Origin: Methylobacterium sp. CB376
Lineage (GTDB): Bacteria; Pseudomonadota; Alphaproteobacteria; Rhizobiales; Beijerinckiaceae
NCBI RefSeq assembly: GCF_029714205.1
Contig: NZ_CP121648.1
Location: 6,388,501-6,452,500 of the forward strand
Direction of reading: 5' to 3'
Length of the DNA: 64,000 nucleotides
The translations under genes and the position numbers were made by a program. Numbering within the stretch: the first letter of the stretch is position 1; every line of letters begins with the position of its first letter. Below, piece by piece: positions 1 through 64,000 of the stretch. The notes below the pieces were generated by a model. That model saw nothing but the letters and a program-made list of their open reading frames with translations. It searched no databases and was not told where the DNA came from.

Positions 1-157
1 ACACCTGCGCGGAGGCCGGGTAATGCTCCCGCAGGCGCTCGGCGATCTCGCGGTAGATGCGCCCGTCCTCCTCCTCCGCCTGGATGGCGAGAGCGAGAAC
101 TTCCCGGTCGGTGAGGTCGGACAGGGCAACCTGCGGGCCCTGCGTGAACAGCGGCAT
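1..157 (-). CDS. mbfA: MbfA-like membrane-bound ferritin / iron exporter, N-terminal part
   Basis: Partial gene that starts at the ATG at 157 and runs off the left edge, so only about 52 residues are visible. They read MPLFTQGPQVALSDLTDREV and continue with an EEEDGRIYREIAERLREHYP-type helix. That matches the start of the ferritin-like (rubrerythrin/erythrin-vacuolar) domain of rhizobial MbfA, in which the clustered Glu and Asp residues bind iron. In that family a C-terminal VIT1-like membrane domain exports iron. A GGAG ribosome site lies about 9 bases upstream. An Irr-type iron control element covers the promoter at 180-197, which fits iron-responsive repression of this family. The membrane part is outside the window, so a plain rubrerythrin-like protein cannot be excluded. 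Confidence 0.7.
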   Translation of the reverse strand, partial: MPLFTQGPQVALSDLTDREVLALAIQAEEEDGRIYREIAERLREHYPASAQV

Positions 158-179
158 GCGCGGCTCTCCGGTGCATGAA

Positions 180-197
180 TTTAGAATTGCTCTAATT
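180..197. promoter_or_regulatory. Iron control element (Irr box) upstream of mbfA
   Basis: The sequence TTTAGAATTGCTCTAATT is an imperfect inverted repeat with half-sites TTAGAA and TCTAA. It closely resembles the ICE motif bound by the Fur-family regulator Irr in Rhizobiales. It ends 22 bases before the mbfA start codon, a position suited to repression, and lies about 240 bases upstream of alaS. The local AT content contrasts with the GC-rich surroundings. The match to the motif is seen; binding by Irr is inferred. Confidence 0.6.
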
Positions 198-339
198 CCA
201 GACTGAGCCGCGCGTCAACACCCGCGGGGTGCCCGCGGCGCCGCGCGCCGCACCGGCGCGGGGGCGGCGGGCGCGCGGGGCTCGCCTCGACACGGGGGGA
301 TGGCATGACTAAGAGAACGGGCGCGAGCCCTTGGTGCTC

Positions 340-381
340 CTCACGAAACGCCCGCCGTCCGCCCAGCGGGCGTTCCGTGAG
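340..381 (+). other. Long hairpin in the alaS leader
   Basis: Two 16-base arms (340-355 CTCACGAAACGCCCGC and 366-381 GCGGGCGTTCCGTGAG) can pair with a single A-C mismatch around a 10-base loop. The structure ends 57 bases before the alaS start codon. No run of T follows, so it does not look like an intrinsic terminator. It could be a structured mRNA leader or a chance palindrome. No known riboswitch family is recognised. Confidence 0.4.
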
Positions 382-438
382 CGGCACTCCCGGGCCGGGA
401 TGTTCTCGCCCCCACCTCAACCCACGAGTTTTCGCCCG

Positions 439-3099
439 ATGAGCGGTGTCAACGAGATCCGGTCGACCTTCCTCGACTACTTCGCCAAGCACGGGCACGA
501 GGTCGTCCCCTCCTCGCCGCTCGTACCGCGCAACGACCCCACGCTGATGTTCACGAACGCCGGCATGGTGCAGTTCAAGAACGTCTTCACCGGAGTCGAG
601 AAGCGGCCCTACCACCGCGCCGCCACCGCCCAGAAGTGCGTCCGCGCCGGCGGCAAGCACAACGACCTCGACAACGTCGGGTACACGGCGCGCCACCACA
701 CCTTCTTCGAGATGCTCGGCAATTTCTCGTTCGGCGACTACTTCAAGCCGCTGGCGATCGAGTTGGCCTGGAACCTCGTGACGAAGGAGTTCGGCCTCGA
801 CAGGAGCAAGCTGCTGGTCACGGTCTACGCCGACGACGACGACGCGGCGACGCTGTGGCGCAAGATCGCCGGCTTCCCGGAGGAGCGCATCATCCGCATC
901 GGCACCTCCGACAATTTCTGGCAGATGGGCGATACCGGCCCGTGCGGGCCGTGCTCGGAGATCTTCATCGACCAGGGTCCGGAGCTGTGGGGCGGCCCGC
1001 CCGGCAGCCCGGAGGAGGACGGCGACCGCTTCCTCGAATTCTGGAACCTCGTCTTCATGCAGTACGAGCAGATCGAGCCGGGCAACCGGGTCGGCCTGCC
1101 GCGGCCCTCCATCGACACCGGCATGGGCCTGGAGCGCATGGCGGCGATCCTCCAGGGGGTGAAGAGCAACTACGACACCGACCTGTTCCGGAGCCTGATC
1201 GACGCGGTGGCCCACCAGGTCGGCCGGCCGCCGGAGGGCGCGCAGACCGCCTCCTACCGGGTGATCGCCGATCACCTGCGGGCCGCCTCCTTCCTGGTCG
1301 CCGACGGGGTGCTGCCGGGCAACGAGGGGCGCGGCTACGTGCTGCGCCGGATCATGCGGCGGGCCATGCGCCACGCCCAGCTCCTCGGCGCCCGCGACCC
1401 GATGATGTACCGCCTCGTGCCCACCCTGGTGCGCGAGATGGGGCAGGCCTATCCCGAGCTGGTGCGGGCCGAGTCGCTGATCTCCGAGACCCTGCGCCTG
1501 GAGGAGACCCGCTTCCGCCGCACCCTGGAGCGCGGCCTGTCGATCCTGGACGCGGAGACCCGCGACCTCTCCGAGGGCCAGAACCTCTCGGGCGAGACCG
1601 CCTTCACGCTCTACGACACGTACGGGTTCCCCCTCGACCTGACGCAGGACGCGCTCAAGTCGCGCGGCATCGGCGTCGACACCGACGCCTTCAAGGCCGC
1701 GATGGAGCGCCAGCGCGCGGCGGCCCGCGCCGCCTGGGCGGGCTCCGGCGAGGCGGCGACCGAGACCCTGTGGTACGCCCTGCGCGAGCGCGTCGGCGCC
1801 ACCGAGTTCCTCGGCTACGAGGCCGAGACCGCGGAGGGCGTGGTCACCGCCCTGGTCCGGGGCGGCGTCGAGGTCGAGGCGCTGGCGTCCGGCGAGGAGG
1901 GCCTGCTGGTGGTGAGCCAGACGCCCTTCTACGGCGAGTCCGGCGGCCAGGTCGGCGATACCGGCACGGTCGCGGCGGCGGGGCTGCGGGCGCGGGTCAC
2001 CGACACCGAGAAGAAGCTCGGCGACCTCTTCGTGCACCACGTCGCGGTCGAGGAGGGCCGGCTCACGGTCGGGCAGGCGGTGGAGCTGAGGGTCGACCAC
2101 GCCCGCCGCGCGGCGATCCGCGCCCACCACTCGGCCACCCACCTGCTGCACGAGGCGCTGCGCCAGGTGCTCGGCGACCACGTCGCCCAGAAGGGCTCCC
2201 TGGTCTCGCCCGAGCGCCTGCGCTTCGATTTCAGCCACCCCAAGCCGATGAACGACGACGAGGTCGCGGCGGTCGAGGAGATGGCGAACCGCGTGCTGCT
2301 GCAGAACGGGCCGGTGGTGACGAAGCTGATGGCCGTCGACGACGCCATCGCGACCGGGGCCCGCGCGCTCTTCGGCGAGAAGTACGGCGACGAGGTCCGG
2401 GTCGTCTCGATGGGCGAGGATCAGGGCGGGGACGGGCGCCGGCGCACCTTCTCGGTCGAGCTCTGCGGCGGCACCCATGTGGGCCGCACCGGCGAGATCG
2501 GGCTGATCACCGTGGTGGGGGAGGGCGCGGTCGCCTCCGGCGTGCGCCGGATCGAGGCGATGACCGGCGACGCGGCGCGGCGCCACCTCGCCGAGGAGAG
2601 CCGGCGCCTCGCCGCCGTGGCGGGGCTGCTGAAGGTCCCGCCGGCCGAGGCGGCCGACCGCCTCGCCGCCCTGATCGAGGACAGGCGCCGGCTGGAGCGG
2701 GAGCTCTCCGAGGCGCGCCGCAAGCTCGCCATGGGCGGCGGCGGGGCGGGCGAGGAGCCGGTGCGCGAGGTCGCGGGCGTCAAGCTGATGGCCCGTTCCG
2801 TCGAGGGCGTCGAGATGCGCGACCTCAAGAGCCTCGCGGACGAGGGCAAGAAGCGCCTCGGCTCGGGCGTGGTCGCGATCGTCGGCGTGGCGCCGGACGG
2901 CAAGGCCGGCCTCGTCGTCGGCGTCACCGACGACCTGACCGACCGCTTCGACGCGGTCGCCCTGGTGCGGGCGGGCTCCGAGCGCCTCGGCGGCAAGGGC
3001 GGCGGCGGGCGCCGCGACATGGCCCAGGCCGGCGGCCCGGACGGGGCGGCGGCGCAGGACGCCCTCGCCGCGATCGAGGCGGCGCTCGCCGCCGCATGA
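439..3099 (+). CDS. alaS: Alanine--tRNA ligase
   Basis: Charges tRNA-Ala with alanine in the cytoplasm. The 886-residue product has the usual length and order: a class II catalytic core beginning [12 protein letters not shown] and containing [10 protein letters not shown], then the editing domain with the zinc-binding pair H564-x3-H568 and the C676-G-G-T-H680 motif, then a C-terminal coiled-coil/DHHA1 region. The ATG at 439 was chosen because homology begins there; an in-frame TTG extension from 331 runs through the leader hairpin and is not family-like. The gene lies 145 bases before the rhamnose operon on the same strand. Confidence 0.97.
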
Positions 3100-3244
3100 G
3101 CCGGGCTCGCCGCCTGGGCGGGGCTTGCCGCCTGAGCGGCGCCGCGGCCGCTCGGGCTTGCCGCGGCTGCCGGGAGACAGTACGGCCCCAGCCGGGCGGA
3201 CCCGGCCGGGGCCCAGGACGGGGAGCGGAGGGAGAGCGTCGCGC

Positions 3245-3799
3245 ATGAGGATCGTGGATCAGTCCATCCCGGACGTGAAGCTCGTCGTCCCGGCGCGCCA
3301 CGGCGACGCGCGCGGCTGGTTCTCCGAGACCTACCGGGCCGACCTCCTCGCGCAGGCCGGCATCACGGACCTCTTCATCCAGGACAACCAATCCTTCTCG
3401 GCCCAGGTCGGCACGGTCCGGGGCATCCACTTCCAGACCCATCCCCACGCGCAGGGCAAGCTCGTCCGCGTCGTCTCCGGGGCGATCCTCGACGTCGCCG
3501 TGGATCTGCGCCGCGCCTCGCCCAGCTACGGCCGCCACGTCGCCGTGCGCCTGGATGCCGAGAACGGCCACCAGCTCTACGTGCCGGTCGGGTTCGGCCA
3601 CGCCTTCTGCACCCTCGAACCCGACACCGCCATCGCCTACAAGGTCTCGGGCGGCTACTACAGCCCCGCCCATGACGGCGCGCTCCTCTGGAACGACCCG
3701 GATCTCGGCATCGACTGGCCGGTCTCGCCCGAGGCCGCGATCCTCTCCGCCAAGGACAAGGCCGCCCCGCGCCTCGCCGACCTTCCCGCCCATTTCTGA
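3245..3799 (+). CDS. rfbC: dTDP-4-dehydrorhamnose 3,5-epimerase
   Basis: Third step of dTDP-L-rhamnose synthesis: epimerises dTDP-4-keto-6-deoxyglucose at C3 and C5. The 184 residues have the RmlC cupin signature GTVRGIHFQTHPHAQGKLVR, which carries the catalytic His and the conserved Arg and Lys. GFGHAF and the Tyr-rich segment KVSGGYYSP follow further on. The start at 3245 follows a GGAGGGAG ribosome site; an upstream in-frame ATG at 3125 adds a non-homologous Arg/Gly-rich stretch. It is the first gene of rfbCBDA and has only 24 bases to rfbB. Confidence 0.95.
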   Translation: MRIVDQSIPDVKLVVPARHGDARGWFSETYRADLLAQAGITDLFIQDNQSFSAQVGTVRGIHFQTHPHAQGKLVRVVSGAILDVAVDLRRASPSYGRHVAVRLDAENGHQLYVPVGFGHAFCTLEPDTAIAYKVSGGYYSPAHDGALLWNDPDLGIDWPVSPEAAILSAKDKAAPRLADLPAHF

Positions 3800-3823
3800 C
3801 GCCCCGAACGGAGATCCCCTCCC

Positions 3824-4876
3824 ATGCGCATCCTCGTCACGGGCGGCTGCGGCTTCATCGGCTCGGCGCTCGTCCTCCACCTCGTCCGCGACCTCGGCCA
3901 CGAGGTGCTCACCCTCGACGCCCTCACCTACGCGGCCAACCCGATCTCGCTCCTGCCGCTCAGGGACGAGCCCCGCCACCGGCTCGTTCAGGCCGACATC
4001 TGCGAGCCCGAGCGCGTCGCCGCGCTCTTCGCGGAGTTCCGGCCCGAGGCGGTGATGCACCTCGCCGCCGAGAGCCACGTCGACCGCTCGATCACCGGAC
4101 CGGCCGCCTTCATCCGCACCAACGTGGTCGGCACCCAGGTCATGCTCGAGGCCGCCCGCGCCCACCATGCCGGCCTGCCCGCGGACGGGCAGGCGCGCTT
4201 CCGCTTCCTCCACGTCTCCACCGACGAGGTCTACGGCTCGCTGCCCCCGGGCGGCTTCTTCACCGAGGAGAGCCGCTACGACCCCCGCTCGCCCTACTCG
4301 GCCTCCAAAGCCGCCTCCGACCACCTCGCCCGGGCCTGGCACGAGACCTACGGCCTGCCGGTGCTCGTCACCAACTGCTCGAACAATTACGGGCCGCGCC
4401 ACTTCCCCGAGAAGCTGATCCCGCTGATGATCCTCAACGCGCTGGAGGGCAAGGCGCTGCCGGTCTACGGCGACGGGCAGAACGAGCGCGACTGGATCCA
4501 CGTCGAGGACCACGCGCGCGGCCTCGTCGCGGTGCTGGAGCGGGGCCGGATCGGCGAGACCTACCTGCTCGGCGGCCGCGCGGTGCGCAGCAACCTTTCG
4601 GTGGTGCGCACGCTCTGCGCGATCTTCGACCGGCTGCGGCCCGAGGCCGGCCCGCACGAGCGGCTGATCAGCTTCGTGACCGACCGTCCCGGCCACGACC
4701 GGCGCTACGCGATCGACCCGAGCAAGGCCGAAGCCGAACTCGGCTGGCGCCCGACCCGGAGTTTCGATCAGGCGCTGGAGGAGACGGTCCGCTGGTACCT
4801 CGACCACCGCGAGTGGTGGCAGCCGATCCGCGAGGGCCGCTACGCGGGCGAGCGCCTCGGCCTGACGGCGGCGTGA
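3824..4876 (+). CDS. rfbB: dTDP-glucose 4,6-dehydratase
   Basis: NAD-dependent dehydratase that turns dTDP-glucose into dTDP-4-keto-6-deoxyglucose, the second step of dTDP-rhamnose synthesis. The 350-residue protein is an extended SDR. It has the Rossmann motif GGCGFIGS near residues 7-14, the catalytic segment STDEVYGS, the YSASK Tyr/Lys pair, and NCSNNYGPRHFPEKLIP typical of RmlB. It is cotranscribed with its neighbours, with only 7 bases to rfbD. Confidence 0.96.
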   Translation: MRILVTGGCGFIGSALVLHLVRDLGHEVLTLDALTYAANPISLLPLRDEPRHRLVQADICEPERVAALFAEFRPEAVMHLAAESHVDRSITGPAAFIRTNVVGTQVMLEAARAHHAGLPADGQARFRFLHVSTDEVYGSLPPGGFFTEESRYDPRSPYSASKAASDHLARAWHETYGLPVLVTNCSNNYGPRHFPEKLIPLMILNALEGKALPVYGDGQNERDWIHVEDHARGLVAVLERGRIGETYLLGGRAVRSNLSVVRTLCAIFDRLRPEAGPHERLISFVTDRPGHDRRYAIDPSKAEAELGWRPTRSFDQALEETVRWYLDHREWWQPIREGRYAGERLGLTAA

Positions 4877-4883
4877 GGGCGCG

Positions 4884-5777
4884 ATGCGGGCGATCCTGAT
4901 CCTCGGCGGGGGCGGCCAGGTCGGCACGGCGCTGCGGCACGCCGCCTGGCCGGCGGGGGTGGCGCTGCACGCGCCGTCGCGCGAGGCCCTCGACGTCACC
5001 GACGAGGCGGCCGTGGCGGCGGCGCTCGCCGAGCGCGCCTACGCGGCGGTGATCAACGCCGCCGCCTACACGGCGGTCGACCGGGCCGAGAGCGAGGTCG
5101 CGGCGGCGTGGCGCCTCAACGCGCTGGCGCCCGCCATCCTCGCCGCCGCGACGGCGCGGGCGGGGATCCCGCTGGTGCAGGTCTCGACCGACTACGTGTT
5201 CGACGGCAGCTTGGCGGGCGCCTACCCGACCGACGCGCCCGTGAACCCGGCCAGCGTCTACGGGGCGAGCAAGGCGGGGGGCGAGATGGCGGTGCGCACG
5301 GCCAATCCGCGCCACGCGGTGGTGCGCACGGCCTGGGTGGTGAGCCCGCACCGGGCCAACTTCGTCAAGACGATGCTGCGGCTGGCGGGCGAGCGCGACG
5401 CGCTGCGGGTGGTGGACGACCAGCGCGGCTGCCCGACCTCCGCCGACGACCTCGCGGCGGCGCTCGCCGCGATCGCCCTGCGGCTCGCCGAGGATCCCGC
5501 GGCCCCGGGCGGCACCTACCATTGCGTGAATGCCGGCGCGACGACCTGGTGCGGCTTCGCGCGGGCGATCATGGCGGGCGCCCGGGCGCGCGGGGCGCGG
5601 GCGGTCCCGGTCGAGCCGATCGCGACCTCGTCCTACCCGACGCCGGCGCGGCGCCCGGCCAATAGCGAACTCTCGACCGCGACGCTGAGCCGGGATTTCG
5701 GGATCGTGCCGCGGCCCTGGGAGGCGGCGCTCGCCGACATCCTGGACCGGCTGATCGGCCCGGTGACGCCGGCCTGA
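4884..5777 (+). CDS. rfbD: dTDP-4-dehydrorhamnose reductase
   Basis: Last step of the pathway: NAD(P)H reduction of dTDP-4-keto-rhamnose to dTDP-L-rhamnose. The 297 residues start with an atypical Rossmann loop [10 protein letters not shown] and contain [17 protein letters not shown] (catalytic Tyr and Lys) and VRTAWV, all typical of RmlD. Seven bases separate it from rfbB and eight from rfbA. The product is likely used for O-antigen, exopolysaccharide or another surface rhamnan; no transferase is in this operon. Confidence 0.95.
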
Positions 5778-5785
5778 AGGAGGCC

Positions 5786-6673
5786 ATGATGAAGGGCATC
5801 GTGCTCGCCGGCGGCTCCGGCACCCGACTCCACCCGGCGACGCTCGCGATCAACAAGCAGCTGCTGCCGGTCTACGACAAGCCGATGATCTACTATCCGG
5901 TCTCGGTGCTGATGCTGGCCGGGATCCGCGAGATCCTGATCATCTCGAGCCCCGAGCACCTGGACAATTACAAGCGGCTGTTCGGGACGGGCGAGCAGTT
6001 CGGGGTGACCTTCTCGTACGCGCTGCAGCCGCGGCCGGAGGGGCTGGCGCAGGCCTTCCTGATCGGGCGGGACTTCGTCGGCGCGGACCCAGTCTCGCTG
6101 ATCCTGGGCGACAACCTGTTCTTCGGGGCGGGCCTGCGGGCCCTGCTGCAGCGGGCGCGGGCGCGGGCGCGGGGAGCGACGGTGTTCGCCTACCACGTCG
6201 ACCACCCGGAGGCCTACGGGGTGGTGAACCTCGACGGCTCGGGCCGCCCGACCAAGCTGGTCGAGAAGCCGAAACTGCCGGAATCGACCTGGGCGGTGAC
6301 CGGCCTGTACTTCTACGACAACCAAGTGCTCGACATCGCGGCGGCCGTGAAACCCTCGCCGCGGGGCGAGCTGGAGATCACGGACGTGAACCAGGCCTAC
6401 CTGGAGCGCGGGCAGCTCGAGGTGGAATGCATGTCGCGCGGCTACGCGTGGCTGGACACGGGAACGCATGACAGCCTGCTGGAGGCGGGGGAGTTCGTGC
6501 GGGTGATCCAGAGCCGGCAGGGGATGCAGGTGGCCTGCCTGGAGGAGATCGCCTACCTGCAGGGCTGGATCTCCCGCGAGCAGGTGGCGGCGCGCGGCGA
6601 CCTCTTCGCCAAGACGAATTACGGCCAGTACCTGCTGCGCCTCGCCCGCCAGGAGACGCACGCGGGCTATTGA
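5786..6673 (+). CDS. rfbA: Glucose-1-phosphate thymidylyltransferase
   Basis: First enzyme of dTDP-rhamnose synthesis: joins dTTP and glucose-1-phosphate. It has the nucleotidyltransferase signature [16 protein letters not shown] at the N-terminus, the active-site Lys in VEKPKLPES, and ILGDNLFFG. The product is 295 residues, typical of RmlA. Two adjacent ATGs exist (5786 and 5789); the AAGGAGG site at 5777-5783 is better spaced for 5789, so the first Met may not be used. Last gene of rfbCBDA, ending 42 bases from the convergent tyrS. Confidence 0.96.
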
Positions 6674-6715
6674 GGCCGGGCGCCTCCGCGGCGGGGCTCC
6701 GCCCCGCCCCCGCCG

Positions 6716-7996
6716 TCACACCGGCCGCAGCAGCACGTGCTTCTTGCGCCCGAAGGACAGCTTGATCACCCCGTCCCCGGTCAGGTCGCCCTCGCCGAGC
6801 ACCGCCCGCTCGTCGCTCACCGCGGCGTCGTTGACCTTGAGCCCGCCGCTGCGCACCTGCCGGCGCGCCTCGCTGGTCGAGGGCAGCAGCTTGGCGTGGT
6901 CGGGGCCGAAGGCGGCGAGCACGCCGAGGCCCGCGGCCAGGGCCGCCCGCGGGATCTCGACCGTCGGCAGGGTCTCGGGCGCCGCCCCCTCCTCGAAGGT
7001 GCGCCGCGCCGTCTCGGCCGCCGCCTCGGCCGCCTCGCGCCCGTGCAGCAGCGCAGTCGCCTCGGTGGCGAGCACCTTCTTGGCCTCGTTGATCTCGGCC
7101 CCGCCCAGAGCGGCGAGGCGGTCCGTCTCGGGCAGCGGCAGCAGCGTGAACAGGCGCAGGAAGCGGCCGACATCCGCGTCCTCGGTGTTGCGCCAGAACT
7201 GCCAATACTCCCAGGGCGAGAGCAGGTCGGGATTGAGCCAGACCGCGCCCGAGGCGGTCTTGCCCATCTTGGCGCCCGAGGCCGTGGTCATCAGCGGGCA
7301 GGTCAGGGCGTGGAGCTGCGGCGTGCCGAGCCGGCGCCCGAGGTCGATCCCCGTGACGATGTTGCCCCACTGGTCGGAGCCGCCCATCTGCAGGGTCACT
7401 CCGTAGCGCCGGTTCAGCTCCACGAAGTCGTAGGCCTGCAGGATCATGTAGTTGAATTCCAGGAAGGACAGTTCCTGGTCGCGCTCCAGCCGCAGGCGCA
7501 CGCTGTCCATCGACAGCATCCGGTTCACCGAGAAGTGACGGCCGACCTCGCGCAGCATCTCGATGTAGTTGAGCTGGGTCAGCCACTCGGCATTGTCGGC
7601 CATGCGGGCGAGGCCTGCGGCCTCGCCGAAGCGCAGGAAGCGCGCGAAGGTCTTGCCGATCTCCGCCTTGTTGGCGTCGATCTGCTCCACCGTGAGGATC
7701 CTGCGGGTCTCGTCGCGGCCGGACGGGTCCCCGACCCGCGTCGTGCCGCCGCCCATCAGCGCCACCGGCGTGCCGCCGGTCGCCTGCAGCCAGTGCAGCA
7801 TCATGATCGAGAGCAGGTGCCCGATATGGAGCGAGGGCGCCGTGCAATCGTAGCCCACATAGGCCGTCAGCCGGCCCTCGCGGGCGGCCTCGTCCACGCC
7901 CGCGAAGTCGGAGCATTGGTGGACGTAGCCGCGCTCGATCAGGACCTTCAGGAACTCGGAGCGGGGCGCGAAGTCGGTGGGCGCGGCCATGGGCAT
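6716..7996 (-). CDS. tyrS: Tyrosine--tRNA ligase
   Basis: Class I aminoacyl-tRNA synthetase that charges tRNA-Tyr. The 426-residue product has HIGH at 57-60, the KMSKS-equivalent KMGKT at 243-247, the Tyr-binding segment [10 protein letters not shown] and GGSDQWGNI. The C-terminus is an S4 RNA-binding domain ([20 protein letters not shown]). The ATG at 7996 was chosen because the longer reading from 8101 adds an Arg/Ala-rich stretch without family similarity. Transcribed divergently from anmK and convergently with rfbA. Confidence 0.96.
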
Positions 7997-8087
7997 CGGG
8001 TCTCGTGTGGCGGCGGGACAAGCCCCGGCCGCCGTGCTAGCTCGGATGAATGCGCGGCGCTCATAGCAGCGCGCGGCGCGAAAGGCA

Positions 8088-8126
8088 CGGGCCGGGTTCA
8101 CGGGCCGGGTTCACGGGCCAGGTTCA
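8088..8126. repeat. 13-bp tandem repeat, three copies
   Basis: CGGGCCGGGTTCA is repeated three times (8088-8100, 8101-8113 and 8114-8126 with one change), followed by a decayed fourth copy. It lies in the spacer between the divergent tyrS and anmK starts, where promoters would be expected. Confidence 0.8.
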
Positions 8127-8151
8127 CGGACAGGGATCGCGGGCAGGCATC

Positions 8152-9279
8152 ATGGGACGGGTGATCGGCCTGATGAGCGGCACCTCGCTCGACGGCGTCG
8201 ACGTCGCGCTGATCGAGACCGACGGCGAGGCGGTGAGCGTGACGCGCGGCGGCAACGGCGGCCTCGCGCCGCTCGGCCCCACCGGCTACCGCGCCTATTC
8301 GGACGAGGATCGGGCGCTGCTGCGCCGGGCCCTCGCCGATGCGGAGGCGATCCGCGCGCGCGGCGACCGGCCCGGAATCCTGCGCGAGGCGGAGGATCTC
8401 GTGACCGCGCGCCACGCCGAGGCGGTGGAGGCCTTCCTGGCCGAGACCGGGCTCGCGCCCGGCGACATCGACCTCGTCGGCTTCCACGGCCAGACCGTGA
8501 TCCACCGGCCCGGCGCGGGGCTCACCGTGCAGATCGGGGACGGCGAGGCCCTGAGCCGCCGCCTCGGCCTGCCGGTCGTCCACGACCTGCGCGACGCGGA
8601 CGTGCGGGCGGGCGGGCAGGGCGCCCCGCTCGTGCCGGTCTTCCACCGGGCCCTGGCGCGGGCCTCGGGCTTCGAGGGGGCGCTCGCGATCCTCAACATC
8701 GGCGGCGTCGCCAACGTCACGCTGATCAGCCGGGCGGGGGATCTCCTCGCCTTCGACACCGGGCCCGGCAACGCGCTCCTCGACGACTGGATGCGCGAGC
8801 GCACCGGAACGCCCCTCGATCGCGGCGGCCGCGCCGCGGCGGCGGGGCGGCCGGACGAGGCGCTGCTCGCCTGGCTCCTGGTCCACCCCTACTTCACCCG
8901 CCGCCCGCCCAAATCCCTCGACCGGAACTGGTTCTCGCACCGGGTCGCCGGCCAGCTCCCGACCGAGGACGGGGCCGCGACCCTCACCGCCTTCACGGTC
9001 CGGGCGATCGCCCGCGCCCTCGACTTCGCCGAGGAGCCGCCGCCGCACTGGATCGTGGCCGGGGGCGGGGCGCGCAATGCCGAGATGCTGCGGCTGCTGC
9101 GCCACCACCTGCGGGCCGAGGTGACGCCGGCCGACGCGATCGGCTGGTCCTCCTCGCATCTCGAGGCCCAGGCCTTCGCCTACCTGGCGGCGCGCTCCGC
9201 CCGCGGCCTGCCGATCACCTTCCCGTCCACGACGGGCGCCCCCGCGCCGATGACCGGCGGCGTCACGGCGCGTCCGTGA
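8152..9279 (+). CDS. anmK: Anhydro-N-acetylmuramic acid kinase
   Basis: Cell-wall recycling enzyme that hydrolyses and phosphorylates 1,6-anhydro-MurNAc to MurNAc-6-phosphate. The 375 residues start with the ATPase phosphate-1 motif GLMSGTSLDGVDVAL and include GFHGQTV, LNIGGVANVT and DTGPGNALLDDW, all typical of AnmK. The ATG at 8152 is used because GRVIGLMSGTS begins the family; an extension upstream only translates the 13-bp tandem repeat. The stop codon overlaps the GTG start of the next gene. Confidence 0.95.
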   Translation: MGRVIGLMSGTSLDGVDVALIETDGEAVSVTRGGNGGLAPLGPTGYRAYSDEDRALLRRALADAEAIRARGDRPGILREAEDLVTARHAEAVEAFLAETGLAPGDIDLVGFHGQTVIHRPGAGLTVQIGDGEALSRRLGLPVVHDLRDADVRAGGQGAPLVPVFHRALARASGFEGALAILNIGGVANVTLISRAGDLLAFDTGPGNALLDDWMRERTGTPLDRGGRAAAAGRPDEALLAWLLVHPYFTRRPPKSLDRNWFSHRVAGQLPTEDGAATLTAFTVRAIARALDFAEEPPPHWIVAGGGARNAEMLRLLRHHLRAEVTPADAIGWSSSHLEAQAFAYLAARSARGLPITFPSTTGAPAPMTGGVTARP

Positions 9280-9869
9280 GCCTCGGCCACGCGCTCGCCC
9301 GCATCGTCCGCGAGTACCCGGCGGCGCGCTGCGACCCGCTCCCCGGCCACCCGCTGGCGCACGTGATCCGCCGCGGCGCCCCCGACGAGGTGCGGGCCGC
9401 CCTGCCGCCGGGCGCCGCCCTCCTGGTGAAGGGCAGCCCCGGCCGCGGGCGGCACTGGGCGGCGGTGCCCTGGATCGCCGTCTTCGACCCCGCCGTCACC
9501 ACCAGCGCCACGCGGGGCTACTACCTCGTCTACCTGTTTCCGACCGACCGGGAGGCCGTGCACCTCTCCCTGGCGCAGGGCACGGTCGCGGCGATGCGGG
9601 CGCACGGGTGCCGGGCCCCGGCGCATCTGCGCGCGGACGGCGAGCGCCTGCGGGCGCGCCTCGCCGACCATGCGGACCGGCTCCCGGTGACGCGGATCGG
9701 CCTCGGCACCGTCGGCGACCTCCCCCTCGGCTACGAGGCGGCGCACATCCTGGGCCTCAGCTACGGGCTCGCGGAACTCGGCGACGAGCGGCGGCTGCGC
9801 CGCGACCTCGCGGCCGGGCTCGAGGCCTGCGCGGCCCTCAAGGCGCGCGGCGGGCTGGCGCCCAGGTGA
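9276..9869 (+). CDS. Stand-alone McrB N-terminal-like (DUF3578) protein
   Basis: 197 residues, GTG start overlapping the anmK stop by four bases (GTGA), which implies translational coupling. The centre reads LLVKGSPGRGRHWAAVPWIA, then VFDPAVTTSATRGYYLVYLF. This is the hallmark of the MrcB-like N-terminal domain (DUF3578), found in front of the GTPase in some McrB-type modification-dependent restriction proteins. Here the domain is alone: no AAA+ GTPase, nuclease or McrC is encoded next to it. By family it may bind nucleic acid; the role is unknown. The last three bases (TGA) belong to a dispersed repeat. Confidence 0.75.
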   Translation: MSLGHALARIVREYPAARCDPLPGHPLAHVIRRGAPDEVRAALPPGAALLVKGSPGRGRHWAAVPWIAVFDPAVTTSATRGYYLVYLFPTDREAVHLSLAQGTVAAMRAHGCRAPAHLRADGERLRARLADHADRLPVTRIGLGTVGDLPLGYEAAHILGLSYGLAELGDERRLRRDLAAGLEACAALKARGGLAPR

Positions 9870-9956
9870 TCCGGGATCCGCTTGATCAAAGCGGATCCCG
9901 GATCACGAGCCCGCGCGGCGCCTGAGCGAAGCCATCAACCGGATGGCGTATGAGCC
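9867..9956 (+). repeat. Dispersed repeat, copy 1, with a perfect 16-bp hairpin
   Basis: Begins with the stop codon TGA of the upstream gene. GATCCGGGATCCGCTT (9868-9883) pairs perfectly with AAGCGGATCCCGGATC (9889-9904) around a 5-base loop. It is followed by the GCCCGCGCGGCGCCTGAGCG tail and an AACCGGATGGCGTATGA-type end. Related copies lie near 24051, 33077, 37911, 48322, 57221 (inverted) and 58188. No T-run follows the hairpin. About 160 further bases up to the next gene contain no feature recognised apart from a short tandem repeat. Confidence 0.85.
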
Positions 9957-10086
9957 GGCGGAGCGCCCAGTCGAAGCGCGGCTGTAACCTAACGGCAACA
10001 GGCATCCGGCGCTGGCACCGGAAGGCTTAGCGGCGCGTTAACCATGGCGCGCTTATCGCGTAACCGGGATCACCTTCGCGATTCGC

Positions 10087-10117
10087 CACAGCCCAGCCAC
10101 AGCCCAGCCACAGCCCA
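10087..10117. repeat. 11-bp tandem repeat, three copies
   Basis: CACAGCCCAGC repeats at 10087-10097 and 10098-10108, with a third copy running into the ATG of the amidase gene at 10117. It occupies the place of the ribosome-binding site. Confidence 0.7.
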
Positions 10118-11490
10118 TGCCGCGACCGCCCGCCCGATTCGAGACCTGCGCCACGCCCGCGGCGGCCCTTCGGCCGGCCCCGCGCCGGGCGGCGACGCGT
10201 CTCGGCCTCGCGGCGGCCCGCCTCGTGGGAGCCTGCCTGGTCGGGATCTGCCTGTTCGGGACCTGCCTGGTCGGGACCTGCCTGGTCGGGGCTTGGCTCG
10301 GCCTCGCGCCCGCGGCCTGGGCGGGCGCGCTGCCGGCGGTCGCGATCGCGGCCGAGCTCTCGCCCGCGCCGGAGGGCGGCACCCGGCTCAGCGTCGTGCT
10401 GTCGCGCCCCGTCGAGGCCAAGGCCTTCGTGATGGAACGGCCCGACCGCGCCATCATCGACCTGCCCGAGGTGAACTTCCAGCTCCCGCTGGAGACCGGC
10501 CGGCGGCGGGAGGGCCTCGTCGCCTCCTTCCGCTACGGCCTGTTCGCGCCCGGCCGCTCGCGCATCGTCATCGACCTCGCCCAGACCGCCACGGTGGCCA
10601 GGGTCGCGACCAGCTCCCGCAAGCGCGACGGGGCGACCTTGCTCACCATCGACCTCGCGCGCGCCGACCGCGACGCCTTCCGGCGCGCCGCCGTCGCCCC
10701 GGCGCCGCCCGCCGCCCCGAAGGCCGTGCCGGCGAGCGCGGGCGACACCCGCCCCCTCGTCATCATCGATGCCGGCCACGGCGGCACGGATCCGGGGGCG
10801 ATCGCCGCGAACGGCGCCTTCGAGAAGGACATCGTCTTCGGCGTCGCCCGGGACCTCGCGCGGCGCCTGGAGCAGGGCGGGCGGGTGCGGGTGCGCATGA
10901 CCCGCGAGAGCGACGTCTTCGTGCCGCTCGGGGAGCGCGTCCGCATCGCCCGCGACGCGAGGGCGGATCTCTTCATCTCGATCCACGCGGATTCGATCTC
11001 GGCCGCCCCGCAGGTGCGCGGGGCCACGATCTACACCGGCTCCGAGAAGGCGACCGACGCGGAATCGGCCCGCCTCGCCGACCGCGAGAACAAGGCCGAC
11101 CAAGCCGCCGGCGCCGACAGCGCCGAGGGGCCGGGCGACGTCGCCGACATCCTGCAGGAACTCACCCTGCGCGAGACCCGCGGCTTCTCGGCGCGCTTCG
11201 CGCAAGGCCTGCTCGGCCAGCTCGACCGGGTGATGGAGATGAGCAGCAAGCCCCACCGCGAGGCGGGATTCCGGGTGCTGCGCTCGCCGGACGTGCCCTC
11301 GGTGCTGGTCGAACTCGGCTACCTGTCGAGCAAGCACGACCTCGACCTCCTGCTCTCGGACGCGTGGCGGGCCAAGGTCACGACCCGCATGGCGGAGGCG
11401 ATCGAGGCCTTCTTCGCCGCCCGCCCGGCCCCGGTCCCGGCCGTGGTCGCCCGCAGCTCGGCGCTGACCACCGCCCCAGTTTCACCATAG
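10117..11490 (+). CDS. amiC: N-acetylmuramoyl-L-alanine amidase (AMIN + amidase_3)
   Basis: Periplasmic zinc amidase that cuts the bond between MurNAc and L-Ala, used in daughter-cell separation. The 457 residues are a long signal peptide ending near AAWAGALP, an AMIN domain (about 65-190, with RLSVVLSRPVEAKAFVME), and an amidase_3 domain from about 210. The latter has VIIDAGHGGTDPGAI (first zinc His), FEKDIVF (zinc Glu) and LFISIHADSI (second His). The signal peptide contains four 5-residue repeats of CLVG type encoded by 15-bp DNA repeats, which is odd for a leader. It is followed on the same strand by the PBP1A gene. Confidence 0.9.
   Translation: MPRPPARFETCATPAAALRPAPRRAATRLGLAAARLVGACLVGICLFGTCLVGTCLVGAWLGLAPAAWAGALPAVAIAAELSPAPEGGTRLSVVLSRPVEAKAFVMERPDRAIIDLPEVNFQLPLETGRRREGLVASFRYGLFAPGRSRIVIDLAQTATVARVATSSRKRDGATLLTIDLARADRDAFRRAAVAPAPPAAPKAVPASAGDTRPLVIIDAGHGGTDPGAIAANGAFEKDIVFGVARDLARRLEQGGRVRVRMTRESDVFVPLGERVRIARDARADLFISIHADSISAAPQVRGATIYTGSEKATDAESARLADRENKADQAAGADSAEGPGDVADILQELTLRETRGFSARFAQGLLGQLDRVMEMSSKPHREAGFRVLRSPDVPSVLVELGYLSSKHDLDLLLSDAWRAKVTTRMAEAIEAFFAARPAPVPAVVARSSALTTAPVSP
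10231..10290 (+). repeat. 15-bp tandem repeat inside the amidase signal peptide
   Basis: Four copies of a GCCTGCCTGGTCGGG-like unit (10231-10245, 10246-10260, 10261-10275, 10276-10290) encode successive ACLVG, ICLFG, TCLVG, TCLVG segments that lengthen the hydrophobic core of the leader. Confidence 0.85.
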
Positions 11491-11638
11491 ATCCCGTGTC
11501 GATGGGCGCCCGTCGGCGTCTCGATTCCCCAGGGCCTGCCGCGGCCGCTCGCCTCTCGCCGAAGCGGCGCGATGGGGATATCCTGGCCGCGGCGCGGCCT
11601 GCAGCCCCTGCGGCTCATCATCGACGGATCGGGTTCGG

Positions 11639-14065
<2,427 letters not shown>

Positions 14066-14322
14066 CGCACCGGATTGCGGGGTCCCCGCGCGGGATCCCG
14101 CCCCGATTGGTCCGCGAGCAGGCCCTGGTGGCGCTCGTCCGCCCGGTCACCCGCCTCGGCTTCACCGCCACCGTCGTTGCGGGCCGCCTCCTGCGCTTGG
14201 TCTCCGCACTTGGCAAGCGGGCTGGCGGGCGGAGCCTCCGTCACGGCCCGGGAGACGGGGCTCAACGTCCGGCAGCGAGGCGCCGCCATCATCCTCCTGC
14301 CCTGCGGTGGCGACGAGGGACG

Positions 14323-14529
14323 ATGATGGCTGAGGAGATCCGCGACCTCGATCCGGCGGACATGCTCCGCTCGGACGAGGCCATCGGAGCGGTCCTGTCC
14401 GGCCTGCCCCGCGCGCAGCTGCAGCGCTCCCTCGCGGAGGGCGGGATCCCGAGCCTGGAGATCACGCTCGGGATCCTGAGGGCGCTCGGTGTCGGGGTCT
14501 CGGCCACCCCGCTCGGGGCCGCTTCCTGA
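14323..14529 (+). pseudogene. Internally deleted HI1420-type addiction-module antitoxin remnant
   Basis: A 68-residue reading frame. The first part (DLDPADMLRSDEAIGAVLSG) matches the N-terminus of HI1420/HigA-like antitoxins. The second part (IPSLEITLGILRALGVGVSA) matches the C-terminus that follows the helix-turn-helix. About 27 residues that would hold the first helices of the HTH are missing between them, and the frame is kept. No RelE-like toxin lies beside it. It may be a decayed module or a shortened expressed protein. The 257 bases between PBP1A and this frame show no convincing gene. Confidence 0.55.
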
Positions 14530-14602
14530 CCGGCGGCTCCGTTTACACCGCCCCGCCGGGGCGCTATCACACCCGCCCACCTCGCCAACCCCGACACACC
14601 AG

Positions 14603-15731
14603 ATGCGCGCCGAGATCGAACAACTCTCGGATGCCGCCAAGCAGTCGATCGGACTGCTGAGGAGGCATCTTTGACTGGGATACCGCCGACAAGCGCCTCG
14701 CGGAGCTGAATGCCCGCTCCGAGGACCCCGACCTCTGGAACGACCCGGAGGCGGCCCAGCGGGTCATGCGCGACCGCAACGACCTCGAGGAGGCGGTCGC
14801 CTCCATCCGGCGCCTGGAGCAGGGGCTGGAGGACGCCGCCACCCTGATCGAACTCGGCGAGATGGAGGGCGACGAGGCCAGCATCCGCGAGGGCGAGGAG
14901 CAGATCCGCGCCGTCCAGGCCGAGGCGGCGCGCCGCCAGATCGAGACCCTGCTCGCCGGCGAGGCGGACGGGAACGACACCTATCTCGAAGTCCACGCGG
15001 GCGCGGGCGGCACCGAGAGCCAGGACTGGGCCAACATGCTCCAGCGCATGTACGCCCGCTGGGCCGAGCGCCGGAAGTACAAAGTCGACATCGTCGAGTG
15101 GTCCGAGGGCGAGGAGGCCGGGATCAAGGGCGCCACGCTGCTCATCAAGGGCCACAACGCCTATGGCTGGCTCAAGACCGAGTCCGGGGTGCACCGGCTG
15201 GTGCGGATCTCGCCCTACGACTCGAATGCCCGGCGCCACACCAGCTTCGCCAGCGTCTGGGTCTACCCGGTGGTGGACGACCGGATCACCATCGAGGTGA
15301 AGGAATCCGACTGCCGGATCGACACCTACCGCTCCTCCGGGGCGGGCGGACAGCACGTGAACACCACCGATTCGGCGGTGCGCATCACCCACCTGCCCAC
15401 CGGCATCGTGGTGGCCTGCCAGCAGGAGCGCTCCCAGCACAAGAACCGGGCCACCGCCTGGAACATGCTGCGCGCGCGGCTCTACGAGCTGGAGCTGAAG
15501 AAGCGGGAGGAGAAGGCGAATGCCGAGGCGGCCTCCAAGACCGATATCGGCTGGGGCCACCAGATCCGCTCCTACGTGCTGCAGCCCTACCAGCTGGTGA
15601 AGGACCTGCGCACCGGGACCCAGTCGACGAGCCCGGACGACGTGCTGGACGGCGACATCGACCCCTTCATCGAGGCGTCCCTGGCCCAGCGCGTCTATGG
15701 CGGGGGCGAGGCGGTCGAGGACATCGACTGA
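14603..15731 (+). CDS. prfB: Peptide chain release factor 2 (programmed +1 frameshift)
   Basis: Recognises UGA and UAA stop codons and releases the peptide. Translation starts at ATG 14603 and reads 23 codons to an in-frame TGA at 14672-14674. A +1 shift continues at GAC 14673 for a further 352 residues, giving 375 in all. The shifted product contains GGQ in [14 protein letters not shown] and the stop-recognition tripeptide as SPY ([15 protein letters not shown]) where E. coli RF2 has SPF. It is convergent with the M23 peptidase gene, with a 52-base spacer. Confidence 0.95.
14660..14675 (+). promoter_or_regulatory. RF2 autoregulatory frameshift site
   Basis: An internal Shine-Dalgarno AGGAGG (14660-14665) is followed by a three-base spacer CAT and then CTT TGA C (14669-14675). 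This is the classical prfB slippery site: when RF2 is scarce the UGA is read slowly, tRNA-Leu slips from CUU to UUU, and synthesis continues in the +1 frame. Every element of the E. coli arrangement is present. Confidence 0.93.
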
Positions 15732-15783
15732 CGGGCCGGCGGGGCGCCCCGCGGCCCCCGGCCGCGCGGCGCCCCGCCCTCCG

Positions 15784-17031
15784 TCAGCGGATCCGCGACC
15801 ATGCGCCGCCGTCGGGGCCGGCCGAGCCTCCTCCCGCGAAGGCCAGGGCGCTCGCCCGCAGGAAGCGCTGCGGGTCGACGGGCTCGCCGTCGATCCGCGT
15901 CTCGTAGTGGAGGTGCGGGGCCGTCGAGCGGCCGGTCGAGCCGACGCGGCCGATCACCTGCCCGGGCTCGACCACCTGGCCCGGCGCCACCGCGAAGGCC
16001 GAGAGGTGACCGTAGCGGGTCGCGAGCCCGTGGCCGTGGTCGATCTCCACCATGTTGCCGTAGCCGCCGGCGTACTCCGCCGACACGACGCGGCCCGCCC
16101 CGGCCGCGCGCACGGGCGCGCCGTACTCCGCCTTGAGGTCGACCCCCGTGTGCAGGGCGAGGCCCCGGGTGAAGGGATCGACCCGGTAGCCGAAGGGGCT
16201 CGACACGCCGGCATCGAGCTGGGTCGGGCGCCAGAGCGGCAGGGCCTTGACGACGCGGCGCAGCTCGTCGCGCTCGCTCATCGTGCGCTGGGCCATCATC
16301 AGCGCCGTCTCGAAGGCGCCGCTCCCCACCGGGACGAGCGGCCCGCCGATCCCGGCCGGGCGAGAGGCCGCGAAGCGGTGCGGGTCGAGGCCGAGATCGG
16401 CCACGAGGCGGCGCAGCCGCGCCGCCTCGCCCTGACTGCGCTGCAGGATCCGGTCGAGGGTGAGGCTCTGCCGGGCCGCCGCCGCGTCGAGGGCGGCTTC
16501 GAGTTCGGCGACGCGCAGCGGCAGGCTGAGGGCGCCCGGGCGCGGGGCCGGGTCCGCGGCCTCGCTGCGCAGGCCGAGGGATCCGGGCGTCGGCAGCGGC
16601 GCCGGCTTCGGCGGCGCCGCGGGGAGGGGGGCCGGGTCGTGGGCCGACACGCCCTCGCCCGCCTGCTCGGCGAGCCCGAGCAGCATCGCCTGGCGGTTCT
16701 CCAGGGCCATCTGCCGGCTCGCCAGCTCGGCGACGCGGGTCTCGACGCCGTCCTGCTCCAGGAGCTTCTGCGTCGCCACCCGGTCGAGCCGGGCGCGCAG
16801 CGCGCTCACCTTCTCCTCGTAGGCGTATTGCATGGCGCTCTGGCGCGCCATGAACTGCGCCAGCGCCGCGTCGTGGAAGACGATGAACCAGGTGGCGGCG
16901 CTGGCCCAGAGGGCGAGGAGCCCGAAGGCCGCGCCGGCGAGGACGACCGTCCGCCGCCGGATCACCCACTGGCCTGGATCGTCCGCGGCGGGACGGGGCG
17001 GCGGGCCGGGGCGGGAGCGAGGTGAGGGCAT
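15784..17031 (-). CDS. Membrane-anchored M23 (LytM) family peptidoglycan peptidase
   Basis: 415 residues: a short cytoplasmic Pro/Arg-rich segment, one membrane helix at about 29-51 (TVVLAGAAFGLLALWASAAT), a Glu/Gln/Arg-rich coiled coil (about 60-130), a Pro-rich linker, a second helical part, and a C-terminal M23 domain. The zinc ligands are seen as HTGVDLKA and HLHYE, with RYGHLS between them. An intact zinc site suggests an active endopeptidase, not a degenerate EnvC-like activator. The layout resembles rhizobial LytM factors that work in zonal growth or division. Confidence 0.88.
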   Translation of the reverse strand: MPSPRSRPGPPPRPAADDPGQWVIRRRTVVLAGAAFGLLALWASAATWFIVFHDAALAQFMARQSAMQYAYEEKVSALRARLDRVATQKLLEQDGVETRVAELASRQMALENRQAMLLGLAEQAGEGVSAHDPAPLPAAPPKPAPLPTPGSLGLRSEAADPAPRPGALSLPLRVAELEAALDAAAARQSLTLDRILQRSQGEAARLRRLVADLGLDPHRFAASRPAGIGGPLVPVGSGAFETALMMAQRTMSERDELRRVVKALPLWRPTQLDAGVSSPFGYRVDPFTRGLALHTGVDLKAEYGAPVRAAGAGRVVSAEYAGGYGNMVEIDHGHGLATRYGHLSAFAVAPGQVVEPGQVIGRVGSTGRSTAPHLHYETRIDGEPVDPQRFLRASALAFAGGGSAGPDGGAWSRIR

Positions 17032-17163
17032 CGGGCCGTTCCGAGGACGTATCCAGGAATTGAGCCCGTTAGGGTTAAGGAAATGCCAAGGGCCGCACCC
17101 CGCGGCCCCGGATGCGCGGCGCCCGAGCGCCCAAGGTCAGCGGCCCAAGGTCAGCGGCCCTGG

Positions 17164-17628
17164 TCAGAGCGCCTTGGCGGCCGCCAGGACCGCCTCGGCG
17201 TGGCCCGGCACCTTCACCTTGGGCCAGACCTGGGCGACGCGGCCGTCGCGGTCGATCAGCACGGTGGTGCGCTCCACGCCCATGTACTTTCGGCCGTACA
17301 TGCTCTTCTCGACCCAGACCCCGTAGGCCTCCAGCATCGCCTTCTCCTCGTCGGAGGCGAGCGGGAAAGCGAGGCCGTACTTCTCGCGGAACTTGTCGTG
17401 GCTCCTGATCGGGTCAGGCGAGACCCCGATCACCGCCGTGTCGGCGGCCGCGAACGCCTCCCGCAGATCGTTGAAGGATTTGGCCTCCAGGGTGCAGCCG
17501 CTCGTGTCGTCCTTCGGATAGAAATACAGCACGGCCTTGCGGCCCTTGAGGGAGGTGAGACTGATCGTCTCGCCGCCGGTCGCCGGAAGCGAGAAATCGG
17601 GGGCCGGTTCACCAGATTTCAGCGGCAT
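17164..17628 (-). CDS. bcp: BCP/PrxQ family thiol peroxidase with one cysteine
   Basis: 154-residue thioredoxin-fold peroxidase that reduces hydroperoxides. The peroxidatic Cys is C45 in YPKDDTSGCTLEAK. E. coli BCP has its resolving Cys five residues later, where this protein has Lys (K50). C45 is the only cysteine in the protein, so turnover would need an external thiol. The ATG at 17628 follows an AAGGAAGG site; the frame is open further upstream but without similarity. It is divergent from the large AsmA-like gene. Confidence 0.92.
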   Translation of the reverse strand: MPLKSGEPAPDFSLPATGGETISLTSLKGRKAVLYFYPKDDTSGCTLEAKSFNDLREAFAAADTAVIGVSPDPIRSHDKFREKYGLAFPLASDEEKAMLEAYGVWVEKSMYGRKYMGVERTTVLIDRDGRVAQVWPKVKVPGHAEAVLAAAKAL

Positions 17629-17791
17629 CGTGCCTTCCTTTCGGCCGATTGATGGTGTGCCTCGTCGGACCCGGGCGGACTGCGCCCGGGACAAGACGCC
17701 GACGATGCGGGGAGCCGCAGGCCGAGGCGCCCGGTGCCCGGACGGGCCCGGGCGCGACGGATGCGGTTGCAGGATTAACCGAGGGTAACCG

Positions 17792-20700
17792 ATGGGAGAA
17801 GATGCTGGGCGGACTTGTCCGCAGGCCGCTTCTCCGGCGACGACAGGCATGGATCAGGCTTCCTCCCCCCGCCCCGCTCCCTGTCCGGTCCGGCGATCGG
17901 CCCTGAGCCGCTGCGTCCGGGGCGTGCTGATCCTCAAGCTCGGGCTGGCGCTCCTGCTCGGGCTGGCGAGCGGCCTCGCCTATCTGCGCCTGTCGAGCGG
18001 GCCGATGAGCTTCGCGTGGCTGGAGCCGCGCCTCGGCGAGGCGATCGCCGCGCGGCTCGGCCCCGGCTGGCGGGTCGAGATGCGCGACAGCGCCGTGGAG
18101 ATCGACCGCGAGGGCGCGCTGGCCCTGCGCACCACGGGCCTGGAGATCCGCAACCCGCAGGGCGCGCTCGTGGTGCGCGCGCCCCTCGCCCTGGTCAGCA
18201 TCGACCTCACCTCGCTCCTCGGCCTGTCGATCCAGCCGCGCTCGGTGGAGTTCCGCGACCTGCAATTGCGGGCGGTGGTGCACCGGGACGGCTCGATCGC
18301 CGCCTCGGCGGACCCGTCGAACGCCGCCCCGCCGACGCCCCCGGTGGTCGAGGCGGCCCGCGGCAGCGTCTCCCCGCTCTCGGCCACGGTCGCATCGATC
18401 CTCGGCCTGGTCCTCGATCCGGGCGGGGTGATCGGCAGCCTCGACCGGGCCCGGCTCACCAACGCGCGCCTGACCCTGACGGACGATGCCGGCGTGGAGC
18501 GCGCCGTCTTTCCCCGGGTCGACGGGCTGTTCAGCCGCGACGCGGTGCGCGAGGCCCGCGTCTTCGAGATGCGGATCATGGGCCCGCACGGGCCCTGGCG
18601 CTTCGGCGGCGACGTCGAGCAGGCGGCCGGAGACCTGCGGCGGGGCGTCCTCACCCTCGACGACCTGCCGGCCACCGACCTGCTGCTCCTCTCCGGGCAG
18701 TCCCGGCTGCCCGTCACCACCGACGTGAAGCTCTCCGGGCGCGCCACGGTGGCGATGCACGGGGCGCGGCTCGACACGATGACCCTCGGCCTGCGGTCGA
18801 GCGAGGGCACCGTCCTGATCGAGGAGAAGGACTTCAACCCGGTGACGGTCGAGGCCGTCACGGTCGAGGCGACCTGGGACGAGGCGCGCCGCGCCCTCAG
18901 CCTCACCTCCCTCGACTATCGCGGCGCCGGCAACGCGGTCCGGCTCTCGGGCGAGTGGGTCGCCGGGGCCGAGGGGGCGGAGACGGCCTGGACCGCCACC
19001 CTCTCGGGGCGCGACGCGGTGCTGCGGGGCGCCGTCGAGAGCGACGCGCCGGTGCGGATCGACAGCCTCGAAGCCAAGCTCGCCGGCCGCGACGAGGGCG
19101 TCGTCATCGAGCGCTTCGCCCTGACCGGGCCGACCGCGAGCGGCACGATCGCGGGCACGCTCGGCACCCGCGCGGACGAGGGCGGCCTCACCCTGCACAT
19201 CCTGGTCGACCGGGCCGAGGGCCGCACCGCCCTGCGGCTCTGGCCCGAGCACATCGCGCCGCCGATCCGCAGCTACCTCGTCGACAACCTGCACGCCGGC
19301 AAGGTCGACAGCCTCGACATCACCGTCGACATGACGCGCGAGGAATTCGCCGCCGCGACGAGGGGCGACCCGATGCCCGACCAGGCGGTGCGGATCGCCT
19401 TCGCGGTGAGCGAGGGCAACCTGCAGATCTCGCCCGAGGCGCCGCCGCTCAGCCGCGGCCGGGTCGCCGGGCTGGTCACCGGGCGCAACACCACGATCCG
19501 GGGCGCCACCGCGGAGATCCGCGTGGCGGACGGGCGGGTGCTCGCCATCCAGGACGGCTCCTTCGTCATCAAGGACGCGGTGCCGCACGACGTGAAGGCG
19601 CAGATCGGGCTGCGCCTCAGCGGCGGCACCGACGCGCTCGCGGCGCTGCTTCAGGCAAAGCTCTTCCGGGGGCTCACCACCACCGAGATCGACCCCGCCG
19701 CGACCCGCGGCCAGGCGGATCTGCGGATCGACTTCCCCCTGAGCCTGGAGGCGGTGCCCGACATCGCGGACCTGCCGGTGACGATGACCGGCAGCCTCGC
19801 GGAGGTCTCGGTGGACCGGATCGTCGGCAAGGACCGGCTGGAGAACGGCCGCTTCGCCGTCACCTACGACCGCACCGGCTTCTCGCTCAAGGGCGAGGGC
19901 AAGCTCTCGGGCGCGCCGATGAGCGTCGACCTGCGCCAGCCCCGGGCGGGGGCCCCGGGCGAGGCGGTGGTGGCGCTCACCCTCGACGACGCGATGCGGG
20001 CGCGCCGCGGCCTGCCCGCTGCCCCGTCCCTCGCCGGGCCGGTGCCGGCGCGGTTCGTGGTGCCGATCGGGCGCCCAGGCCGCACCAGCACGCGGGTCGA
20101 GGCCGACCTCTCCCGGGCCTCGATCGACGGGCTGCTGCCGGGCTGGAGCAAGGCCGCGGGCAAGCCCGGCCGGCTCACCTTCGCGCTCAGCGAGGCCGGG
20201 AGCGGCTCCGAATTGCGCGACATCGTGCTCGAATCCGGCAGCGTGTCGGTGAAGGGCAGCGCGGTGGTCTCGGCCGAGGGCGGACTCGAACGGGCGGAGC
20301 TCACGAGCCTCAAACTCTCTCCGGGCGACGACGTGCGCGGGCAGGTCGAGCGCAGCGGCGGCGCCTACCGGGTCAACCTGAGGGGCAGCGTGGCGGATGC
20401 GCGCCCCTTCCTGCGCGCGCTCACCGGCCCGGGCAGGAAGGGCGGGGATCCCGGGAGGGCGGCAAGGACGTCGACGCGGATCTCTCCTTCGCCATCCTCA
20501 CGGGCTTCAACGAGGAGGCCCTGACCAACGCCACCCTGAAGCTCTCCCTGCGGGGGGACGACCTGCGGCAGGCCCGCATCCAGGGCCGCCTGCGCGGGGC
20601 CTCGGTGCGGGTCGAGGTGGCGCGCGGGGAGCGCGCCGGCCCGCCGATCCTGAGCGCGGACTCGACCGATGCGGGGGCGGTGCTGCGCTTCCTCGACATC

Positions 20701-21273
20701 TACCGCCGCATGCAGGGCGGGCGGCTGTCCCTGCAGAGCACCCTGAACGACGGGCCGCAATCGGGCGCCCTGCAGATCCGCTCCTTCACCCTGCGCGACG
20801 AGCCGGCCCTGGGCCGGATCATGGCGCAGGGCGAGCCGCCCGAGGAGGGCGTGCGCGGGACGGGGCAGCGGCGGCCGGTGAACGATGTCGGCTTCGACAG
20901 GCTGACCGCCGAGTTCGTGCGCAGCGGCACGCGGATCGACATCGCGGACGCGGCGATCTCGGGCCCGGCGATGGGCTTCACCCTCGGCGGCTCCCTCGAC
21001 ACGGGCCGCAACACCACCGACATCCGCGGCACCTTCGTGCCGCTCTACGGGCTGAACAACGTCTTCTCGCAGGTGCCGATCGTGGGCCCGCTGCTCGGCG
21101 GCGGCCACAATGAGGGGCTGTTCGGCATCAACTTCTCGGTGACGGGGCCGATGAGCGCGCCGAACGTGGCGGTCAACCCGCTCTCGGCGATCGCCCCGGG
21201 CTTCCTGCGCAAGCTGTTCGGCGCCGGCGGCGGCGATCCCTCCGCCGCGGCCGCGCCGCGGCCTGAGCGCTGA
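17792..21273 (+). pseudogene. YhdP/AsmA-like large envelope protein, interrupted by a one-base frameshift
   Basis: One long gene read in two frames. Residues 1 to about 885 follow the ATG at 17792 (ATG 17849 is an alternative) with a membrane helix around VLILKLGLALLLGLASGLAY and DUF3971-type beta-rich repeats. At about 20444-20447 (GGGG) the frame is lost. Adding one base restores GKDVDADLSFAILTGFNEEA and an AsmA_2-like end (GLNNVFSQVPIVGPLLGGGH, GINFSVTGPMSAPNVAVNPL) to the stop at 21271-21273, about 1160 residues in total. The family spans the periplasm and is linked to phospholipid transport to the outer membrane. As it stands, translation would end at 20524. A sequencing error in the G-run is possible. 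Confidence 0.8.
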
Positions 21274-21731
21274 GCCGCGGCCACGCCGAGGCCTGAGCGC
21301 TGAGCTGCGGCCCCCTCGCTATCCCGGTCGCGCCGCTCCGCCGAGGAGGCTTCGCGCGAGGGGGCCTCGCGCTCCTTCGTGACGCGCTTGGGCGCGATCG
21401 GGTCGCTCGCCGGGAAGGTCTCCTCGACCGCCTCGTCGAGGAGCTGGTCCTGGCGCGCCTCGCGGTCCTCGCCGGGCCGGCTCGGGGCGGGCGCCGCCTC
21501 GGCGGCGCGGTCGGCGAGGGACCGGCCGCCGTCCCCCGGTCCGGGCCGGTCATCCCGGCTCGACGTCGAGGGTGGGGACGTCGAGGGTGGGGACGTCGAG
21601 GGTGGGGTCTTGGGAGCCTCCGTCCGCCACTCCGGCCCAAAGTCAGGGCCGGCCGATCGTTCGCCGGGTGGCGAGGGCCGCCCCGCGAGGCTGCGTGCGC
21701 GCCCGCACCGCCGCCCGGGAGGAGCCGCCAT
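21045..21731 (-). CDS. Hypothetical low-complexity protein with a conserved LLDEAVEETFPASDPIA motif
   Basis: Open frame of up to 228 residues on the minus strand. Its middle contains DQLLDEAVEETFPASDPIAP, close to a short segment (LDEALEESFPASDPPA) that recurs in small proteins of Rhizobiales, which argues for real coding there. The N-terminal part has TPPSTSPPSTSPPSTSS, encoded by three 15-bp repeats. The C-terminal 76 or so residues lie antisense to the end of the AsmA-like gene and look like a shadow, so the true stop was probably lost. The start (ATG 21731) is uncertain. No function is assigned. Confidence 0.4.
   Translation of the reverse strand: MAAPPGRRCGRARSLAGRPSPPGERSAGPDFGPEWRTEAPKTPPSTSPPSTSPPSTSSRDDRPGPGDGGRSLADRAAEAAPAPSRPGEDREARQDQLLDEAVEETFPASDPIAPKRVTKEREAPSREASSAERRDRDSEGAAAQRSGLGVAAAQRSGRGAAAAEGSPPPAPNSLRRKPGAIAESGLTATFGALIGPVTEKLMPNSPSLWPPPSSGPTIGTCEKTLFSP
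21261..21312. repeat. Duplicated ~22-bp segment at the 3' end of the AsmA-like gene
   Basis: GCCTGAGCGCTGAGC plus GCGGCC occurs at 21261-21282 and again at 21291-21312 with one base changed. The first copy contains the AsmA-like gene's stop codon. Confidence 0.65.
21562..21606. repeat. 15-bp tandem repeat, three perfect copies
   Basis: GACGTCGAGGGTGGG at 21562-21576, 21577-21591 and 21592-21606. Read on the minus strand it gives the PPSTS repeats of the hypothetical protein that covers it. Confidence 0.85.
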
Positions 21732-21824
21732 ACTCAGGATCCATCGACGGCGCCGACGCCGCCGATGAGATCCAGCCGGCGGGGCGCTCGACCAGCACCG
21801 CCTCTTCATCCGGGAGACCGTGCC

Positions 21825-22106
21825 ATGATCAGGAAGACCCTCGCCGCCGCCGTCGCCGCCCTGACGCTGGCGGGCGCCGTCACCACCACGACCTCCTCGG
21901 CCCAGGCCGGCTGGCGCGGCGCGGCCATCGCGGCCGGCGTGCTCGGCGTCGCGGCCGGCGCCATCGCCTCGCAGGCCCGCCCGGCCTACGCGGTCCCGGT
22001 CTACGGCGAGCCGGCCTACCCGTATGGCGGCTGCGGCTACGAGCGCCGGCCGGTCTTCGACGAGAACGGCTACCAGGTCGGCTGGCGCCGCGTCCCGGTG
22101 TGCTGA
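21825..22106 (+). CDS. Small secreted protein, unknown function
   Basis: 93 residues starting at ATG 21825. A clear signal peptide (MIRKTLAAAVAALTLAGAVT, cleavage near AQA-GW) is followed by a Gly/Ala-rich stretch that may be a short membrane or glycine-zipper-like segment (AAIAAGVLGVAAGAIASQA). A Tyr/Pro-rich tail with CGYERRPVFDENGYQVGWRR and a terminal Cys ends the protein. Small proteins of this layout are common in Rhizobiales envelopes, but no family function is known to me. It stands alone between convergent neighbours. Confidence 0.75.
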   Translation: MIRKTLAAAVAALTLAGAVTTTTSSAQAGWRGAAIAAGVLGVAAGAIASQARPAYAVPVYGEPAYPYGGCGYERRPVFDENGYQVGWRRVPVC

Positions 22107-22176
22107 GGGCCCGCACCCGCTCCAGCTCCCCCACCGGTCACCGCCCGCCTCCCGCCCGGGGGGCGGGCCGTCCGCG

Positions 22177-23121
22177 TCACGGGCCCGGCGGCGCGGACAG
22201 CGCCGCCAGCGCGGCGTCCCGGGCCGCGCGGTCGGGCAGGGCCTCGAACACGCCGCGCCGGGCGACCACGCAGGCCGCGCAGGCCGCCGCGTGGCGCAGG
22301 CAGGCGGCGAGCGGATGCCCCTCGGCGAGGCTGACGGCGAGCCCCGCCGTGAAGGCGTCGCCGGCCCCGATCGTGTCGAGGGCCGCGACCGGCAGGGCGG
22401 GCTGGACCAGGAGCGGCTCCCCCGCCGCCCGGGCGATCGCCCCGCCGCGGCCGAGCGTCACCACGACGAGGCGCGGCCCTCGGTCGAGGAGGGCCGCCGC
22501 CAGGTCCGCGGGCGCCGCGCCGGCGAGCCCGAGCGCCTCCCCGAGGGCCGCCGCCTCGGTGGCGTTGACGACCAGGATCCCGGTCCGGGCGAGGAGCCCG
22601 GGCGGCGGCGGGCGGAAGGGCGAGGGGTTGAGCAGGGTCTCGACCCCGGCCGCCCGCGCGCGGCGGAAGGCCTCGCTCACCGCCGCATCGCTCGTCTCGA
22701 ATTGTGCGAGGACGAGGCGCGCCCGGACCAAGCGGTCGGCCACCTCCGCCACCTCCGCCGCCCCGAGCCGCGCATTGGCCCCCGGATAGACCGCGATGCA
22801 GTTCTCCCCCGCCGCGTCCACGAAGCCGATTCCCGCCCCGGTCGGCGCCTCCACCCGGCGCAGCAGGGTGTCCGGGAGGTCCGCCCTGCGCAGGGCGGCC
22901 GCCGCGAGGTCGCCGAACGCGTCGTGGCCGACCGCGATCAGCCCGTCGACCCGCGCCCCCAGCCGCCGCGCCCCGACCGCGAGGTTCAGCCCCTTGCCGC
23001 CCGGATCGAACTGGAAGGCCCTGGCCTCCAGCGTCTCCCCGGGTCGCGGAAGCCGCGCAACCGTGGCAGAACAGGCCGCGACGAAGCTGCCCAGGACGAA
23101 CAGGCTCGCACCTTCCCCCAT
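22177..23121 (-). CDS. PfkB-family carbohydrate kinase (ribokinase-like)
   Basis: 314-residue ATP-dependent sugar or nucleoside kinase. The N-terminus VLGSFVAACSATVARLPRPG and the GGKGLNLAVGARRLGA signature are ribokinase-like. The C-terminal PfkB signature DTIGAGDAFTAGLAVSL holds the catalytic Asp and the anion-hole Gly residues. The substrate cannot be read from sequence. A UTRA-type GntR regulator is transcribed divergently 139 bases away and probably responds to the same sugar or its phosphate. No transporter is adjacent. Confidence 0.88.
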   Translation of the reverse strand: MGEGASLFVLGSFVAACSATVARLPRPGETLEARAFQFDPGGKGLNLAVGARRLGARVDGLIAVGHDAFGDLAAAALRRADLPDTLLRRVEAPTGAGIGFVDAAGENCIAVYPGANARLGAAEVAEVADRLVRARLVLAQFETSDAAVSEAFRRARAAGVETLLNPSPFRPPPPGLLARTGILVVNATEAAALGEALGLAGAAPADLAAALLDRGPRLVVVTLGRGGAIARAAGEPLLVQPALPVAALDTIGAGDAFTAGLAVSLAEGHPLAACLRHAAACAACVVARRGVFEALPDRAARDAALAALSAPPGP

Positions 23122-23259
23122 GTCGCCCCCCGCGTCGCTCACGGCGAAGCTCCCTCCCGGCCGCGCGGTCGCCGCGCCTGGCGGCAGATCACCACGTCCG
23201 GCCCGGCCTGTCATGGTGCGGCGGCCGCCCGCGCGCCGCACCGCGAGATCGCGCCCGTG

Positions 23260-24054
23260 ATGGCCGCGGGTGCCGCCGGGCGCGGCCGCGCCGGCCCGGG
23301 GCCGGCCGCGCCCTCGCTGCCGAGCCTGCTCCAGCTGCGCGACGATACGGCGAAGCCCCTCTACCTGCAGTTGGAGGAGCAGCTGCGCGCCCTGATCGAG
23401 GACGGCACTCTCCCGGGCGGCGTCACGCTGCCGGCCGAGCGCGCCTTCGCGGAGGCGATGGGGGTGAGCCGCACCACGGTCCAGCGCTGCTACGAGGTGC
23501 TGCGCCGCGAGCGCTACGTCAGCGCCCATGGCCGGCTCGGCCACATCGTCGAGGCCGGGCGGACGCGGCTCAGCCCCGGCATGGACCGGCTCAAGGGCTT
23601 CACCGAGGAGATGCGCGAACTCGGGCGCGTGCCCTCCTCGGAGATCCTGGAGCGCGCCGTCGTGCGGGATCCGGCCCTGGCCGGCCTGTTCGCCCGCCCG
23701 CCCGAGGCGCGCTTCCTGCGGCTGGTGCGCCTGCGCAAGGGGGACGGCGTCCCGCTCTCGCGGGAGCGGGCGTGGTACGACCTCACCGCGGTCCCGCAAC
23801 TGGCCGAGGCCGATCTCGGCGGCTCCGTCTACGCCCTGCTGGGCCAGCACGGGGCGGGGCTGGTGCGCTGCCGTCAGACGATCGAGGCGGCCCTGGCGGA
23901 CGAGCATGCCTGCGCGCTGTTCGGCTACCCCGAGCCGCGCCCCTGCCTGCTGATCAAGCGCCACTCCTACGCCCGGGACGACCGGCTGATCGAGTACGTC
24001 GAGGGCCTGTTCCGCGGGGACGCCTACGCGTACCGGCTCGACTTGAGCGTGTGA
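23260..24054 (+). CDS. GntR-family (HutC/UTRA) transcriptional regulator
   Basis: 264 residues with an N-terminal winged helix: PLYLQLEEQLRALIEDGTLP, LPAERAFAEAMGVSRTTVQR, YVSAHGRLGHIVE. A C-terminal UTRA ligand-binding domain (about 110-260) contains RFLRLVRLRKGDGVPLSRER and a final YVEGLFRGDAYAYRLDLSV, typical of HutC-type regulators. It is divergent from the PfkB kinase gene, so it likely controls that gene and itself. The stop codon lies at the edge of a dispersed repeat (TGAGCGACGCC). Confidence 0.88.
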   Translation: MAAGAAGRGRAGPGPAAPSLPSLLQLRDDTAKPLYLQLEEQLRALIEDGTLPGGVTLPAERAFAEAMGVSRTTVQRCYEVLRRERYVSAHGRLGHIVEAGRTRLSPGMDRLKGFTEEMRELGRVPSSEILERAVVRDPALAGLFARPPEARFLRLVRLRKGDGVPLSRERAWYDLTAVPQLAEADLGGSVYALLGQHGAGLVRCRQTIEAALADEHACALFGYPEPRPCLLIKRHSYARDDRLIEYVEGLFRGDAYAYRLDLSV

Positions 24055-24107
24055 GCGACGCCGACATCCGCATGGCGACGCAATCCGTCGGATTGCGCCA
24101 TGAGGGG
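24051..24107 (+). repeat. Dispersed repeat, copy 2 (partial)
   Basis: Starts with GTGAGCGACGCCGACATCCG and continues through CATGGCGACGCAATCCGTCG to ATTGCGCCATGA. The same modules occur at 33120-33170 and, inverted, at 57221-57290. It includes the TGA stop of the GntR gene (24052-24054) but lacks the 5' palindrome. The remaining bases to 24248 show nothing recognised. Confidence 0.75.
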
Positions 24108-24248
24108 CGTCAGGATCGCGGCCGAACGGGCATCCCCGAGGGAGGGGCGGGAGGGACCGCCCGAGCGCTCGCGCCCGTCGGTCCCGGCTGCCACGTCGGA
24201 ATGCCAGGGACGAAGCCGGACGGATCGGGCGGCCGGCCGACGCCGCGC

Positions 24249-24926
24249 TCAGGCCGCGGCCCGGCGCGGCGCCAGGGTCTCGGCGACCGCCTCGGGCGTC
24301 GCGAAGAGGTGGGCGGGCCGCAGCGCCGCCAGCGCGTCGGGCCGCGTGTAGCCCCAGGCGACGGCCCCGAAGGCGAGGCCGCAGGCGGCGGCGGCCTCCG
24401 CGTCGCGCAGCTCGTCACCGAGGCAGATCACCCGCTCGGGCGGCAGGCCGCCCGCGCGCACCAGGGCGCGGAAGCGGCGCGCCTTGCCGAACAGGGGGGC
24501 GCCGCAGGCGAAGGCGTCGATGCGGGCGGCGCTCTCGGGACCGAGCACCCGGCGCACCGTCGCCTCGCGGTTGGCGGTCACGACGGCGAGGCGCAGGCCC
24601 GCGGCCGCGAGGCGGGCGAGCAGGCCGGGGATGCCCGGGAACAGCCCGATCTCTTCCGCGTCCCGGGCCGCGAGGGCGCGCATGTGCCGCGCGATGAGGG
24701 GAAGCTTCCAGGCCGGGACCTCCAGGCGATGCAGGATCGCCCGGGCGCCGAGGCGGCGCAGATCCTCGACCTCGCCCGGCGCGACCCGGCGGAAGCCGTA
24801 GCGGTCGGCCACCCCGTCGAGAACGCGGCAGAACCACGGGAAGCTGTCGGCGAGCGTCCCGTCGAAATCGAGGAGGACGAGGCCGTAGGGCCCCGCCGGA
24901 GGCGGCCCCGCGCCGCGCCGGGTCAC
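24249..24926 (-). CDS. HAD-superfamily phosphatase (phosphoglycolate-phosphatase-like)
   Basis: 225 residues, GTG start at 24926 overlapping the stop of the upstream gene by four bases. HAD motif I is LLDFDGTLADS (D20, D22); motif II is AVVTANRE; Lys lies in GKARRFRALV; motif III/IV is CLGDELRDAEAAAACGL. An alpha-helical cap separates motifs I and II (subclass IA), as in Gph-like phosphatases. It probably removes phosphate from a small sugar or glycolate phosphate; the exact substrate is unknown. Confidence 0.87.
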   Translation of the reverse strand: MTRRGAGPPPAGPYGLVLLDFDGTLADSFPWFCRVLDGVADRYGFRRVAPGEVEDLRRLGARAILHRLEVPAWKLPLIARHMRALAARDAEEIGLFPGIPGLLARLAAAGLRLAVVTANREATVRRVLGPESAARIDAFACGAPLFGKARRFRALVRAGGLPPERVICLGDELRDAEAAAACGLAFGAVAWGYTRPDALAALRPAHLFATPEAVAETLAPRRAAA

Positions 24927-25549
24927 CGGCAGTAGCGGGGGAGACGTCGCTTCCAGCGCTCGCCGACCCGCAGGTCGCCCTCGCGCCGCTTCGGCCGCGG
25001 CGCGGCCTCGCCCACGGCCCGCAGGGCCGCGAGGGAGACCGGGGCGAGGGCGGGAGGGGCGGGCTCCGGAGCCGGGGCCGGGGCCGCCGGCGGCTCGTCG
25101 GGCCAGTCCTCAGGCCAGACGAAGCCGGTCTGCGCCGAACCCTTGAGAGCCGGGCCCTTGAGCGCCGGGCCCTTGGGCGCCGGCACCGCCTTCCGGGTGG
25201 CCGGACGGCCGGGGCGGCGGCGGAAGACCGGCTCCTCCTCGACCGGGGCCGGCTCCGGCTCGGGCGCCGGGGGCTCCGGCGGCGCGATCAGGCTCGGCAG
25301 GACCCGGCGGGACGGGGTCTGGGCGGAAGAGCCCTGGGCGGAGGCGGCGGTCTTCGCGGGCGCGGGCAGCGGCGCGTCGTCGAAGCGGCCCGACTGCGTC
25401 GCGGCGGCTGCCTCCTCGATGAGGCCGGTACCGGCCCAGAGGGTGTTCGCCGGAGCTTTCGGCTCCCCGGCCTCGCTCGACGCGGCCGGGGAGGTGCGGG
25501 TACGTTTGATCTCGACCGTGAACGACGGTCTCGCGCGATAGCGCGTCAT
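24923..25549 (-). CDS. Hypothetical Pro/Ala-rich protein
   Basis: 208 residues with a defined start (MTRYRARPSFTVEIKRTRTS), the kind of N-terminus seen in conserved Rhizobiales proteins of unknown function. A long Pro/Ala/Glu-rich disordered middle follows, and the basic end is GERWKRRLPRYCR. Three 5-residue repeats (KGPAL, KGPAL, KGSAQ) come from 15-bp DNA repeats at 25140-25180. No signal peptide or membrane segment is seen. Its stop overlaps the HAD phosphatase start, so the two are coupled. Confidence 0.7.
   Translation of the reverse strand: MTRYRARPSFTVEIKRTRTSPAASSEAGEPKAPANTLWAGTGLIEEAAAATQSGRFDDAPLPAPAKTAASAQGSSAQTPSRRVLPSLIAPPEPPAPEPEPAPVEEEPVFRRRPGRPATRKAVPAPKGPALKGPALKGSAQTGFVWPEDWPDEPPAAPAPAPEPAPPALAPVSLAALRAVGEAAPRPKRREGDLRVGERWKRRLPRYCR
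25140..25180. repeat. 15-bp tandem repeat
   Basis: CGGGCCCTTGAGCGC and CGGGCCCTTGGGCGC at 25151-25165 and 25166-25180, preceded by a partial copy. It encodes the KGPAL repeats of the overlapping hypothetical protein. Confidence 0.75.
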
Positions 25550-25769
25550 CGAATGTCCTGAAGCGGTCTGTTCGGGATAGGGCCCGCCGCATGCTGCGCG
25601 GACGCCTGCCCCTCACTTAGGATGAGACGCCTCACTTGTCCATGCGGGGAGTTGATAAAGTGTCAATGGATGAGATCTGGGGCGCAAACGCGCCGTCAAC
25701 GGCGCGCGATCCGGCCGGCGCGGCAAGTTCAGGGAAGATCCTCCGGCGGCCCGTCGGCGGCCGCGGCCA

Positions 25770-26495
25770 ATGCGCGGGCGGCCGGGCGTGAACATCTTCG
25801 TGCTCACCGGGGCCGGCATCTCGGCCGAGAGCGGCCTCGGCACCTTCCGCGACCGGGGCGGGCTGTGGCACCGGTTCGATCCGGCCCGGCTCGCGACGCC
25901 GGAAGCCTTCGCGGCCGATCCCGAGGAGGTCCACGCCTTCTACAACCTGCGGCGGCGCGGCGTGCGCGAGGCCGCCCCGAACGCCGCGCACCAGGCGCTG
26001 GCGCGGCTCGAGGCGGGCCTCGCCGCGCGGGGCGGGCGGCTCTTCCTGTGCACGCAGAACGTGGACGATTTGCACGAGCGCGGCGGCGCGCGGGCGGTGG
26101 TGCACATGCACGGCGAGATCCTGCGCGCGCGCTGCCTCGCCTGCGGGGCCGAGGCGCGCTGGGAGGAGGATCTGACGGTGGACACGCCCTGCCCATCCTG
26201 CGGGCGGGGCGGCGGGATGCGCCCGGCCGTGGTCTGGTTCGGCGAGGTCCCGCTCCACCTCGACGCCGTCGAGGAGGGGCTGGCGGCCGCCGACCGCTTC
26301 GTGGCGATCGGCACCTCGGGGGCGGTCTACCCGGCGGCGGGATTCGTGGCGCGGGCGCGCCGGCGCGGCATCCCGACCCACGAGATCAACCTCGAACCCT
26401 CCGACACGGCCCGCACCTTCGACAGCGCCGCCTACGGCCCGGCCACCGAGGCCGTGCCGGCCTTCGTCGCCTCGGTGCTGGGCGGGGAGGGCTGA
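25770..26495 (+). CDS. cobB: NAD-dependent protein deacylase (sirtuin, CobB type)
   Basis: Class III sirtuin that removes acyl groups from protein lysines using NAD. The 241 residues contain GAGISAESGLGTFRDRGGLW (NAD binding), CTQNVDDLHERGG, the catalytic His in VVHMHGE (H114), and four zinc cysteines in CLAC and CPSC (122, 125, 141, 144). The pair Y58 and R61 in AFYNLRRR matches the residues that let CobB and SIRT5 accept succinyl or malonyl lysine, so it may act on both acetyl and succinyl groups. A GTG at 25788 is a possible alternative start. Confidence 0.93.
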   Translation: MRGRPGVNIFVLTGAGISAESGLGTFRDRGGLWHRFDPARLATPEAFAADPEEVHAFYNLRRRGVREAAPNAAHQALARLEAGLAARGGRLFLCTQNVDDLHERGGARAVVHMHGEILRARCLACGAEARWEEDLTVDTPCPSCGRGGGMRPAVVWFGEVPLHLDAVEEGLAAADRFVAIGTSGAVYPAAGFVARARRRGIPTHEINLEPSDTARTFDSAAYGPATEAVPAFVASVLGGEG

Positions 26496-26514
26496 CCGGG
26501 CCGGCGGGGCCGCC

Positions 26515-28257
26515 TCACGGCGCGTAGGCGCTCGCGGCGGTGGGCAGGCCCTGGCCGGCCGGGCGGGACGGGGAGAGGAGCCGCAGGCGCGGCGCCGCCC
26601 AGGCGCCCGCGAGTTCGTAGAGCGCGGGCCTCGCGTCGCCGCCGCGCAGGACGTCGCGGGCGCTCGGCTCCACCTGGGCGGCGAGGCGCCGCTCGGCGAG
26701 GCCGATCTGCCCGCGCAGGGCGAGCGCCGAGAGCGCGGTGCGCACCTGCCCCTGCGCGATCTCGCCGAGCCCGCCGGTCACGCCGAGCGTCACCTGGGCG
26801 CGCTCGAAGGGCAGGCGGCCGCCCCGGCGCAGGACGGGATCGACGCCCGGCGCCTCGGCGAGGCTCAGCCCCGCGATCTCCCCGTCCTCCACCGTGACGG
26901 CGACCCGCCCGCCGAGGCGGCGGGTCATCGCCGCGAGGTCGCCGCCCGTCGCGTCGAGGGCGAGGCTGCCCTGCACCCGGCCGCCGAAGCCGCGGCCGAG
27001 GCCGAGATCCGCCAGCAGGGGGCCGATCTCGACCCGGTCGAGGTTGCCCTGGAGCTTGACTTCGAGCCCGCCCGCCCCGGCATCGAGCAGCACGGCCCGG
27101 CCCTTGACGGTGCCGCCCTGCAGGGTGGCGCGCCCGAGGCTCGCCTCCACCGCCCCGGCCCGCACGAGCAGGCCCGCCGCCACGTCCTCCGCCTCGACGG
27201 GGCCGAGCCGCGCCGCCGCCGCCGAGAGCCGCAGGTCGAGGTCGCCCTCGGTCCAGCGCGCCAGGGCGAAGAGCGCCTCCGCCCCGATCCCGGATGGAAG
27301 GCCCGGGAGATCGAGCCGCTCGGCCGCGAGCGTGCCCGAGAGGGCGAGGCGGCCGTCCGGCCCCAGGGAGGCCGCGCCCGCCCCGTCGAAGGCGCTGCCC
27401 GCCAGGACGAGGTGCAGGGCCGGCATCGCCACCTCGCCCGGGCGGGCCTCGACGCGGCCCTCCAGGCTGACGCGGCCGAGGAGGGGGGAGAGGGGCGCGC
27501 GGCAGCCGAGCCACCCCAGCACCTCCGGCAGGGCGTCGGTCGAGAACCGGCCCTCGCCGGTGAGCGCCGGCCCCTCCTGCCACCTGCCCGTCCCGTCGAG
27601 GTCGAGGCTGCCCGAGGGCCAGGCCAGGGCGGCCCGGAGCGGGCTCGCGCCCCCCCGGGCGAGGTCGAGGGGCCGGGCGGCGGCCAGCGCCACCGTGGTC
27701 GGCACGCCGCGCCACGCGAAGCGGCCGGTGAGGTCGAGCCCGGCGCCGGCCCGCGGCCAGCTCGCCGAGAGGGTGACGTCGCTGAGGCGGTCCGGGCCGG
27801 TCTCGCCCGCCGCGATCCGGCCCCCGCTGAGGGAGAGCCGGCGCAGGGGCCTCGCGCCCGCGGCGAGGCGCGCGGTCAGCCGGGCGAAGGGCGCGGCCCA
27901 GCGGTCGTCCGCGTCGGGCAGGATGAGGCGGGCGCCCGTGAGCGTCACCGCCGCCGCCTCCGCCTGCCCGATGAGCAGGCCGCCGAGGCCGAGCTGCATG
28001 TCGAGGCTGGAGGTCTCGGCCAGGAGCCGCTCGCCGTTGCGCAGCCGCACGCCCCGGAAGGTCAGGCGCGGCGCCGGCAGCAGGGCGAGGCTGGTCGGCC
28101 CGTCCGCCTCGAAGCCGAGCCCGTAGGCGCGGGCGAGGTGGCGGCCCACGAAGGCGACGGCCGGCGGCGTCGCCACGGTCCAGGATTGGCAGGCCGCGAC
28201 GGCGAGCGCCACCGCGCAGGCACCGCCGGAGAGGACCAGGATGGATCGGCGCGACAT
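26515..28257 (-). CDS. AsmA-family envelope protein
   Basis: 580 residues with a hydrophobic N-terminal anchor (RRSILVLSGGACAVALAVAA). An AsmA-like N-terminal domain follows (LALLPAPRLTFRGVRLRNGE), then beta-rich repeats, and an AsmA C-terminal region with LQGNLDRVEIGPLLADLG, GSLALDATGGDLAAMTRRLG and GRVAVTVEDGEIAGLSLAEA. The end (RPALYELAGAWAAPRLRLLS) is typical of the group. Such proteins sit in the inner membrane with the bulk in the periplasm and are tied to outer-membrane lipid homeostasis. It is a paralogue-like companion to the broken YhdP-like gene, convergent with cobB. Confidence 0.85.
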   Translation of the reverse strand: MSRRSILVLSGGACAVALAVAACQSWTVATPPAVAFVGRHLARAYGLGFEADGPTSLALLPAPRLTFRGVRLRNGERLLAETSSLDMQLGLGGLLIGQAEAAAVTLTGARLILPDADDRWAAPFARLTARLAAGARPLRRLSLSGGRIAAGETGPDRLSDVTLSASWPRAGAGLDLTGRFAWRGVPTTVALAAARPLDLARGGASPLRAALAWPSGSLDLDGTGRWQEGPALTGEGRFSTDALPEVLGWLGCRAPLSPLLGRVSLEGRVEARPGEVAMPALHLVLAGSAFDGAGAASLGPDGRLALSGTLAAERLDLPGLPSGIGAEALFALARWTEGDLDLRLSAAAARLGPVEAEDVAAGLLVRAGAVEASLGRATLQGGTVKGRAVLLDAGAGGLEVKLQGNLDRVEIGPLLADLGLGRGFGGRVQGSLALDATGGDLAAMTRRLGGRVAVTVEDGEIAGLSLAEAPGVDPVLRRGGRLPFERAQVTLGVTGGLGEIAQGQVRTALSALALRGQIGLAERRLAAQVEPSARDVLRGGDARPALYELAGAWAAPRLRLLSPSRPAGQGLPTAASAYAP

Positions 28258-28649
28258 CGCTCCCCGGCTGATGGTGTGACCCGACACGTGCCCTGCACGG
28301 CCGGCCGCCCGCGGGCAGCCGGCGCGCGCGCCAACCCTCTCTTCTCCCATAGACCCTCGCGCCGGGTTTGTCTTCAGCCGGGGCGCGGCCCGTCCCCTGC
28401 CGGCCGGGGGCATGCCACCGGCGGCCCGCGGCCCGCGGCGCGCGGCTTGCCAAGCGGGGTGCCCGCGTCGCAGGGCGGGCCACCGGGAGCGTGCCGGTTT
28501 TCGCGCGCGCCCCCGTGACCGTGCGCCCGTTCGGTGCTTAAGAAGGAACCCGCCCCCCGCGGGGGGCGAGGGCGGCAGCCCGCCTCATGCGGGAGGCGGG
28601 GGCGGCAGGCGCGGGATCCGCGAAGATCCGGCGCAGGAGAGGGATGGAG
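28258..28649. other. Intergenic region with GC-rich palindromes
   Basis: About 390 bases between the divergent AsmA-like gene and scoA. It holds a perfect palindrome CGCCCCCCGCGGGGGGCG (28551-28568) and Gly/Arg-rich shadow frames only. An AGGAGAGGG ribosome site precedes scoA. Promoters for both genes are expected here, but none can be picked out with confidence. Confidence 0.5.
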
Positions 28650-29381
28650 ATGAAGAAGGTATATCCCGACGCCACGGCGGCCCTGGCGGGCCTGATGCGG
28701 GACGGCATGACGATCATGGCCGGCGGTTTCGGCCTGTGCGGCATCCCGGACGTTCTGATCGACGCGGTGCGCGAGAGCGGCGCCAAGGACCTCACGGTCA
28801 TCTCGAACAACGCGGGCATCGACGGTGTCGGCCTCGGCGTCCTGCTCGAGACGCGCCAGATCCGGAAGATGATCTCGTCCTACGTCGGCGAGAACAAGAC
28901 CTTCGCGACGCAGTACCTCGCGGGCGAGCTCGAGATCGAGTTCAACCCGCAGGGCACGCTCGCCGAGCGCATCCGGGCCGGTGGGGCGGGCATCCCGGCC
29001 TTCTTCACCAAGACCGGCGTCGGCACCCTGATCGCCGAGGGCAAGGAGGTGCGCGAGTTCGACGGCGAGCACTACGTGATGGAGCGCGGGCTCTTCGCCG
29101 ACATCTCGCTCGTCCACGCCTGGAAGGGCGATACCGAGGGCAACCTCGTCTATCGGAAGACCGCCCGCAACTTCAACCCGATGATGGCGACGGCCTCGCG
29201 CATGACGGTGGCGCAGGTCGAGCACCTCGTGCAGCCGGGCGAGATCGACCCCGACCACATCGTGACGCCGGGCGTGTTCGTGAAGCGGATGATCCACCTG
29301 CAGAACCCGCAGAAGCGCATCGAGCAGCACACCACCCGCAAGCGCCCCGAGGCCGCCGCGACCGGCGGCGGCGCGATCTAG
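28650..29381 (+). CDS. scoA: Succinyl-CoA:3-ketoacid CoA-transferase subunit A
   Basis: Alpha subunit of the enzyme that moves CoA from succinyl-CoA to acetoacetate, used for ketone-body and poly-hydroxybutyrate breakdown. The 243 residues begin [20 protein letters not shown]. They carry [16 protein letters not shown], the subunit A CoA-transferase signature, and then [17 protein letters not shown] 28650 is preferred over ATG 28644 because it is better spaced from the AGGAG site. It is in an operon with scoB, 16 bases downstream. Confidence 0.94.
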
Positions 29382-29397
29382 GATCAGGAGGATTCCC

Positions 29398-30063
<666 letters not shown>

Positions 30064-30365
30064 GCATCATCCGCCGAAGTGGTCACCAGTTCGGCGGCAA
30101 AAATGATGCGAAAACAAGAGTCTAAGCAGAATTGCATGGCGCAGTTCTGCTTAGAGCATTGTCCGGCGAAGGGGATGCCGGTTCGTCGAAGACAATGCGG
30201 CAAAATCAAAGACCGAGAGCAGGGTTCCGTTGCAGCTTGATCGAACCCTGCTCTAGGCGGAACGGCAGGCGGCGATCCTGCTTGATCTTTTGCCTTCGCA
30301 TCGGCTTTCGCTGACGCGGTCCTTCGGTTCGCCGCCGAAAAGGTGACCGCTCCGGCGCATGATGC
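30064..30365. mobile_element. MITE-like palindromic element with terminal inverted repeats
   Basis: A 302-bp block that is much less GC-rich than its surroundings. Its ends are inverted copies of each other: 30064-30087 and the complement of 30342-30365 agree at about 20 of 24 positions and begin GCATCAT. Similarity extends inward through TTCGGCGGC. Inside lie further palindromes: TAAGCAGAA/TTCTGCTTA (30123-30153), GCATTGTC/GACAATGC (about 30157-30200) and AGAGCAGGGTTC/GAACCCTGCTCT (about 30211-30255). No transposase or convincing reading frame is present. It abuts the scoB stop codon. Confidence 0.6.
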
Positions 30366-30676
30366 TCGGGCGCCCGCGGCGGCCGGCCCCCTCGCTCCGG
30401 GGCCGTCCGGCGTGCAGGGCGGGGCGCGGGCCACGCAAGGCGCGCTTGGACCGGGTCAGGACCCGGCATGCGCGAAGCCGAACCGGGCGATGGGCCGGGC
30501 CCTGCCCGACCCTGCCCGGGGGCAGCCGATGTCCCGGCGGCCCCCGACCCCCGTGGGACGCCGATCCGGGCTGCGCCCGGCTCGCTCCTCCGGAGACGGC
30601 TCCCCTGCTAGGAGGGGTCCTCCCGCCCGGACCCGGCGCAGAACCGGGCCGCGCCCCGCCCGAGGACACGCCTCCC
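30366..30676. other. GC-rich spacer upstream of the MFS gene
   Basis: About 310 bases with no supported gene. The open frames here are GC-driven extensions without domain similarity. It includes short inverted GC-rich segments such as CCCCTGCTAGGAGGGGTCC, but no terminator-like T-run. Confidence 0.4.
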
Positions 30677-31921
30677 GTGAACGCCCCTGTCGCGCCGGCC
30701 CCGATCGCGGCCGATCGCCCGGATTCCCCCGCCGCGTGGCGGCGCCTCGCCGTCGCGGTGCTGCTCACCACGATCGGCGGCGTCGGCATGTGGTCCGTCG
30801 TGGTGGTGCTCCCCGCCGTGCAGGCGGAATTCGGCATCGACCGGGCCGCGGCCTCGCTGCCCTACACGCTCACGATGCTCGGCTTCGCCCTCGGCGGGGT
30901 CGCGATGGGGCGGCTCGCCGACCGCTTCGGCATCGCGGCGCCGCTCCTCCTCGGCAGCCTCACCCTCGCGGCGGGCTACGGCGCCACCGCGCTCGCCGGC
31001 AGCCTCTGGCCCTTCGCCCTGGCGCAGGGGCTCCTCATCGGGGTCGGCAGTTCCTGCGCCTTCGCGCCGCTGATGGCCGACACCTCCCTGTGGTTCGCCC
31101 GCCGGCGCGGCATCGCGGTCTCGATCTGCGCCGCCGGCAACTACCTCGCCGGCACGGTCTGGCCGCCCCTCGTGCAGCACGCCGTCGCGGAGGTCGGCTG
31201 GCGCGCGACACAGGCGGGGCTCGGCCTCGCCTGCCTCGTCACCATGCTGCCGCTCGCCCTGATGATGCGCCGCAGGCCCCCGTCGCAGGCCGGGACCGGG
31301 GCGGCCCGCGGCGGCCCCGCCGGCGGCCACGCGGTCGGGATCCGGCCCGGCCTCCTGCAGGGCCTGCTCGCCCTCTCGGGCCTGTCCTGCTGCGTCGCCA
31401 TGGCGATGCCCCAGGTCCACATCGTCGCCTATTGCGGCGACCTCGGCTACGGCGTCGCCCGCGGGGCCGAGATGCTCTCGCTCATGCTCGCCTGCGGCAT
31501 CGTCAGCCGCCTCGCCTCCGGCCTCCTCGCCGACCGGATCGGCGGCGTCGCCACGCTGCTCCTCGGCGCGGTGCTGCAGGGCGCGGCCCTCGCCCTCTAC
31601 CTCGTCTTCGACGGCCTGACCTCGCTCTACGTGGTCTCGGCCCTGTTCGGCCTGTTCCAGGGCGGCATCGTGCCGGCCTACGCCATCATCGTGCGCGAAC
31701 TCTTCCCGCCCGCGGAGGCGGGGGCGCGGGTCGGGATCGTGATCATGGCGACGCTCGTCGGCATGGCGCTCGGCGGCTGGCTCTCCGGCGTGATCTTCGA
31801 CCTCACCGGCACCTACGCGGCGGCCTTCGCGCACGGCCTGCTGTGGAACCTCGTCACGGTCGCGATCGGCCTCTGGCTGGTGCAGCGGCGGGCCGCGCGC
31901 GGCCGCCTCGCCCCCGCCTGA
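30677..31921 (+). CDS. Major facilitator superfamily transporter
   Basis: 414 residues, GTG start chosen because the reading upstream is not hydrophobic. About 12 membrane segments are seen, starting AVAVLLTTIGGVGMWSVVVVLP. The MFS loop motif follows TM2 (GVAMGRLADRFGIAAPL), and there is a central cytoplasmic basic loop (MMRRRPPSQAG). A second-half motif is SGLLADRIGGVATLLLGAVL. It resembles oxalate/formate- or monocarboxylate-type antiporters of the MFS, but the substrate is not determined. A luciferase-like monooxygenase gene follows 117 bases later. Confidence 0.85.
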   Translation: MNAPVAPAPIAADRPDSPAAWRRLAVAVLLTTIGGVGMWSVVVVLPAVQAEFGIDRAAASLPYTLTMLGFALGGVAMGRLADRFGIAAPLLLGSLTLAAGYGATALAGSLWPFALAQGLLIGVGSSCAFAPLMADTSLWFARRRGIAVSICAAGNYLAGTVWPPLVQHAVAEVGWRATQAGLGLACLVTMLPLALMMRRRPPSQAGTGAARGGPAGGHAVGIRPGLLQGLLALSGLSCCVAMAMPQVHIVAYCGDLGYGVARGAEMLSLMLACGIVSRLASGLLADRIGGVATLLLGAVLQGAALALYLVFDGLTSLYVVSALFGLFQGGIVPAYAIIVRELFPPAEAGARVGIVIMATLVGMALGGWLSGVIFDLTGTYAAAFAHGLLWNLVTVAIGLWLVQRRAARGRLAPA

Positions 31922-32038
31922 GCCGCCCGCCCGCGCGGCCGCCCCGCCCCTGCGCGGCCCCGCCCTTGCGCGGGCGCAAGGACGGTCTTGCGCCGGGGCC
32001 CGTTCCCAAAGCCCCGCCGCGCCCCCATCCTGACGGCC

Positions 32039-33079
32039 ATGACGCCTCGCCCCGCCTCCGCCCTCGCCCTCGGCCTCGACACGTTCGGCGACGTGACCGC
32101 CGCCCCGGACGGGAGCCTCCTGCCGCATGCCCGGGTCATCCGCGACGTCGTCGAGGAGGCGGCGCTCGCCGACGAGGTGGGCCTCGACTTCTTCGGCATC
32201 GGCGAGCACCACCGGGCCGATTTCGCCGTCTCCTCCCCGGAGATCCTGCTCGCCGCGATCGCGGCGCGCACGCGGCGGATCCGCCTCGGCTCGGCCGTGA
32301 CGGTGCTCAGCTCGGACGATCCCGTGCGGGTGTTCCAGCGCTTCGCGACGCTCCAGGCCGTCTCGGACGGGCGCGCCGAGGTGATCCTGGGGCGGGGCTC
32401 CTTCACCGAGTCCTTCCCGCTCTTCGGCTACGCCCTCGACCAGTACGAGACGCTGTTCGAGGAGAAGCTCGACCTCTTCGCGGCCCTGCTCAAGGGCGGG
32501 GCGGTGACGTGGCGGGGGACGACCCGGGCGGCGCTGAGCGGGCAGCGCGTCTTCCCGACGCTGGAGGCGCCGCTCACCGCCTGGATCGGCGTCGGGGGCA
32601 GCCCCGAATCGGTGGTGCGCGCCGCCCGCCACGACATGCCGCTCATGCTCGCCATCATCGGCGGGGATCCGGCCCGCTTCCGGCCCTACGTGGACCTCTC
32701 GCACCGGGCCTACGCCCAGCTCGGCCGGCCCGTGCGGCCGATCGGCGTCCACTCGCCGGGCTACGTGGCCGAGACCGACGCGCAGGCCCGCGAGGAGGTC
32801 TTCCCCGACTACAAGCGCATGCGCGACCGCATCGGCGCCGAGCGCGGCTGGCCGCCCCTGACCCGGGACGAGTTCGAGCGCGAGGCCGATCACGGCTCGC
32901 TCTACGTCGGCGGTCCCGAGACGGTCGCCCGCAAGATCGCCACCACGGCGCGCGCGCTCGGCCTGTCGCGCTTCCAGCTCAAGTACAGCGCCGGCCCGCT
33001 CGCGCATGACCGGCTGATGCGCTGCATCGACCTCTACGGGCGCCGCGTCGCGCCGCTCGTGCGCGCCATGCTGGCCTGA
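32039..33079 (+). CDS. Luciferase-like flavin-dependent monooxygenase (LLM class)
   Basis: 346 residues of the bacterial luciferase-like TIM-barrel family that uses reduced FMN or F420. It has ALADEVGLDFFGIGEHHRAD (conserved EHH), LGSAVTVLSSDDPVRVFQRF, GRAEVILGRGSFTESFPLFG and WIGVGGSPESVVRAA. The ATG at 32039 opens the family match (ALGLDTFGDV). The substrate is unknown. The TGA stop (33077-33079) is the first codon-sized piece of a dispersed repeat (TGATCCG). Confidence 0.87.
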   Translation: MTPRPASALALGLDTFGDVTAAPDGSLLPHARVIRDVVEEAALADEVGLDFFGIGEHHRADFAVSSPEILLAAIAARTRRIRLGSAVTVLSSDDPVRVFQRFATLQAVSDGRAEVILGRGSFTESFPLFGYALDQYETLFEEKLDLFAALLKGGAVTWRGTTRAALSGQRVFPTLEAPLTAWIGVGGSPESVVRAARHDMPLMLAIIGGDPARFRPYVDLSHRAYAQLGRPVRPIGVHSPGYVAETDAQAREEVFPDYKRMRDRIGAERGWPPLTRDEFEREADHGSLYVGGPETVARKIATTARALGLSRFQLKYSAGPLAHDRLMRCIDLYGRRVAPLVRAMLA

Positions 33080-33275
33080 TCCGCTGTCCGGACGATCGCG
33101 TCCGGAAACCCGCGCGGCGCCTGAGCGACGCCGACATCCGCATGGCGACGCGATCCGTCGGATGTCGTATGCCACGCCCGCGCGGCGCTCGAGCGAGGCC
33201 GAAATCCGCATTGCCGGAATTGGAGATGGCGACGCAGTCCGTCGGATGTCGGATGACGCGCGGCTTCGCGGGCGC
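33077..33275 (+). repeat. Dispersed repeat, copy 3 (tandem double)
   Basis: Opens with TGATCCGCTG, whose TGA is the stop of the monooxygenase gene. It then has a palindrome TCCGGACGATCGCGTCCGGA (33087-33106), the CCCGCGCGGCGCCTGAGCGA module, CATCCGCATGGCGACGCGAT and CCGTCGGATGTCGTATG. A second, diverged unit follows from about 33172 (CCCGCGCGGCGCTCGAGCGA) through GGAGATGGCGACGCAGTCCG to GATGACGCG. The inverted copy at 57221-57343 is the closest relative. Confidence 0.8.
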
Positions 33276-33288
33276 GCCCCGGGCGCGC

Positions 33289-35028
33289 TCACGCCCTCGG
33301 GGTCGAGGTCCGCAGCAGCACCGCGACCGGGGCGAGGCCCACCGCCACGATGAGGAGCGCCGCCACGGCCCCGTCCTCGTAGGTGCCCCGCGCCGCCTCG
33401 CCGTACAGGTGGGTGGCGAGGGTCTCGACGTTGAGCGGGCGCAACAGCAGGGTCGCGGGCAGTTCCTTGACGCAATCCACGAAGACCAGGAGGGCGCCGC
33501 CGAGCACCGCCGGCCAGGTCAGCGGCAGGTAGACCTGCGCCAGCACCCCGGCCGCGCCCCGCCCGAGCACGCGCCCGGCATCGCCGAGCGAGCGCGGCAC
33601 CCGGGCGAGCCCCGCCTCGCCGGTGCCGACCGTGATCGCCAGGAAGCGCACCAGGTAGGCGTAGATCAGGGCGACGCCGGTGCCGAGCCCGACGAGCCCG
33701 AGCCCCGCGCCGGTGAGCGCCCGGCTCGCCCCGTCGAGGGCGGCGTCGAGGCCGGCGAGGGGCGGCATCAGCCCGATCGCCAGGATCGCCCCCGGCACGG
33801 CGTAGCCGAGGGTGGCGCCGCGCACCAGCGCCACCCGCCAGGTCAGCGCCCGCCCGAAGAGCCGCGGCCCCGCCGCGACGAGGAGCCCGAGCCCGGTGGC
33901 GACCAGCGTCGCCAGCCCCGCGTAGAGGAGCGTGTGGAGGGTCTCGGCGAGGATCTGCGGGGAGACGCCCGCGCCGTGCAGGCGCCGCGCCGCCTGGACG
34001 GCGACGTGGCCGGCCGGCGCCAGGAACCCGACCGTCACCGGCACGAGGCCGAGGCCGAAGGCCGCGAGGGCCGCGGTCCCGGAGAGGCGGCGGCGGCCCA
34101 TGCGCCGGGGCCGCTGCGCCGCCGCCGCGTAGCCGCGCCGCCGCCGCGCCCAGCGCTCCACCGCGATCACGGCGAGCACGAGGAGGAGCATCACGAGCGC
34201 GATCGCGGCCGCGCCGGGCAGGTCCGAGCGGTTCACCCAGGTCGCGTAGATCGAGACCGTGAGGGTGCGGACGCCGAGGAATTCCGCCGCCCCGATGTCG
34301 TTGAGGGCCTCCAGCAGGGCGAGGCTGGTCCCCAGGGCGATGGCGGGCCGGGCGAGGGGCAGCGCCACCCGGCGGAAGACCGCCGCCGGGCCGAGCCCGA
34401 GGCTGCGCCCGGCCTCGACGAGGCTCGCCGACTGCATCAGGAACAGCGCCCGCGTCGGCAGGTAGACGTAGGGGTAGAGCACGAAGCCGAGGAGCAGGAC
34501 GCAGCCCGGCAGCGAGCGGATGTCGGGCAGCATCAGGTCGCGCGGGCGCGCGACCCCGAGCATCGCCCGGATCGCGCTCGGCACCGGGCCGATCGGGTGC
34601 ATCAGGTCGAGATAGGCGTAGGCCACGATGTAGGTGGGCATCGCGAGCGGCAGCAGCAGCGCCCAGTCGAGGATCCGCCGGCCGGGGAAGTCGTGGGCCG
34701 CGACGAGCCACGCCGCCCCGGTGCCGATGGCGATCACCAGGAGCCCGACCCCCGCCAGGAGCAGCACCGTGTCGCGCACCGCCTGCGGCAGCACGTAGGC
34801 GAGGAGGTGGGGCCAGAGCCCGCCCGAGCCCTGGAGCGCCTCCGCGGCGAGGGCCGCGAGCGGCGCCAGAACCAGGAGCGCCGTCGCGCCCGCGGCGAGC
34901 GTCCAGGGCAGGAGCCCGGACGGGGAGGCGGGGGCCGTCCGCCCCGCCCCGCGCCGCAGGGCGGGCAGGCCCTTCGCCAGCCCCCGCGTCAGGCCCCGCG
35001 TCAGGCCGCTAGCGGTCGAAGCCGACAC
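33289..35028 (-). CDS. fbpB: Fe(III) ABC transporter permease (double-length)
   Basis: 579-residue fused permease with two BPD_transp_1 halves and about 12 membrane helices. The first EAA-like loop is LVEAGRSLGLGPAAVFRRVALPLARPAI; the second is RSLGDAGRVLGRGAAGVLAQVYLPLTWPAV. This is the layout of FbpB/SfuB iron permeases. The GTG start at 35028 overlaps the end of fbpA by 20 bases, so the two are coupled. The N-terminus has a repeated LTRG segment from 12-bp DNA repeats. Confidence 0.9.
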   Translation of the reverse strand: MSASTASGLTRGLTRGLAKGLPALRRGAGRTAPASPSGLLPWTLAAGATALLVLAPLAALAAEALQGSGGLWPHLLAYVLPQAVRDTVLLLAGVGLLVIAIGTGAAWLVAAHDFPGRRILDWALLLPLAMPTYIVAYAYLDLMHPIGPVPSAIRAMLGVARPRDLMLPDIRSLPGCVLLLGFVLYPYVYLPTRALFLMQSASLVEAGRSLGLGPAAVFRRVALPLARPAIALGTSLALLEALNDIGAAEFLGVRTLTVSIYATWVNRSDLPGAAAIALVMLLLVLAVIAVERWARRRRGYAAAAQRPRRMGRRRLSGTAALAAFGLGLVPVTVGFLAPAGHVAVQAARRLHGAGVSPQILAETLHTLLYAGLATLVATGLGLLVAAGPRLFGRALTWRVALVRGATLGYAVPGAILAIGLMPPLAGLDAALDGASRALTGAGLGLVGLGTGVALIYAYLVRFLAITVGTGEAGLARVPRSLGDAGRVLGRGAAGVLAQVYLPLTWPAVLGGALLVFVDCVKELPATLLLRPLNVETLATHLYGEAARGTYEDGAVAALLIVAVGLAPVAVLLRTSTPRA

Positions 35029-36046
35029 GGTCGACGAGGAGGCTGGCGGCCTTGCGGTTGCGGGCGATCTCGGCGAGCGGGATCGTGTCGACCTTGAGGG
35101 CGCCGAGAGTCGCGAGCAGCGGGTCGGCGGCGACGCCGGGCTTCACCGGGTACTCGTAATCCGCCTTGGCGTAGAGGGCCTGCGCCTCGTCCGAGACCAG
35201 GAATTCGAGCAGCTTGACCGCGTTCCCGGGGTTCGGGGCGCTCTTGGCCACCACCGCGCCCGAGACGTTCACGTGCGTGCCCCCGCCCGCGAAGACCGGC
35301 AGCGCCACCTTGATGCCGTCGCCCCAGAGCTTCTGCTCCGGGCCGCCCCGGCCGCTGCGCATCAGGCCGACGTAGTAGGAATTGCCGAGGCCGATCTCGC
35401 AGAGATCCGCCACGATGTCGCGCGCCACGTCGCGATCGCCGCCGCCGGGCTTGCGGGCGAGGTTGGCCTTGAGGCCCTTGAGCCAGGCCTCCGCCTTCTC
35501 CTCGCCGTGATGGGCGATGTAGGCGGCGATCAGCGCCGTGTTGTAGGGGTGCTGGCCCGCCCGCAGGCAGACCTGCCCCTTCCACTTCGGATCGGCGAGA
35601 TCCTCGTAGGTGACGCCGTCGAGCCCCCTGGTGTCCGGGTCGGCGTAGAGGACCCGCGCCCGGGTCGAGAGCGCGAACCAGCGCCCCTCCGGATCGCGCA
35701 GGTTGGCCGGGATCGCGGCCTCCAGCACCGGCGAGCGGACCGGCTGGGCGAGGCCGCGGTCGACGACCTCGATCAGGTTGCCGATATCGACCGTCATCAC
35801 GAGGTCCGCGGCGGAGCGGGCGCCCTCGGCGGCGACGCGCTCCGTCAGGCCCTTGTCCACGAACACCGTGTTGACCTTGATGCCGCTCTTGGCCGTGAAG
35901 GCGTCGAGGAGGGGGCGGATCAGCCCCGGCTCGCGGGTCGTGTAGAGGTTCACCTCGCCCTCCGCCCGCGCGGCGGCGGGCTGCCCCAGGAGGGCGGCGC
36001 CGAGCGACGCCAGGACGACGAGCGGACGGATCGACAGGACCGGCAC
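35009..36046 (-). CDS. fbpA: Fe(III)-binding periplasmic protein
   Basis: 345 residues with a signal peptide (about 1-28, cleavage near ARA-EG). Then EVNLYTTREPGLIRPLLDAF, typical of FbpA-like ferric binding proteins. The iron-binding Tyr pair appears in LGNSYYVGLM. GTG start at 36046 after a GGGGAGG site. The substrate is taken as ferric iron from the family and the Tyr pair. An AT-rich stretch upstream probably holds its own promoter, separate from fbpC. Confidence 0.9.
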   Translation of the reverse strand: MPVLSIRPLVVLASLGAALLGQPAAARAEGEVNLYTTREPGLIRPLLDAFTAKSGIKVNTVFVDKGLTERVAAEGARSAADLVMTVDIGNLIEVVDRGLAQPVRSPVLEAAIPANLRDPEGRWFALSTRARVLYADPDTRGLDGVTYEDLADPKWKGQVCLRAGQHPYNTALIAAYIAHHGEEKAEAWLKGLKANLARKPGGGDRDVARDIVADLCEIGLGNSYYVGLMRSGRGGPEQKLWGDGIKVALPVFAGGGTHVNVSGAVVAKSAPNPGNAVKLLEFLVSDEAQALYAKADYEYPVKPGVAADPLLATLGALKVDTIPLAEIARNRKAASLLVDRVGFDR

Positions 36047-36218
36047 GGATCAACCTCCCCGAATGATTGCTCCGTAGAGAAACAGAACAGAGGAAAATGC
36101 AAGCGCGATAGTTTTGACTTGTTTTAATGTGAAACTTCGCACCGTCGGGCGCAGGTGCAACGTCAGTTGTCGATCATCATCGGACGCGTGCGGGTGGGCC
36201 GGGCGCGAAGGCCAGCCC
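36047..36218 (-). promoter_or_regulatory. AT-rich promoter region between fbpC and fbpA
   Basis: 172 bases between the fbpC stop and the fbpA start. The part at 36061-36150 is strikingly AT-rich for this genome and holds a weak dyad around AGTTTTGAC and GTGAAACT (36110-36137). A promoter for fbpAB is likely. No clear Irr or RirA consensus can be named. Confidence 0.4.
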
Positions 36219-37373
36219 TCATCCCGCCCCGGCCTCCTCGTCCGGCAGGACCAGCACCGCCTCCTCGTGCAGCGCGAGGCCGACCGCGTCGCCCGGGCCG
36301 TAGGGCTCCGCCCCGTAGGGCTCGGCCCCGGGCAGCCGCACCCGCAGCGGCTCGGCGAGGCCCGCCACCGCGAGGTGGAGCAGGGCGGAGGCGCCGAGGA
36401 AGACCCGGCGCACCACCTGGGCGGGCAGGCCGGTCCCGGGCGGGCCGACCCGCAGGGCCTCGGGCCGCAGGCAGACCCGCGCGGCGGCCCCGTCCGGGAG
36501 CCCGGGGGCGGGGAGGCGGCCGAGCGGCGTCTCGGCGGCCCCGGCGCGGATGCGCACCGGGATCTCGGTCGCGTCCGCCAGGAAACGGGCGGCGAACAGG
36601 CTCGCCGGGCGCCGGTAGAGCGCCTCGCCGGTGGCGACCTGGACGACGCGCCCGGCCCGCATCAGGGCGATGCGGCTCGCCACCGCCAGCGCCTCCTCGG
36701 GATCGTGCGTGACCAGCAGCGCCGTGGTGCCGGTGCGGCGCAGGAGCGCGACCGTGTCCTCCCGCACCCGGTCGCGCATGCGCCGGTCGAGGTTGGAGAA
36801 GGGCTCGTCGAGGAGGAGGAGCCGCGGCCCCGGCGCCAGCGCCCGCACCAGCGCCACCCGCTGCTGCTCGCCCCCCGAGAGGGTCTGCGGGTAGCTCTCC
36901 GCCCGCGCGCTCAGGCCGACCTGCTCCAGGAGCGAATCGGCCACCGCCCGGGCGGCGGCCGGGCGGCCGGCGAGGCCGAAGCGGATGTTCTCCGCCACCG
37001 TGAGGTGGGGGAACAGCGCGTAGTCCTGAAACATCAGCCCGACCCCGCGGGCCTCCGGCGGCACCGCGACGCCCGGCCCCGCCACCAAGCGCCCGTCGAG
37101 GAGGATCCGGCCCCGCGAGGGCGCCTCCAGCCCCGCCACGATGCGCAGGAGCGTGCTCTTCCCGCAGCCCGAATCGCCGAGCAGCGCCATCACCTCGCCG
37201 GGGCGCACGTCGAGGGAGACGCCGTCCAGGGCCTGCACCCGCCCGAACCGGCAGGCGATGTCCTCCGCCGCGAGGGCCGGGGGGCCGGGCGGATGCGCGG
37301 GCCGGTGTCGGGCATCGGGGGAGGGCGCTCCGTTCTGGCACAGGCGCGGCGGCGCGGCCGGCCGCGGGGTCAA
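36219..37373 (-). CDS. fbpC: Fe(III) ABC transporter ATP-binding protein
   Basis: 384-residue ABC ATPase with Walker A GDSGCGKST, Q-loop in GLMFQDYALFPHLTV, signature LSGGEQQRVALVRALA, Walker B LLLLDEP, H-loop in LLVTHDPEEAL, and a C-terminal TOBE-like regulatory region. No ATG is available upstream of the conserved core, so a TTG at 37373 is the likely start. A GAEPY repeat in the C-terminal part comes from a 15-bp duplication (36298-36327). The order on the minus strand is C, A, B, unlike the usual fbpABC. Confidence 0.88.
   Translation of the reverse strand: MTPRPAAPPRLCQNGAPSPDARHRPAHPPGPPALAAEDIACRFGRVQALDGVSLDVRPGEVMALLGDSGCGKSTLLRIVAGLEAPSRGRILLDGRLVAGPGVAVPPEARGVGLMFQDYALFPHLTVAENIRFGLAGRPAAARAVADSLLEQVGLSARAESYPQTLSGGEQQRVALVRALAPGPRLLLLDEPFSNLDRRMRDRVREDTVALLRRTGTTALLVTHDPEEALAVASRIALMRAGRVVQVATGEALYRRPASLFAARFLADATEIPVRIRAGAAETPLGRLPAPGLPDGAAARVCLRPEALRVGPPGTGLPAQVVRRVFLGASALLHLAVAGLAEPLRVRLPGAEPYGAEPYGPGDAVGLALHEEAVLVLPDEEAGAG
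36298..36327. repeat. 15-bp tandem duplication in fbpC
   Basis: CCGTAGGGCTCCGCC and CCGTAGGGCTCGGCC side by side; on the minus strand they encode two successive GAEPY-type segments. Confidence 0.75.
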
Positions 37374-37466
37374 TCGGGCGTTAAGCGGATCGGTCGAATT
37401 CTCCGCATCGCCCGGGCGGCTCTAGCCGGCCGGCCGGGCGTCGAGCAACCGTCAGGGTGAGTGCGT

Positions 37467-37913
37467 ATGCGTAGCGCGTCGAGCGAGACCCGGAACGCCG
37501 TGCCGGGCGCGCCGAGCGGGACCGGCAACGTGGTGCCGTTCCGGCGGGCGAAGGGGCCGGCCGGGCGCGCCTGCCATCCCGAGGATCTCGCCGCGCCGAG
37601 CCCCGCCCTCGCCCGCGCCCGCCGCGACCAGCGCAGCCTGATGGACACGGTCTACGAGGCCGGCCACCTGCCGGTGGCGGCGAGCGACCGCGAGACCAAG
37701 CTCGTCGCCGCGCGCCTCCAGGTCTACGGCTTCCTGGTGATCGAGGAGGTGGAGGAGGACGGCCGCCTGCGCCGCCTGCGCCCCTCCGAGGCCGTGCGCG
37801 CCGGCGGCGAGCGGCCCTGGCGCCTCTCGCGCTCCTCCTACGGCGTGAACCTCGCGGTCTCGATCCCGCGGGTGGACGACTTCCTGTTCGAGCCGGTCGG
37901 CATGACCGTGTGA
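37467..37913 (+). CDS. Conserved hypothetical protein
   Basis: 148 residues from ATG 37467 (an in-frame GTG at 37461 is also possible). A basic, Pro/Gly-rich N-terminal third leads to a more ordered part with RSLMDTVYEAGHLPVAASDR, KLVAARLQVYGFLVIEEVEE, and SYGVNLAVSIPRVDDFLFEP at the end. No membrane segment or known domain is recognised. The TGA stop is the first three bases of a dispersed repeat. Confidence 0.65.
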   Translation: MRSASSETRNAVPGAPSGTGNVVPFRRAKGPAGRACHPEDLAAPSPALARARRDQRSLMDTVYEAGHLPVAASDRETKLVAARLQVYGFLVIEEVEEDGRLRRLRPSEAVRAGGERPWRLSRSSYGVNLAVSIPRVDDFLFEPVGMTV

Positions 37914-38072
37914 TCCGGGATCCGGTTGATCGAAGCGGATCACGCGCCCGCGCGGCGCGTGAGCGAAGCCCCGATCCGCCATCCCGAAGGGATCAAGCGG
38001 ATCCCGAGCCCGCGCGGCGCTTGAGCGAAGCCCAAATCCGCCATCCCGAAGGGATCGAGCGGATCGGGCATG
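37911..38072 (+). repeat. Dispersed repeat, copy 4 (tandem double)
   Basis: Starts TGATCCGGGATCCGGTTGAT, with TGA serving as the upstream gene's stop. Two tandem units of about 62 bases follow. Each has CCCGCGCGGCGC(G/T)TGAGCGAAG and then ATCCGCCATCCCGAAGGGAT leading into an AGCGGATC arm. The next 258 bases up to the GT-C gene show no supported feature. Confidence 0.85.
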
Positions 38073-38330
38073 AGCCCGATGGCCCGGGAGGTCGGGGCGC
38101 CGGGCCGTCGGCCGGATCGCATTCCGCATCGCATTCCGCGCGGGGCCGCGCGCTTTGCGGGACCGCGAGGCCGACCCGGGACGGCCCTGGTGGGCTCTCC
38201 CGGAGGGCGTGCGCGTCCCGCGCGGGTCGCGAAAATTGACATTGCTTGCCGGATCACCGACACGAGCGCCCGTCGCGGCGGCCGGGGGCGGGGTCCCGTC
38301 GCGGGCCCGCCGCCGGTTGGGAGCGACGCG

Positions 38331-40070
38331 ATGACGACCCTTGCGGCCGGGCACGGGCCCGGTGCCGGAGAGCGGCCCGGCCGTGCCGCCCGGGCAGGCA
38401 GCCTCGCCGAGCGGGCGCTGTCGCTCGGCGCCCGCAGCCACGCGCGCGCCTGCTTCGTCCTCCTGCTCCTCTGCCTCGCCTGCTTCCTGCCGGGCTTCGC
38501 CTCGCTGCAGCCGATGGACCGGGACGAGCCGCGCTTCGCCCAGGCCTCCAAGCAGATGCTGGAGACGGGCGACTTCGTCGACATCCGCTTCCAGGGCGAG
38601 GCCCGGCACAAGAAGCCGGTCGGGATCTACTGGGCGCAGAGCGCCGTGGTCGCCGCCGCCGAGGCGCTCGGCGTGCCCGAGGCCCGCACCACCATCGCGC
38701 TCTACCGCATCCCCTCGCTGCTCGGGGCCGTGGCGGCCGTGCTCCTGACCTACTGGGCCGCGCTCGCCTTCCTGTCCCGCCGCCACGCCCTCCTGGCCGC
38801 CGCCCTGTTCGGCGCCTGCGCGATGCTCTCGGCCGAGGCGCGCCTCGCCAAGACCGACGCGCTCCTCACCGCCGCCGCCGTCGCCGCCATGGGGGCGCTC
38901 GCCCGGGCCTGGCTCGGGCGCGGGCGGGGCGAGCCCCCGACGCGGGTCACCGTGGCGATCTTCTGGGTCGCGGTCGCCCTGGGCATCCTGATCAAGGGAC
39001 CGATGGTCCCGCTCTTCGCCGGCCTCGCCGCCCTCGCCCTGTCGCTGGCGGTCCGCTCGGGCGCGTGGCTGCGGGCCCTGCGGCCCGGGCTCGGGCTCGC
39101 GATCGTGCTCGCGGTCGCGGCCCCCTGGTTCGTGGCCATCGGGCTCAAGAGCGGCGGCGCCTTCTACGGCGAGGCGGTCGGCCACGACATGCTGGGCAAG
39201 GTCGGCACCGCCCAGACCCAGCACTGGGCCCCGCCCGGCACCTACCTGCTCGTCTTCTTCGGGACCTTCTGGCCCGCCGCGGCCTTCGCGGCCATGGCGG
39301 TCCCCTTCGCGTGGCGGCACCGGCGCGAGGACGCGATCGCCTTCCTGATCGCCTGGGTGGTGCCGTCCTGGCTCGTCTTCGAGGCGGTGCCGACCAAGCT
39401 GCCCCACTACGTCCTGCCCCTCTGCCCGGCGCTGGCGATCCTCGCCGTCGCGGCGGTCGCCCGCGGGGCCGTGCACCGGGACCGGCCGGGCGCGCCGCTG
39501 GTGGCGCTCCTCGTGCCCCTCGTGCCGCTCGGGCTCGCGGTCGGCCTCGCGGTCGCGGCCTGGCGCCTCGACGGCGTGCTGCCCCTCGCCGCCCTCCCGC
39601 TCCTCGCCGCGGCGGCCCTCGCGGCGGCGGCGGCGTGGCGCCTGTTCGTCGCCGGCTCCCCCGAACCGTCCCTCGCGGTCGCGGTTCTCGCCGGGCTGCT
39701 GCTGAGCCCGGCCGTGTTCGGGCTGACCCAGCCGGTCCTCGCCTCCCTGAAGGTCTCGCCGCGCCTCGCCTCCCTGCGCGCCGCCCTGCCCTGCGCGCCG
39801 GTGCGGGTCGGGACGGTCGGCTACCGCGAGCCGAGCCTCGTCTTCCTCGCCGGGACCGACCTCGCGATGCTCGATTCGGGCGAGGAGGCGGCGGAGTTCC
39901 TGGCGGCCGGCGGCTGCCGCCTCCTCGCCGTCGAGGACCGCGCCCGGGAGCGGGTCCGCGCCGCGCTCGCGGCCCGGGGCCTCGCGCCGCGGCGGGTCGG
40001 CCGGGTCGCGGGCTTCAACATCAACGGCGGCAAGCCCGTCGGGCTCGACGCGCTGGCGGTGCTGCCGTGA
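38331..40070 (+). CDS. ArnT-like lipid-linked sugar transferase (GT-C, PMT family)
   Basis: 579 residues, polytopic, with the catalytic loop signature after TM1: PMDRDEPRFAQASKQMLETG, then FQGEARHKKPVGIYWAQ. These are hallmarks of ArnT-type transferases that move a sugar from a polyprenyl phosphate carrier to lipid A or another envelope acceptor. About 11-12 membrane segments are seen, with a soluble C-terminal domain (RVGTVGYREPSLVFLAGTDL). The ATG at 38331 was chosen just before the hydrophobic start. Its stop overlaps the GT2 gene (GTGA). Confidence 0.88.
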   Translation: MTTLAAGHGPGAGERPGRAARAGSLAERALSLGARSHARACFVLLLLCLACFLPGFASLQPMDRDEPRFAQASKQMLETGDFVDIRFQGEARHKKPVGIYWAQSAVVAAAEALGVPEARTTIALYRIPSLLGAVAAVLLTYWAALAFLSRRHALLAAALFGACAMLSAEARLAKTDALLTAAAVAAMGALARAWLGRGRGEPPTRVTVAIFWVAVALGILIKGPMVPLFAGLAALALSLAVRSGAWLRALRPGLGLAIVLAVAAPWFVAIGLKSGGAFYGEAVGHDMLGKVGTAQTQHWAPPGTYLLVFFGTFWPAAAFAAMAVPFAWRHRREDAIAFLIAWVVPSWLVFEAVPTKLPHYVLPLCPALAILAVAAVARGAVHRDRPGAPLVALLVPLVPLGLAVGLAVAAWRLDGVLPLAALPLLAAAALAAAAAWRLFVAGSPEPSLAVAVLAGLLLSPAVFGLTQPVLASLKVSPRLASLRAALPCAPVRVGTVGYREPSLVFLAGTDLAMLDSGEEAAEFLAAGGCRLLAVEDRARERVRAALAARGLAPRRVGRVAGFNINGGKPVGLDALAVLP

Positions 40071-40819
40071 CGGATCCGGATCCCCTGCGCCTCAGCGTCG
40101 TGGTCCCGGTGCGCAACGAGGCGGGCAACGTCGCGCCCCTGGTCGCCGAGATCGCGGCGGCCTGCGCCTCCCTGGCGCCCTTCGAGATCATCTACGTGGA
40201 CGACGGCTCGACCGACGGCACGCCGCGGGCGCTCGCGGCGGCGCGGGCGGCGCATCCCGCCCTGCGGGTCCTGCGCCACCGCGAGAGCTGCGGCCAGAGC
40301 GCGGCGGTGCGCACCGGGGTGCGGGCCGCCCGCGGCGACCTCGTCGCGACCCTCGACGGGGACGGGCAGAACGACCCCTCCTTCATCCCCCGCCTCGTCG
40401 CGGCCCTCGACGCGGCCGGGCCGGCGGCCGGGCTCGCCCAGGGGCAGCGGGTCGGGCGCAAGGACGGGCGCCTCAAGAGCCTCCAGTCGCGGATCGCCAA
40501 CGGGGTGCGGGCGGCCGTGCTGCGCGACGCCACCCGCGACACCGGCTGCGGCCTCAAGGTCTTCCGCCGCGCGGTCTACCTCGCCCTGCCGTATTTCGAC
40601 GCGCTGCACCGCTTCATGCCGGCCCTCGTCGCCCGCGAGGGCTTCGCGGTCGTCCACGTCGACGTGGTCGACCGGCCGCGCCTGAGCGGGCGCTCGAATT
40701 ACGGGCTGTTCGACCGGCTCTGGGTCGGCCTGCTCGACCTCGCCGGGGTGTGGTGGCTGATCCGCCGCCGCCGCCGCGTGCCCGTCCTGGCGGGCGGGGC
40801 CGGGCCCGAGGAGGCGTGA
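40067..40819 (+). CDS. Family 2 glycosyltransferase, polyprenyl-phosphate sugar synthase type
   Basis: 250 residues, GTG start overlapping the upstream stop by four bases. GT2 motifs are SVVVPVRNEAGNVAPLV, IIYVDDGSTDGTPRAL (DxSxD-like) and VATLDGDGQNDP (DXD-type metal site), followed by GQRVGRKDGRLKSLQSRIAN and GCGLKVFRR. It resembles ArnC and dolichyl-phosphate mannose synthases but ends without the two C-terminal membrane helices of ArnC. It probably charges undecaprenyl phosphate with the sugar used by the upstream GT-C transferase. Confidence 0.88.
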   Translation: MTDPDPLRLSVVVPVRNEAGNVAPLVAEIAAACASLAPFEIIYVDDGSTDGTPRALAAARAAHPALRVLRHRESCGQSAAVRTGVRAARGDLVATLDGDGQNDPSFIPRLVAALDAAGPAAGLAQGQRVGRKDGRLKSLQSRIANGVRAAVLRDATRDTGCGLKVFRRAVYLALPYFDALHRFMPALVAREGFAVVHVDVVDRPRLSGRSNYGLFDRLWVGLLDLAGVWWLIRRRRRVPVLAGGAGPEEA

Positions 40820-40823
40820 GCGG

Positions 40824-41153
40824 ATGGTCGCCGACATCATGCACGGGCTCTCGGCCTACCTCGCCTCGCTCTTCGCCGGGCCGATCGACGCCGTGGTGCT
40901 GGTGGGGCTGCTCGGGCAGCTCCTGTTCACCGCCCGCTTCCTGGTGCAGTGGATCGCGAGCGAGCGGGCCGGGCGCAGCGTGATCCCGCTCTCGTTCTGG
41001 TTCTTCTCGCTCGGCGGCTCGGCGGTGCTGCTCGGCTACGCCCTCTATCGGCGCGACCCGGTCTTCATCCTCGGCCAGAGCCTCGGCACGGTGATCTACC
41101 TGCGCAATCTCGCGCTGATCTTCCGCGAGCGCCGCCGGGGCGGGCCGGCCTGA
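40824..41153 (+). CDS. LAB_N-domain small membrane protein (flippase-like)
   Basis: 109 residues with about three to four membrane segments and the LAB_N signature LGQLLFTARFLVQWIASERAG, SVIPLSFWFFSLGGS. The domain is named from the N-terminus of some lipid-A-disaccharide synthases and resembles small multidrug/ArnE-type carriers. It starts five bases after the GT2 stop. In this context it could carry the polyprenyl-phosphate sugar across the inner membrane; that role is inferred. Confidence 0.82.
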   Translation: MVADIMHGLSAYLASLFAGPIDAVVLVGLLGQLLFTARFLVQWIASERAGRSVIPLSFWFFSLGGSAVLLGYALYRRDPVFILGQSLGTVIYLRNLALIFRERRRGGPA

Positions 41154-41154
41154 G

Positions 41155-41184
41155 CCGGGCGGGTCTGGGCCGGGCGGGTCTGGG
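41155..41184. repeat. 15-bp tandem duplication
   Basis: CCGGGCGGGTCTGGG twice in a row directly after the LAB_N gene, in the spacer before the DUF302 gene. Confidence 0.75.
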
Positions 41185-41256
41185 CCCCGCATTTTGGATT
41201 TCGGCCGAAAGACGCTATGCGGTCCGCCTCACAGCCGCAGCGGGATCGCCCTCCGC

Positions 41257-41865
41257 ATGGCCCGGTCCCTCGCGCCCCTGATCCTCGCCGCCCTCGCCGG
41301 ACCGGCCCTCGCCGAGGGCTTGGCTCTCCCGGCGGGCAGCGCCCTCCCGGCGGGCGCGGCCCTCGCCGGGGCCGGAGGCCTATCCGAGGCGGGAAGCCTC
41401 CGCGAGGCCGGAAGCCTCCCCGAGGCCGGAGGCCTCCGGGGGAGTCGGACGATCTGCCGCGATCCCGGCACCGCGCCGCCCGCCCCCGGGATGGACGAGG
41501 GCCTCGTGAGCGTGTCGAGCCCCGTCTCCGTGGGCGAGACGGTGGCGCGCCTGCGCGCCGCGATCCGGGCGCTCGGCGGCAAGGTCTTTGCCGAGATCGA
41601 TCACGGCGGCGGCAGCCCCCGTCGCCCGGCCTGGCTGATCCTGTTCGCGCAGGCCCGCGCCAGCGCGCCGCTGCTGCGGGCCGCGCCGAGTGCCGGCCTC
41701 GACCTGCCGCTGCGCGTCCTGGTCTGGGAGGATGCCGCCGGGCGGGTGCGGGCGACCTCCACCGACCCGGCCTGGCTCGCACGGCGCTACGGGCTCGATC
41801 CGGACGGCCCCCCGATGCGGGGCACGCGCGAGGCCATCGCCCGGGTTCTCGCCGCGGCCCGGTAG
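41257..41865 (+). CDS. Secreted DUF302-domain protein
   Basis: 202 residues from ATG 41257. A signal peptide (ARSLAPLILAALAGPALAEG) is followed by a low-complexity linker with LPAGSA/LPAGAA and then GGLSEA, GSLREA, GSLPEA repeats encoded by 18-bp DNA repeats (41374-41440). The C-terminal half is a DUF302 domain (SPVSVGETVARLRAAIRALG, KVFAEIDHGG, LRVLVWEDAAGRVRATSTDP, WLARRYGL). DUF302 proteins form small alpha/beta folds of unknown function in the envelope or cytosol. Confidence 0.8.
   Translation: MARSLAPLILAALAGPALAEGLALPAGSALPAGAALAGAGGLSEAGSLREAGSLPEAGGLRGSRTICRDPGTAPPAPGMDEGLVSVSSPVSVGETVARLRAAIRALGGKVFAEIDHGGGSPRRPAWLILFAQARASAPLLRAAPSAGLDLPLRVLVWEDAAGRVRATSTDPAWLARRYGLDPDGPPMRGTREAIARVLAAAR
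41374..41440. repeat. 18-bp tandem repeat in the DUF302 gene
   Basis: Units at 41374-41391, 41392-41409 and 41410-41427, plus a decayed fourth, of the form GGAAGCCTCCGCGAGGCC. Each unit is itself nearly palindromic (GGCCTC/GAGGCC) and encodes a six-residue G(S/G)L-EA block. Confidence 0.75.
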
Positions 41866-41958
41866 CCGTTTCGGCCCGGAGCGGCCCAGACCAGCGTGAC
41901 AGGGGCTTGTGCAGCCTGCCCGATTCCGCTTTGGCTGGACGGGGAGGATGCCCGCCGG

Positions 41959-42555
41959 ATGACCGAACAACCGCCCTTCTACGACGACCTCTCGGCCTGC
42001 CTCGCCGAGGCGTGGCGGAGGCTCGCGGAGGGCGCGGCGAACCGGCGCGGGGCCTTCCACACGCCCACCGTCGCGACCGTGGGCCTCGACGGGGCGCCGC
42101 GCCTGCGCACGGTGGTGCTGCGGGGGGCCGACCCGGCCGGGCGGCGGCTGCGCTTCCACACCGACCGGCGCGCCGCCAAGGTGGCGGAGATCGCCCGGGA
42201 GCCGCGGGTGGCGCTCCACGCCTACGAGCCCACCGCCAAGATCCAGCTGCGCCTCGACGGGCTCGCGGCGGTGCACGCGGAGGGCCCCGTGGTCGAGGGC
42301 GCCTGGGAGGCGGCCCTGCCGATGAGCCGGGTCTGCTACGGGATCGCCCCGGGGCCCGGGACGCCGATCCCGCGGGCCGACGCCTACGCGCTGCCGCCCG
42401 ACGAGGAGGCGGCGCGGGGCGACCGCGCGAATTTCCGGGTCGTCCTCGTCACCGTGGCGCGGATGGAGTTCCTGTACCTCTCCGCCGAGGGCCACCGCCG
42501 CGCGCGCTTCTCCTGGGAGGGCGACGCGATGACGGCGACCTGGCTCGCGCCCTGA
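41959..42555 (+). CDS. Pyridoxamine 5'-phosphate oxidase-like FMN-binding protein
   Basis: 198 residues of the PNPOx-like split-barrel family: GAFHTPTVATVGLDGAPRLR, TVVLRGADPAGRRLRFHTDR (FMN phosphate-binding Arg/Ser region), AAKVAEIAREPRVALHAYEP and a C-terminal RARFSWEGD. It is close in layout to PdxH but lacks the PdxH C-terminal dimerisation signature, so it may be a general flavin reductase or heme-utilisation-like protein. The ATG at 41959 is preferred; an in-frame GTG at 41896 exists. It is convergent with metC. Confidence 0.8.
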   Translation: MTEQPPFYDDLSACLAEAWRRLAEGAANRRGAFHTPTVATVGLDGAPRLRTVVLRGADPAGRRLRFHTDRRAAKVAEIAREPRVALHAYEPTAKIQLRLDGLAAVHAEGPVVEGAWEAALPMSRVCYGIAPGPGTPIPRADAYALPPDEEAARGDRANFRVVLVTVARMEFLYLSAEGHRRARFSWEGDAMTATWLAP

Positions 42556-42565
42556 GGCCGGCGCT

Positions 42566-43753
42566 TCACCCGGCCGCCCGCAGCCGCGCGAAGCCCGCCT
42601 CCAGGTCCCGCTTGAGGTCGTCGAGATCCTCGAAGCCGATGTGGAAGCGCAGGCCCGGGCCGCCGGGCTCCCAGGCGGTGGCGGTGCGGTAGGTCCGGCA
42701 GTCGAACGGGATCACGAGGCTCTCGAAGCCGCCCCAGGAGAAGCCCATCCCGAAGAGTTCGAGCCCGTCCAGCATCGCCGCCACGGCCGCCTCCGAGCAG
42801 GGTTTCAGGATCACCGAGAACAGGCCCGAGGCGCCCTTGAAGTCGCGCGCGAACAGCGCGTGGCCGGGATCCTCCGGCAGGGCCGGGTGCAGCACCCGCA
42901 GCACCTCGGGGCGGTCCTTGAGCCACTCCGCCATGGCGAGCGCCTGGCGCCCGTGCTCGGCGAGGCGCAGCGGCAGGCTGCGCAGCCCGCGCAGGGCCAG
43001 GAAGACGTCCTCCGGGCCGGCGCACATGGCGAAGAGCGAGAAGGTCTGCTTCAGGGCCGGCCAGTAGCGCGCATTGGCGGAGGTGAGGCCGAGCAGCAGG
43101 TCCGAGCCCCCCGACAGGTACTTGGTGCCCGCCTCGATGGCGATGTCGACGCCGCGCGCGTGCGGCGGGAAGAGCAGGGGGGTCGCCCAGGTATTGTCCA
43201 TCAGCACGCAGGCGCCCCGCGCATGCGCCACCTCGGCGATGGCCGGGATGTCCTGCATCTCGAAGCTCTGCGAGCCTGGCGCCTCGGTGAGCACCGCCGC
43301 CGTGTTGTCCCGCATCAGCCCGGCGAGGCCCGCCCCGAGGGTCGGGTCGTAATAGGTCGTCTCGACCCCGAACCGGGCCAGGAACCCGTCGCAGAAGGCG
43401 CGGGTCGGCCGGTAGACGGAATCCGTCACCAGGAGGTGGTCCCCGGCCTTCAGGCAGGCCAGCAGCCCGACCGTCACGGCCGCGAGGCCCGAGGGGGTGA
43501 GCACCGTGCCGGCCGCGCCCGCGAGCTCCGTCCAGGCCTGCTCCAGCGCCCGCGTGGTCGGGGTGCCGGCCGTCCCGTAGGTGTACTCCGCCCGCCGGTG
43601 CTGCAGGGCATCGTAGCTCTCGTAGAGCACGGTCGAGCCGCGATAGATCGGCGTGTTCACGAAACCGTGCTGGCGCGAGGGGTCGCGGCCCGCATGGACG
43701 AGACGGGTGCGCTCGGCGAGGCGGCTCGGGTCGCGGGGGGGCGTGATGCTCAT
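42566..43753 (-). CDS. metC: Cystathionine beta-lyase (PLP-dependent)
   Basis: 395-residue Cys/Met metabolism PLP enzyme that cleaves cystathionine to homocysteine, pyruvate and ammonia. The PLP lysine lies in GTKYLSGGSDLLLG. The substrate and cofactor motifs TYGTAGTPTTRALEQ, LTPSGLAAVTVGLLA and DNTWATPLLF, and the ending FSWGGFESL, are MetC-type. It is divergent from aapJ by 239 bases; in Rhizobiales metC often lies next to the aap operon. Confidence 0.9.
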   Translation of the reverse strand: MSITPPRDPSRLAERTRLVHAGRDPSRQHGFVNTPIYRGSTVLYESYDALQHRRAEYTYGTAGTPTTRALEQAWTELAGAAGTVLTPSGLAAVTVGLLACLKAGDHLLVTDSVYRPTRAFCDGFLARFGVETTYYDPTLGAGLAGLMRDNTAAVLTEAPGSQSFEMQDIPAIAEVAHARGACVLMDNTWATPLLFPPHARGVDIAIEAGTKYLSGGSDLLLGLTSANARYWPALKQTFSLFAMCAGPEDVFLALRGLRSLPLRLAEHGRQALAMAEWLKDRPEVLRVLHPALPEDPGHALFARDFKGASGLFSVILKPCSEAAVAAMLDGLELFGMGFSWGGFESLVIPFDCRTYRTATAWEPGGPGLRFHIGFEDLDDLKRDLEAGFARLRAAG

Positions 43754-43992
43754 CGGACCTCGGGGTCGGCAGGAGACCGCGACCCAAACCGGCGCGCCGG
43801 CCCGCGTCAAGCCGGCCCGCGCCACCGCCGAGCGGTTGTGCAACCTCTTGACCGGACAGCGAGCTTCGCCTCGAATGCCGGTTGCCGAGGCAGGATCTCG
43901 GTTTGGGCAGGATCCTTGCTTGGGCAGGCACGGCGCAGGACCGGCCGCCTCCCGGCGCAACCGGCCGCGCTCACGAGACAGACGGGGATCGG

Positions 43993-45015
43993 ATGAAGAG
44001 GATCATTGCGGCGCTCGCCCTGACGGCGAGCGTCTGCCTGACCGCCGGGGCCGCGCAGGCCCAGGCCACGCTCGCCAGCATCAAGCAGAAAGGGTTCATC
44101 GCCTGCGGCTCGAATCCGGGCCTGGCGGGTTTCGGCGTGCCGGACGCGCAGGGGCGCTGGACCGGCCTCGACGTTGATTTCTGCCGCGCCCTCGCGGCGG
44201 CGGTCTTCAACGACACCACCAAGGTCCGCTTCATCCCGCTCTCCGCCAAGGACCGCTTCACGGCGCTCCAGTCGGGCGAGGTGGACGTGCTGTCGCGCAA
44301 CACCACCTGGACCATGTCCCGCGACACCGCCCTCGGGCTCGATTTCCCGGCCGTCAACTTCTACGACGGCCAGGGCTTCATGGTGAAGAAGAAGCTCGGC
44401 GTCACCTCGGCCAAGCAGCTCGACGGCGCCTCGATCTGCACCCAGCAGGGCACCACGACCGAGCTCAACCTCGCCGACTATTTCCGCGCCAACAAGCTCA
44501 AATACGAGGTGGTGGCCTTCGCGACCTCGGACGAAACCTTCAAGGCCTACGATTCCGGGCGCTGCGACGCCTTCACCACCGACGCGTCCGGCCTCTACGC
44601 CGAGCGCCTGCGGGCCGCGAACCCGGACGACAACATCGTGCTGCCGGAGGTGATCTCCAAGGAGCCGCTCGGGCCGGCGGTGCGCCACGGCGATTCGCAA
44701 TGGGCCGACATCGTCCGCTGGACCCACTACGCGATGCTGAACGCCGAGGAGGCCGGCATCACCCAGGCCAACGTCGACCAGATGGTCAAGGCGACGGACA
44801 ACCCGGACGTCAAGCGCATCCTCGGCACCGAGGGCAAGTTCGGCGAGGGCATCGGCCTCAGCAACGACTGGGCCTACCGGATCATCAAGCTCGTCGGCAA
44901 TTACGGCGAGGTGTTCGAGCGCAACGTCGGCCAGGGCTCGCCGCTGAAGATCCAGCGCGGGGTGAACGCCCTGTGGTCGAAGGGCGGCCTGCAATACGGC
45001 CCGCCGATCCGCTGA
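43993..45015 (+). CDS. aapJ: General L-amino acid ABC transporter, periplasmic binding protein
   Basis: 340 residues with a signal peptide (MKRIIAALALTASVCLTAGA, cleavage near AQA-QA). Mature motifs include GFIACGSNPGLAGFGVPDAQ, DVDFCRALAAAVF, and SRNTTWTMSRDTALGLDF. These match AapJ/BztA, which binds a broad range of L-amino acids in rhizobia. It is the first gene of aapJQMP. A TTGACC at 43849 could belong to its promoter, but this is not certain. Confidence 0.94.
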   Translation: MKRIIAALALTASVCLTAGAAQAQATLASIKQKGFIACGSNPGLAGFGVPDAQGRWTGLDVDFCRALAAAVFNDTTKVRFIPLSAKDRFTALQSGEVDVLSRNTTWTMSRDTALGLDFPAVNFYDGQGFMVKKKLGVTSAKQLDGASICTQQGTTTELNLADYFRANKLKYEVVAFATSDETFKAYDSGRCDAFTTDASGLYAERLRAANPDDNIVLPEVISKEPLGPAVRHGDSQWADIVRWTHYAMLNAEEAGITQANVDQMVKATDNPDVKRILGTEGKFGEGIGLSNDWAYRIIKLVGNYGEVFERNVGQGSPLKIQRGVNALWSKGGLQYGPPIR

Positions 45016-45070
45016 CCGGACGGCGCGGGCTCCCTCGGGGAGCCCGCGCCACCCCGCCGACCCCCGCACG

Positions 45071-45096
45071 CCAGACCTGCCCGCCAGACCTGCCCG
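45071..45096. repeat. 13-bp tandem duplication before aapQ
   Basis: CCAGACCTGCCCG repeated at 45071-45083 and 45084-45096, with a partial third copy running into the aapQ ribosome site (AGAAGG). Confidence 0.75.
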
Positions 45097-45113
45097 CCAG
45101 AAGGTCAGCTCCC

Positions 45114-46316
45114 TTGCCGAACACCTCCCCGGCCTCCGGCCCGCCGCGCGTCTCGCCGCTGAACGACCCGAAGGTCCGCGGCGCGGCCTACCAGATCCTG
45201 CTCCTGCTGGGGATCGGCCTCGTCGCCTGGATGGCGATCAGCAACGCGGCCGAGAACCTGCGCAACGCCCGCATCGCCTCGGGCTTCGGCTTCCTCGGCA
45301 ACACCGCGGGCTTCGACGTCAGCCAGGCGCTGGTCCCCTTCGCGGCGGCGACCTCGACCTACGGCGCCGCCTTCGTGGTCGGGCTGCTCAACACGCTGCT
45401 GGTCGCCGTCATCGGCATCGCGGTCGCCACGGTGCTGGGCTTCCTGATCGGCGTCGCCCGGCTCTCGCCGAACTGGATGCTCGCCAAGCTCGCCACGGTC
45501 TACGTCGAGGTCGTGCGCAACATCCCGCTCCTGCTCCAGCTCCTGTTCTGGTACGTGGCGGTGCTGGCGGCCCTGCCGGGGGCGCGGGACTCGCTCGCCT
45601 TCCCGGGCTCGGTCTTCCTCAACCAGCGCGGGCTCTACGTGCCCAAGCCGATCCTGGCGGCGGATGCCTGGGCGATCCCGGCCGCCTTCGGGATCGGGGT
45701 CGCGGCGGCGCTCGCCTACCGGTTCAGGGCGCGGCGGGAGCAGGCCCGCACGGGCCGGCAGGCGCCGGTCGGCCTCGTCGGCCTCGCCCTGGTGCTCGGC
45801 CTGCCGCTCCTCGCCTGGGCGGGGCTGGCGCTCGCCGGCCTGAGCCCCGTGACCGTCGAACTGCCCGTCAAGGGCACCTTCAACCTGCGCGGCGGGCTGC
45901 AGCTCTTCCCCGAATTCGTCGCCCTCGTCCTGGGGCTCAGCATCTACACGGCGGCCTTCATCGCCGAGGTGGTGCGCTCGGGCATCCAGGCGGTGGCGAA
46001 GGGCCAGACCGAGGCCGCGCGGGCGCTCGGCCTGCGCCCCGGCCCGACCCTGCGCCTCGTCGTGATCCCGCAGGCGATGCGGGTCATCGTGCCGCCGCTG
46101 ACCAGCCAGTACCTCAACCTGACCAAGAATTCGTCGCTCGCCGTCGCCATCGGCTACCCGGACCTCGTCCAGGTCTTCATGGGCACGGTCCTCAACCAGA
46201 CCGGCCAGGCGGTCGAGGTGGTGGCGATCACCATGGCGGTCTACCTGACGATCAGCCTCGTCACCGCCACGGGCATGAACCTCTACAACCGGCGCGTCGC
46301 GCTGATCGAGCGGTGA
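45114..46316 (+). CDS. aapQ: General L-amino acid ABC transporter permease AapQ
   Basis: 400 residues, with a TTG start (LPNTSPASGPPRVSPLNDPK) chosen because no ATG lies before the first membrane segment and an AGAAGG site precedes it. About eight membrane helices are seen. The permease signature is KGQTEAARALGLRPGPTLRLVVIPQAMRVI (EAA loop). Together with AapM it forms the membrane channel. Its N-terminal region has the long periplasmic insert typical of AapQ/BztB. Confidence 0.9.
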   Translation: MPNTSPASGPPRVSPLNDPKVRGAAYQILLLLGIGLVAWMAISNAAENLRNARIASGFGFLGNTAGFDVSQALVPFAAATSTYGAAFVVGLLNTLLVAVIGIAVATVLGFLIGVARLSPNWMLAKLATVYVEVVRNIPLLLQLLFWYVAVLAALPGARDSLAFPGSVFLNQRGLYVPKPILAADAWAIPAAFGIGVAAALAYRFRARREQARTGRQAPVGLVGLALVLGLPLLAWAGLALAGLSPVTVELPVKGTFNLRGGLQLFPEFVALVLGLSIYTAAFIAEVVRSGIQAVAKGQTEAARALGLRPGPTLRLVVIPQAMRVIVPPLTSQYLNLTKNSSLAVAIGYPDLVQVFMGTVLNQTGQAVEVVAITMAVYLTISLVTATGMNLYNRRVALIER

Positions 46317-46323
46317 GGCCAGC

Positions 46324-47481
46324 ATGACCGCCGGACCCCAGACCCTTCCGCTGAGCTACATCCGCCGGGAGCCGATCCCGCCCGCTCCGGCCCCGGCCCT
46401 GGTCAGCGGGCCCCTCGCCTGGGCGCGGGCGAACCTGTTCTCGAGCCCCGTCAACACGGCGCTGACGCTGCTCGCCCTCGTCATCGTCGTGCTGGTCGTG
46501 CCCCCGCTGCTGCGCTTCCTCGTCCTCGACGCGGTCTTCACCGGCGAGAACCGGGATGCCTGCCGGCCCGAGGTGCTGGGCCGCCCGGTCGGGGCCTGCT
46601 GGGCCTTCGTGGCGCAGAAGATCAACTACTTCGTCTACGGCTCCTACCCGATCGAGGCGCGCTGGCGGGTGAACGTCTTCTTCGCCATGGCGGCGCTGGG
46701 CGTGGGCTGGCTGCTCTGGCTCGACGCGCCGCGGCGCGACCTCGGCGCCGCCTACTTCTTCGTCGTCTTCCCGCTCGCCGCCTACGCGCTGCTCTCGGGC
46801 TTCCCCCTGGTCGGGATCGAGACGGTGCCGACCTCGCTGTGGGGCGGCATGCTGGTGACGATCGTGGTCTCGCTCGTGGGCATCGTCGCCTCGCTGCCGC
46901 TCGGCATCCTGCTCGCCCTCGGGCGGCGCTCGCGGCTGCCGATCGTGCGGCTCGCCTGCGTGATCTTCATCGAGTTCTGGCGCGGCGTGCCGCTGATCAC
47001 CGTGCTGTTCATGGCCAACGTGATGCTGCCGCTCTTCCTGCCCGGCGACATCACGGTGGACCGGCTGCTGCGCCCGCTGATCGGCGTCGCCCTGTTCTCG
47101 GCCGCCTACATGGCCGAGGTGGTGCGCGGCGGGCTGCAGGCCATCCCCAAGGGCCAGACCGAGGGGGCGAACTCGCTCGGCCTCAGCTACTGGCAGGGCA
47201 TGCGCCTCGTGATCCTGCCCCAGGCCCTGCGCATCGTCATCCCGGGCATCGTCAACAGCTTCATCGCCCTGTTCAAGGACACGACGCTGGTCTCGATCGT
47301 CGGCATCTTCGACTTCATCCGCACGATCGAATCCGCCCGCATCGATCCGAACTGGGCCGCCCCGACCGTGGTCACGACCGGCTACGCCTTCGCGGCCCTG
47401 TTCTACTTCGTCTTCTGCTTCGGCATGTCGCGCTACGCGCTGTTCGTGGAGCGCCGGCTCGCCGCCGGCCAGACACGGTGA
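46324..47481 (+). CDS. aapM: General L-amino acid ABC transporter permease AapM
   Basis: 385 residues, second permease. The N-terminus LPLSYIRREPIPPAPAP and the EAA loop KGQTEGANSLGLSYWQGMRLVILPQALRI match AapM/BztC. A loop with ENRDACRPEVLGRPVGACWA is also typical. It starts seven bases after aapQ and is followed by aapP after 21 bases. Confidence 0.93.
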   Translation: MTAGPQTLPLSYIRREPIPPAPAPALVSGPLAWARANLFSSPVNTALTLLALVIVVLVVPPLLRFLVLDAVFTGENRDACRPEVLGRPVGACWAFVAQKINYFVYGSYPIEARWRVNVFFAMAALGVGWLLWLDAPRRDLGAAYFFVVFPLAAYALLSGFPLVGIETVPTSLWGGMLVTIVVSLVGIVASLPLGILLALGRRSRLPIVRLACVIFIEFWRGVPLITVLFMANVMLPLFLPGDITVDRLLRPLIGVALFSAAYMAEVVRGGLQAIPKGQTEGANSLGLSYWQGMRLVILPQALRIVIPGIVNSFIALFKDTTLVSIVGIFDFIRTIESARIDPNWAAPTVVTTGYAFAALFYFVFCFGMSRYALFVERRLAAGQTR

Positions 47482-47502
47482 TCCCCAGAGAACGGTGACC
47501 CC

Positions 47503-48324
47503 ATGACCGCATCGCCCTCCGCTCCCGTCCTCCCGGAGATCGATCCGGACCTCGCGCCCGCCAACACCTCCGCGACCCGCCTCGCCTCGGCCCCGGTGGC
47601 GGTGACGCTGGAGCGCGTGAACAAGTGGTACGGCGCCTTCCACGTCCTGCGCGACATCGACCTCACCGTGCGCCGGGGCGAGCGCATCGTCGTCTGCGGC
47701 CCGTCCGGCTCCGGCAAGTCGACCATGATCCGCTGCATCAACCGCCTGGAGGAGCATCAATCCGGCCGCATCGTGGTGGACGGGGTCGAGCTCACCAACG
47801 ACCTCAAGCGGATCGACGAGATCCGGCGCGAGGTCGGCATGGTCTTCCAGCACTTCAACCTGTTCCCGCACCTGACGGTGCTGGAGAATTGCACGCTCGC
47901 CCCGATCTGGGTGAAGAAGATGGCGAAGGCCGAGGCCGAGGCGGTCGCCATGCGCTACCTCACCCGGGTCAAGATCCCCAACCAGGCCCACAAGTATCCC
48001 GGCCAGCTCTCGGGCGGGCAGCAGCAGCGGGTGGCGATCGCCCGCTCGCTCTGCATGAGCCCGAAGATCATGCTGTTCGACGAGCCCACCTCCGCCCTCG
48101 ACCCCGAGATGGTGAAGGAGGTGCTCGATACCATGGTGGGCCTCGCCGACGAGGGCATGACCATGCTGTGCGTGACCCACGAGATGGGCTTCGCCCGGCA
48201 GGTCGCCGACCGGGTGATCTTCATGGACGAGGGCCAGATCGTCGAGGTGAACACCCCCGACGCCTTCTTCCGCGCGCCCCAGCACGAGCGCACGAAGCTG
48301 TTCCTGAGCCAGATCCTGCACTGA
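47503..48324 (+). CDS. aapP: General L-amino acid ABC transporter ATP-binding protein
   Basis: 273-residue ATPase with Walker [11 protein letters not shown]-loop [17 protein letters not shown], signature [16 protein letters not shown], Walker [17 protein letters not shown] and H-loop CVTHEMGFA. It energises the AapJQMP uptake system. The TGA stop (48322-48324) is the opening of a dispersed repeat, so the repeat forms the end of the operon. Confidence 0.95.
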
Positions 48325-48425
48325 TCCGGGATCCGGTTGATCCAAGCGGATCCCGGATCACGCGCCCGCGCGGCGCGTGAGCGAAGCCCGGATCCGCCAT
48401 CCCGAAGGGATCACGCGGATGCGGG
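48322..48425 (+). repeat. Dispersed repeat, copy 5, with hairpin
   Basis: Starts at the aapP stop codon. GATCCGGGATCCGGTT (48323-48338) pairs with AAGCGGATCCCGGATC (48344-48359) with one mismatch. The CCCGCGCGGCGCGTGAGCGA module and ATCCGCCATCCCGAAGGGAT follow, ending at GCGGATGCGG. It separates aapP from the convergent sseA. Confidence 0.85.
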
Positions 48426-48486
48426 GCGGGATCGCGACGGCGCATCGGTTCGCCGCCGAGCCGGGGGCTCCCTGCGGCGGGAAGGC

Positions 48487-49329
48487 TCAGCGCCCGGTCG
48501 CGACCGGCAGGTCCTCCCGCGAGCCCCACTCGGTCCAGGACCCGTCGTAGAGGGCGCGCGGGGGCTTGCCGAGGCTCTCGAGGGCGAGCGCCACCACGGC
48601 GGCGGTCACGCCCGAGCCGCAGGTGGTCACGACCGGGCGGTCGAGGTCGATTCCGGCGTCGCGGAAGACCTGCGCCAGGGCTGCCGGATCCTTAAGCATG
48701 CCCCGCTCCTGGAGGGCGGCGTAGTGGACGTTGAGGGCGCCCGGCATGTGGCCGGGCCGCACGCCGGGGCGGGGCTCCGGCTCCTCGCCCGCGAAGCGCG
48801 CGGCGGAGCGGGCATCCACGACCTGGGCCGAGCCGGCGAGCGCCCGCTGCACGTCGCTCACATCCGCCACCGCCGAGTGGTCGAGGCGGGCCGTGAAGTG
48901 GCGCCGGTCGCGGGGCGCTCCCGCCCCCTCCTCGACCGGGTGGCCTCCCGCCACCCAGGCCGGGAAGCCGCCCGCCAGCACCGAGACGTCGCGGGCGCCG
49001 AAGACCTTGAACATCCAGCGCACCCGCGGCGCCGAGAACAGGCCCATCCCGTCATAGACCACGATGGTCATGCCGTCGCCGATGCCGAGCGCCCGCATCC
49101 GCGAGGCGAAGACCTCCGGGGGCGGCAGCATGTGGGGCAGGGGGCTCGTCTCGTCGCTGAGCGCGTCGATGTCGACGCGCACGGCGCCCGGGATGTGGCC
49201 GGCGCGGTACTCGGCCTCGGCGTCGCGGTTCATCGCCGGGAGGTACCAGGAGCCGTCGACCACCACGATGTCGGGCGCGTCGAGCCGCTGGGCCAGCCAA
49301 TCCGTCGAGACGAAGGGTCCTGTCGCCAT
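48487..49329 (-). CDS. sseA: 3-mercaptopyruvate sulfurtransferase
   Basis: 280 residues with two rhodanese domains. The active-site loop TTCGSGVTAAVV (Cys237) is the CG(S/T)GVT form of mercaptopyruvate sulfurtransferases; thiosulfate rhodaneses instead have CRKGVT. Other motifs are DGSWYLP, GHIPGAV, VYDGMGLFSAPRVRWMF and LAGGFPAW. It moves sulfur from mercaptopyruvate to thiols or cyanide. With metC and the aap operon nearby it forms a sulfur amino-acid neighbourhood. Confidence 0.93.
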   Translation of the reverse strand: MATGPFVSTDWLAQRLDAPDIVVVDGSWYLPAMNRDAEAEYRAGHIPGAVRVDIDALSDETSPLPHMLPPPEVFASRMRALGIGDGMTIVVYDGMGLFSAPRVRWMFKVFGARDVSVLAGGFPAWVAGGHPVEEGAGAPRDRRHFTARLDHSAVADVSDVQRALAGSAQVVDARSAARFAGEEPEPRPGVRPGHMPGALNVHYAALQERGMLKDPAALAQVFRDAGIDLDRPVVTTCGSGVTAAVVALALESLGKPPRALYDGSWTEWGSREDLPVATGR

Positions 49330-49420
49330 CTGATCACCACCTCGCGAGCGCGCCGTCGCGGCCCTGTTGTGGTCATGTTGTAGGGCTCAACCGCGGGCGG
49401 GTCGACCGCCGCGAGCCCGC

Positions 49421-49490
49421 GCGGACCGGCCCGATCCGTCGCGGACCGGCCCGATCCGGCGCGGACCGGCCCGATCCGGCGCGGATCGGC
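49421..49490. repeat. 20-bp tandem repeat, 3.5 copies
   Basis: GCGGACCGGCCCGATCCGTC-type unit at 49421-49440, 49441-49460, 49461-49480 and a half copy to 49490. It lies in the 444-base spacer between sseA (minus) and the small gene at 49774. The rest of that spacer holds no gene I can support. Confidence 0.85.
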
Positions 49491-49773
49491 GGGTCGCTGG
49501 CGGAACGCCGCGACCCGCACTACACCTGACGCGCGGCCGCGCGCCACGGCCGCGCTCCCGGGGGGATCCATGACCGGACGCGCGCCGCGGGAGGTTCACG
49601 CCGCATCTGGCACGAACCCTGCTTGGCCTTGCGCGCTGCAACCGCCGTGTCCACTCTCCCTTGCACGGCCGGGCGCGGCCGACGGGCCAGGCAGCGCAAC
49701 TCCGAGGGCTGCCTGGCCCGCCCGACCCGCGCAGCGGCGCGCACCACTCTCCGTCAGCCCCGGCGAGGTCGCG

Positions 49774-50040
49774 ATGCACCCCACCGCCCGATTCGTGCAC
49801 CCGTTGCGTCCGAGTGCGATCGAGGTCCTGTCGGGGGGCTATCTCGCCGCGGCGGTGTGGTGTGCGGACCTGCGGGCCGCGGAGGAGCGGCGGGTCAGCG
49901 AGACCCCGCAGGACGGCGCGGCCCCGCAATCCCCCCGCGCTGCCAGCCTGCACCAGCTCGCGCCGCGGGCGCGGCCGCGGACGCCGCGGCCCCAGCCGGC
50001 CGCCATCCTGCCCTTCGGGCGCGCCGCCGCGCGCCGGTAG
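49774..50040 (+). CDS. Small hypothetical protein
   Basis: 88 residues from ATG 49774 after a GCGAGG-like ribosome site. The start MHPTARFVHPLRPSAIEVLS leads to a hydrophobic patch (GGYLAAAVWCADLRAAEE), then a Pro/Arg-rich tail ending ILPFGRAAARR. The frame is open further upstream to 49570, but that part looks random. No family recognised. A strong terminator 26 bases downstream supports it being expressed. Confidence 0.45.
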   Translation: MHPTARFVHPLRPSAIEVLSGGYLAAAVWCADLRAAEERRVSETPQDGAAPQSPRAASLHQLAPRARPRTPRPQPAAILPFGRAAARR

Positions 50041-50065
50041 GGCGCGCTCGCGCGCCGCCGGCACG

Positions 50066-50092
50066 AAAAAGGGCGGCCTCGGCCGCCCTTTT
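50066..50092. terminator. Bidirectional intrinsic terminator
   Basis: AAAAAGGGCGGCC (50066-50078) and GGCCGCCCTTTT (50081-50092) form a GC-rich stem with an A-run on one side and a T-run on the other. It can therefore end transcription of the plus-strand gene to the left and of the minus-strand DUF1328 gene to the right. Confidence 0.88.
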
Positions 50093-50114
50093 CCGATCTC
50101 ACCTGCGGTCGCGG

Positions 50115-50291
50115 TCAGACCCTCGGCGAGCGGCCCCGCACGAGGCCGAAGATGGCCGAGACGGCGAACAGGACGATCGCGACGAAGAACACGATCTTGG
50201 CCGCTTCCATCGCGGTGCCGGCAATGCCGCCGAAGCCGAGCAGCGCCGCGACCAGGGCGATGACCAGGAACGTAATGGCCCATCCGATCAT
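50115..50291 (-). CDS. Small DUF1328 (YtjA-like) membrane protein
   Basis: 58 residues: [20 protein letters not shown], then [20 protein letters not shown] and a second hydrophobic stretch ending [14 protein letters not shown]. Two membrane helices with the GFGGIAGTA turn are typical of the DUF1328/YtjA family, whose role is unknown and which is often seen among stress-induced small proteins. A GGAG lies just before the ATG at 50291. Transcription would end at the bidirectional terminator. Confidence 0.88.
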
Positions 50292-50494
50292 GGTGGTCTC
50301 CTGTCTGTTGGAGCTGCCGGCCCGGACTGATCAGCCCGAAGCGTCGCAGCAAGTTGCAGGAAGAACCGCGGTCACGGAGAGGAGTTCCGGGGAATTTTCG
50401 CGCCCTGGCGGCGGAACCTCCGGCCGCTCGCGCGCAGCGCGCGGGCCACCGGATGAGCAAGGCGGCGCGAAAACCGGCACGGAACGGGCGGGAA

Positions 50495-50570
50495 TGGCTC
50501 CCCGAGCAGGACTCGAACCTGCGACAAGGCGATTAACAGTCGCCTGCTCTACCAGCTGAGCTATCGGGGA
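50495..50570 (-). tRNA. tRNA-Asn (GTT)
   Basis: Read on the minus strand, a 76-base cloverleaf including CCA. The acceptor pairs TCCCCGA with TCGGGGA, the D-arm is TAGCTCAGCTGGTAGAGCA, the anticodon arm contains CTGTTAATC (anticodon GTT) and the T-loop GGTTCGAGTCC. CCA is encoded. No integrase or att-like duplication is seen beside it. Confidence 0.96.
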
Positions 50571-50745
50571 ACGACGAGGCCCGCTTAGCGCATGCCCGGC
50601 GGCGGACGCAAGCGCGATTCCGCGGAGGAGGCGAAAATTCGCCGGCTTGCCCCCGGTTGCGGAGCCGGGCCGGGCTCTGATAAACAGCCTTCGCCGGGCG
50701 GCCGCCCGCCCGGCACGCGGCCGGGCCTCGTCCCCGCCGCCGGAC

Positions 50746-50819
50746 GGCCTCGTGGCGGAGTGGTTACGCAGAGGACTGCAAATCCTTGCACCCCGGTTCG
50801 ATTCCGGGCGAGGCCTCCA
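50746..50819 (+). tRNA. tRNA-Cys (GCA)
   Basis: 74-base cloverleaf with encoded CCA. The acceptor pairs GGCCTCG with CGAGGCC, the anticodon arm has GGACTGCAAATCC (anticodon GCA), and the T-arm is CCCGGTTCGATTCCGGG. It is divergent from tRNA-Asn with a 175-base spacer. Confidence 0.96.
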
Positions 50820-51129
50820 GAACGACGATCGACACGACGACGCGAGCCGGACCCGGGCAGCCCCGGGGGCGGCATGGTCCGCGCCTCAAGGCCAGGGTCA
50901 TCAGCGGGACGTCCTGGCGGCTCCGGCATCGGGGCCGGGGCAGGGCGCGCGAGGCCCGTTCACGCCGCGCCGCGAGACCGGACCGGACCACCCGCACGGC
51001 CGTCGTCCCGCAGCCGGCCCCCGCCCGCGCGCGAACCTTGCCTTTTGGCAGGCGATCCACCACAACCCCCCTCGCCCGACGGCTCGGCCGTCGCCCGAAG
51101 CTTGGCCGCACCCGTCCCCAGAGACTCCC
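50820..51129. other. Spacer between tRNA-Cys and the pcm-like gene
   Basis: 310 bases in which only GC-driven open frames are present. Nothing with domain similarity, a clear ribosome site or a repeat is seen. Confidence 0.4.
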
Positions 51130-51792
51130 ATGCTCGATTTCGCGCAGGCGCGCCGCCTCATGGTCGATTGTCAGCTGCGGACCTTCGACGTGACCGACAT
51201 CGCGCTGCTCGACGCGTTCGACGCCGTCCCGCGCGAGCGCTTCGTGCCAGAGGGACGGGAGGCCTTCGCCTATATCGACCAGCCGATCGTGCTCGGCAGC
51301 GAGGAGGGCGAGACCCGCGCGATGCCCTCGCCGATGGTGCTCGCCCGGCTGATCCAGGCGCTCGCCGTCCGGCCCGGGGAGCGCGCCCTCGACGTGGCCG
51401 CGGGCCTCGGTTACGGGGCGGCGCTCCTCGACCGGCTCGGCGCCTCCGTGGTCGCCCTCGAATCACTGCCCGGCCTCGCGGCGGCGGCGCGCGAGCGCCT
51501 CGCCGCAGCCGGCAAGCCGATCCCCGTCGAGACCGGCCCCCTTGAGGCGGGCGCGCCGAAGGGCGCCCCCTACGACGTGATCCTGGTCGAGGGCCGGGTC
51601 GAGCGCCGCCCGCAGGCGCTGCTGGAGCAACTCGCCGATGGCGGGCGCCTCGCCTGCGTCCAGGGCGAGGGCCGCACCGGCAAGGCCACCCTCTGGGTCC
51701 GCGCCGGCAACGCCTTCGGCGCCCGCCCGCTCTTCGACGCCGCCGTCCCGGCCCTGCGCGCCTTCGCGGCGGAACCCGGCTTCACGTTCTGA
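51130..51792 (+). CDS. Protein-L-isoaspartate O-methyltransferase family protein
   Basis: 220 residues from ATG 51130. It starts LDFAQARRLMVDCQLRTFDV, and AVPRERFVPEGREAFAYIDQ and a SAM-binding motif RALDVAAGLGYGAALL follow. It is PCMT-like, but the PCMT GTGSGYQ loop is replaced by AGLGYG. Proteins of this type sit directly upstream of tolC in many Rhizobiales. They may methylate damaged aspartyl residues, or have another target. The 291 bases to tolC contain no recognised feature. Confidence 0.85.
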   Translation: MLDFAQARRLMVDCQLRTFDVTDIALLDAFDAVPRERFVPEGREAFAYIDQPIVLGSEEGETRAMPSPMVLARLIQALAVRPGERALDVAAGLGYGAALLDRLGASVVALESLPGLAAAARERLAAAGKPIPVETGPLEAGAPKGAPYDVILVEGRVERRPQALLEQLADGGRLACVQGEGRTGKATLWVRAGNAFGARPLFDAAVPALRAFAAEPGFTF

Positions 51793-52083
51793 ACGCCCGC
51801 GCTCCTGGCGCCCGTCCCGAGCGTCCCGTCCCGGCGCCTGCCATCCTGGCGTGCGCGTAACCAAACCTGCGCGCAACTGGGGAAAACCGGGTCCGCCGCC
51901 ACCGCGAGTGTCGCTTTTATGCGCCACCGGCGGCCAAAGTCGGCACCAGGGGCCGCCGAGGCGGTGCCGTCCAGGTCGCCATTCGCTAAGGTTCGCGTGA
52001 GGCGGGCGAATGCGGAATCGGACCGTTCGAGCGCGCATGCGTGCGGAACGGTCCGGCCATTGGCCTCACAGGGTGAGTGCAGC

Positions 52084-53475
52084 GTGACCGACAGATCCCA
52101 TCGGGCATATCGCGGGCTTCGGCTCGGCGGCCTTGCCGGCCTCGCGCTCGCGCTGGCCGGTCAACCGGCGGCGGCCGAGACGCTGGAGACCGCGCTGGCC
52201 CGCGCCTATGCGGGCAACCCGACGCTCAATTCGCAGCGGGCCGGCCAGCGGGCGACCGACGAGAACGTGGCCCGCGCCCTGTCGGGTTACCGCCCGACGG
52301 TGAGCGGCACCGCCGCCATCGGCGTGCAGAATACCAGCGGCGCCCAGGGCGGGGTGCGCATCAGCCAGACCATCGTGCCGGGCAGCGCCGGGCTGACCGT
52401 CAACCAGACCCTGTTCAACGGATTTCTCACCGACAACCAGACGCGGCAGGCCGAATCGCAGGTGCTCGGGGGGCGCGAGAGCCTGCGCAACGTCGAGATG
52501 ACGATCCTGTTCAACGCGGCCCAGGCCTACATGAACGTGCTCGCCGACACGGCGACGCTCGAACTCAACCGCAACAACGTCGAGGTCCTGGAAGAGCAGC
52601 TGCGCCAGACCCGCGACCGCTTCAACGTCGGCGAGGTCACCCGCACCGACGTGGCCCAGGCCGAGGCGCGGCTCGCCGGCGCCCGCTCGCAGGTCAGCCT
52701 CGCGGAATCGAACCTGCGCACCAGCATCGCCACCTACCGGCAGGTCGTCGGCGTCGAGCCGCGCCAGCTCGCCCCGGGCCGCCCGCTGGACCGCTTCGTC
52801 CCGGGCAACCTGACCGCCGCGATCGATATCGGCCTGCGCGAGCACCCGCAGGTCATCTCGGCCCTGCACGCCGTGGATGTCGCCGAGGCCCAGGTCAAGA
52901 TCGCCGAGGCCGCCCTCTACCCGACGGTGAGCGTCAGCGGCACCGTCCAGAAGCTCTTCGACCAGCAATTCGCCCATACCGAACTGTTCGAGGGCGCCGT
53001 CACGGCGCGGCTCAGCGTGCCGCTCTACCAGGGCGGGGTCGAGTACGCCGCGATCCGGCAGGCCAAGGAGCAGGTGGGACAGACGCGCATCCAGGTCGAG
53101 ACCTTCCGCGATCAGGTCCGCGCGGCGATCGTCACCGCCTGGGGCGGGCTCGAAGCCGCCAAGGCCCGGGTCATCGCCCAGCAGGCCCAGGTCCAGGCCA
53201 ACGAGGTCGCGCTCAACGGGGTGCGCGAGGAGGCCCGGGTCGGCCAGCGCACCACCCTCGACGTGCTGAACGCGCAGCAGGAACTGCTCTCGGCCCGCGT
53301 CAACCTGATCGCCGCCCAGCGCGACCGCGTGGTCAGCTCCTACCAGGTCGTGCAATCGATCGGCCGCCTCACCACGGCCTTCATCAACGTGCCGGTCGCC
53401 CAGTACAGTGCCAAGCTGCACTTCGATCAGGTCAAGGATCTCTGGTACGGGGTGCGGACGCCGGACGGCCGCTGA
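52084..53475 (+). CDS. tolC: TolC-family outer membrane efflux protein
   Basis: 463 residues, GTG start at 52084. A signal peptide (about 1-28, cleavage near AAA-ET) is followed by two OEP repeats. The first begins TLETALARAYAGNPTLNSQR and includes VNQTLFNGFLTDNQTRQAES; the second includes RLSVPLYQGGVEYAAIRQAK and GQRTTLDVLNAQQELLSARV. The paired YxGG/FNGF and NPxL patterns are typical of TolC. It forms the outer-membrane channel for type I secretion and drug efflux; no inner-membrane pump lies beside it. Confidence 0.94.
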   Translation: MTDRSHRAYRGLRLGGLAGLALALAGQPAAAETLETALARAYAGNPTLNSQRAGQRATDENVARALSGYRPTVSGTAAIGVQNTSGAQGGVRISQTIVPGSAGLTVNQTLFNGFLTDNQTRQAESQVLGGRESLRNVEMTILFNAAQAYMNVLADTATLELNRNNVEVLEEQLRQTRDRFNVGEVTRTDVAQAEARLAGARSQVSLAESNLRTSIATYRQVVGVEPRQLAPGRPLDRFVPGNLTAAIDIGLREHPQVISALHAVDVAEAQVKIAEAALYPTVSVSGTVQKLFDQQFAHTELFEGAVTARLSVPLYQGGVEYAAIRQAKEQVGQTRIQVETFRDQVRAAIVTAWGGLEAAKARVIAQQAQVQANEVALNGVREEARVGQRTTLDVLNAQQELLSARVNLIAAQRDRVVSSYQVVQSIGRLTTAFINVPVAQYSAKLHFDQVKDLWYGVRTPDGR

Positions 53476-53619
53476 CGCGACCGTCCGCCATGGCGCCTGC
53501 GCCACACCGGCAAACTGTCATGGTGATGGAGGGCCCGGTCGCTTGTCTGCGCGGCCGGACGTGGAATACTGACCCGCGGGCATGAGGGCCCGGGCCTCCC
53601 CTCCTGGTGTTGTAAGTCG

Positions 53620-54195
53620 ATGAGCGCAGCGAGCCCCAAGACGCAGGAACCCTCGATGGAGGAGATCCTGGCCTCCATCCGCCGCATCATCGCCGACGAC
53701 CAGAAAGAAGCCGAGATGGCGAATCTCGCGGCGGCGAGGCCCGCGCCCGTCCCGGAGCCCGAGGACGAGGAGGACATCCTCGACCTCGCCGGCGTGGCCG
53801 AGCCGGTGCGCAAACCTCCCCTGGAGGACGAGCCCGAAATCGCCTTCAAGGACGAGCCGGATTTCGACGCGATCGAGATCGAGCCGCCCGCCCCGCCGCC
53901 GCCGCCCGCCCCGCCGAAGGCCGCCGCCCCGCCGCGGCCCGAGCCCGCGCCCATTCCGGCGCCGGCGCCGGAGCCCGCCCCCGAGCGGCTGATCTCGAAG
54001 GACACCGACGCGAGCGTGAGCCAGGCCTTCCACCTGCTCGCCCACACGGTCCTGACCAACAACGCCCGCACCCTGGAGGATCTCGTCCAGGACATGCTGC
54101 GCCCGATGCTGAAGGCGTGGCTCGACGACAACCTGCCCGCCATGGTGGAGCGGCTGGTCCGGGCCGAGATCGAGCGCGTCGCCCGCGGCCGGTGA
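53620..54195 (+). CDS. popZ: Polar organizing protein PopZ (DUF2497)
   Basis: 191 residues with the three PopZ regions: an N-terminal helix for partner binding (EPSMEEILASIRRIIADDQK), a long acidic Pro/Glu-rich disordered linker (about 45-125), and C-terminal helices for oligomerisation (LEDLVQDMLRPMLKAWLDDN, LPAMVERLVRAEIERVARGR). In Alphaproteobacteria PopZ builds a polar matrix that anchors the chromosome origin through ParB. It lies next to valS, as in many relatives. Confidence 0.93.
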   Translation: MSAASPKTQEPSMEEILASIRRIIADDQKEAEMANLAAARPAPVPEPEDEEDILDLAGVAEPVRKPPLEDEPEIAFKDEPDFDAIEIEPPAPPPPPAPPKAAAPPRPEPAPIPAPAPEPAPERLISKDTDASVSQAFHLLAHTVLTNNARTLEDLVQDMLRPMLKAWLDDNLPAMVERLVRAEIERVARGR

Positions 54196-54389
54196 GGGGA
54201 GCGGCGCCGAGGCGCCGCCCGCCCCGGCGCCGAGGGAGAGTTGACGGGAGGGCCGGGTTCGGCTGAAAGCGCGTCGTGAGGGGGTCGGCCGCCCGCATGG
54301 GCCCGGCCCCGTTCCGATTTCGACGCGTTTTCGCCGGCGCGCCGCGGCCCGAAGCCCGGCCCGCGCGCCCCGGCGCGGGTGGCCCCGTC

Positions 54390-57101
54390 ATGATGGACAA
54401 GACCTTCGATCCCGCCGCCGTCGAGGCGCGCATCGCCGCCGAGTGGGAGGAGGCGCAGGCCTTCCGGGCCGGCCGGCCCGACCGCGCCGACGCCGCCCCC
54501 TACAGCATCATGATCCCGCCGCCGAACGTGACGGGCTCGCTGCACATGGGCCACGCCCTCAACAACACCCTGCAGGACGTGCTCGCCCGCTTCGAGCGCC
54601 TGCGCGGCAAGGACGTGCTCTGGCAGCCCGGCACCGACCATGCCGGCATCGCCACCCAGATGGTGGTGGAGCGCCGCCTCGCCGAGCACCAGCAGCCCGA
54701 CCGGCGCGCCCTCGGCCGCGCCGAATTCGTGCGCCGGGTCTGGGCGTGGAAGGCGGAATCCGGCGGCACCATCGTCAACCAGCTCAAGCGGCTCGGCGCC
54801 TCCTGCGACTGGTCGCGCGAGCGCTTCACCATGGACGAGGGGCTCTCGAAGGCCGTCGTCAAGGTCTTCGTCGACCTGCACGCGGCGGGGCTGATCTACC
54901 GCGACAAGCGCCTCGTGAACTGGGACCCGCGGTTCCAGACCGCGATCTCGGACCTGGAAGTGCAGCAGGTCGAGGTGAAGGGCCATCTCTGGCACTTCGC
55001 CTACCCGGTCGTGGACCAGGAGGGACGGGAGACCGGCGAGACCATCACGGTGGCGACGACGCGGCCCGAGACCATGCTGGGCGACGCGGCCGTGGCGGTG
55101 CACCCCGAGGACGAGCGCTACCGGGCCCTCATCGGCCGGACGGTGCGCCTGCCCCTCGTCGGCCGCCTGATCCCGATCGTGGCGGACAGCTACTCCGACC
55201 CCGAGAAGGGCACCGGCGCGGTCAAGATCACCCCGGCCCACGACTTCAACGACTTCGAGGTCGGGCGCCGGCACGGGCTGCCGCTCATCAATGTCCTGGA
55301 TCAGGAAGCCCGCATAACCCTCGACGGCAACGAGGCGTTCCTCGAGAACGCGTCCCCCGAGCCGGAGGCGCTCGCCCTGCACGGCCTCGACCGCGCGGAG
55401 GCCCGCAAGGCGGTGGTCGCGCTGATGGAGGCGCGCGGGCGGCTCGTCGCGGTCGAGCCCAACACCCACGCGGTGCCGCACGGCGACCGCTCGGGGGTGG
55501 TCATCGAGCCCTACCTCACCGACCAATGGTACCTGGACGTGAAGCCGCTGGCCGACCGCGCCATGCAGGCGGTGCGCGACGGCCGCACCCGCTTCGTGCC
55601 CGAGGCCTACGAGAAGACCTACTTCCAGTGGCTGGAGCACATCGAGCCCTGGTGCATCTCGCGCCAGCTCTGGTGGGGCCACCAGATCCCGGCCTGGTAC
55701 GATCCGGACGGCAACGTCTTCGTGGCGGGGAGCGAGGAGGAGGCCCTGGAGAAGGCCGCCGCCCGGCACGGCCGCCCGGTCGCCCTGCGCCGCGACGAGG
55801 ACGTGCTGGACACGTGGTTCTCCTCGGGCCTGTGGCCCTTCTCGACGCTGGGCTGGCCCGAGGCGACGCCGGAACTCGCCCGCTACTACCCGACCAGCAC
55901 CCTGGTGACGGGGTTCGACATCATCTTCTTCTGGGTCGCCAGGATGATGATGATGGGCCTTCACGCGCTGGGCGAGGTGCCGTTCCGGACCGTCTACATC
56001 CACGCCCTCGTGCGCGACGAGAAGGGCGCCAAGATGTCGAAGTCCAAGGGCAACGTGGTCGATCCCCTCGACCTCGTCGACCGCTACGGCGCCGACGCCC
56101 TGCGCTTCACCCTCGCGGCCATGGCGGCGCAGGGGCGCGACATCAAGCTCTCGGTGCAACGCGTTGAGGGATATCGGAACTTCGCCACGAAGCTGTGGAA
56201 CGCGGCCCGCTTCGCCGAGATGAATGGCTGCCGGATCGCGCCGGATTTCCGCCCCGAGGCGGCGCGCGAGACCCTGAACGCCTGGGCGCTCGGCGAGGCC
56301 GCCCGCGCGGTGGCGGAGGTGACGGCGGCGCTCGACGCCTTCCGGTTCAACGACGCCGCGGCCGCCGCCTACCGCTTCGTGTGGAACGTCTTCTGCGACT
56401 GGTACCTCGAACTCGCCAAGCCCGTGCTGCAAGGCGAGGCCGGCCCGGCGCAGGACGAGACCCGCGCCACCGTGGCCTTCCTGATCGACCAGATCTGCAT
56501 CCTGCTCCATCCCTTCATGCCCTTCCTGACGGAGGAGCTCTGGGCGACGAAGGGCCGGGAGGCGGGGCTGGAGCGCGGGCTCCTGGCGCTCGGGCGCTGG
56601 CCGGATCTCGGGCGCCTGGGCCGGCCGGAGGCCGAGGCCGAGATCGGCTGGGTGGTCGACCTCGTCTCGGAGATCCGCTCGGCCCGCTCGGAGACGAACG
56701 TGCCGGCCGGCGCCCAGATTCCCCTCGTGCTGGTCGACCCGAGCGAGGCGGTGCGGGCGCGCCTGGGCCGCTGGGGCGAGACCATCCGGCGCCTCGGGCG
56801 GATCGGCGAGATCGGCGCCGTCGCCGAGAGCCCGGCCAAGGCGGTCCAGCTGCTGGTGCGCGGCGAGGTGGCGGCCCTGCCCCTGGAGGGCGTGGTCGAC
56901 CTCGCCGCCGAGGTGGCGCGCCTGCGCAAGGAGGAGGGCAAGCTGGAGGGGGAGATCGGCAAGATCGACGCCAAGCTCGCCAATGCCGACTTCCTGGCCC
57001 GCGCCCCCGAGGAGGTGGTCGAGGAGCAGCGCGAGCGCCGCGAGGCCGCCGCGGAGCGCCTCGCCAAGGTGCGCGAGGCCCTGGCCCGGCTGGAGGGATA
57101 G
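54390..57101 (+). CDS. valS: Valine--tRNA ligase
   Basis: Charges tRNA-Val. The 903-residue class I synthetase has the HIGH box as [14 protein letters not shown] in [20 protein letters not shown], the CP1 editing domain ([20 protein letters not shown]), and [12 protein letters not shown]-terminal coiled coil ([36 protein letters not shown]) is typical of ValRS. Start ATG 54390 (or the adjacent 54393); the frame is open upstream to 54276 without similarity. Confidence 0.96.
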
Positions 57102-57220
57102 GCCTTCGCCGGCTCGGCGAGGCAGAGCGGCAGGCGAGCCGATTCACGGCCCCGGAGGCGGGGCGGCGATCCCTCGCCCCTGGCGCGCCGCCCCGGCGGG
57201 TGGGACGGTTGTTCGAGACG

Positions 57221-57343
57221 GAATACGACATCCGACGGATTGCGTCGCCATCTCCCATGTCGGCCATGCGGATGTCGGCGTCGCTCACGCGCCGCCCGGG
57301 CGTGTCAGACGCTGTCCGCAAGTGATCGTCCGGACAGCGGATG
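57221..57343 (-). repeat. Dispersed repeat, copy 6 (inverted)
   Basis: Read on the minus strand it gives the modules of copy 3 in the same order: ATCCGCTGTCCGGACGATCA, then a CGGGCGGCGCGTGAGCGACG module, CCGACATCCGCATGGCCGAC and GGCGACGCAATCCGTCGGAT. It ends 8 bases before the DUF2459 start and so occupies the probable promoter or leader. Confidence 0.75.
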
Positions 57344-57351
57344 ACGCCCCC

Positions 57352-58119
57352 ATGGACACTCCCGCGCCCTCCCGGCCGACGCGTCGCCGGCTCGGCCTCA
57401 CGCCGGCCCTCCTGCTCGCGGCCCTGGCCCTGTGGATCGCCGCCACGGCCCGGCCCGGGGATCCGGCCCTCTTCCCGCCGGGCGGCGGGGAGGCGGTGAC
57501 CATCTCCCTCGTCGCGAGCGGCTGGCATTCGGGGCTCGTCCTGCCGCGGGACGCGCTGGCGCGGGCCGCCGCCCGGGAGGGGGCCGGGGCGCTCCTCGGC
57601 GTGACCGAACGCTTCGGCGCCTACGCCGCCCTGGAGGTCGGCTGGGGTGACGCGGGCTTCTACCGGCAGGTGCCGACGCTCGACGCCCTCGACTGGCGGC
57701 TCGCGCTCGCGGCCCTGTTCACGCCGGGCGGGCGCTCCTCCGTGCTCCACGTGGTCGGGATCGACGGCGAGCCCGCCGCACGCTTCCCGGCCGCCCGGAT
57801 CGTGCGGCTGCGCCTGTCGCCGCGGGGCTTCGCGCGGCTCGCCGCCGCCCTGGCGAGGAGCTTCCGCCTGCGCGACGGGCGCCCCGTCGAGGCGGGGCCC
57901 GGCCTGTACGGCCCGAGCCTGTTCTACGAGGCGGAGGGGCGCTTCAGCCTGCTCCGGGTCTGCAATCACTGGTCCGGAGAGCTGCTCCACGCGGCGGGCC
58001 TGCCGGTCCTCCCGGCGCTGCACCTCCTGCCGGTCGGCCTTCTCCTCGACCTCGCGCGCCAGGGGATCTGGCCCGGCCGGGACGTCGAGGCCGCCCCGGC
58101 TGGCGGCCGGCGCGGGTGA
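57352..58119 (+). CDS. DUF2459-family membrane-anchored protein
   Basis: 255 residues from ATG 57352. An N-terminal membrane segment (LGLTPALLLAALALWIAATA) is followed by the DUF2459 features ISLVASGWHSGLVLPRD, ALEVGWGDAGFYR, VLHVVGI, and VCNHWSGELLHAAGLP with conserved Cys, His and Trp. Members are sometimes called TIGR02117 proteins and are linked to polyhydroxyalkanoate loci in other bacteria, but no activity is known. The periplasmic Cys/His/Trp cluster hints at an enzyme. Confidence 0.8.
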   Translation: MDTPAPSRPTRRRLGLTPALLLAALALWIAATARPGDPALFPPGGGEAVTISLVASGWHSGLVLPRDALARAAAREGAGALLGVTERFGAYAALEVGWGDAGFYRQVPTLDALDWRLALAALFTPGGRSSVLHVVGIDGEPAARFPAARIVRLRLSPRGFARLAAALARSFRLRDGRPVEAGPGLYGPSLFYEAEGRFSLLRVCNHWSGELLHAAGLPVLPALHLLPVGLLLDLARQGIWPGRDVEAAPAGGRRG

Positions 58120-58187
58120 GGCATCCGGCCGGTCCCGCCCTCTCGCCGCAAATCCGCCCGGCCGCGACGGAGCCGTCATGGCAGGGA

Positions 58188-58345
58188 TGATACGGGATCC
58201 GCTTGATCGAAGCGGGTCCCGGATCACGAGCCCGCGCGGCGCCTGAGCGCGGCGCCTGAGCGCGGCGCCTGAGCGACGCCGAGATCCGCATGGCCGAAAT
58301 CGGAGATGGCGAAGCCATCAACCGGATGGCGTATGACGCGCCCGA
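58188..58345 (+). repeat. Dispersed repeat, copy 7, with internal 13-bp expansion
   Basis: Starts TGATACGGGATCCGCTTGAT with the complementary arm AAGCGGGTCCCGGATCA. The GCGCGGCGCCTGA piece is then triplicated in tandem (58234-58246, 58247-58259, 58260-58272). It continues with ATCCGCATGGCCGAAATCGG and GAAGCCATCAACCGGATGGC as in copy 1. Unlike copies 1, 3, 4 and 5 it does not touch a stop codon. Confidence 0.8.
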
Positions 58346-58394
58346 ATGTCGGCTTCGCCGGCGCCGCGCCGTGACCCGCGTCGCCCGAGCGGAT

Positions 58395-58686
58395 TCCACT
58401 TCCCACATTCTGCGCCAGCACACCTATCTACTGGTTTATTATTTTTATACGCTGTTTCTCACCGAGATGCAGAAATATACGCGCATCGCGAGACAGTTTT
58501 ACCCGCTCTATAAATTTTACCATTGACGTTTCAGCGCGAAGGCAACCTGTCATCGCAACCTTCCGGAACGCCGCTATCTCAATCAATACTGTGAGTACCG
58601 GCGTTTACGAGTTGCGAAAACTCTGCCGATCAGGCAATCCTACGGCGCCTCGCGCATCGAGGCGTTCGAAGACCTGCGAGACCAGC
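58395..58686 (+). promoter_or_regulatory. AT-rich island upstream of the cysteine-rich peptide gene
   Basis: This stretch is far more AT-rich than any other in the window, with runs such as TTTATTATTTTTATACG (58434-58450) and CTATAAATTTTACCATTGAC (58506-58525). It probably contains the promoter of the downstream gene and may be of foreign origin. TTGACG at 58521 is a candidate -35 box, but the -10 is unclear. Confidence 0.5.
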
Positions 58687-58974
58687 ATGCTCACTCGGCC
58701 CCTCTCGGCGGCCATCGCCGCCGCCTGCCTCCTCGCCGTCGGCGCCCTGCCGACCGGCGCCCTCGCGATGGGGGTCCCCTCCGCCGCATCCGGCCTCGGC
58801 AATACGCTGATCCAGCAGATCCAAAAGAAGAAGCCGGCAGGCGCAAACAGGAACTGCAATCAGAAAGCCGTCGATCAATGTGCGACCAACAAGGGAAAAT
58901 GCATGAATAGCGGCAAACCCAATTGTCAGAGCGATTACGTCGCCTGCGTCAACTGGAGCGGGTGCAATTACTGA
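58687..58974 (+). CDS. Small cysteine-rich secreted protein, unknown function
   Basis: 95 residues from ATG 58687. The signal peptide is MLTRPLSAAIAAACLLAVGA with probable cleavage near ALA-MG. The mature part has a short basic stretch (QIQKKKPAGANRN) and then six cysteines spaced C-x7-C-x6-C-x7-C-x6-C-x5-C, ending WSGCNY, which suits three disulfide bonds. The frame is open upstream to 58591, but this start begins the leader. Its base composition is lower in GC than its neighbours. No family is recognised; a secreted peptide, toxin-like or adhesion role is possible. Confidence 0.7.
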   Translation: MLTRPLSAAIAAACLLAVGALPTGALAMGVPSAASGLGNTLIQQIQKKKPAGANRNCNQKAVDQCATNKGKCMNSGKPNCQSDYVACVNWSGCNY

Positions 58975-59455
58975 GGGCACGAACGGGCCGCAAGCGCGGT
59001 GATGCTCCGGCCGCCTCGCCATCGTGAAGGGCAGGACGACGGCGTCACCCCTTGAGACCGGGACGTCCTGATCGTCGGCCCACGGCGCCGGAGCGAGGCG
59101 CGCGGGCTGCGTGAGGCAGGGTCCGGGGTCCGAAGCGGCGGGCGCCGTCCCGTCCTCGTCGGGCTCGATCGAGACCCGCGATGCCGAGATGCTTCGTTCC
59201 GGAAAACAGTATTCGGACAGCATTCGCGGCCGCCATGCCTTGACAGCACGGACCGCCTGAAAAACCCTTGGGCGGCGACGACTCGCCCATGACCGCGACG
59301 GGAGCGGCGCGCCAGCGGTCGCGCGGACCGCCGTGGCTGCCGGAGGCCCCGCCGCAGGGCGGCGCGCCGGCACCGCGAGGCGCTGCCCGCCACCTCGTCC
59401 TCGACCGACCACGCTCGGGGTCCGACCCTGGCGCTTCACCCCGGGGTGCACTTCG
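58975..59455. other. Spacer between the cysteine-rich gene and the P450 gene
   Basis: About 480 bases. Long minus-strand frames here have no domain similarity. A TTGACA at 59239 followed by an A-run (CTGAAAAACCC) is the only promoter-like sequence noted. Base composition returns to high GC by 59280. Confidence 0.4.
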
Positions 59456-60766
59456 ATGCGACAGGTTCCGGGCTCCTACGGCCCTCCGCTGCTCAAGACC
59501 CTGTTCGATACGGTGGACTTCCTGGTCGTGAGCGGCTGGGAGGAGTTCTTCGCCCGCCGCCGCCGCCGCCACGGCAGCACGGTCTTCCGGGTCAACCTGT
59601 TCAAGCCGACCGTGGCGGTGCTCGATCAGACCGGGATCGGGGCGCTGTTCGGCGATGCGGACCTGATCCAGGATTACGGGTTCGGCTGGGCGGTGCCGCC
59701 CCTGCCCCTGGTCGGCGGCGTCCCGCCGAGCATCTTCGGCAGCGGCGAGGCCCATGACGGCCCCAAGCGCCTCTACCTGCGGCTGCTCGCGCGGCGCGCG
59801 GAGCGCCTGGAAGCGGTCTTCGCCGAGACGTTCGCGGAGGTCGCGGCCCGCTGGCGCGCGGCCCCCGGCTTCTCCTTCGCGGACGGGATCGAGGATCTCG
59901 TCGCCACCTTCGTGGGCCGCTGGCTGATCGGCGCGGCGCTCGACCCGGCCGACATCCGCCTCGTCTACAACCACATTTTCACGCAGCGCCTGACCGCGGT
60001 CACGCAATGGCTGCCCTGGTCGAATTACGCCCGCTCGCGCCTCGCCTACGGGCGCCTGCTCGCCGCCGTGCGGGGGGCGCCCGACTTCCCCGAGATCGCC
60101 GCGATGGCGGCCGAGGAGGGTTTGCCCGACCCCGAGGTGGTGGCCAAGCAGCTCACCTTCCTGATCGGCATGAACAGCTTCCTGGGGCTGCAGAACCTGC
60201 TGAAATCCCTGGTCGGCGAGTTCGCGCTCCACCCCGCCTGGCAGGAGGAGGTGCGCCGCGAGGCCGCCGCGCAGGCGGGACGGGGCGCCACGCCGGTCCT
60301 CGACCGGGTGATCCGCGAGACCCTGCGCCTGCACCCGCCGGTCTTCTTCGTGTTCGGGCGGGCCACGCGCGACCGCGTCCTCGACACCGAATCCGGCTCC
60401 TTCGCGATCCGCCGGGGCGAGCTCGTGATGGGCGTGATCCCCTTCGCGCAGAACGACCCCGCCCACGTGCCGCGGCCCGAGCGCTTCGACCCGGACCGCT
60501 TCCTCGACCCGGCGACGGGCGGGCGTCCCCTGATCTGGCCGCGCGGCCTCGAGACCGCGACCGTGGCGGCGCGGGACCGCACCTGCCCGGGCAAGGACGC
60601 CGCCTTCGCGACCGCCCGGCTGTTCTGCACGGCGCTGCTGCGCGACCACGCGTGGAGCCTCGCCGCGCCGCCCGCCTGGGACCGGCACCGCTTCTCCCTG
60701 AACGTGGCCGCCCCGAAGGGGCCCCTCACGGTTGAACGCTTCGTGAGAAAGGAGCAGACCGGTTAG
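59456..60766 (+). CDS. CYP74-like cytochrome P450 (fatty-acid hydroperoxide-metabolising type)
   Basis: 436 residues, no membrane anchor. The start QVPGSYGPPLLKTLFDTVDF, then WEEFFARRRRRHGSTVFRVN, resembles the IPGSYGLPF...STVFRTN start of plant allene oxide synthases and hydroperoxide lyases. The K-helix has ExxR (E288, R291). The I-helix reads FLIGMNSFLG with Asn240, where CYP74 has FN(S/T)WGG, and lacks the oxygen-activating Thr of ordinary P450s. The haem loop WPRGLETATVAARDRTCPGK (Cys377) has the extended CYP74 form WSNGxET...NKQCxGK. It probably rearranges hydroperoxides without O2 or a reductase. Which product it makes cannot be read. Confidence 0.8.
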   Translation: MRQVPGSYGPPLLKTLFDTVDFLVVSGWEEFFARRRRRHGSTVFRVNLFKPTVAVLDQTGIGALFGDADLIQDYGFGWAVPPLPLVGGVPPSIFGSGEAHDGPKRLYLRLLARRAERLEAVFAETFAEVAARWRAAPGFSFADGIEDLVATFVGRWLIGAALDPADIRLVYNHIFTQRLTAVTQWLPWSNYARSRLAYGRLLAAVRGAPDFPEIAAMAAEEGLPDPEVVAKQLTFLIGMNSFLGLQNLLKSLVGEFALHPAWQEEVRREAAAQAGRGATPVLDRVIRETLRLHPPVFFVFGRATRDRVLDTESGSFAIRRGELVMGVIPFAQNDPAHVPRPERFDPDRFLDPATGGRPLIWPRGLETATVAARDRTCPGKDAAFATARLFCTALLRDHAWSLAAPPAWDRHRFSLNVAAPKGPLTVERFVRKEQTG

Positions 60767-60885
60767 GATTGCGGTCCCGGCGCCAAGCCGGGACCGGCCG
60801 CCGGGCGCGGCCCAACGGGGAGGCGTGCGTTGAGCGTGAGGGCCGCGGTGCGCAGGAGCGCCGGTGCCGCGCGGGGCGGAAGCTG

Positions 60886-63800
60886 ATGTCGGCCCGGCAC
60901 GCTCGGGAGCGGCGCGCCGAGGCGGCGGGCCTGTCCGGCCCGCCCGAACGGCGGCAGCTCACCGTGATGTTCTGCGACCTCGTCGATTCGACGGCCCTGG
61001 CCTCGCGCCTCGACCCGGAGGATCTCCGCGACGTGCTGCGGGCCTACCAGGCCCTCTGCGCCGAGATCGTGCGGCGCCACGGCGGGACGGTGGCGCAGTT
61101 CCAGGGCGACGGCGTCGTCAGCTACTTCGGCTTCCCGGTCGCCCAGGAGGACAGCGTCGAGGCGGCCGTGCGGGCGGGGCTGGAGATCCTGCGCCGGATG
61201 TCCTCCCTGCGCACCCCGCCCGAGACCGCCGGGGGCCCGCCCGCGGGGCCGGCCCAGGTCCGCATCGGCGTCGCGACGGGCCTCGTCGTGGTCGAGGACG
61301 CCGGCTCGGGCAGCGCCGGGGTGGTCGGGCAGGTGCCGAACCTCGCCTCGCGCATCCAGGCGGTCGCCTCGCCCGGCACCCTCCTGATCGCGGACGCCAC
61401 CCGCCGCCTGCTCGGCTCCCTGTTCGACCTGACCGATCTCGGCCCCCACCGGCTCAAGGGCATCGCCGAGGCGGTGGTGCTGTGGCGGGTCGAGGGGGCC
61501 CGCGAGGACGCCGCCCGCTCCGATGCCCGCCGCAACGGCAGCGTCCATGTCGGGCGGGACGAGGAACTCGCCCGACTCTCCGCCGCCTGGGAGGAGGCCA
61601 AGCGGGGAAGCGGGCAGGTCGTGCTGGTGGGCGGCGAGCCCGGGATCGGCAAGTCGGCCCTGCTGCGGGCCTGGACCGCCCGGCTCGCGGAGGCGGAGGT
61701 CATCCGCATCGGGCTCCAATGCTCCCCGCGCCACACCCACAGCCCGCTCTACCCGCTGGTCGCCCATCTGCGCCGCATCGCCCGGATCGCCCCCGCGGAT
61801 CCGCCCGCGGCGCGCCGGGAGAAGCTGGAGCGGCTCCTCGCGCCGGAGCGCCGGGCCGAGGGGGCGGAGCTCCTCGCGCATCTCCTCTCCGTGGCCCTCG
61901 ACGGCGCCCCGGCCGGGCCGGAGCCGACCGCCGACCAGCGCAAGGCCGCGACCCTGGCCCTCCTCGCCGAGGAGGTGATCGGGCTCGCCGCCCGCCGCCC
62001 CGTGGTGATGGCCGTGGAGGACGCGCAATGGGCCGATCCGACCACCGAGGAGCTGGCCCGGCTGGTCATCGGGCGGCTCGCCGGCCGGCGGCTGCTCCTG
62101 CTCGTCACCGCGCGGCCCGAATACCGGCCGGCCTGGGCCGAAGCGGCTGGCCTGCGGCCGCCCTGGGCCGAAGCGGCCGGCGTGCACCGGCTGTCCCTGT
62201 CGGGCCTCGCCCCCGGGGAGGCGGAGGATCTCGTGCGCGGCGTGGCGCGCGGCCGGCCCCTCGCGCCCGAGGCGCGGCGCGCCATCGTCGCCAAGGCCGA
62301 CGGCGTGCCGCTCTTCATCGAGGAGCTGACCAGCGCCGTGCTGGAGGAGCGCGACGCCGCGGACCGGCCGCGGGACGGGGGCGGCGAGGCGCCGCGCGTG
62401 CCCGCGACCCTGCAGGACATCATCATGGCGCGCCTCGACCGCCTCGGCCGCGCCAAGCCCGTGGCCCAGGTCGGGGCCGCCCTCGGGCGCTCCTTCTCGC
62501 GGCGCATGCTCGAGCGGGTCGCCGAGCGGGACGAGGAGGAGATCGCCGCGGCGCTGGCGGAGATCGTCCAGGCCGGCCTCCTGCTGGAACAGCCCGGCGG
62601 CGCCGGCGCGACCTACCAGTTCAAGCACGCGCTGGTGCAGGATGCCGCCTACGAGAGCCTGCTGCGGGCGAGCCGCCGGGCGCTGCACGGCCGCATCGCC
62701 GCGGTGATCGAGGAGGATTGCCCGGACCTCGCCGAGACCGAGCCCGAGACCCTCGCGCATCACCTGCGCGGGGCGCGGGCCTTCCTGCGCGCCGCCGCCG
62801 CCTCCCTGCGGGCCGGGCAGCGGGCGGCGGCACGCTTCGCCAACCCGGAGGCGATCCAGCATTTCCGCGCCGGGCTGGACGATCTCGCGCGGGCGGACTC
62901 GACACCGGCGGACTTGGCACGGGCGGACTTGGCACGGGCGGACTTGGCACGGGCGGACTTGGCACAGGCGGACTTGGCGGAGCCGGCAGCGGCGGCCCAC
63001 GGCCCGCTCGCGGCGCGGCTCCATCTCGGGCTCGCCCAATCCTTCTACGTGGTGAAGGGGCCCGCCCACGGCGATACGGTGGCGGCCTATGCCCGGGCGC
63101 ACGACCTCGCCGCGCATCTCACCGACCCGGAGGAGCGCTTCGCCCTGCTCTGGGGCGTGTTCTCCGGCCACCATTTCGCGGCCCGCTTCGGGCCGGCGGA
63201 GGCCTCGGCCCGGGAGGCCCTGGCCCTGGCGCGCGGCGCCGGCGACCCGACCCATCTCTGCCAAGCCCACCGCATGCTGGGCTATGTGGGCTTCTTCCGC
63301 GGCGACCTGCCGGGCGCGAGGGCGCATTTCGGCGAGGTCCGCCGCCTCTACCGGCCCGACCCTCACCGGGGCCTGGCACCGATCTTCGGGGCGGATTGCC
63401 AGGTCGGGGCGGCGGGGTTCGAGAGCGTGCTCCTCTGCGTCCAGGGGCATCCCGACGAGGCCGTGGCGATGACGGAGGCGAACCTGCGCGACGCGCGGCG
63501 CCTCGGCCATCCGGCGAGCATCGGCTGGGCCTACGCCGCGGCGGCCTACGTCCACCATTACCGCGGCGACCGGGCCGCGACCGGGGCGGTGGCGGCGGAG
63601 GGCTTCGCCTATTGCCGGGCCCACGCCATCGCGGCCTGGGGCCTGCACTGCAAGGTGTTCCTGGCGTGGTCGGGCGCGACCGGGCCCGAGCGGGCCGACC
63701 GCGCCGCCGAGATCCTCCGCGACATCGCCGATGCGGCGACGCGCACCCGCCTGGGCCTGCCGCAGCTGCGCGGGCTCGCCGCCGAGGCGCTCCTCCTGTG

Positions 63801-64000
63801 CGGGGACCCAGCACCGGCGCGGGAGCAGGTCCGGATCGCCCTCGACGAGATCGCCGAGACGGGCCAGGCCGTGTTCGCGCCGATGCTGCTGCGGCTGCGC
63901 GGCCTCTGCGCCCTCGCCTGCGACGAGGGCGGGGCCGCCGACCGGCTCGGCGAGGCGGTCGCGGCGGCGCGGGCCGTGGGGGCGGACCTCCTGCGGGCGC
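60886..64000 (+). CDS. Class III adenylate cyclase / AAA ATPase / TPR signalling protein (partial)
   Basis: At least 1038 residues from ATG 60886, running off the right edge. A nucleotide cyclase catalytic domain (about 20-205) has LTVMFCDLVDSTALASRL (metal Asp) and FQGDGVVSYFGFP. An AAA_16 ATPase follows with Walker A GGEPGIGKSALL and Walker B VVMAVEDAQWAD. A helical TPR-like region continues to the edge. A run of six ADLAR-type pentapeptides (670-699) sits in the linker before the TPR part. Such proteins are thought to make cAMP or act as STAND-type switches in response to unknown signals. It lies 119 bases after the P450 gene on the same strand. Confidence 0.88.
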   Translation, partial: MSARHARERRAEAAGLSGPPERRQLTVMFCDLVDSTALASRLDPEDLRDVLRAYQALCAEIVRRHGGTVAQFQGDGVVSYFGFPVAQEDSVEAAVRAGLEILRRMSSLRTPPETAGGPPAGPAQVRIGVATGLVVVEDAGSGSAGVVGQVPNLASRIQAVASPGTLLIADATRRLLGSLFDLTDLGPHRLKGIAEAVVLWRVEGAREDAARSDARRNGSVHVGRDEELARLSAAWEEAKRGSGQVVLVGGEPGIGKSALLRAWTARLAEAEVIRIGLQCSPRHTHSPLYPLVAHLRRIARIAPADPPAARREKLERLLAPERRAEGAELLAHLLSVALDGAPAGPEPTADQRKAATLALLAEEVIGLAARRPVVMAVEDAQWADPTTEELARLVIGRLAGRRLLLLVTARPEYRPAWAEAAGLRPPWAEAAGVHRLSLSGLAPGEAEDLVRGVARGRPLAPEARRAIVAKADGVPLFIEELTSAVLEERDAADRPRDGGGEAPRVPATLQDIIMARLDRLGRAKPVAQVGAALGRSFSRRMLERVAERDEEEIAAALAEIVQAGLLLEQPGGAGATYQFKHALVQDAAYESLLRASRRALHGRIAAVIEEDCPDLAETEPETLAHHLRGARAFLRAAAASLRAGQRAAARFANPEAIQHFRAGLDDLARADSTPADLARADLARADLARADLAQADLAEPAAAAHGPLAARLHLGLAQSFYVVKGPAHGDTVAAYARAHDLAAHLTDPEERFALLWGVFSGHHFAARFGPAEASAREALALARGAGDPTHLCQAHRMLGYVGFFRGDLPGARAHFGEVRRLYRPDPHRGLAPIFGADCQVGAAGFESVLLCVQGHPDEAVAMTEANLRDARRLGHPASIGWAYAAAAYVHHYRGDRAATGAVAAEGFAYCRAHAIAAWGLHCKVFLAWSGATGPERADRAAEILRDIADAATRTRLGLPQLRGLAAEALLLCGDPAPAREQVRIALDEIAETGQAVFAPMLLRLRGLCALACDEGGAADRLGEAVAAARAVGADLLRA
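62893..62982 (+). repeat. 15-bp tandem repeat encoding an A-D-L-A-R pentapeptide array
   Basis: Six units of 15 bases (GCGGACTTGGCACGG consensus) encode ADSTP, ADLAR, ADLAR, ADLAR, ADLAQ, ADLAE. The three middle units are identical in DNA, so the expansion is recent. Confidence 0.9.

Follow-up and report, generated by a model that had tools for sequence, protein, structure and literature searches.

The hydroperoxides on which plant CYP74 enzymes act are supplied by lipoxygenase. In fungi, DOX-CYP fusions (linoleate diol synthases, DOX-AOS and DOX-EAS) are described as a COX-family haem dioxygenase followed by a hydroperoxide-using P450 with an HxCxG haem motif, and it has been proposed that they stem from a bacterial ancestor that was already fused (PMC13049297). 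A cyanobacterial linoleate 10S-dioxygenase (10S-DOX), of which FtdsF and GxDAFxQA are given as motifs (PMC13049297), is described in one chain with a hydroperoxide-using haem protein, in that case a catalase-like lyase. The peroxidase activity of DOX is said in the same source to be little known (PMC13049297), and bacterial cyclooxygenases are termed putative sequences in PMC4420034. CYP74-clan trees already include sequences from Methylobacterium sp. 4-46 and M. nodulans (PMC8124189, PMC10813956), the named clan members being the Methylobacterium sp. 4-46 CYP74 WP_012335549.1 and the M. nodulans hydroperoxide lyase (MnHPL) WP_015932840.1 (PMC10813956, PMC8124189). The latter species is credited with a CYP74 that cleaves 13-HPOD (PMC9410191). 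For a bacterial COX/DOX-CYP74 fusion, we recognised no report in the open-access literature, subscription papers lying outside the scope of the search, and the fusion could easily have been noticed when the M. nodulans lyase was cloned. The finding of that enzyme was reportedly published in 2008, in a study of plant AOS in Nature.

Here we describe a P450 gene of Methylobacterium sp. CB376 that belongs to this clan, and compare its locus with that of M. nodulans, where the same kind of P450 forms the C-terminal part of a fusion protein.

A CYP74-clan P450 in the window

The window, by which we mean the whole stretch of 64,000 nucleotides that was analysed, comes from a genome of 7.69 Mb in two contigs. 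The features relevant to the locus are listed below, with identities given to the corresponding M. nodulans locus (L128).

51919..53475, + strand: TolC-family outer membrane protein, common to M. nodulans (83% to L128)
54276..57101, + strand: valS, upstream neighbour common to M. nodulans (NCBIfam valine--tRNA ligase; 93% to L128)
57106..59413, no strand: about 2.3 kb of DNA without an M. nodulans counterpart, at the dioxygenase position (DNA homology break)
57229..58119, + strand: DUF2459/TIGR02117 frame within the replaced stretch, start approximate (Pfam 6e-33; TIGR02117 below cut-off)
58591..58974, + strand: small Cys-containing ORF of 127 aa within the replaced stretch (no Pfam match)
59414..59455, + strand: in-frame fusion-linker remnant before the P450 ATG (residues 28-41 of the 477-aa frame from 59333)
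59456..60766, + strand: CYP74-clan cytochrome P450, 436 aa (PDB search, Pfam, tree, alignment, Foldseek)
60769..63999, + strand: guanylate-cyclase/AAA regulator, downstream neighbour common to M. nodulans, leaving the window (Pfam; 70% to L128)

The P450 ORF begins with an ATG at 59456, its stop codon ends at 60766, and it is enclosed in a 477-aa open frame that starts with a GTG at 59333. Over 12.5 kb that include this gene, the window is 99.3% identical to Methylobacterium sp. WSM2598, whose copy of the P450 gene differs by a single, nonsynonymous base. Compared with M. nodulans, the dN/dS of the P450 gene was 0.36 (valS control, 0.14), and part of this signal may be older than the loss of the dioxygenase described below.

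The Pfam p450 match reached 54.6 bits and covered residues 253-402 only, and among the NCBIfam profiles no family came near its cut-off with this protein. By PDB sequence search, the top three distinct sequences were all CYP74A (3.1e-29 to 5.9e-28), with CYP120 next (4.9e-10). The same ranking was obtained by structure: using the AlphaFold model (pLDDT 93.8, with 44 sequences in the alignment), Foldseek returned six CYP74A entries first (3.5e-21 to 6.5e-20) and then CYP120 (2.4e-14). The generic P450 residues, ExxR and the Cys ligand, are present.

The initial annotation had related the protein to plant CYP74 on the strength of the segments PGSYG, HGSTVFRVN, GMNSFLG and GLET...CPGK, all of which are present in the ORF, beyond chance. 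We compared motif columns in an alignment of the bacterial family (104 rows) with plant CYP74 (15 rows) and with other bacterial P450s (11 rows). The I-helix Asn (N240 in GMNSFLG) was Asn in 103/104 family and 15/15 plant rows and a gap in 11/11 other bacterial P450s, while Gly244 was Gly in 104/104 family and 15/15 plant rows at a column where 10/11 other bacterial P450s have Thr, so the reported I-helix Asn without the usual Thr is borne out. The haem loop from Trp361 to Cys377 spans 17 residues in 103/104 family rows (18 in one) and in 15/15 plant rows, compared with 10 residues in 10/11 other bacterial P450s and 13 in the remaining one, and Val296 of the PPV motif is kept in all 104 family rows. 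At the presumed F/L toggle column, the window P450 and 89/104 bacterial rows carry Gly, and the 15 plant rows carry Leu. The axial Asn is described as dispensable in two fungal enzymes (PMC13049297), so it is no proof of CYP74 chemistry.

A careful P450 tree was built from 55 rows, comprising 29 bacterial family members, 15 plant CYP74 rows hand-picked from those listed (algal and animal members excluded) and 11 other bacterial P450s, three of them from the window genome. A branch with 100/100 support parted the 29 bacterial family rows together with the 15 plant rows from the 11 other bacterial P450s. The phylogeny that had been proposed as a check on placement in another bacterial P450 family thus groups the window P450 with plant CYP74, in agreement with the PDB and Foldseek top matches. 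An ordinary bacterial P450 family was ruled out by sequence, tree, motifs and fold. By BLASTP, identity between the window P450 and the plant rows listed was 25-31%, below the more than 40% amino acid identity given as the rule for a CYP family (PMC10813956), so the protein is a member of the clan and not of the CYP74 family; the relationship first proposed holds at the clan level, by tree, fold and motifs, but does not extend to the family. Collectively, sequence, fold, tree and active-site columns argue strongly that the window P450 belongs to the CYP74 clan. It resembles plant CYP74 in its fold, I-helix Asn, PPV motif and 17-residue haem loop, whereas it differs in the low identity, in the Gly at the toggle column and in the link of its bacterial relatives to a COX-like dioxygenase.

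This membership is essentially published already. The link to M. nodulans, which the initial annotation had mentioned, agrees with the published clan trees cited above, and WP_012335549.1 and MnHPL WP_015932840.1 very probably represent the window gene itself and its ortholog, because M. nodulans has one family match, with a P450 domain 75% identical to the window P450, at the same locus.

Relatives of the P450 fused to a COX-like dioxygenase

Among 57 protein matches to the window P450, P0003, P0004, P0006 and P0049 are named prostaglandin-endoperoxide synthase 2, and P0044 bears a PF03098 domain. A scan of genome contigs retained 80 of 116 loci. Six of them (L009-L014) match the query over no fewer than 417 residues at 37% or higher, the remaining 74 giving weak or short-stretch matches. 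Three of these six, from Methylocapsa palsarum, Mesorhizobium loti and Marivivens niveibacter, have a COX-like domain followed by the P450 in one frame. With the M. loti fusion as protein query, 788 proteins were matched, and the 120 listed contain at least 59 two-domain relatives (P0058-P0116) in which the two Pfam domains occur together and the P450 part gives a match to the window P450. The dioxygenase comes first in 57 of these 59 listed fusions and the P450 in two (P0111 and P0113), which implies either repeated joining of the two domains or a swap in their order. In P0111 and P0113, which stand outside the dioxygenase tree and the residue and motif counts, a CYP74-type P450 is N-terminal and the COX-like domain C-terminal. 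Four further COX-like proteins of 911-943 aa (P0140, P0141, P0147 and P0156) have no CYP74-type P450 match and, lacking a match to the window P450, stand outside the P450 trees. One of them, P0140, represents another kind of bacterial P450-COX fusion: its N-terminal P450 is an ordinary one, with CYP142 as the best match among solved structures, and its COX-like domain is C-terminal.

The M. nodulans protein (P0074) is a single frame of 969 aa in which a COX-like haem domain with 10S-dioxygenase motifs precedes the P450, and a frame in genome G030 is identical to it over 941 aa. MnHPL and the window P450 thus share a locus, but the P450 domain is the second half of a fusion in M. nodulans and stands alone in the window. 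A model of the fusion (pLDDT 87.2) gave COX-2 as the first structural match (3.3e-30) and CYP74A from rank 36; its pTM of 0.60 leaves the relative placing of the two halves unsure. Tyr385, Tyr348, Trp387 and His388 of COX are kept in 59/59 fused and 57/57 stand-alone dioxygenase rows, whereas the distal His207 of COX is replaced by Asp in 58/59 fused rows (one gap) and 56/57 stand-alone rows (one Val). LYxWH occurs in 59/59 fused rows, FAQxxTD[SG]F in 56/59 fused and 53/57 stand-alone rows, and GxDAFxQA in 28/59 and 29/57 in its strict form and in 56/59 and 39/57 in a loose form. The distal FtdsF and terminal GxDAFxQA motifs of the cyanobacterial enzyme recur in most bacterial dioxygenase domains, the second of them in its loose form, a likeness confined to motifs; the partner in the same chain is a CYP74-type P450 here, in contrast to the catalase-like lyase there. 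Compared by description with the fungal DOX-CYP fusions, the domain order is the same, while the P450 half is CYP74-type in bacteria. Judged from sequence, the fused dioxygenase would leave its hydroperoxide for the P450.

Among stand-alone P450s, 7/45 lie on a contig exactly equal in size to one that carries a stand-alone dioxygenase (57 dioxygenase contigs; expected 0.13), and from these equal sizes, which are not positions, we infer that the two genes are neighbours.

Loss of the dioxygenase half in the window lineage

The order at the M. nodulans locus is tolC, valS, fusion (8703-11612 of L128) and cyclase, and that in the window is tolC, valS, DUF2459 frame, small ORF, P450 and cyclase. 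DNA homology with L128 ends at window position 57105 and resumes at 59468, so that about 2.3 kb in the window sits where M. nodulans has 1.7 kb. At the protein level, a tblastn match to L128 starts at residue 28 of the 477-aa frame (73% over 455), that is, homology restarts 14 residues ahead of the P450 ATG, within the fusion linker. The gapless linker match is short, with 7/18 residues identical (P = 0.0004 from 5000 shuffles; the range for six alternative lengths was 0.0004-0.0018). No DNA-level homology was detected over the 300 bases that precede the ATG, 357/500 shuffles scoring as high. A dioxygenase remnant elsewhere in the window was sought and rejected (best E 1.0). The dioxygenase half is absent from the window P450 chain, which stands alone.

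In the P450 trees, the window protein and P0002, a stand-alone protein of the same form and 76% identical to it, nest with two Methylobacterium fusions with support of 96-100, and a constraint holding together the three stand-alone proteins of that Methylobacterium group was rejected (p-AU 0.00065). The shared locus, the linker remnant and the nesting among fusions together show that fusion came first at this locus and that the dioxygenase half was lost; we conclude with strong support that the window P450 descends from a fused form. In Ensifer sp. LC11 (L012, 7571-7969), a dioxygenase that precedes a stand-alone P450 is cut down to its N- and C-terminal ends, the core being missing. Across the P450 tree, fused and stand-alone labels change at least 8 and 9 times by starred branches, in a tree with poor, long-branched outgroup rows and with some stand-alone rows that may be truncated because their contigs are short.

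Two further observations concern the DNA of this region. A 73-nt repeat, whose copies are 82-86% alike, is inverted around the DUF2459 frame (window 57223-57295 and 58262-58334), with further copies at window 33182-33254 and at 7929-8001 of L129, the latter adjoining a distant COX-like gene (L008); it is a possible recombination site. The cyclase/AAA gene contains, at window 62890-62978, six 15-base repeats that encode pentapeptide-like ADLAR units.

Candidate peroxide sources and distribution of the family

The initial annotation had left the source of hydroperoxide open; a candidate is now available in the COX-like dioxygenase that, in relatives, is fused to the P450 or encoded on a contig of equal size. 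The lipoxygenase search that it had proposed for the rest of the genome was run and found none, but the method matched none of 14 control genomes, so absence is unproven. The only PF03098 match in the window genome is L008, 4.6 Mb from the P450, which matches COX-1 at 7.7e-56 and keeps Tyr385, Tyr348 and His388. L008 forms a clade apart from the fused dioxygenases with a gene of Ensifer sp. LC11 and one of Methylobacterium G078 (100/97). That L008 is the split-off half of the window gene was ruled out, as it lies in another clade. Of 10 frames scanned in its neighbourhood, three gave Pfam matches: a prephenate dehydratase, an FAA hydrolase and L008 as the peroxidase. The G078 genome, which is 70% complete, has this COX-like gene of the L008 clade without a P450 match. 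In all, PF03098 matches occur in 31/111 Methylobacterium genomes, many of them in frames of great length, the longest near 3600 aa, and these long-frame peroxidases differ in kind from the COX-like genes.

Of six genomes examined that carry the family P450, five also contain a PF03098 match. The sixth, Rhizobacter, lacks one altogether, which means that the P450 can occur without a dioxygenase partner in its own cell. The P450 family is rare, being found in 3/111 genomes of the genus and, with at most four candidates per genome scored, in 2/397 of the family, 1/385 of the class and 1/398 of the phylum, the window genome counted each time. Among plasmids, no relative of the window P450 was matched at 1e-20.

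Discussion

The explanation that we consider probable is that the window gene encodes a hydroperoxide-using CYP74-clan P450, orphaned from a bifunctional oxylipin synthase and now fed by host peroxides or by a distant dioxygenase. Its reaction, substrate and present peroxide source are predicted ones. A fatty acid hydroperoxide would serve as both substrate and oxygen donor, with the O-O bond split homolytically and the resulting radical rearranged, needing neither O2 nor a reductase. In the bifunctional ancestor, an N-terminal haem dioxygenase of COX/10S-DOX kind would have produced the hydroperoxide for use by the C-terminal P450. In the window lineage, unrelated DNA replaced the dioxygenase half while the P450 half was kept, and the P450 may now act on hydroperoxides of the plant host or of the distant COX-like gene. 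Because Gly occupies the presumed F/L toggle, where the 15 plant rows have Leu, a lyase or epoxyalcohol output appears likelier than an allene oxide.

Narrower readings differ in what feeds the enzyme. It may work alone on plant hydroperoxides in nodule or leaf, either detoxifying them or making host-active aldehydes, a serious possibility towards which we do not quite lean: 13-HPOD, which the M. nodulans enzyme reportedly cleaves (PMC9410191), is made by plant lipoxygenase; next to the P450, the window species and Ensifer LC11 have lost or reduced the dioxygenase half, and Rhizobacter has none; and no lipoxygenase was found in the window genome. That last search, however, matched 0/14 controls, and the fused ancestor carried its own peroxide source. 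It is somewhat less probable, though conceivable, that a bacterial oxylipin pathway has been split, with L008 feeding the P450 in trans as successor of the lost half. L008 keeps Tyr385, Tyr348 and His388, matches COX-1 and is the sole PF03098 match of its genome, and Ensifer sp. LC11 offers a parallel, with a P450 that stands alone, the reduced dioxygenase before it and a single COX-like gene elsewhere that belongs to the L008 clade; yet the 4.6-Mb distance, the position of L008 outside the fused-dioxygenase clade, its neighbours, which reveal no link, and the presence of such a gene in G078 without a P450 match all weigh against this arrangement.

Two other readings were weighed. A decaying, functionless relic of the fusion might be suspected, since half of the parent gene is gone and the family is so rare in the genus, but we regard this as quite unlikely, given the open frame with its catalytic residues, the dN/dS of 0.36, the confident model (pLDDT 93.8) and the existence of P0002, another stand-alone protein of this form. 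A conventional bacterial monooxygenase dependent on NAD(P)H and O2, with which the generic ExxR and Cys ligand would be compatible, seems highly improbable in view of the tree, the fold and the I-helix, and no redox partner was seen among the neighbouring frames scanned. We retain the orphaned, hydroperoxide-using P450 as the preferred explanation.

The careful tree also bears on plant CYP74, as its 15 plant rows fall within the bacterial diversity (92/84), beside seven bacterial rows that include five fusions. However, plant CYP74 sits on a long branch (2.5), and a tree with all bacteria in one clade was not rejected (p-AU 0.38). It is a doubtful suggestion that plant CYP74 arose from a bacterial, dioxygenase-linked P450 family and was paired with lipoxygenase only later, in plants. 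By the same unlikely reading, the older setting of CYP74 would be a haem protein that makes and rearranges lipid peroxides without lipoxygenase.

What appears to be new here, as far as the open-access literature shows, is the fusion context and the orphaning of the P450, clan membership being essentially known already. The bacterial proteins provide a counterpart to the fungal DOX-CYP fusions, and a possible source of hydroperoxide for bacterial CYP74 is the COX-like dioxygenase of the same chain rather than a lipoxygenase. This predicts that the M. nodulans lyase has a native substrate other than the 13-hydroperoxide, perhaps a 10-hydroperoxide, and the window gene represents a natural test of the P450 half acting alone.
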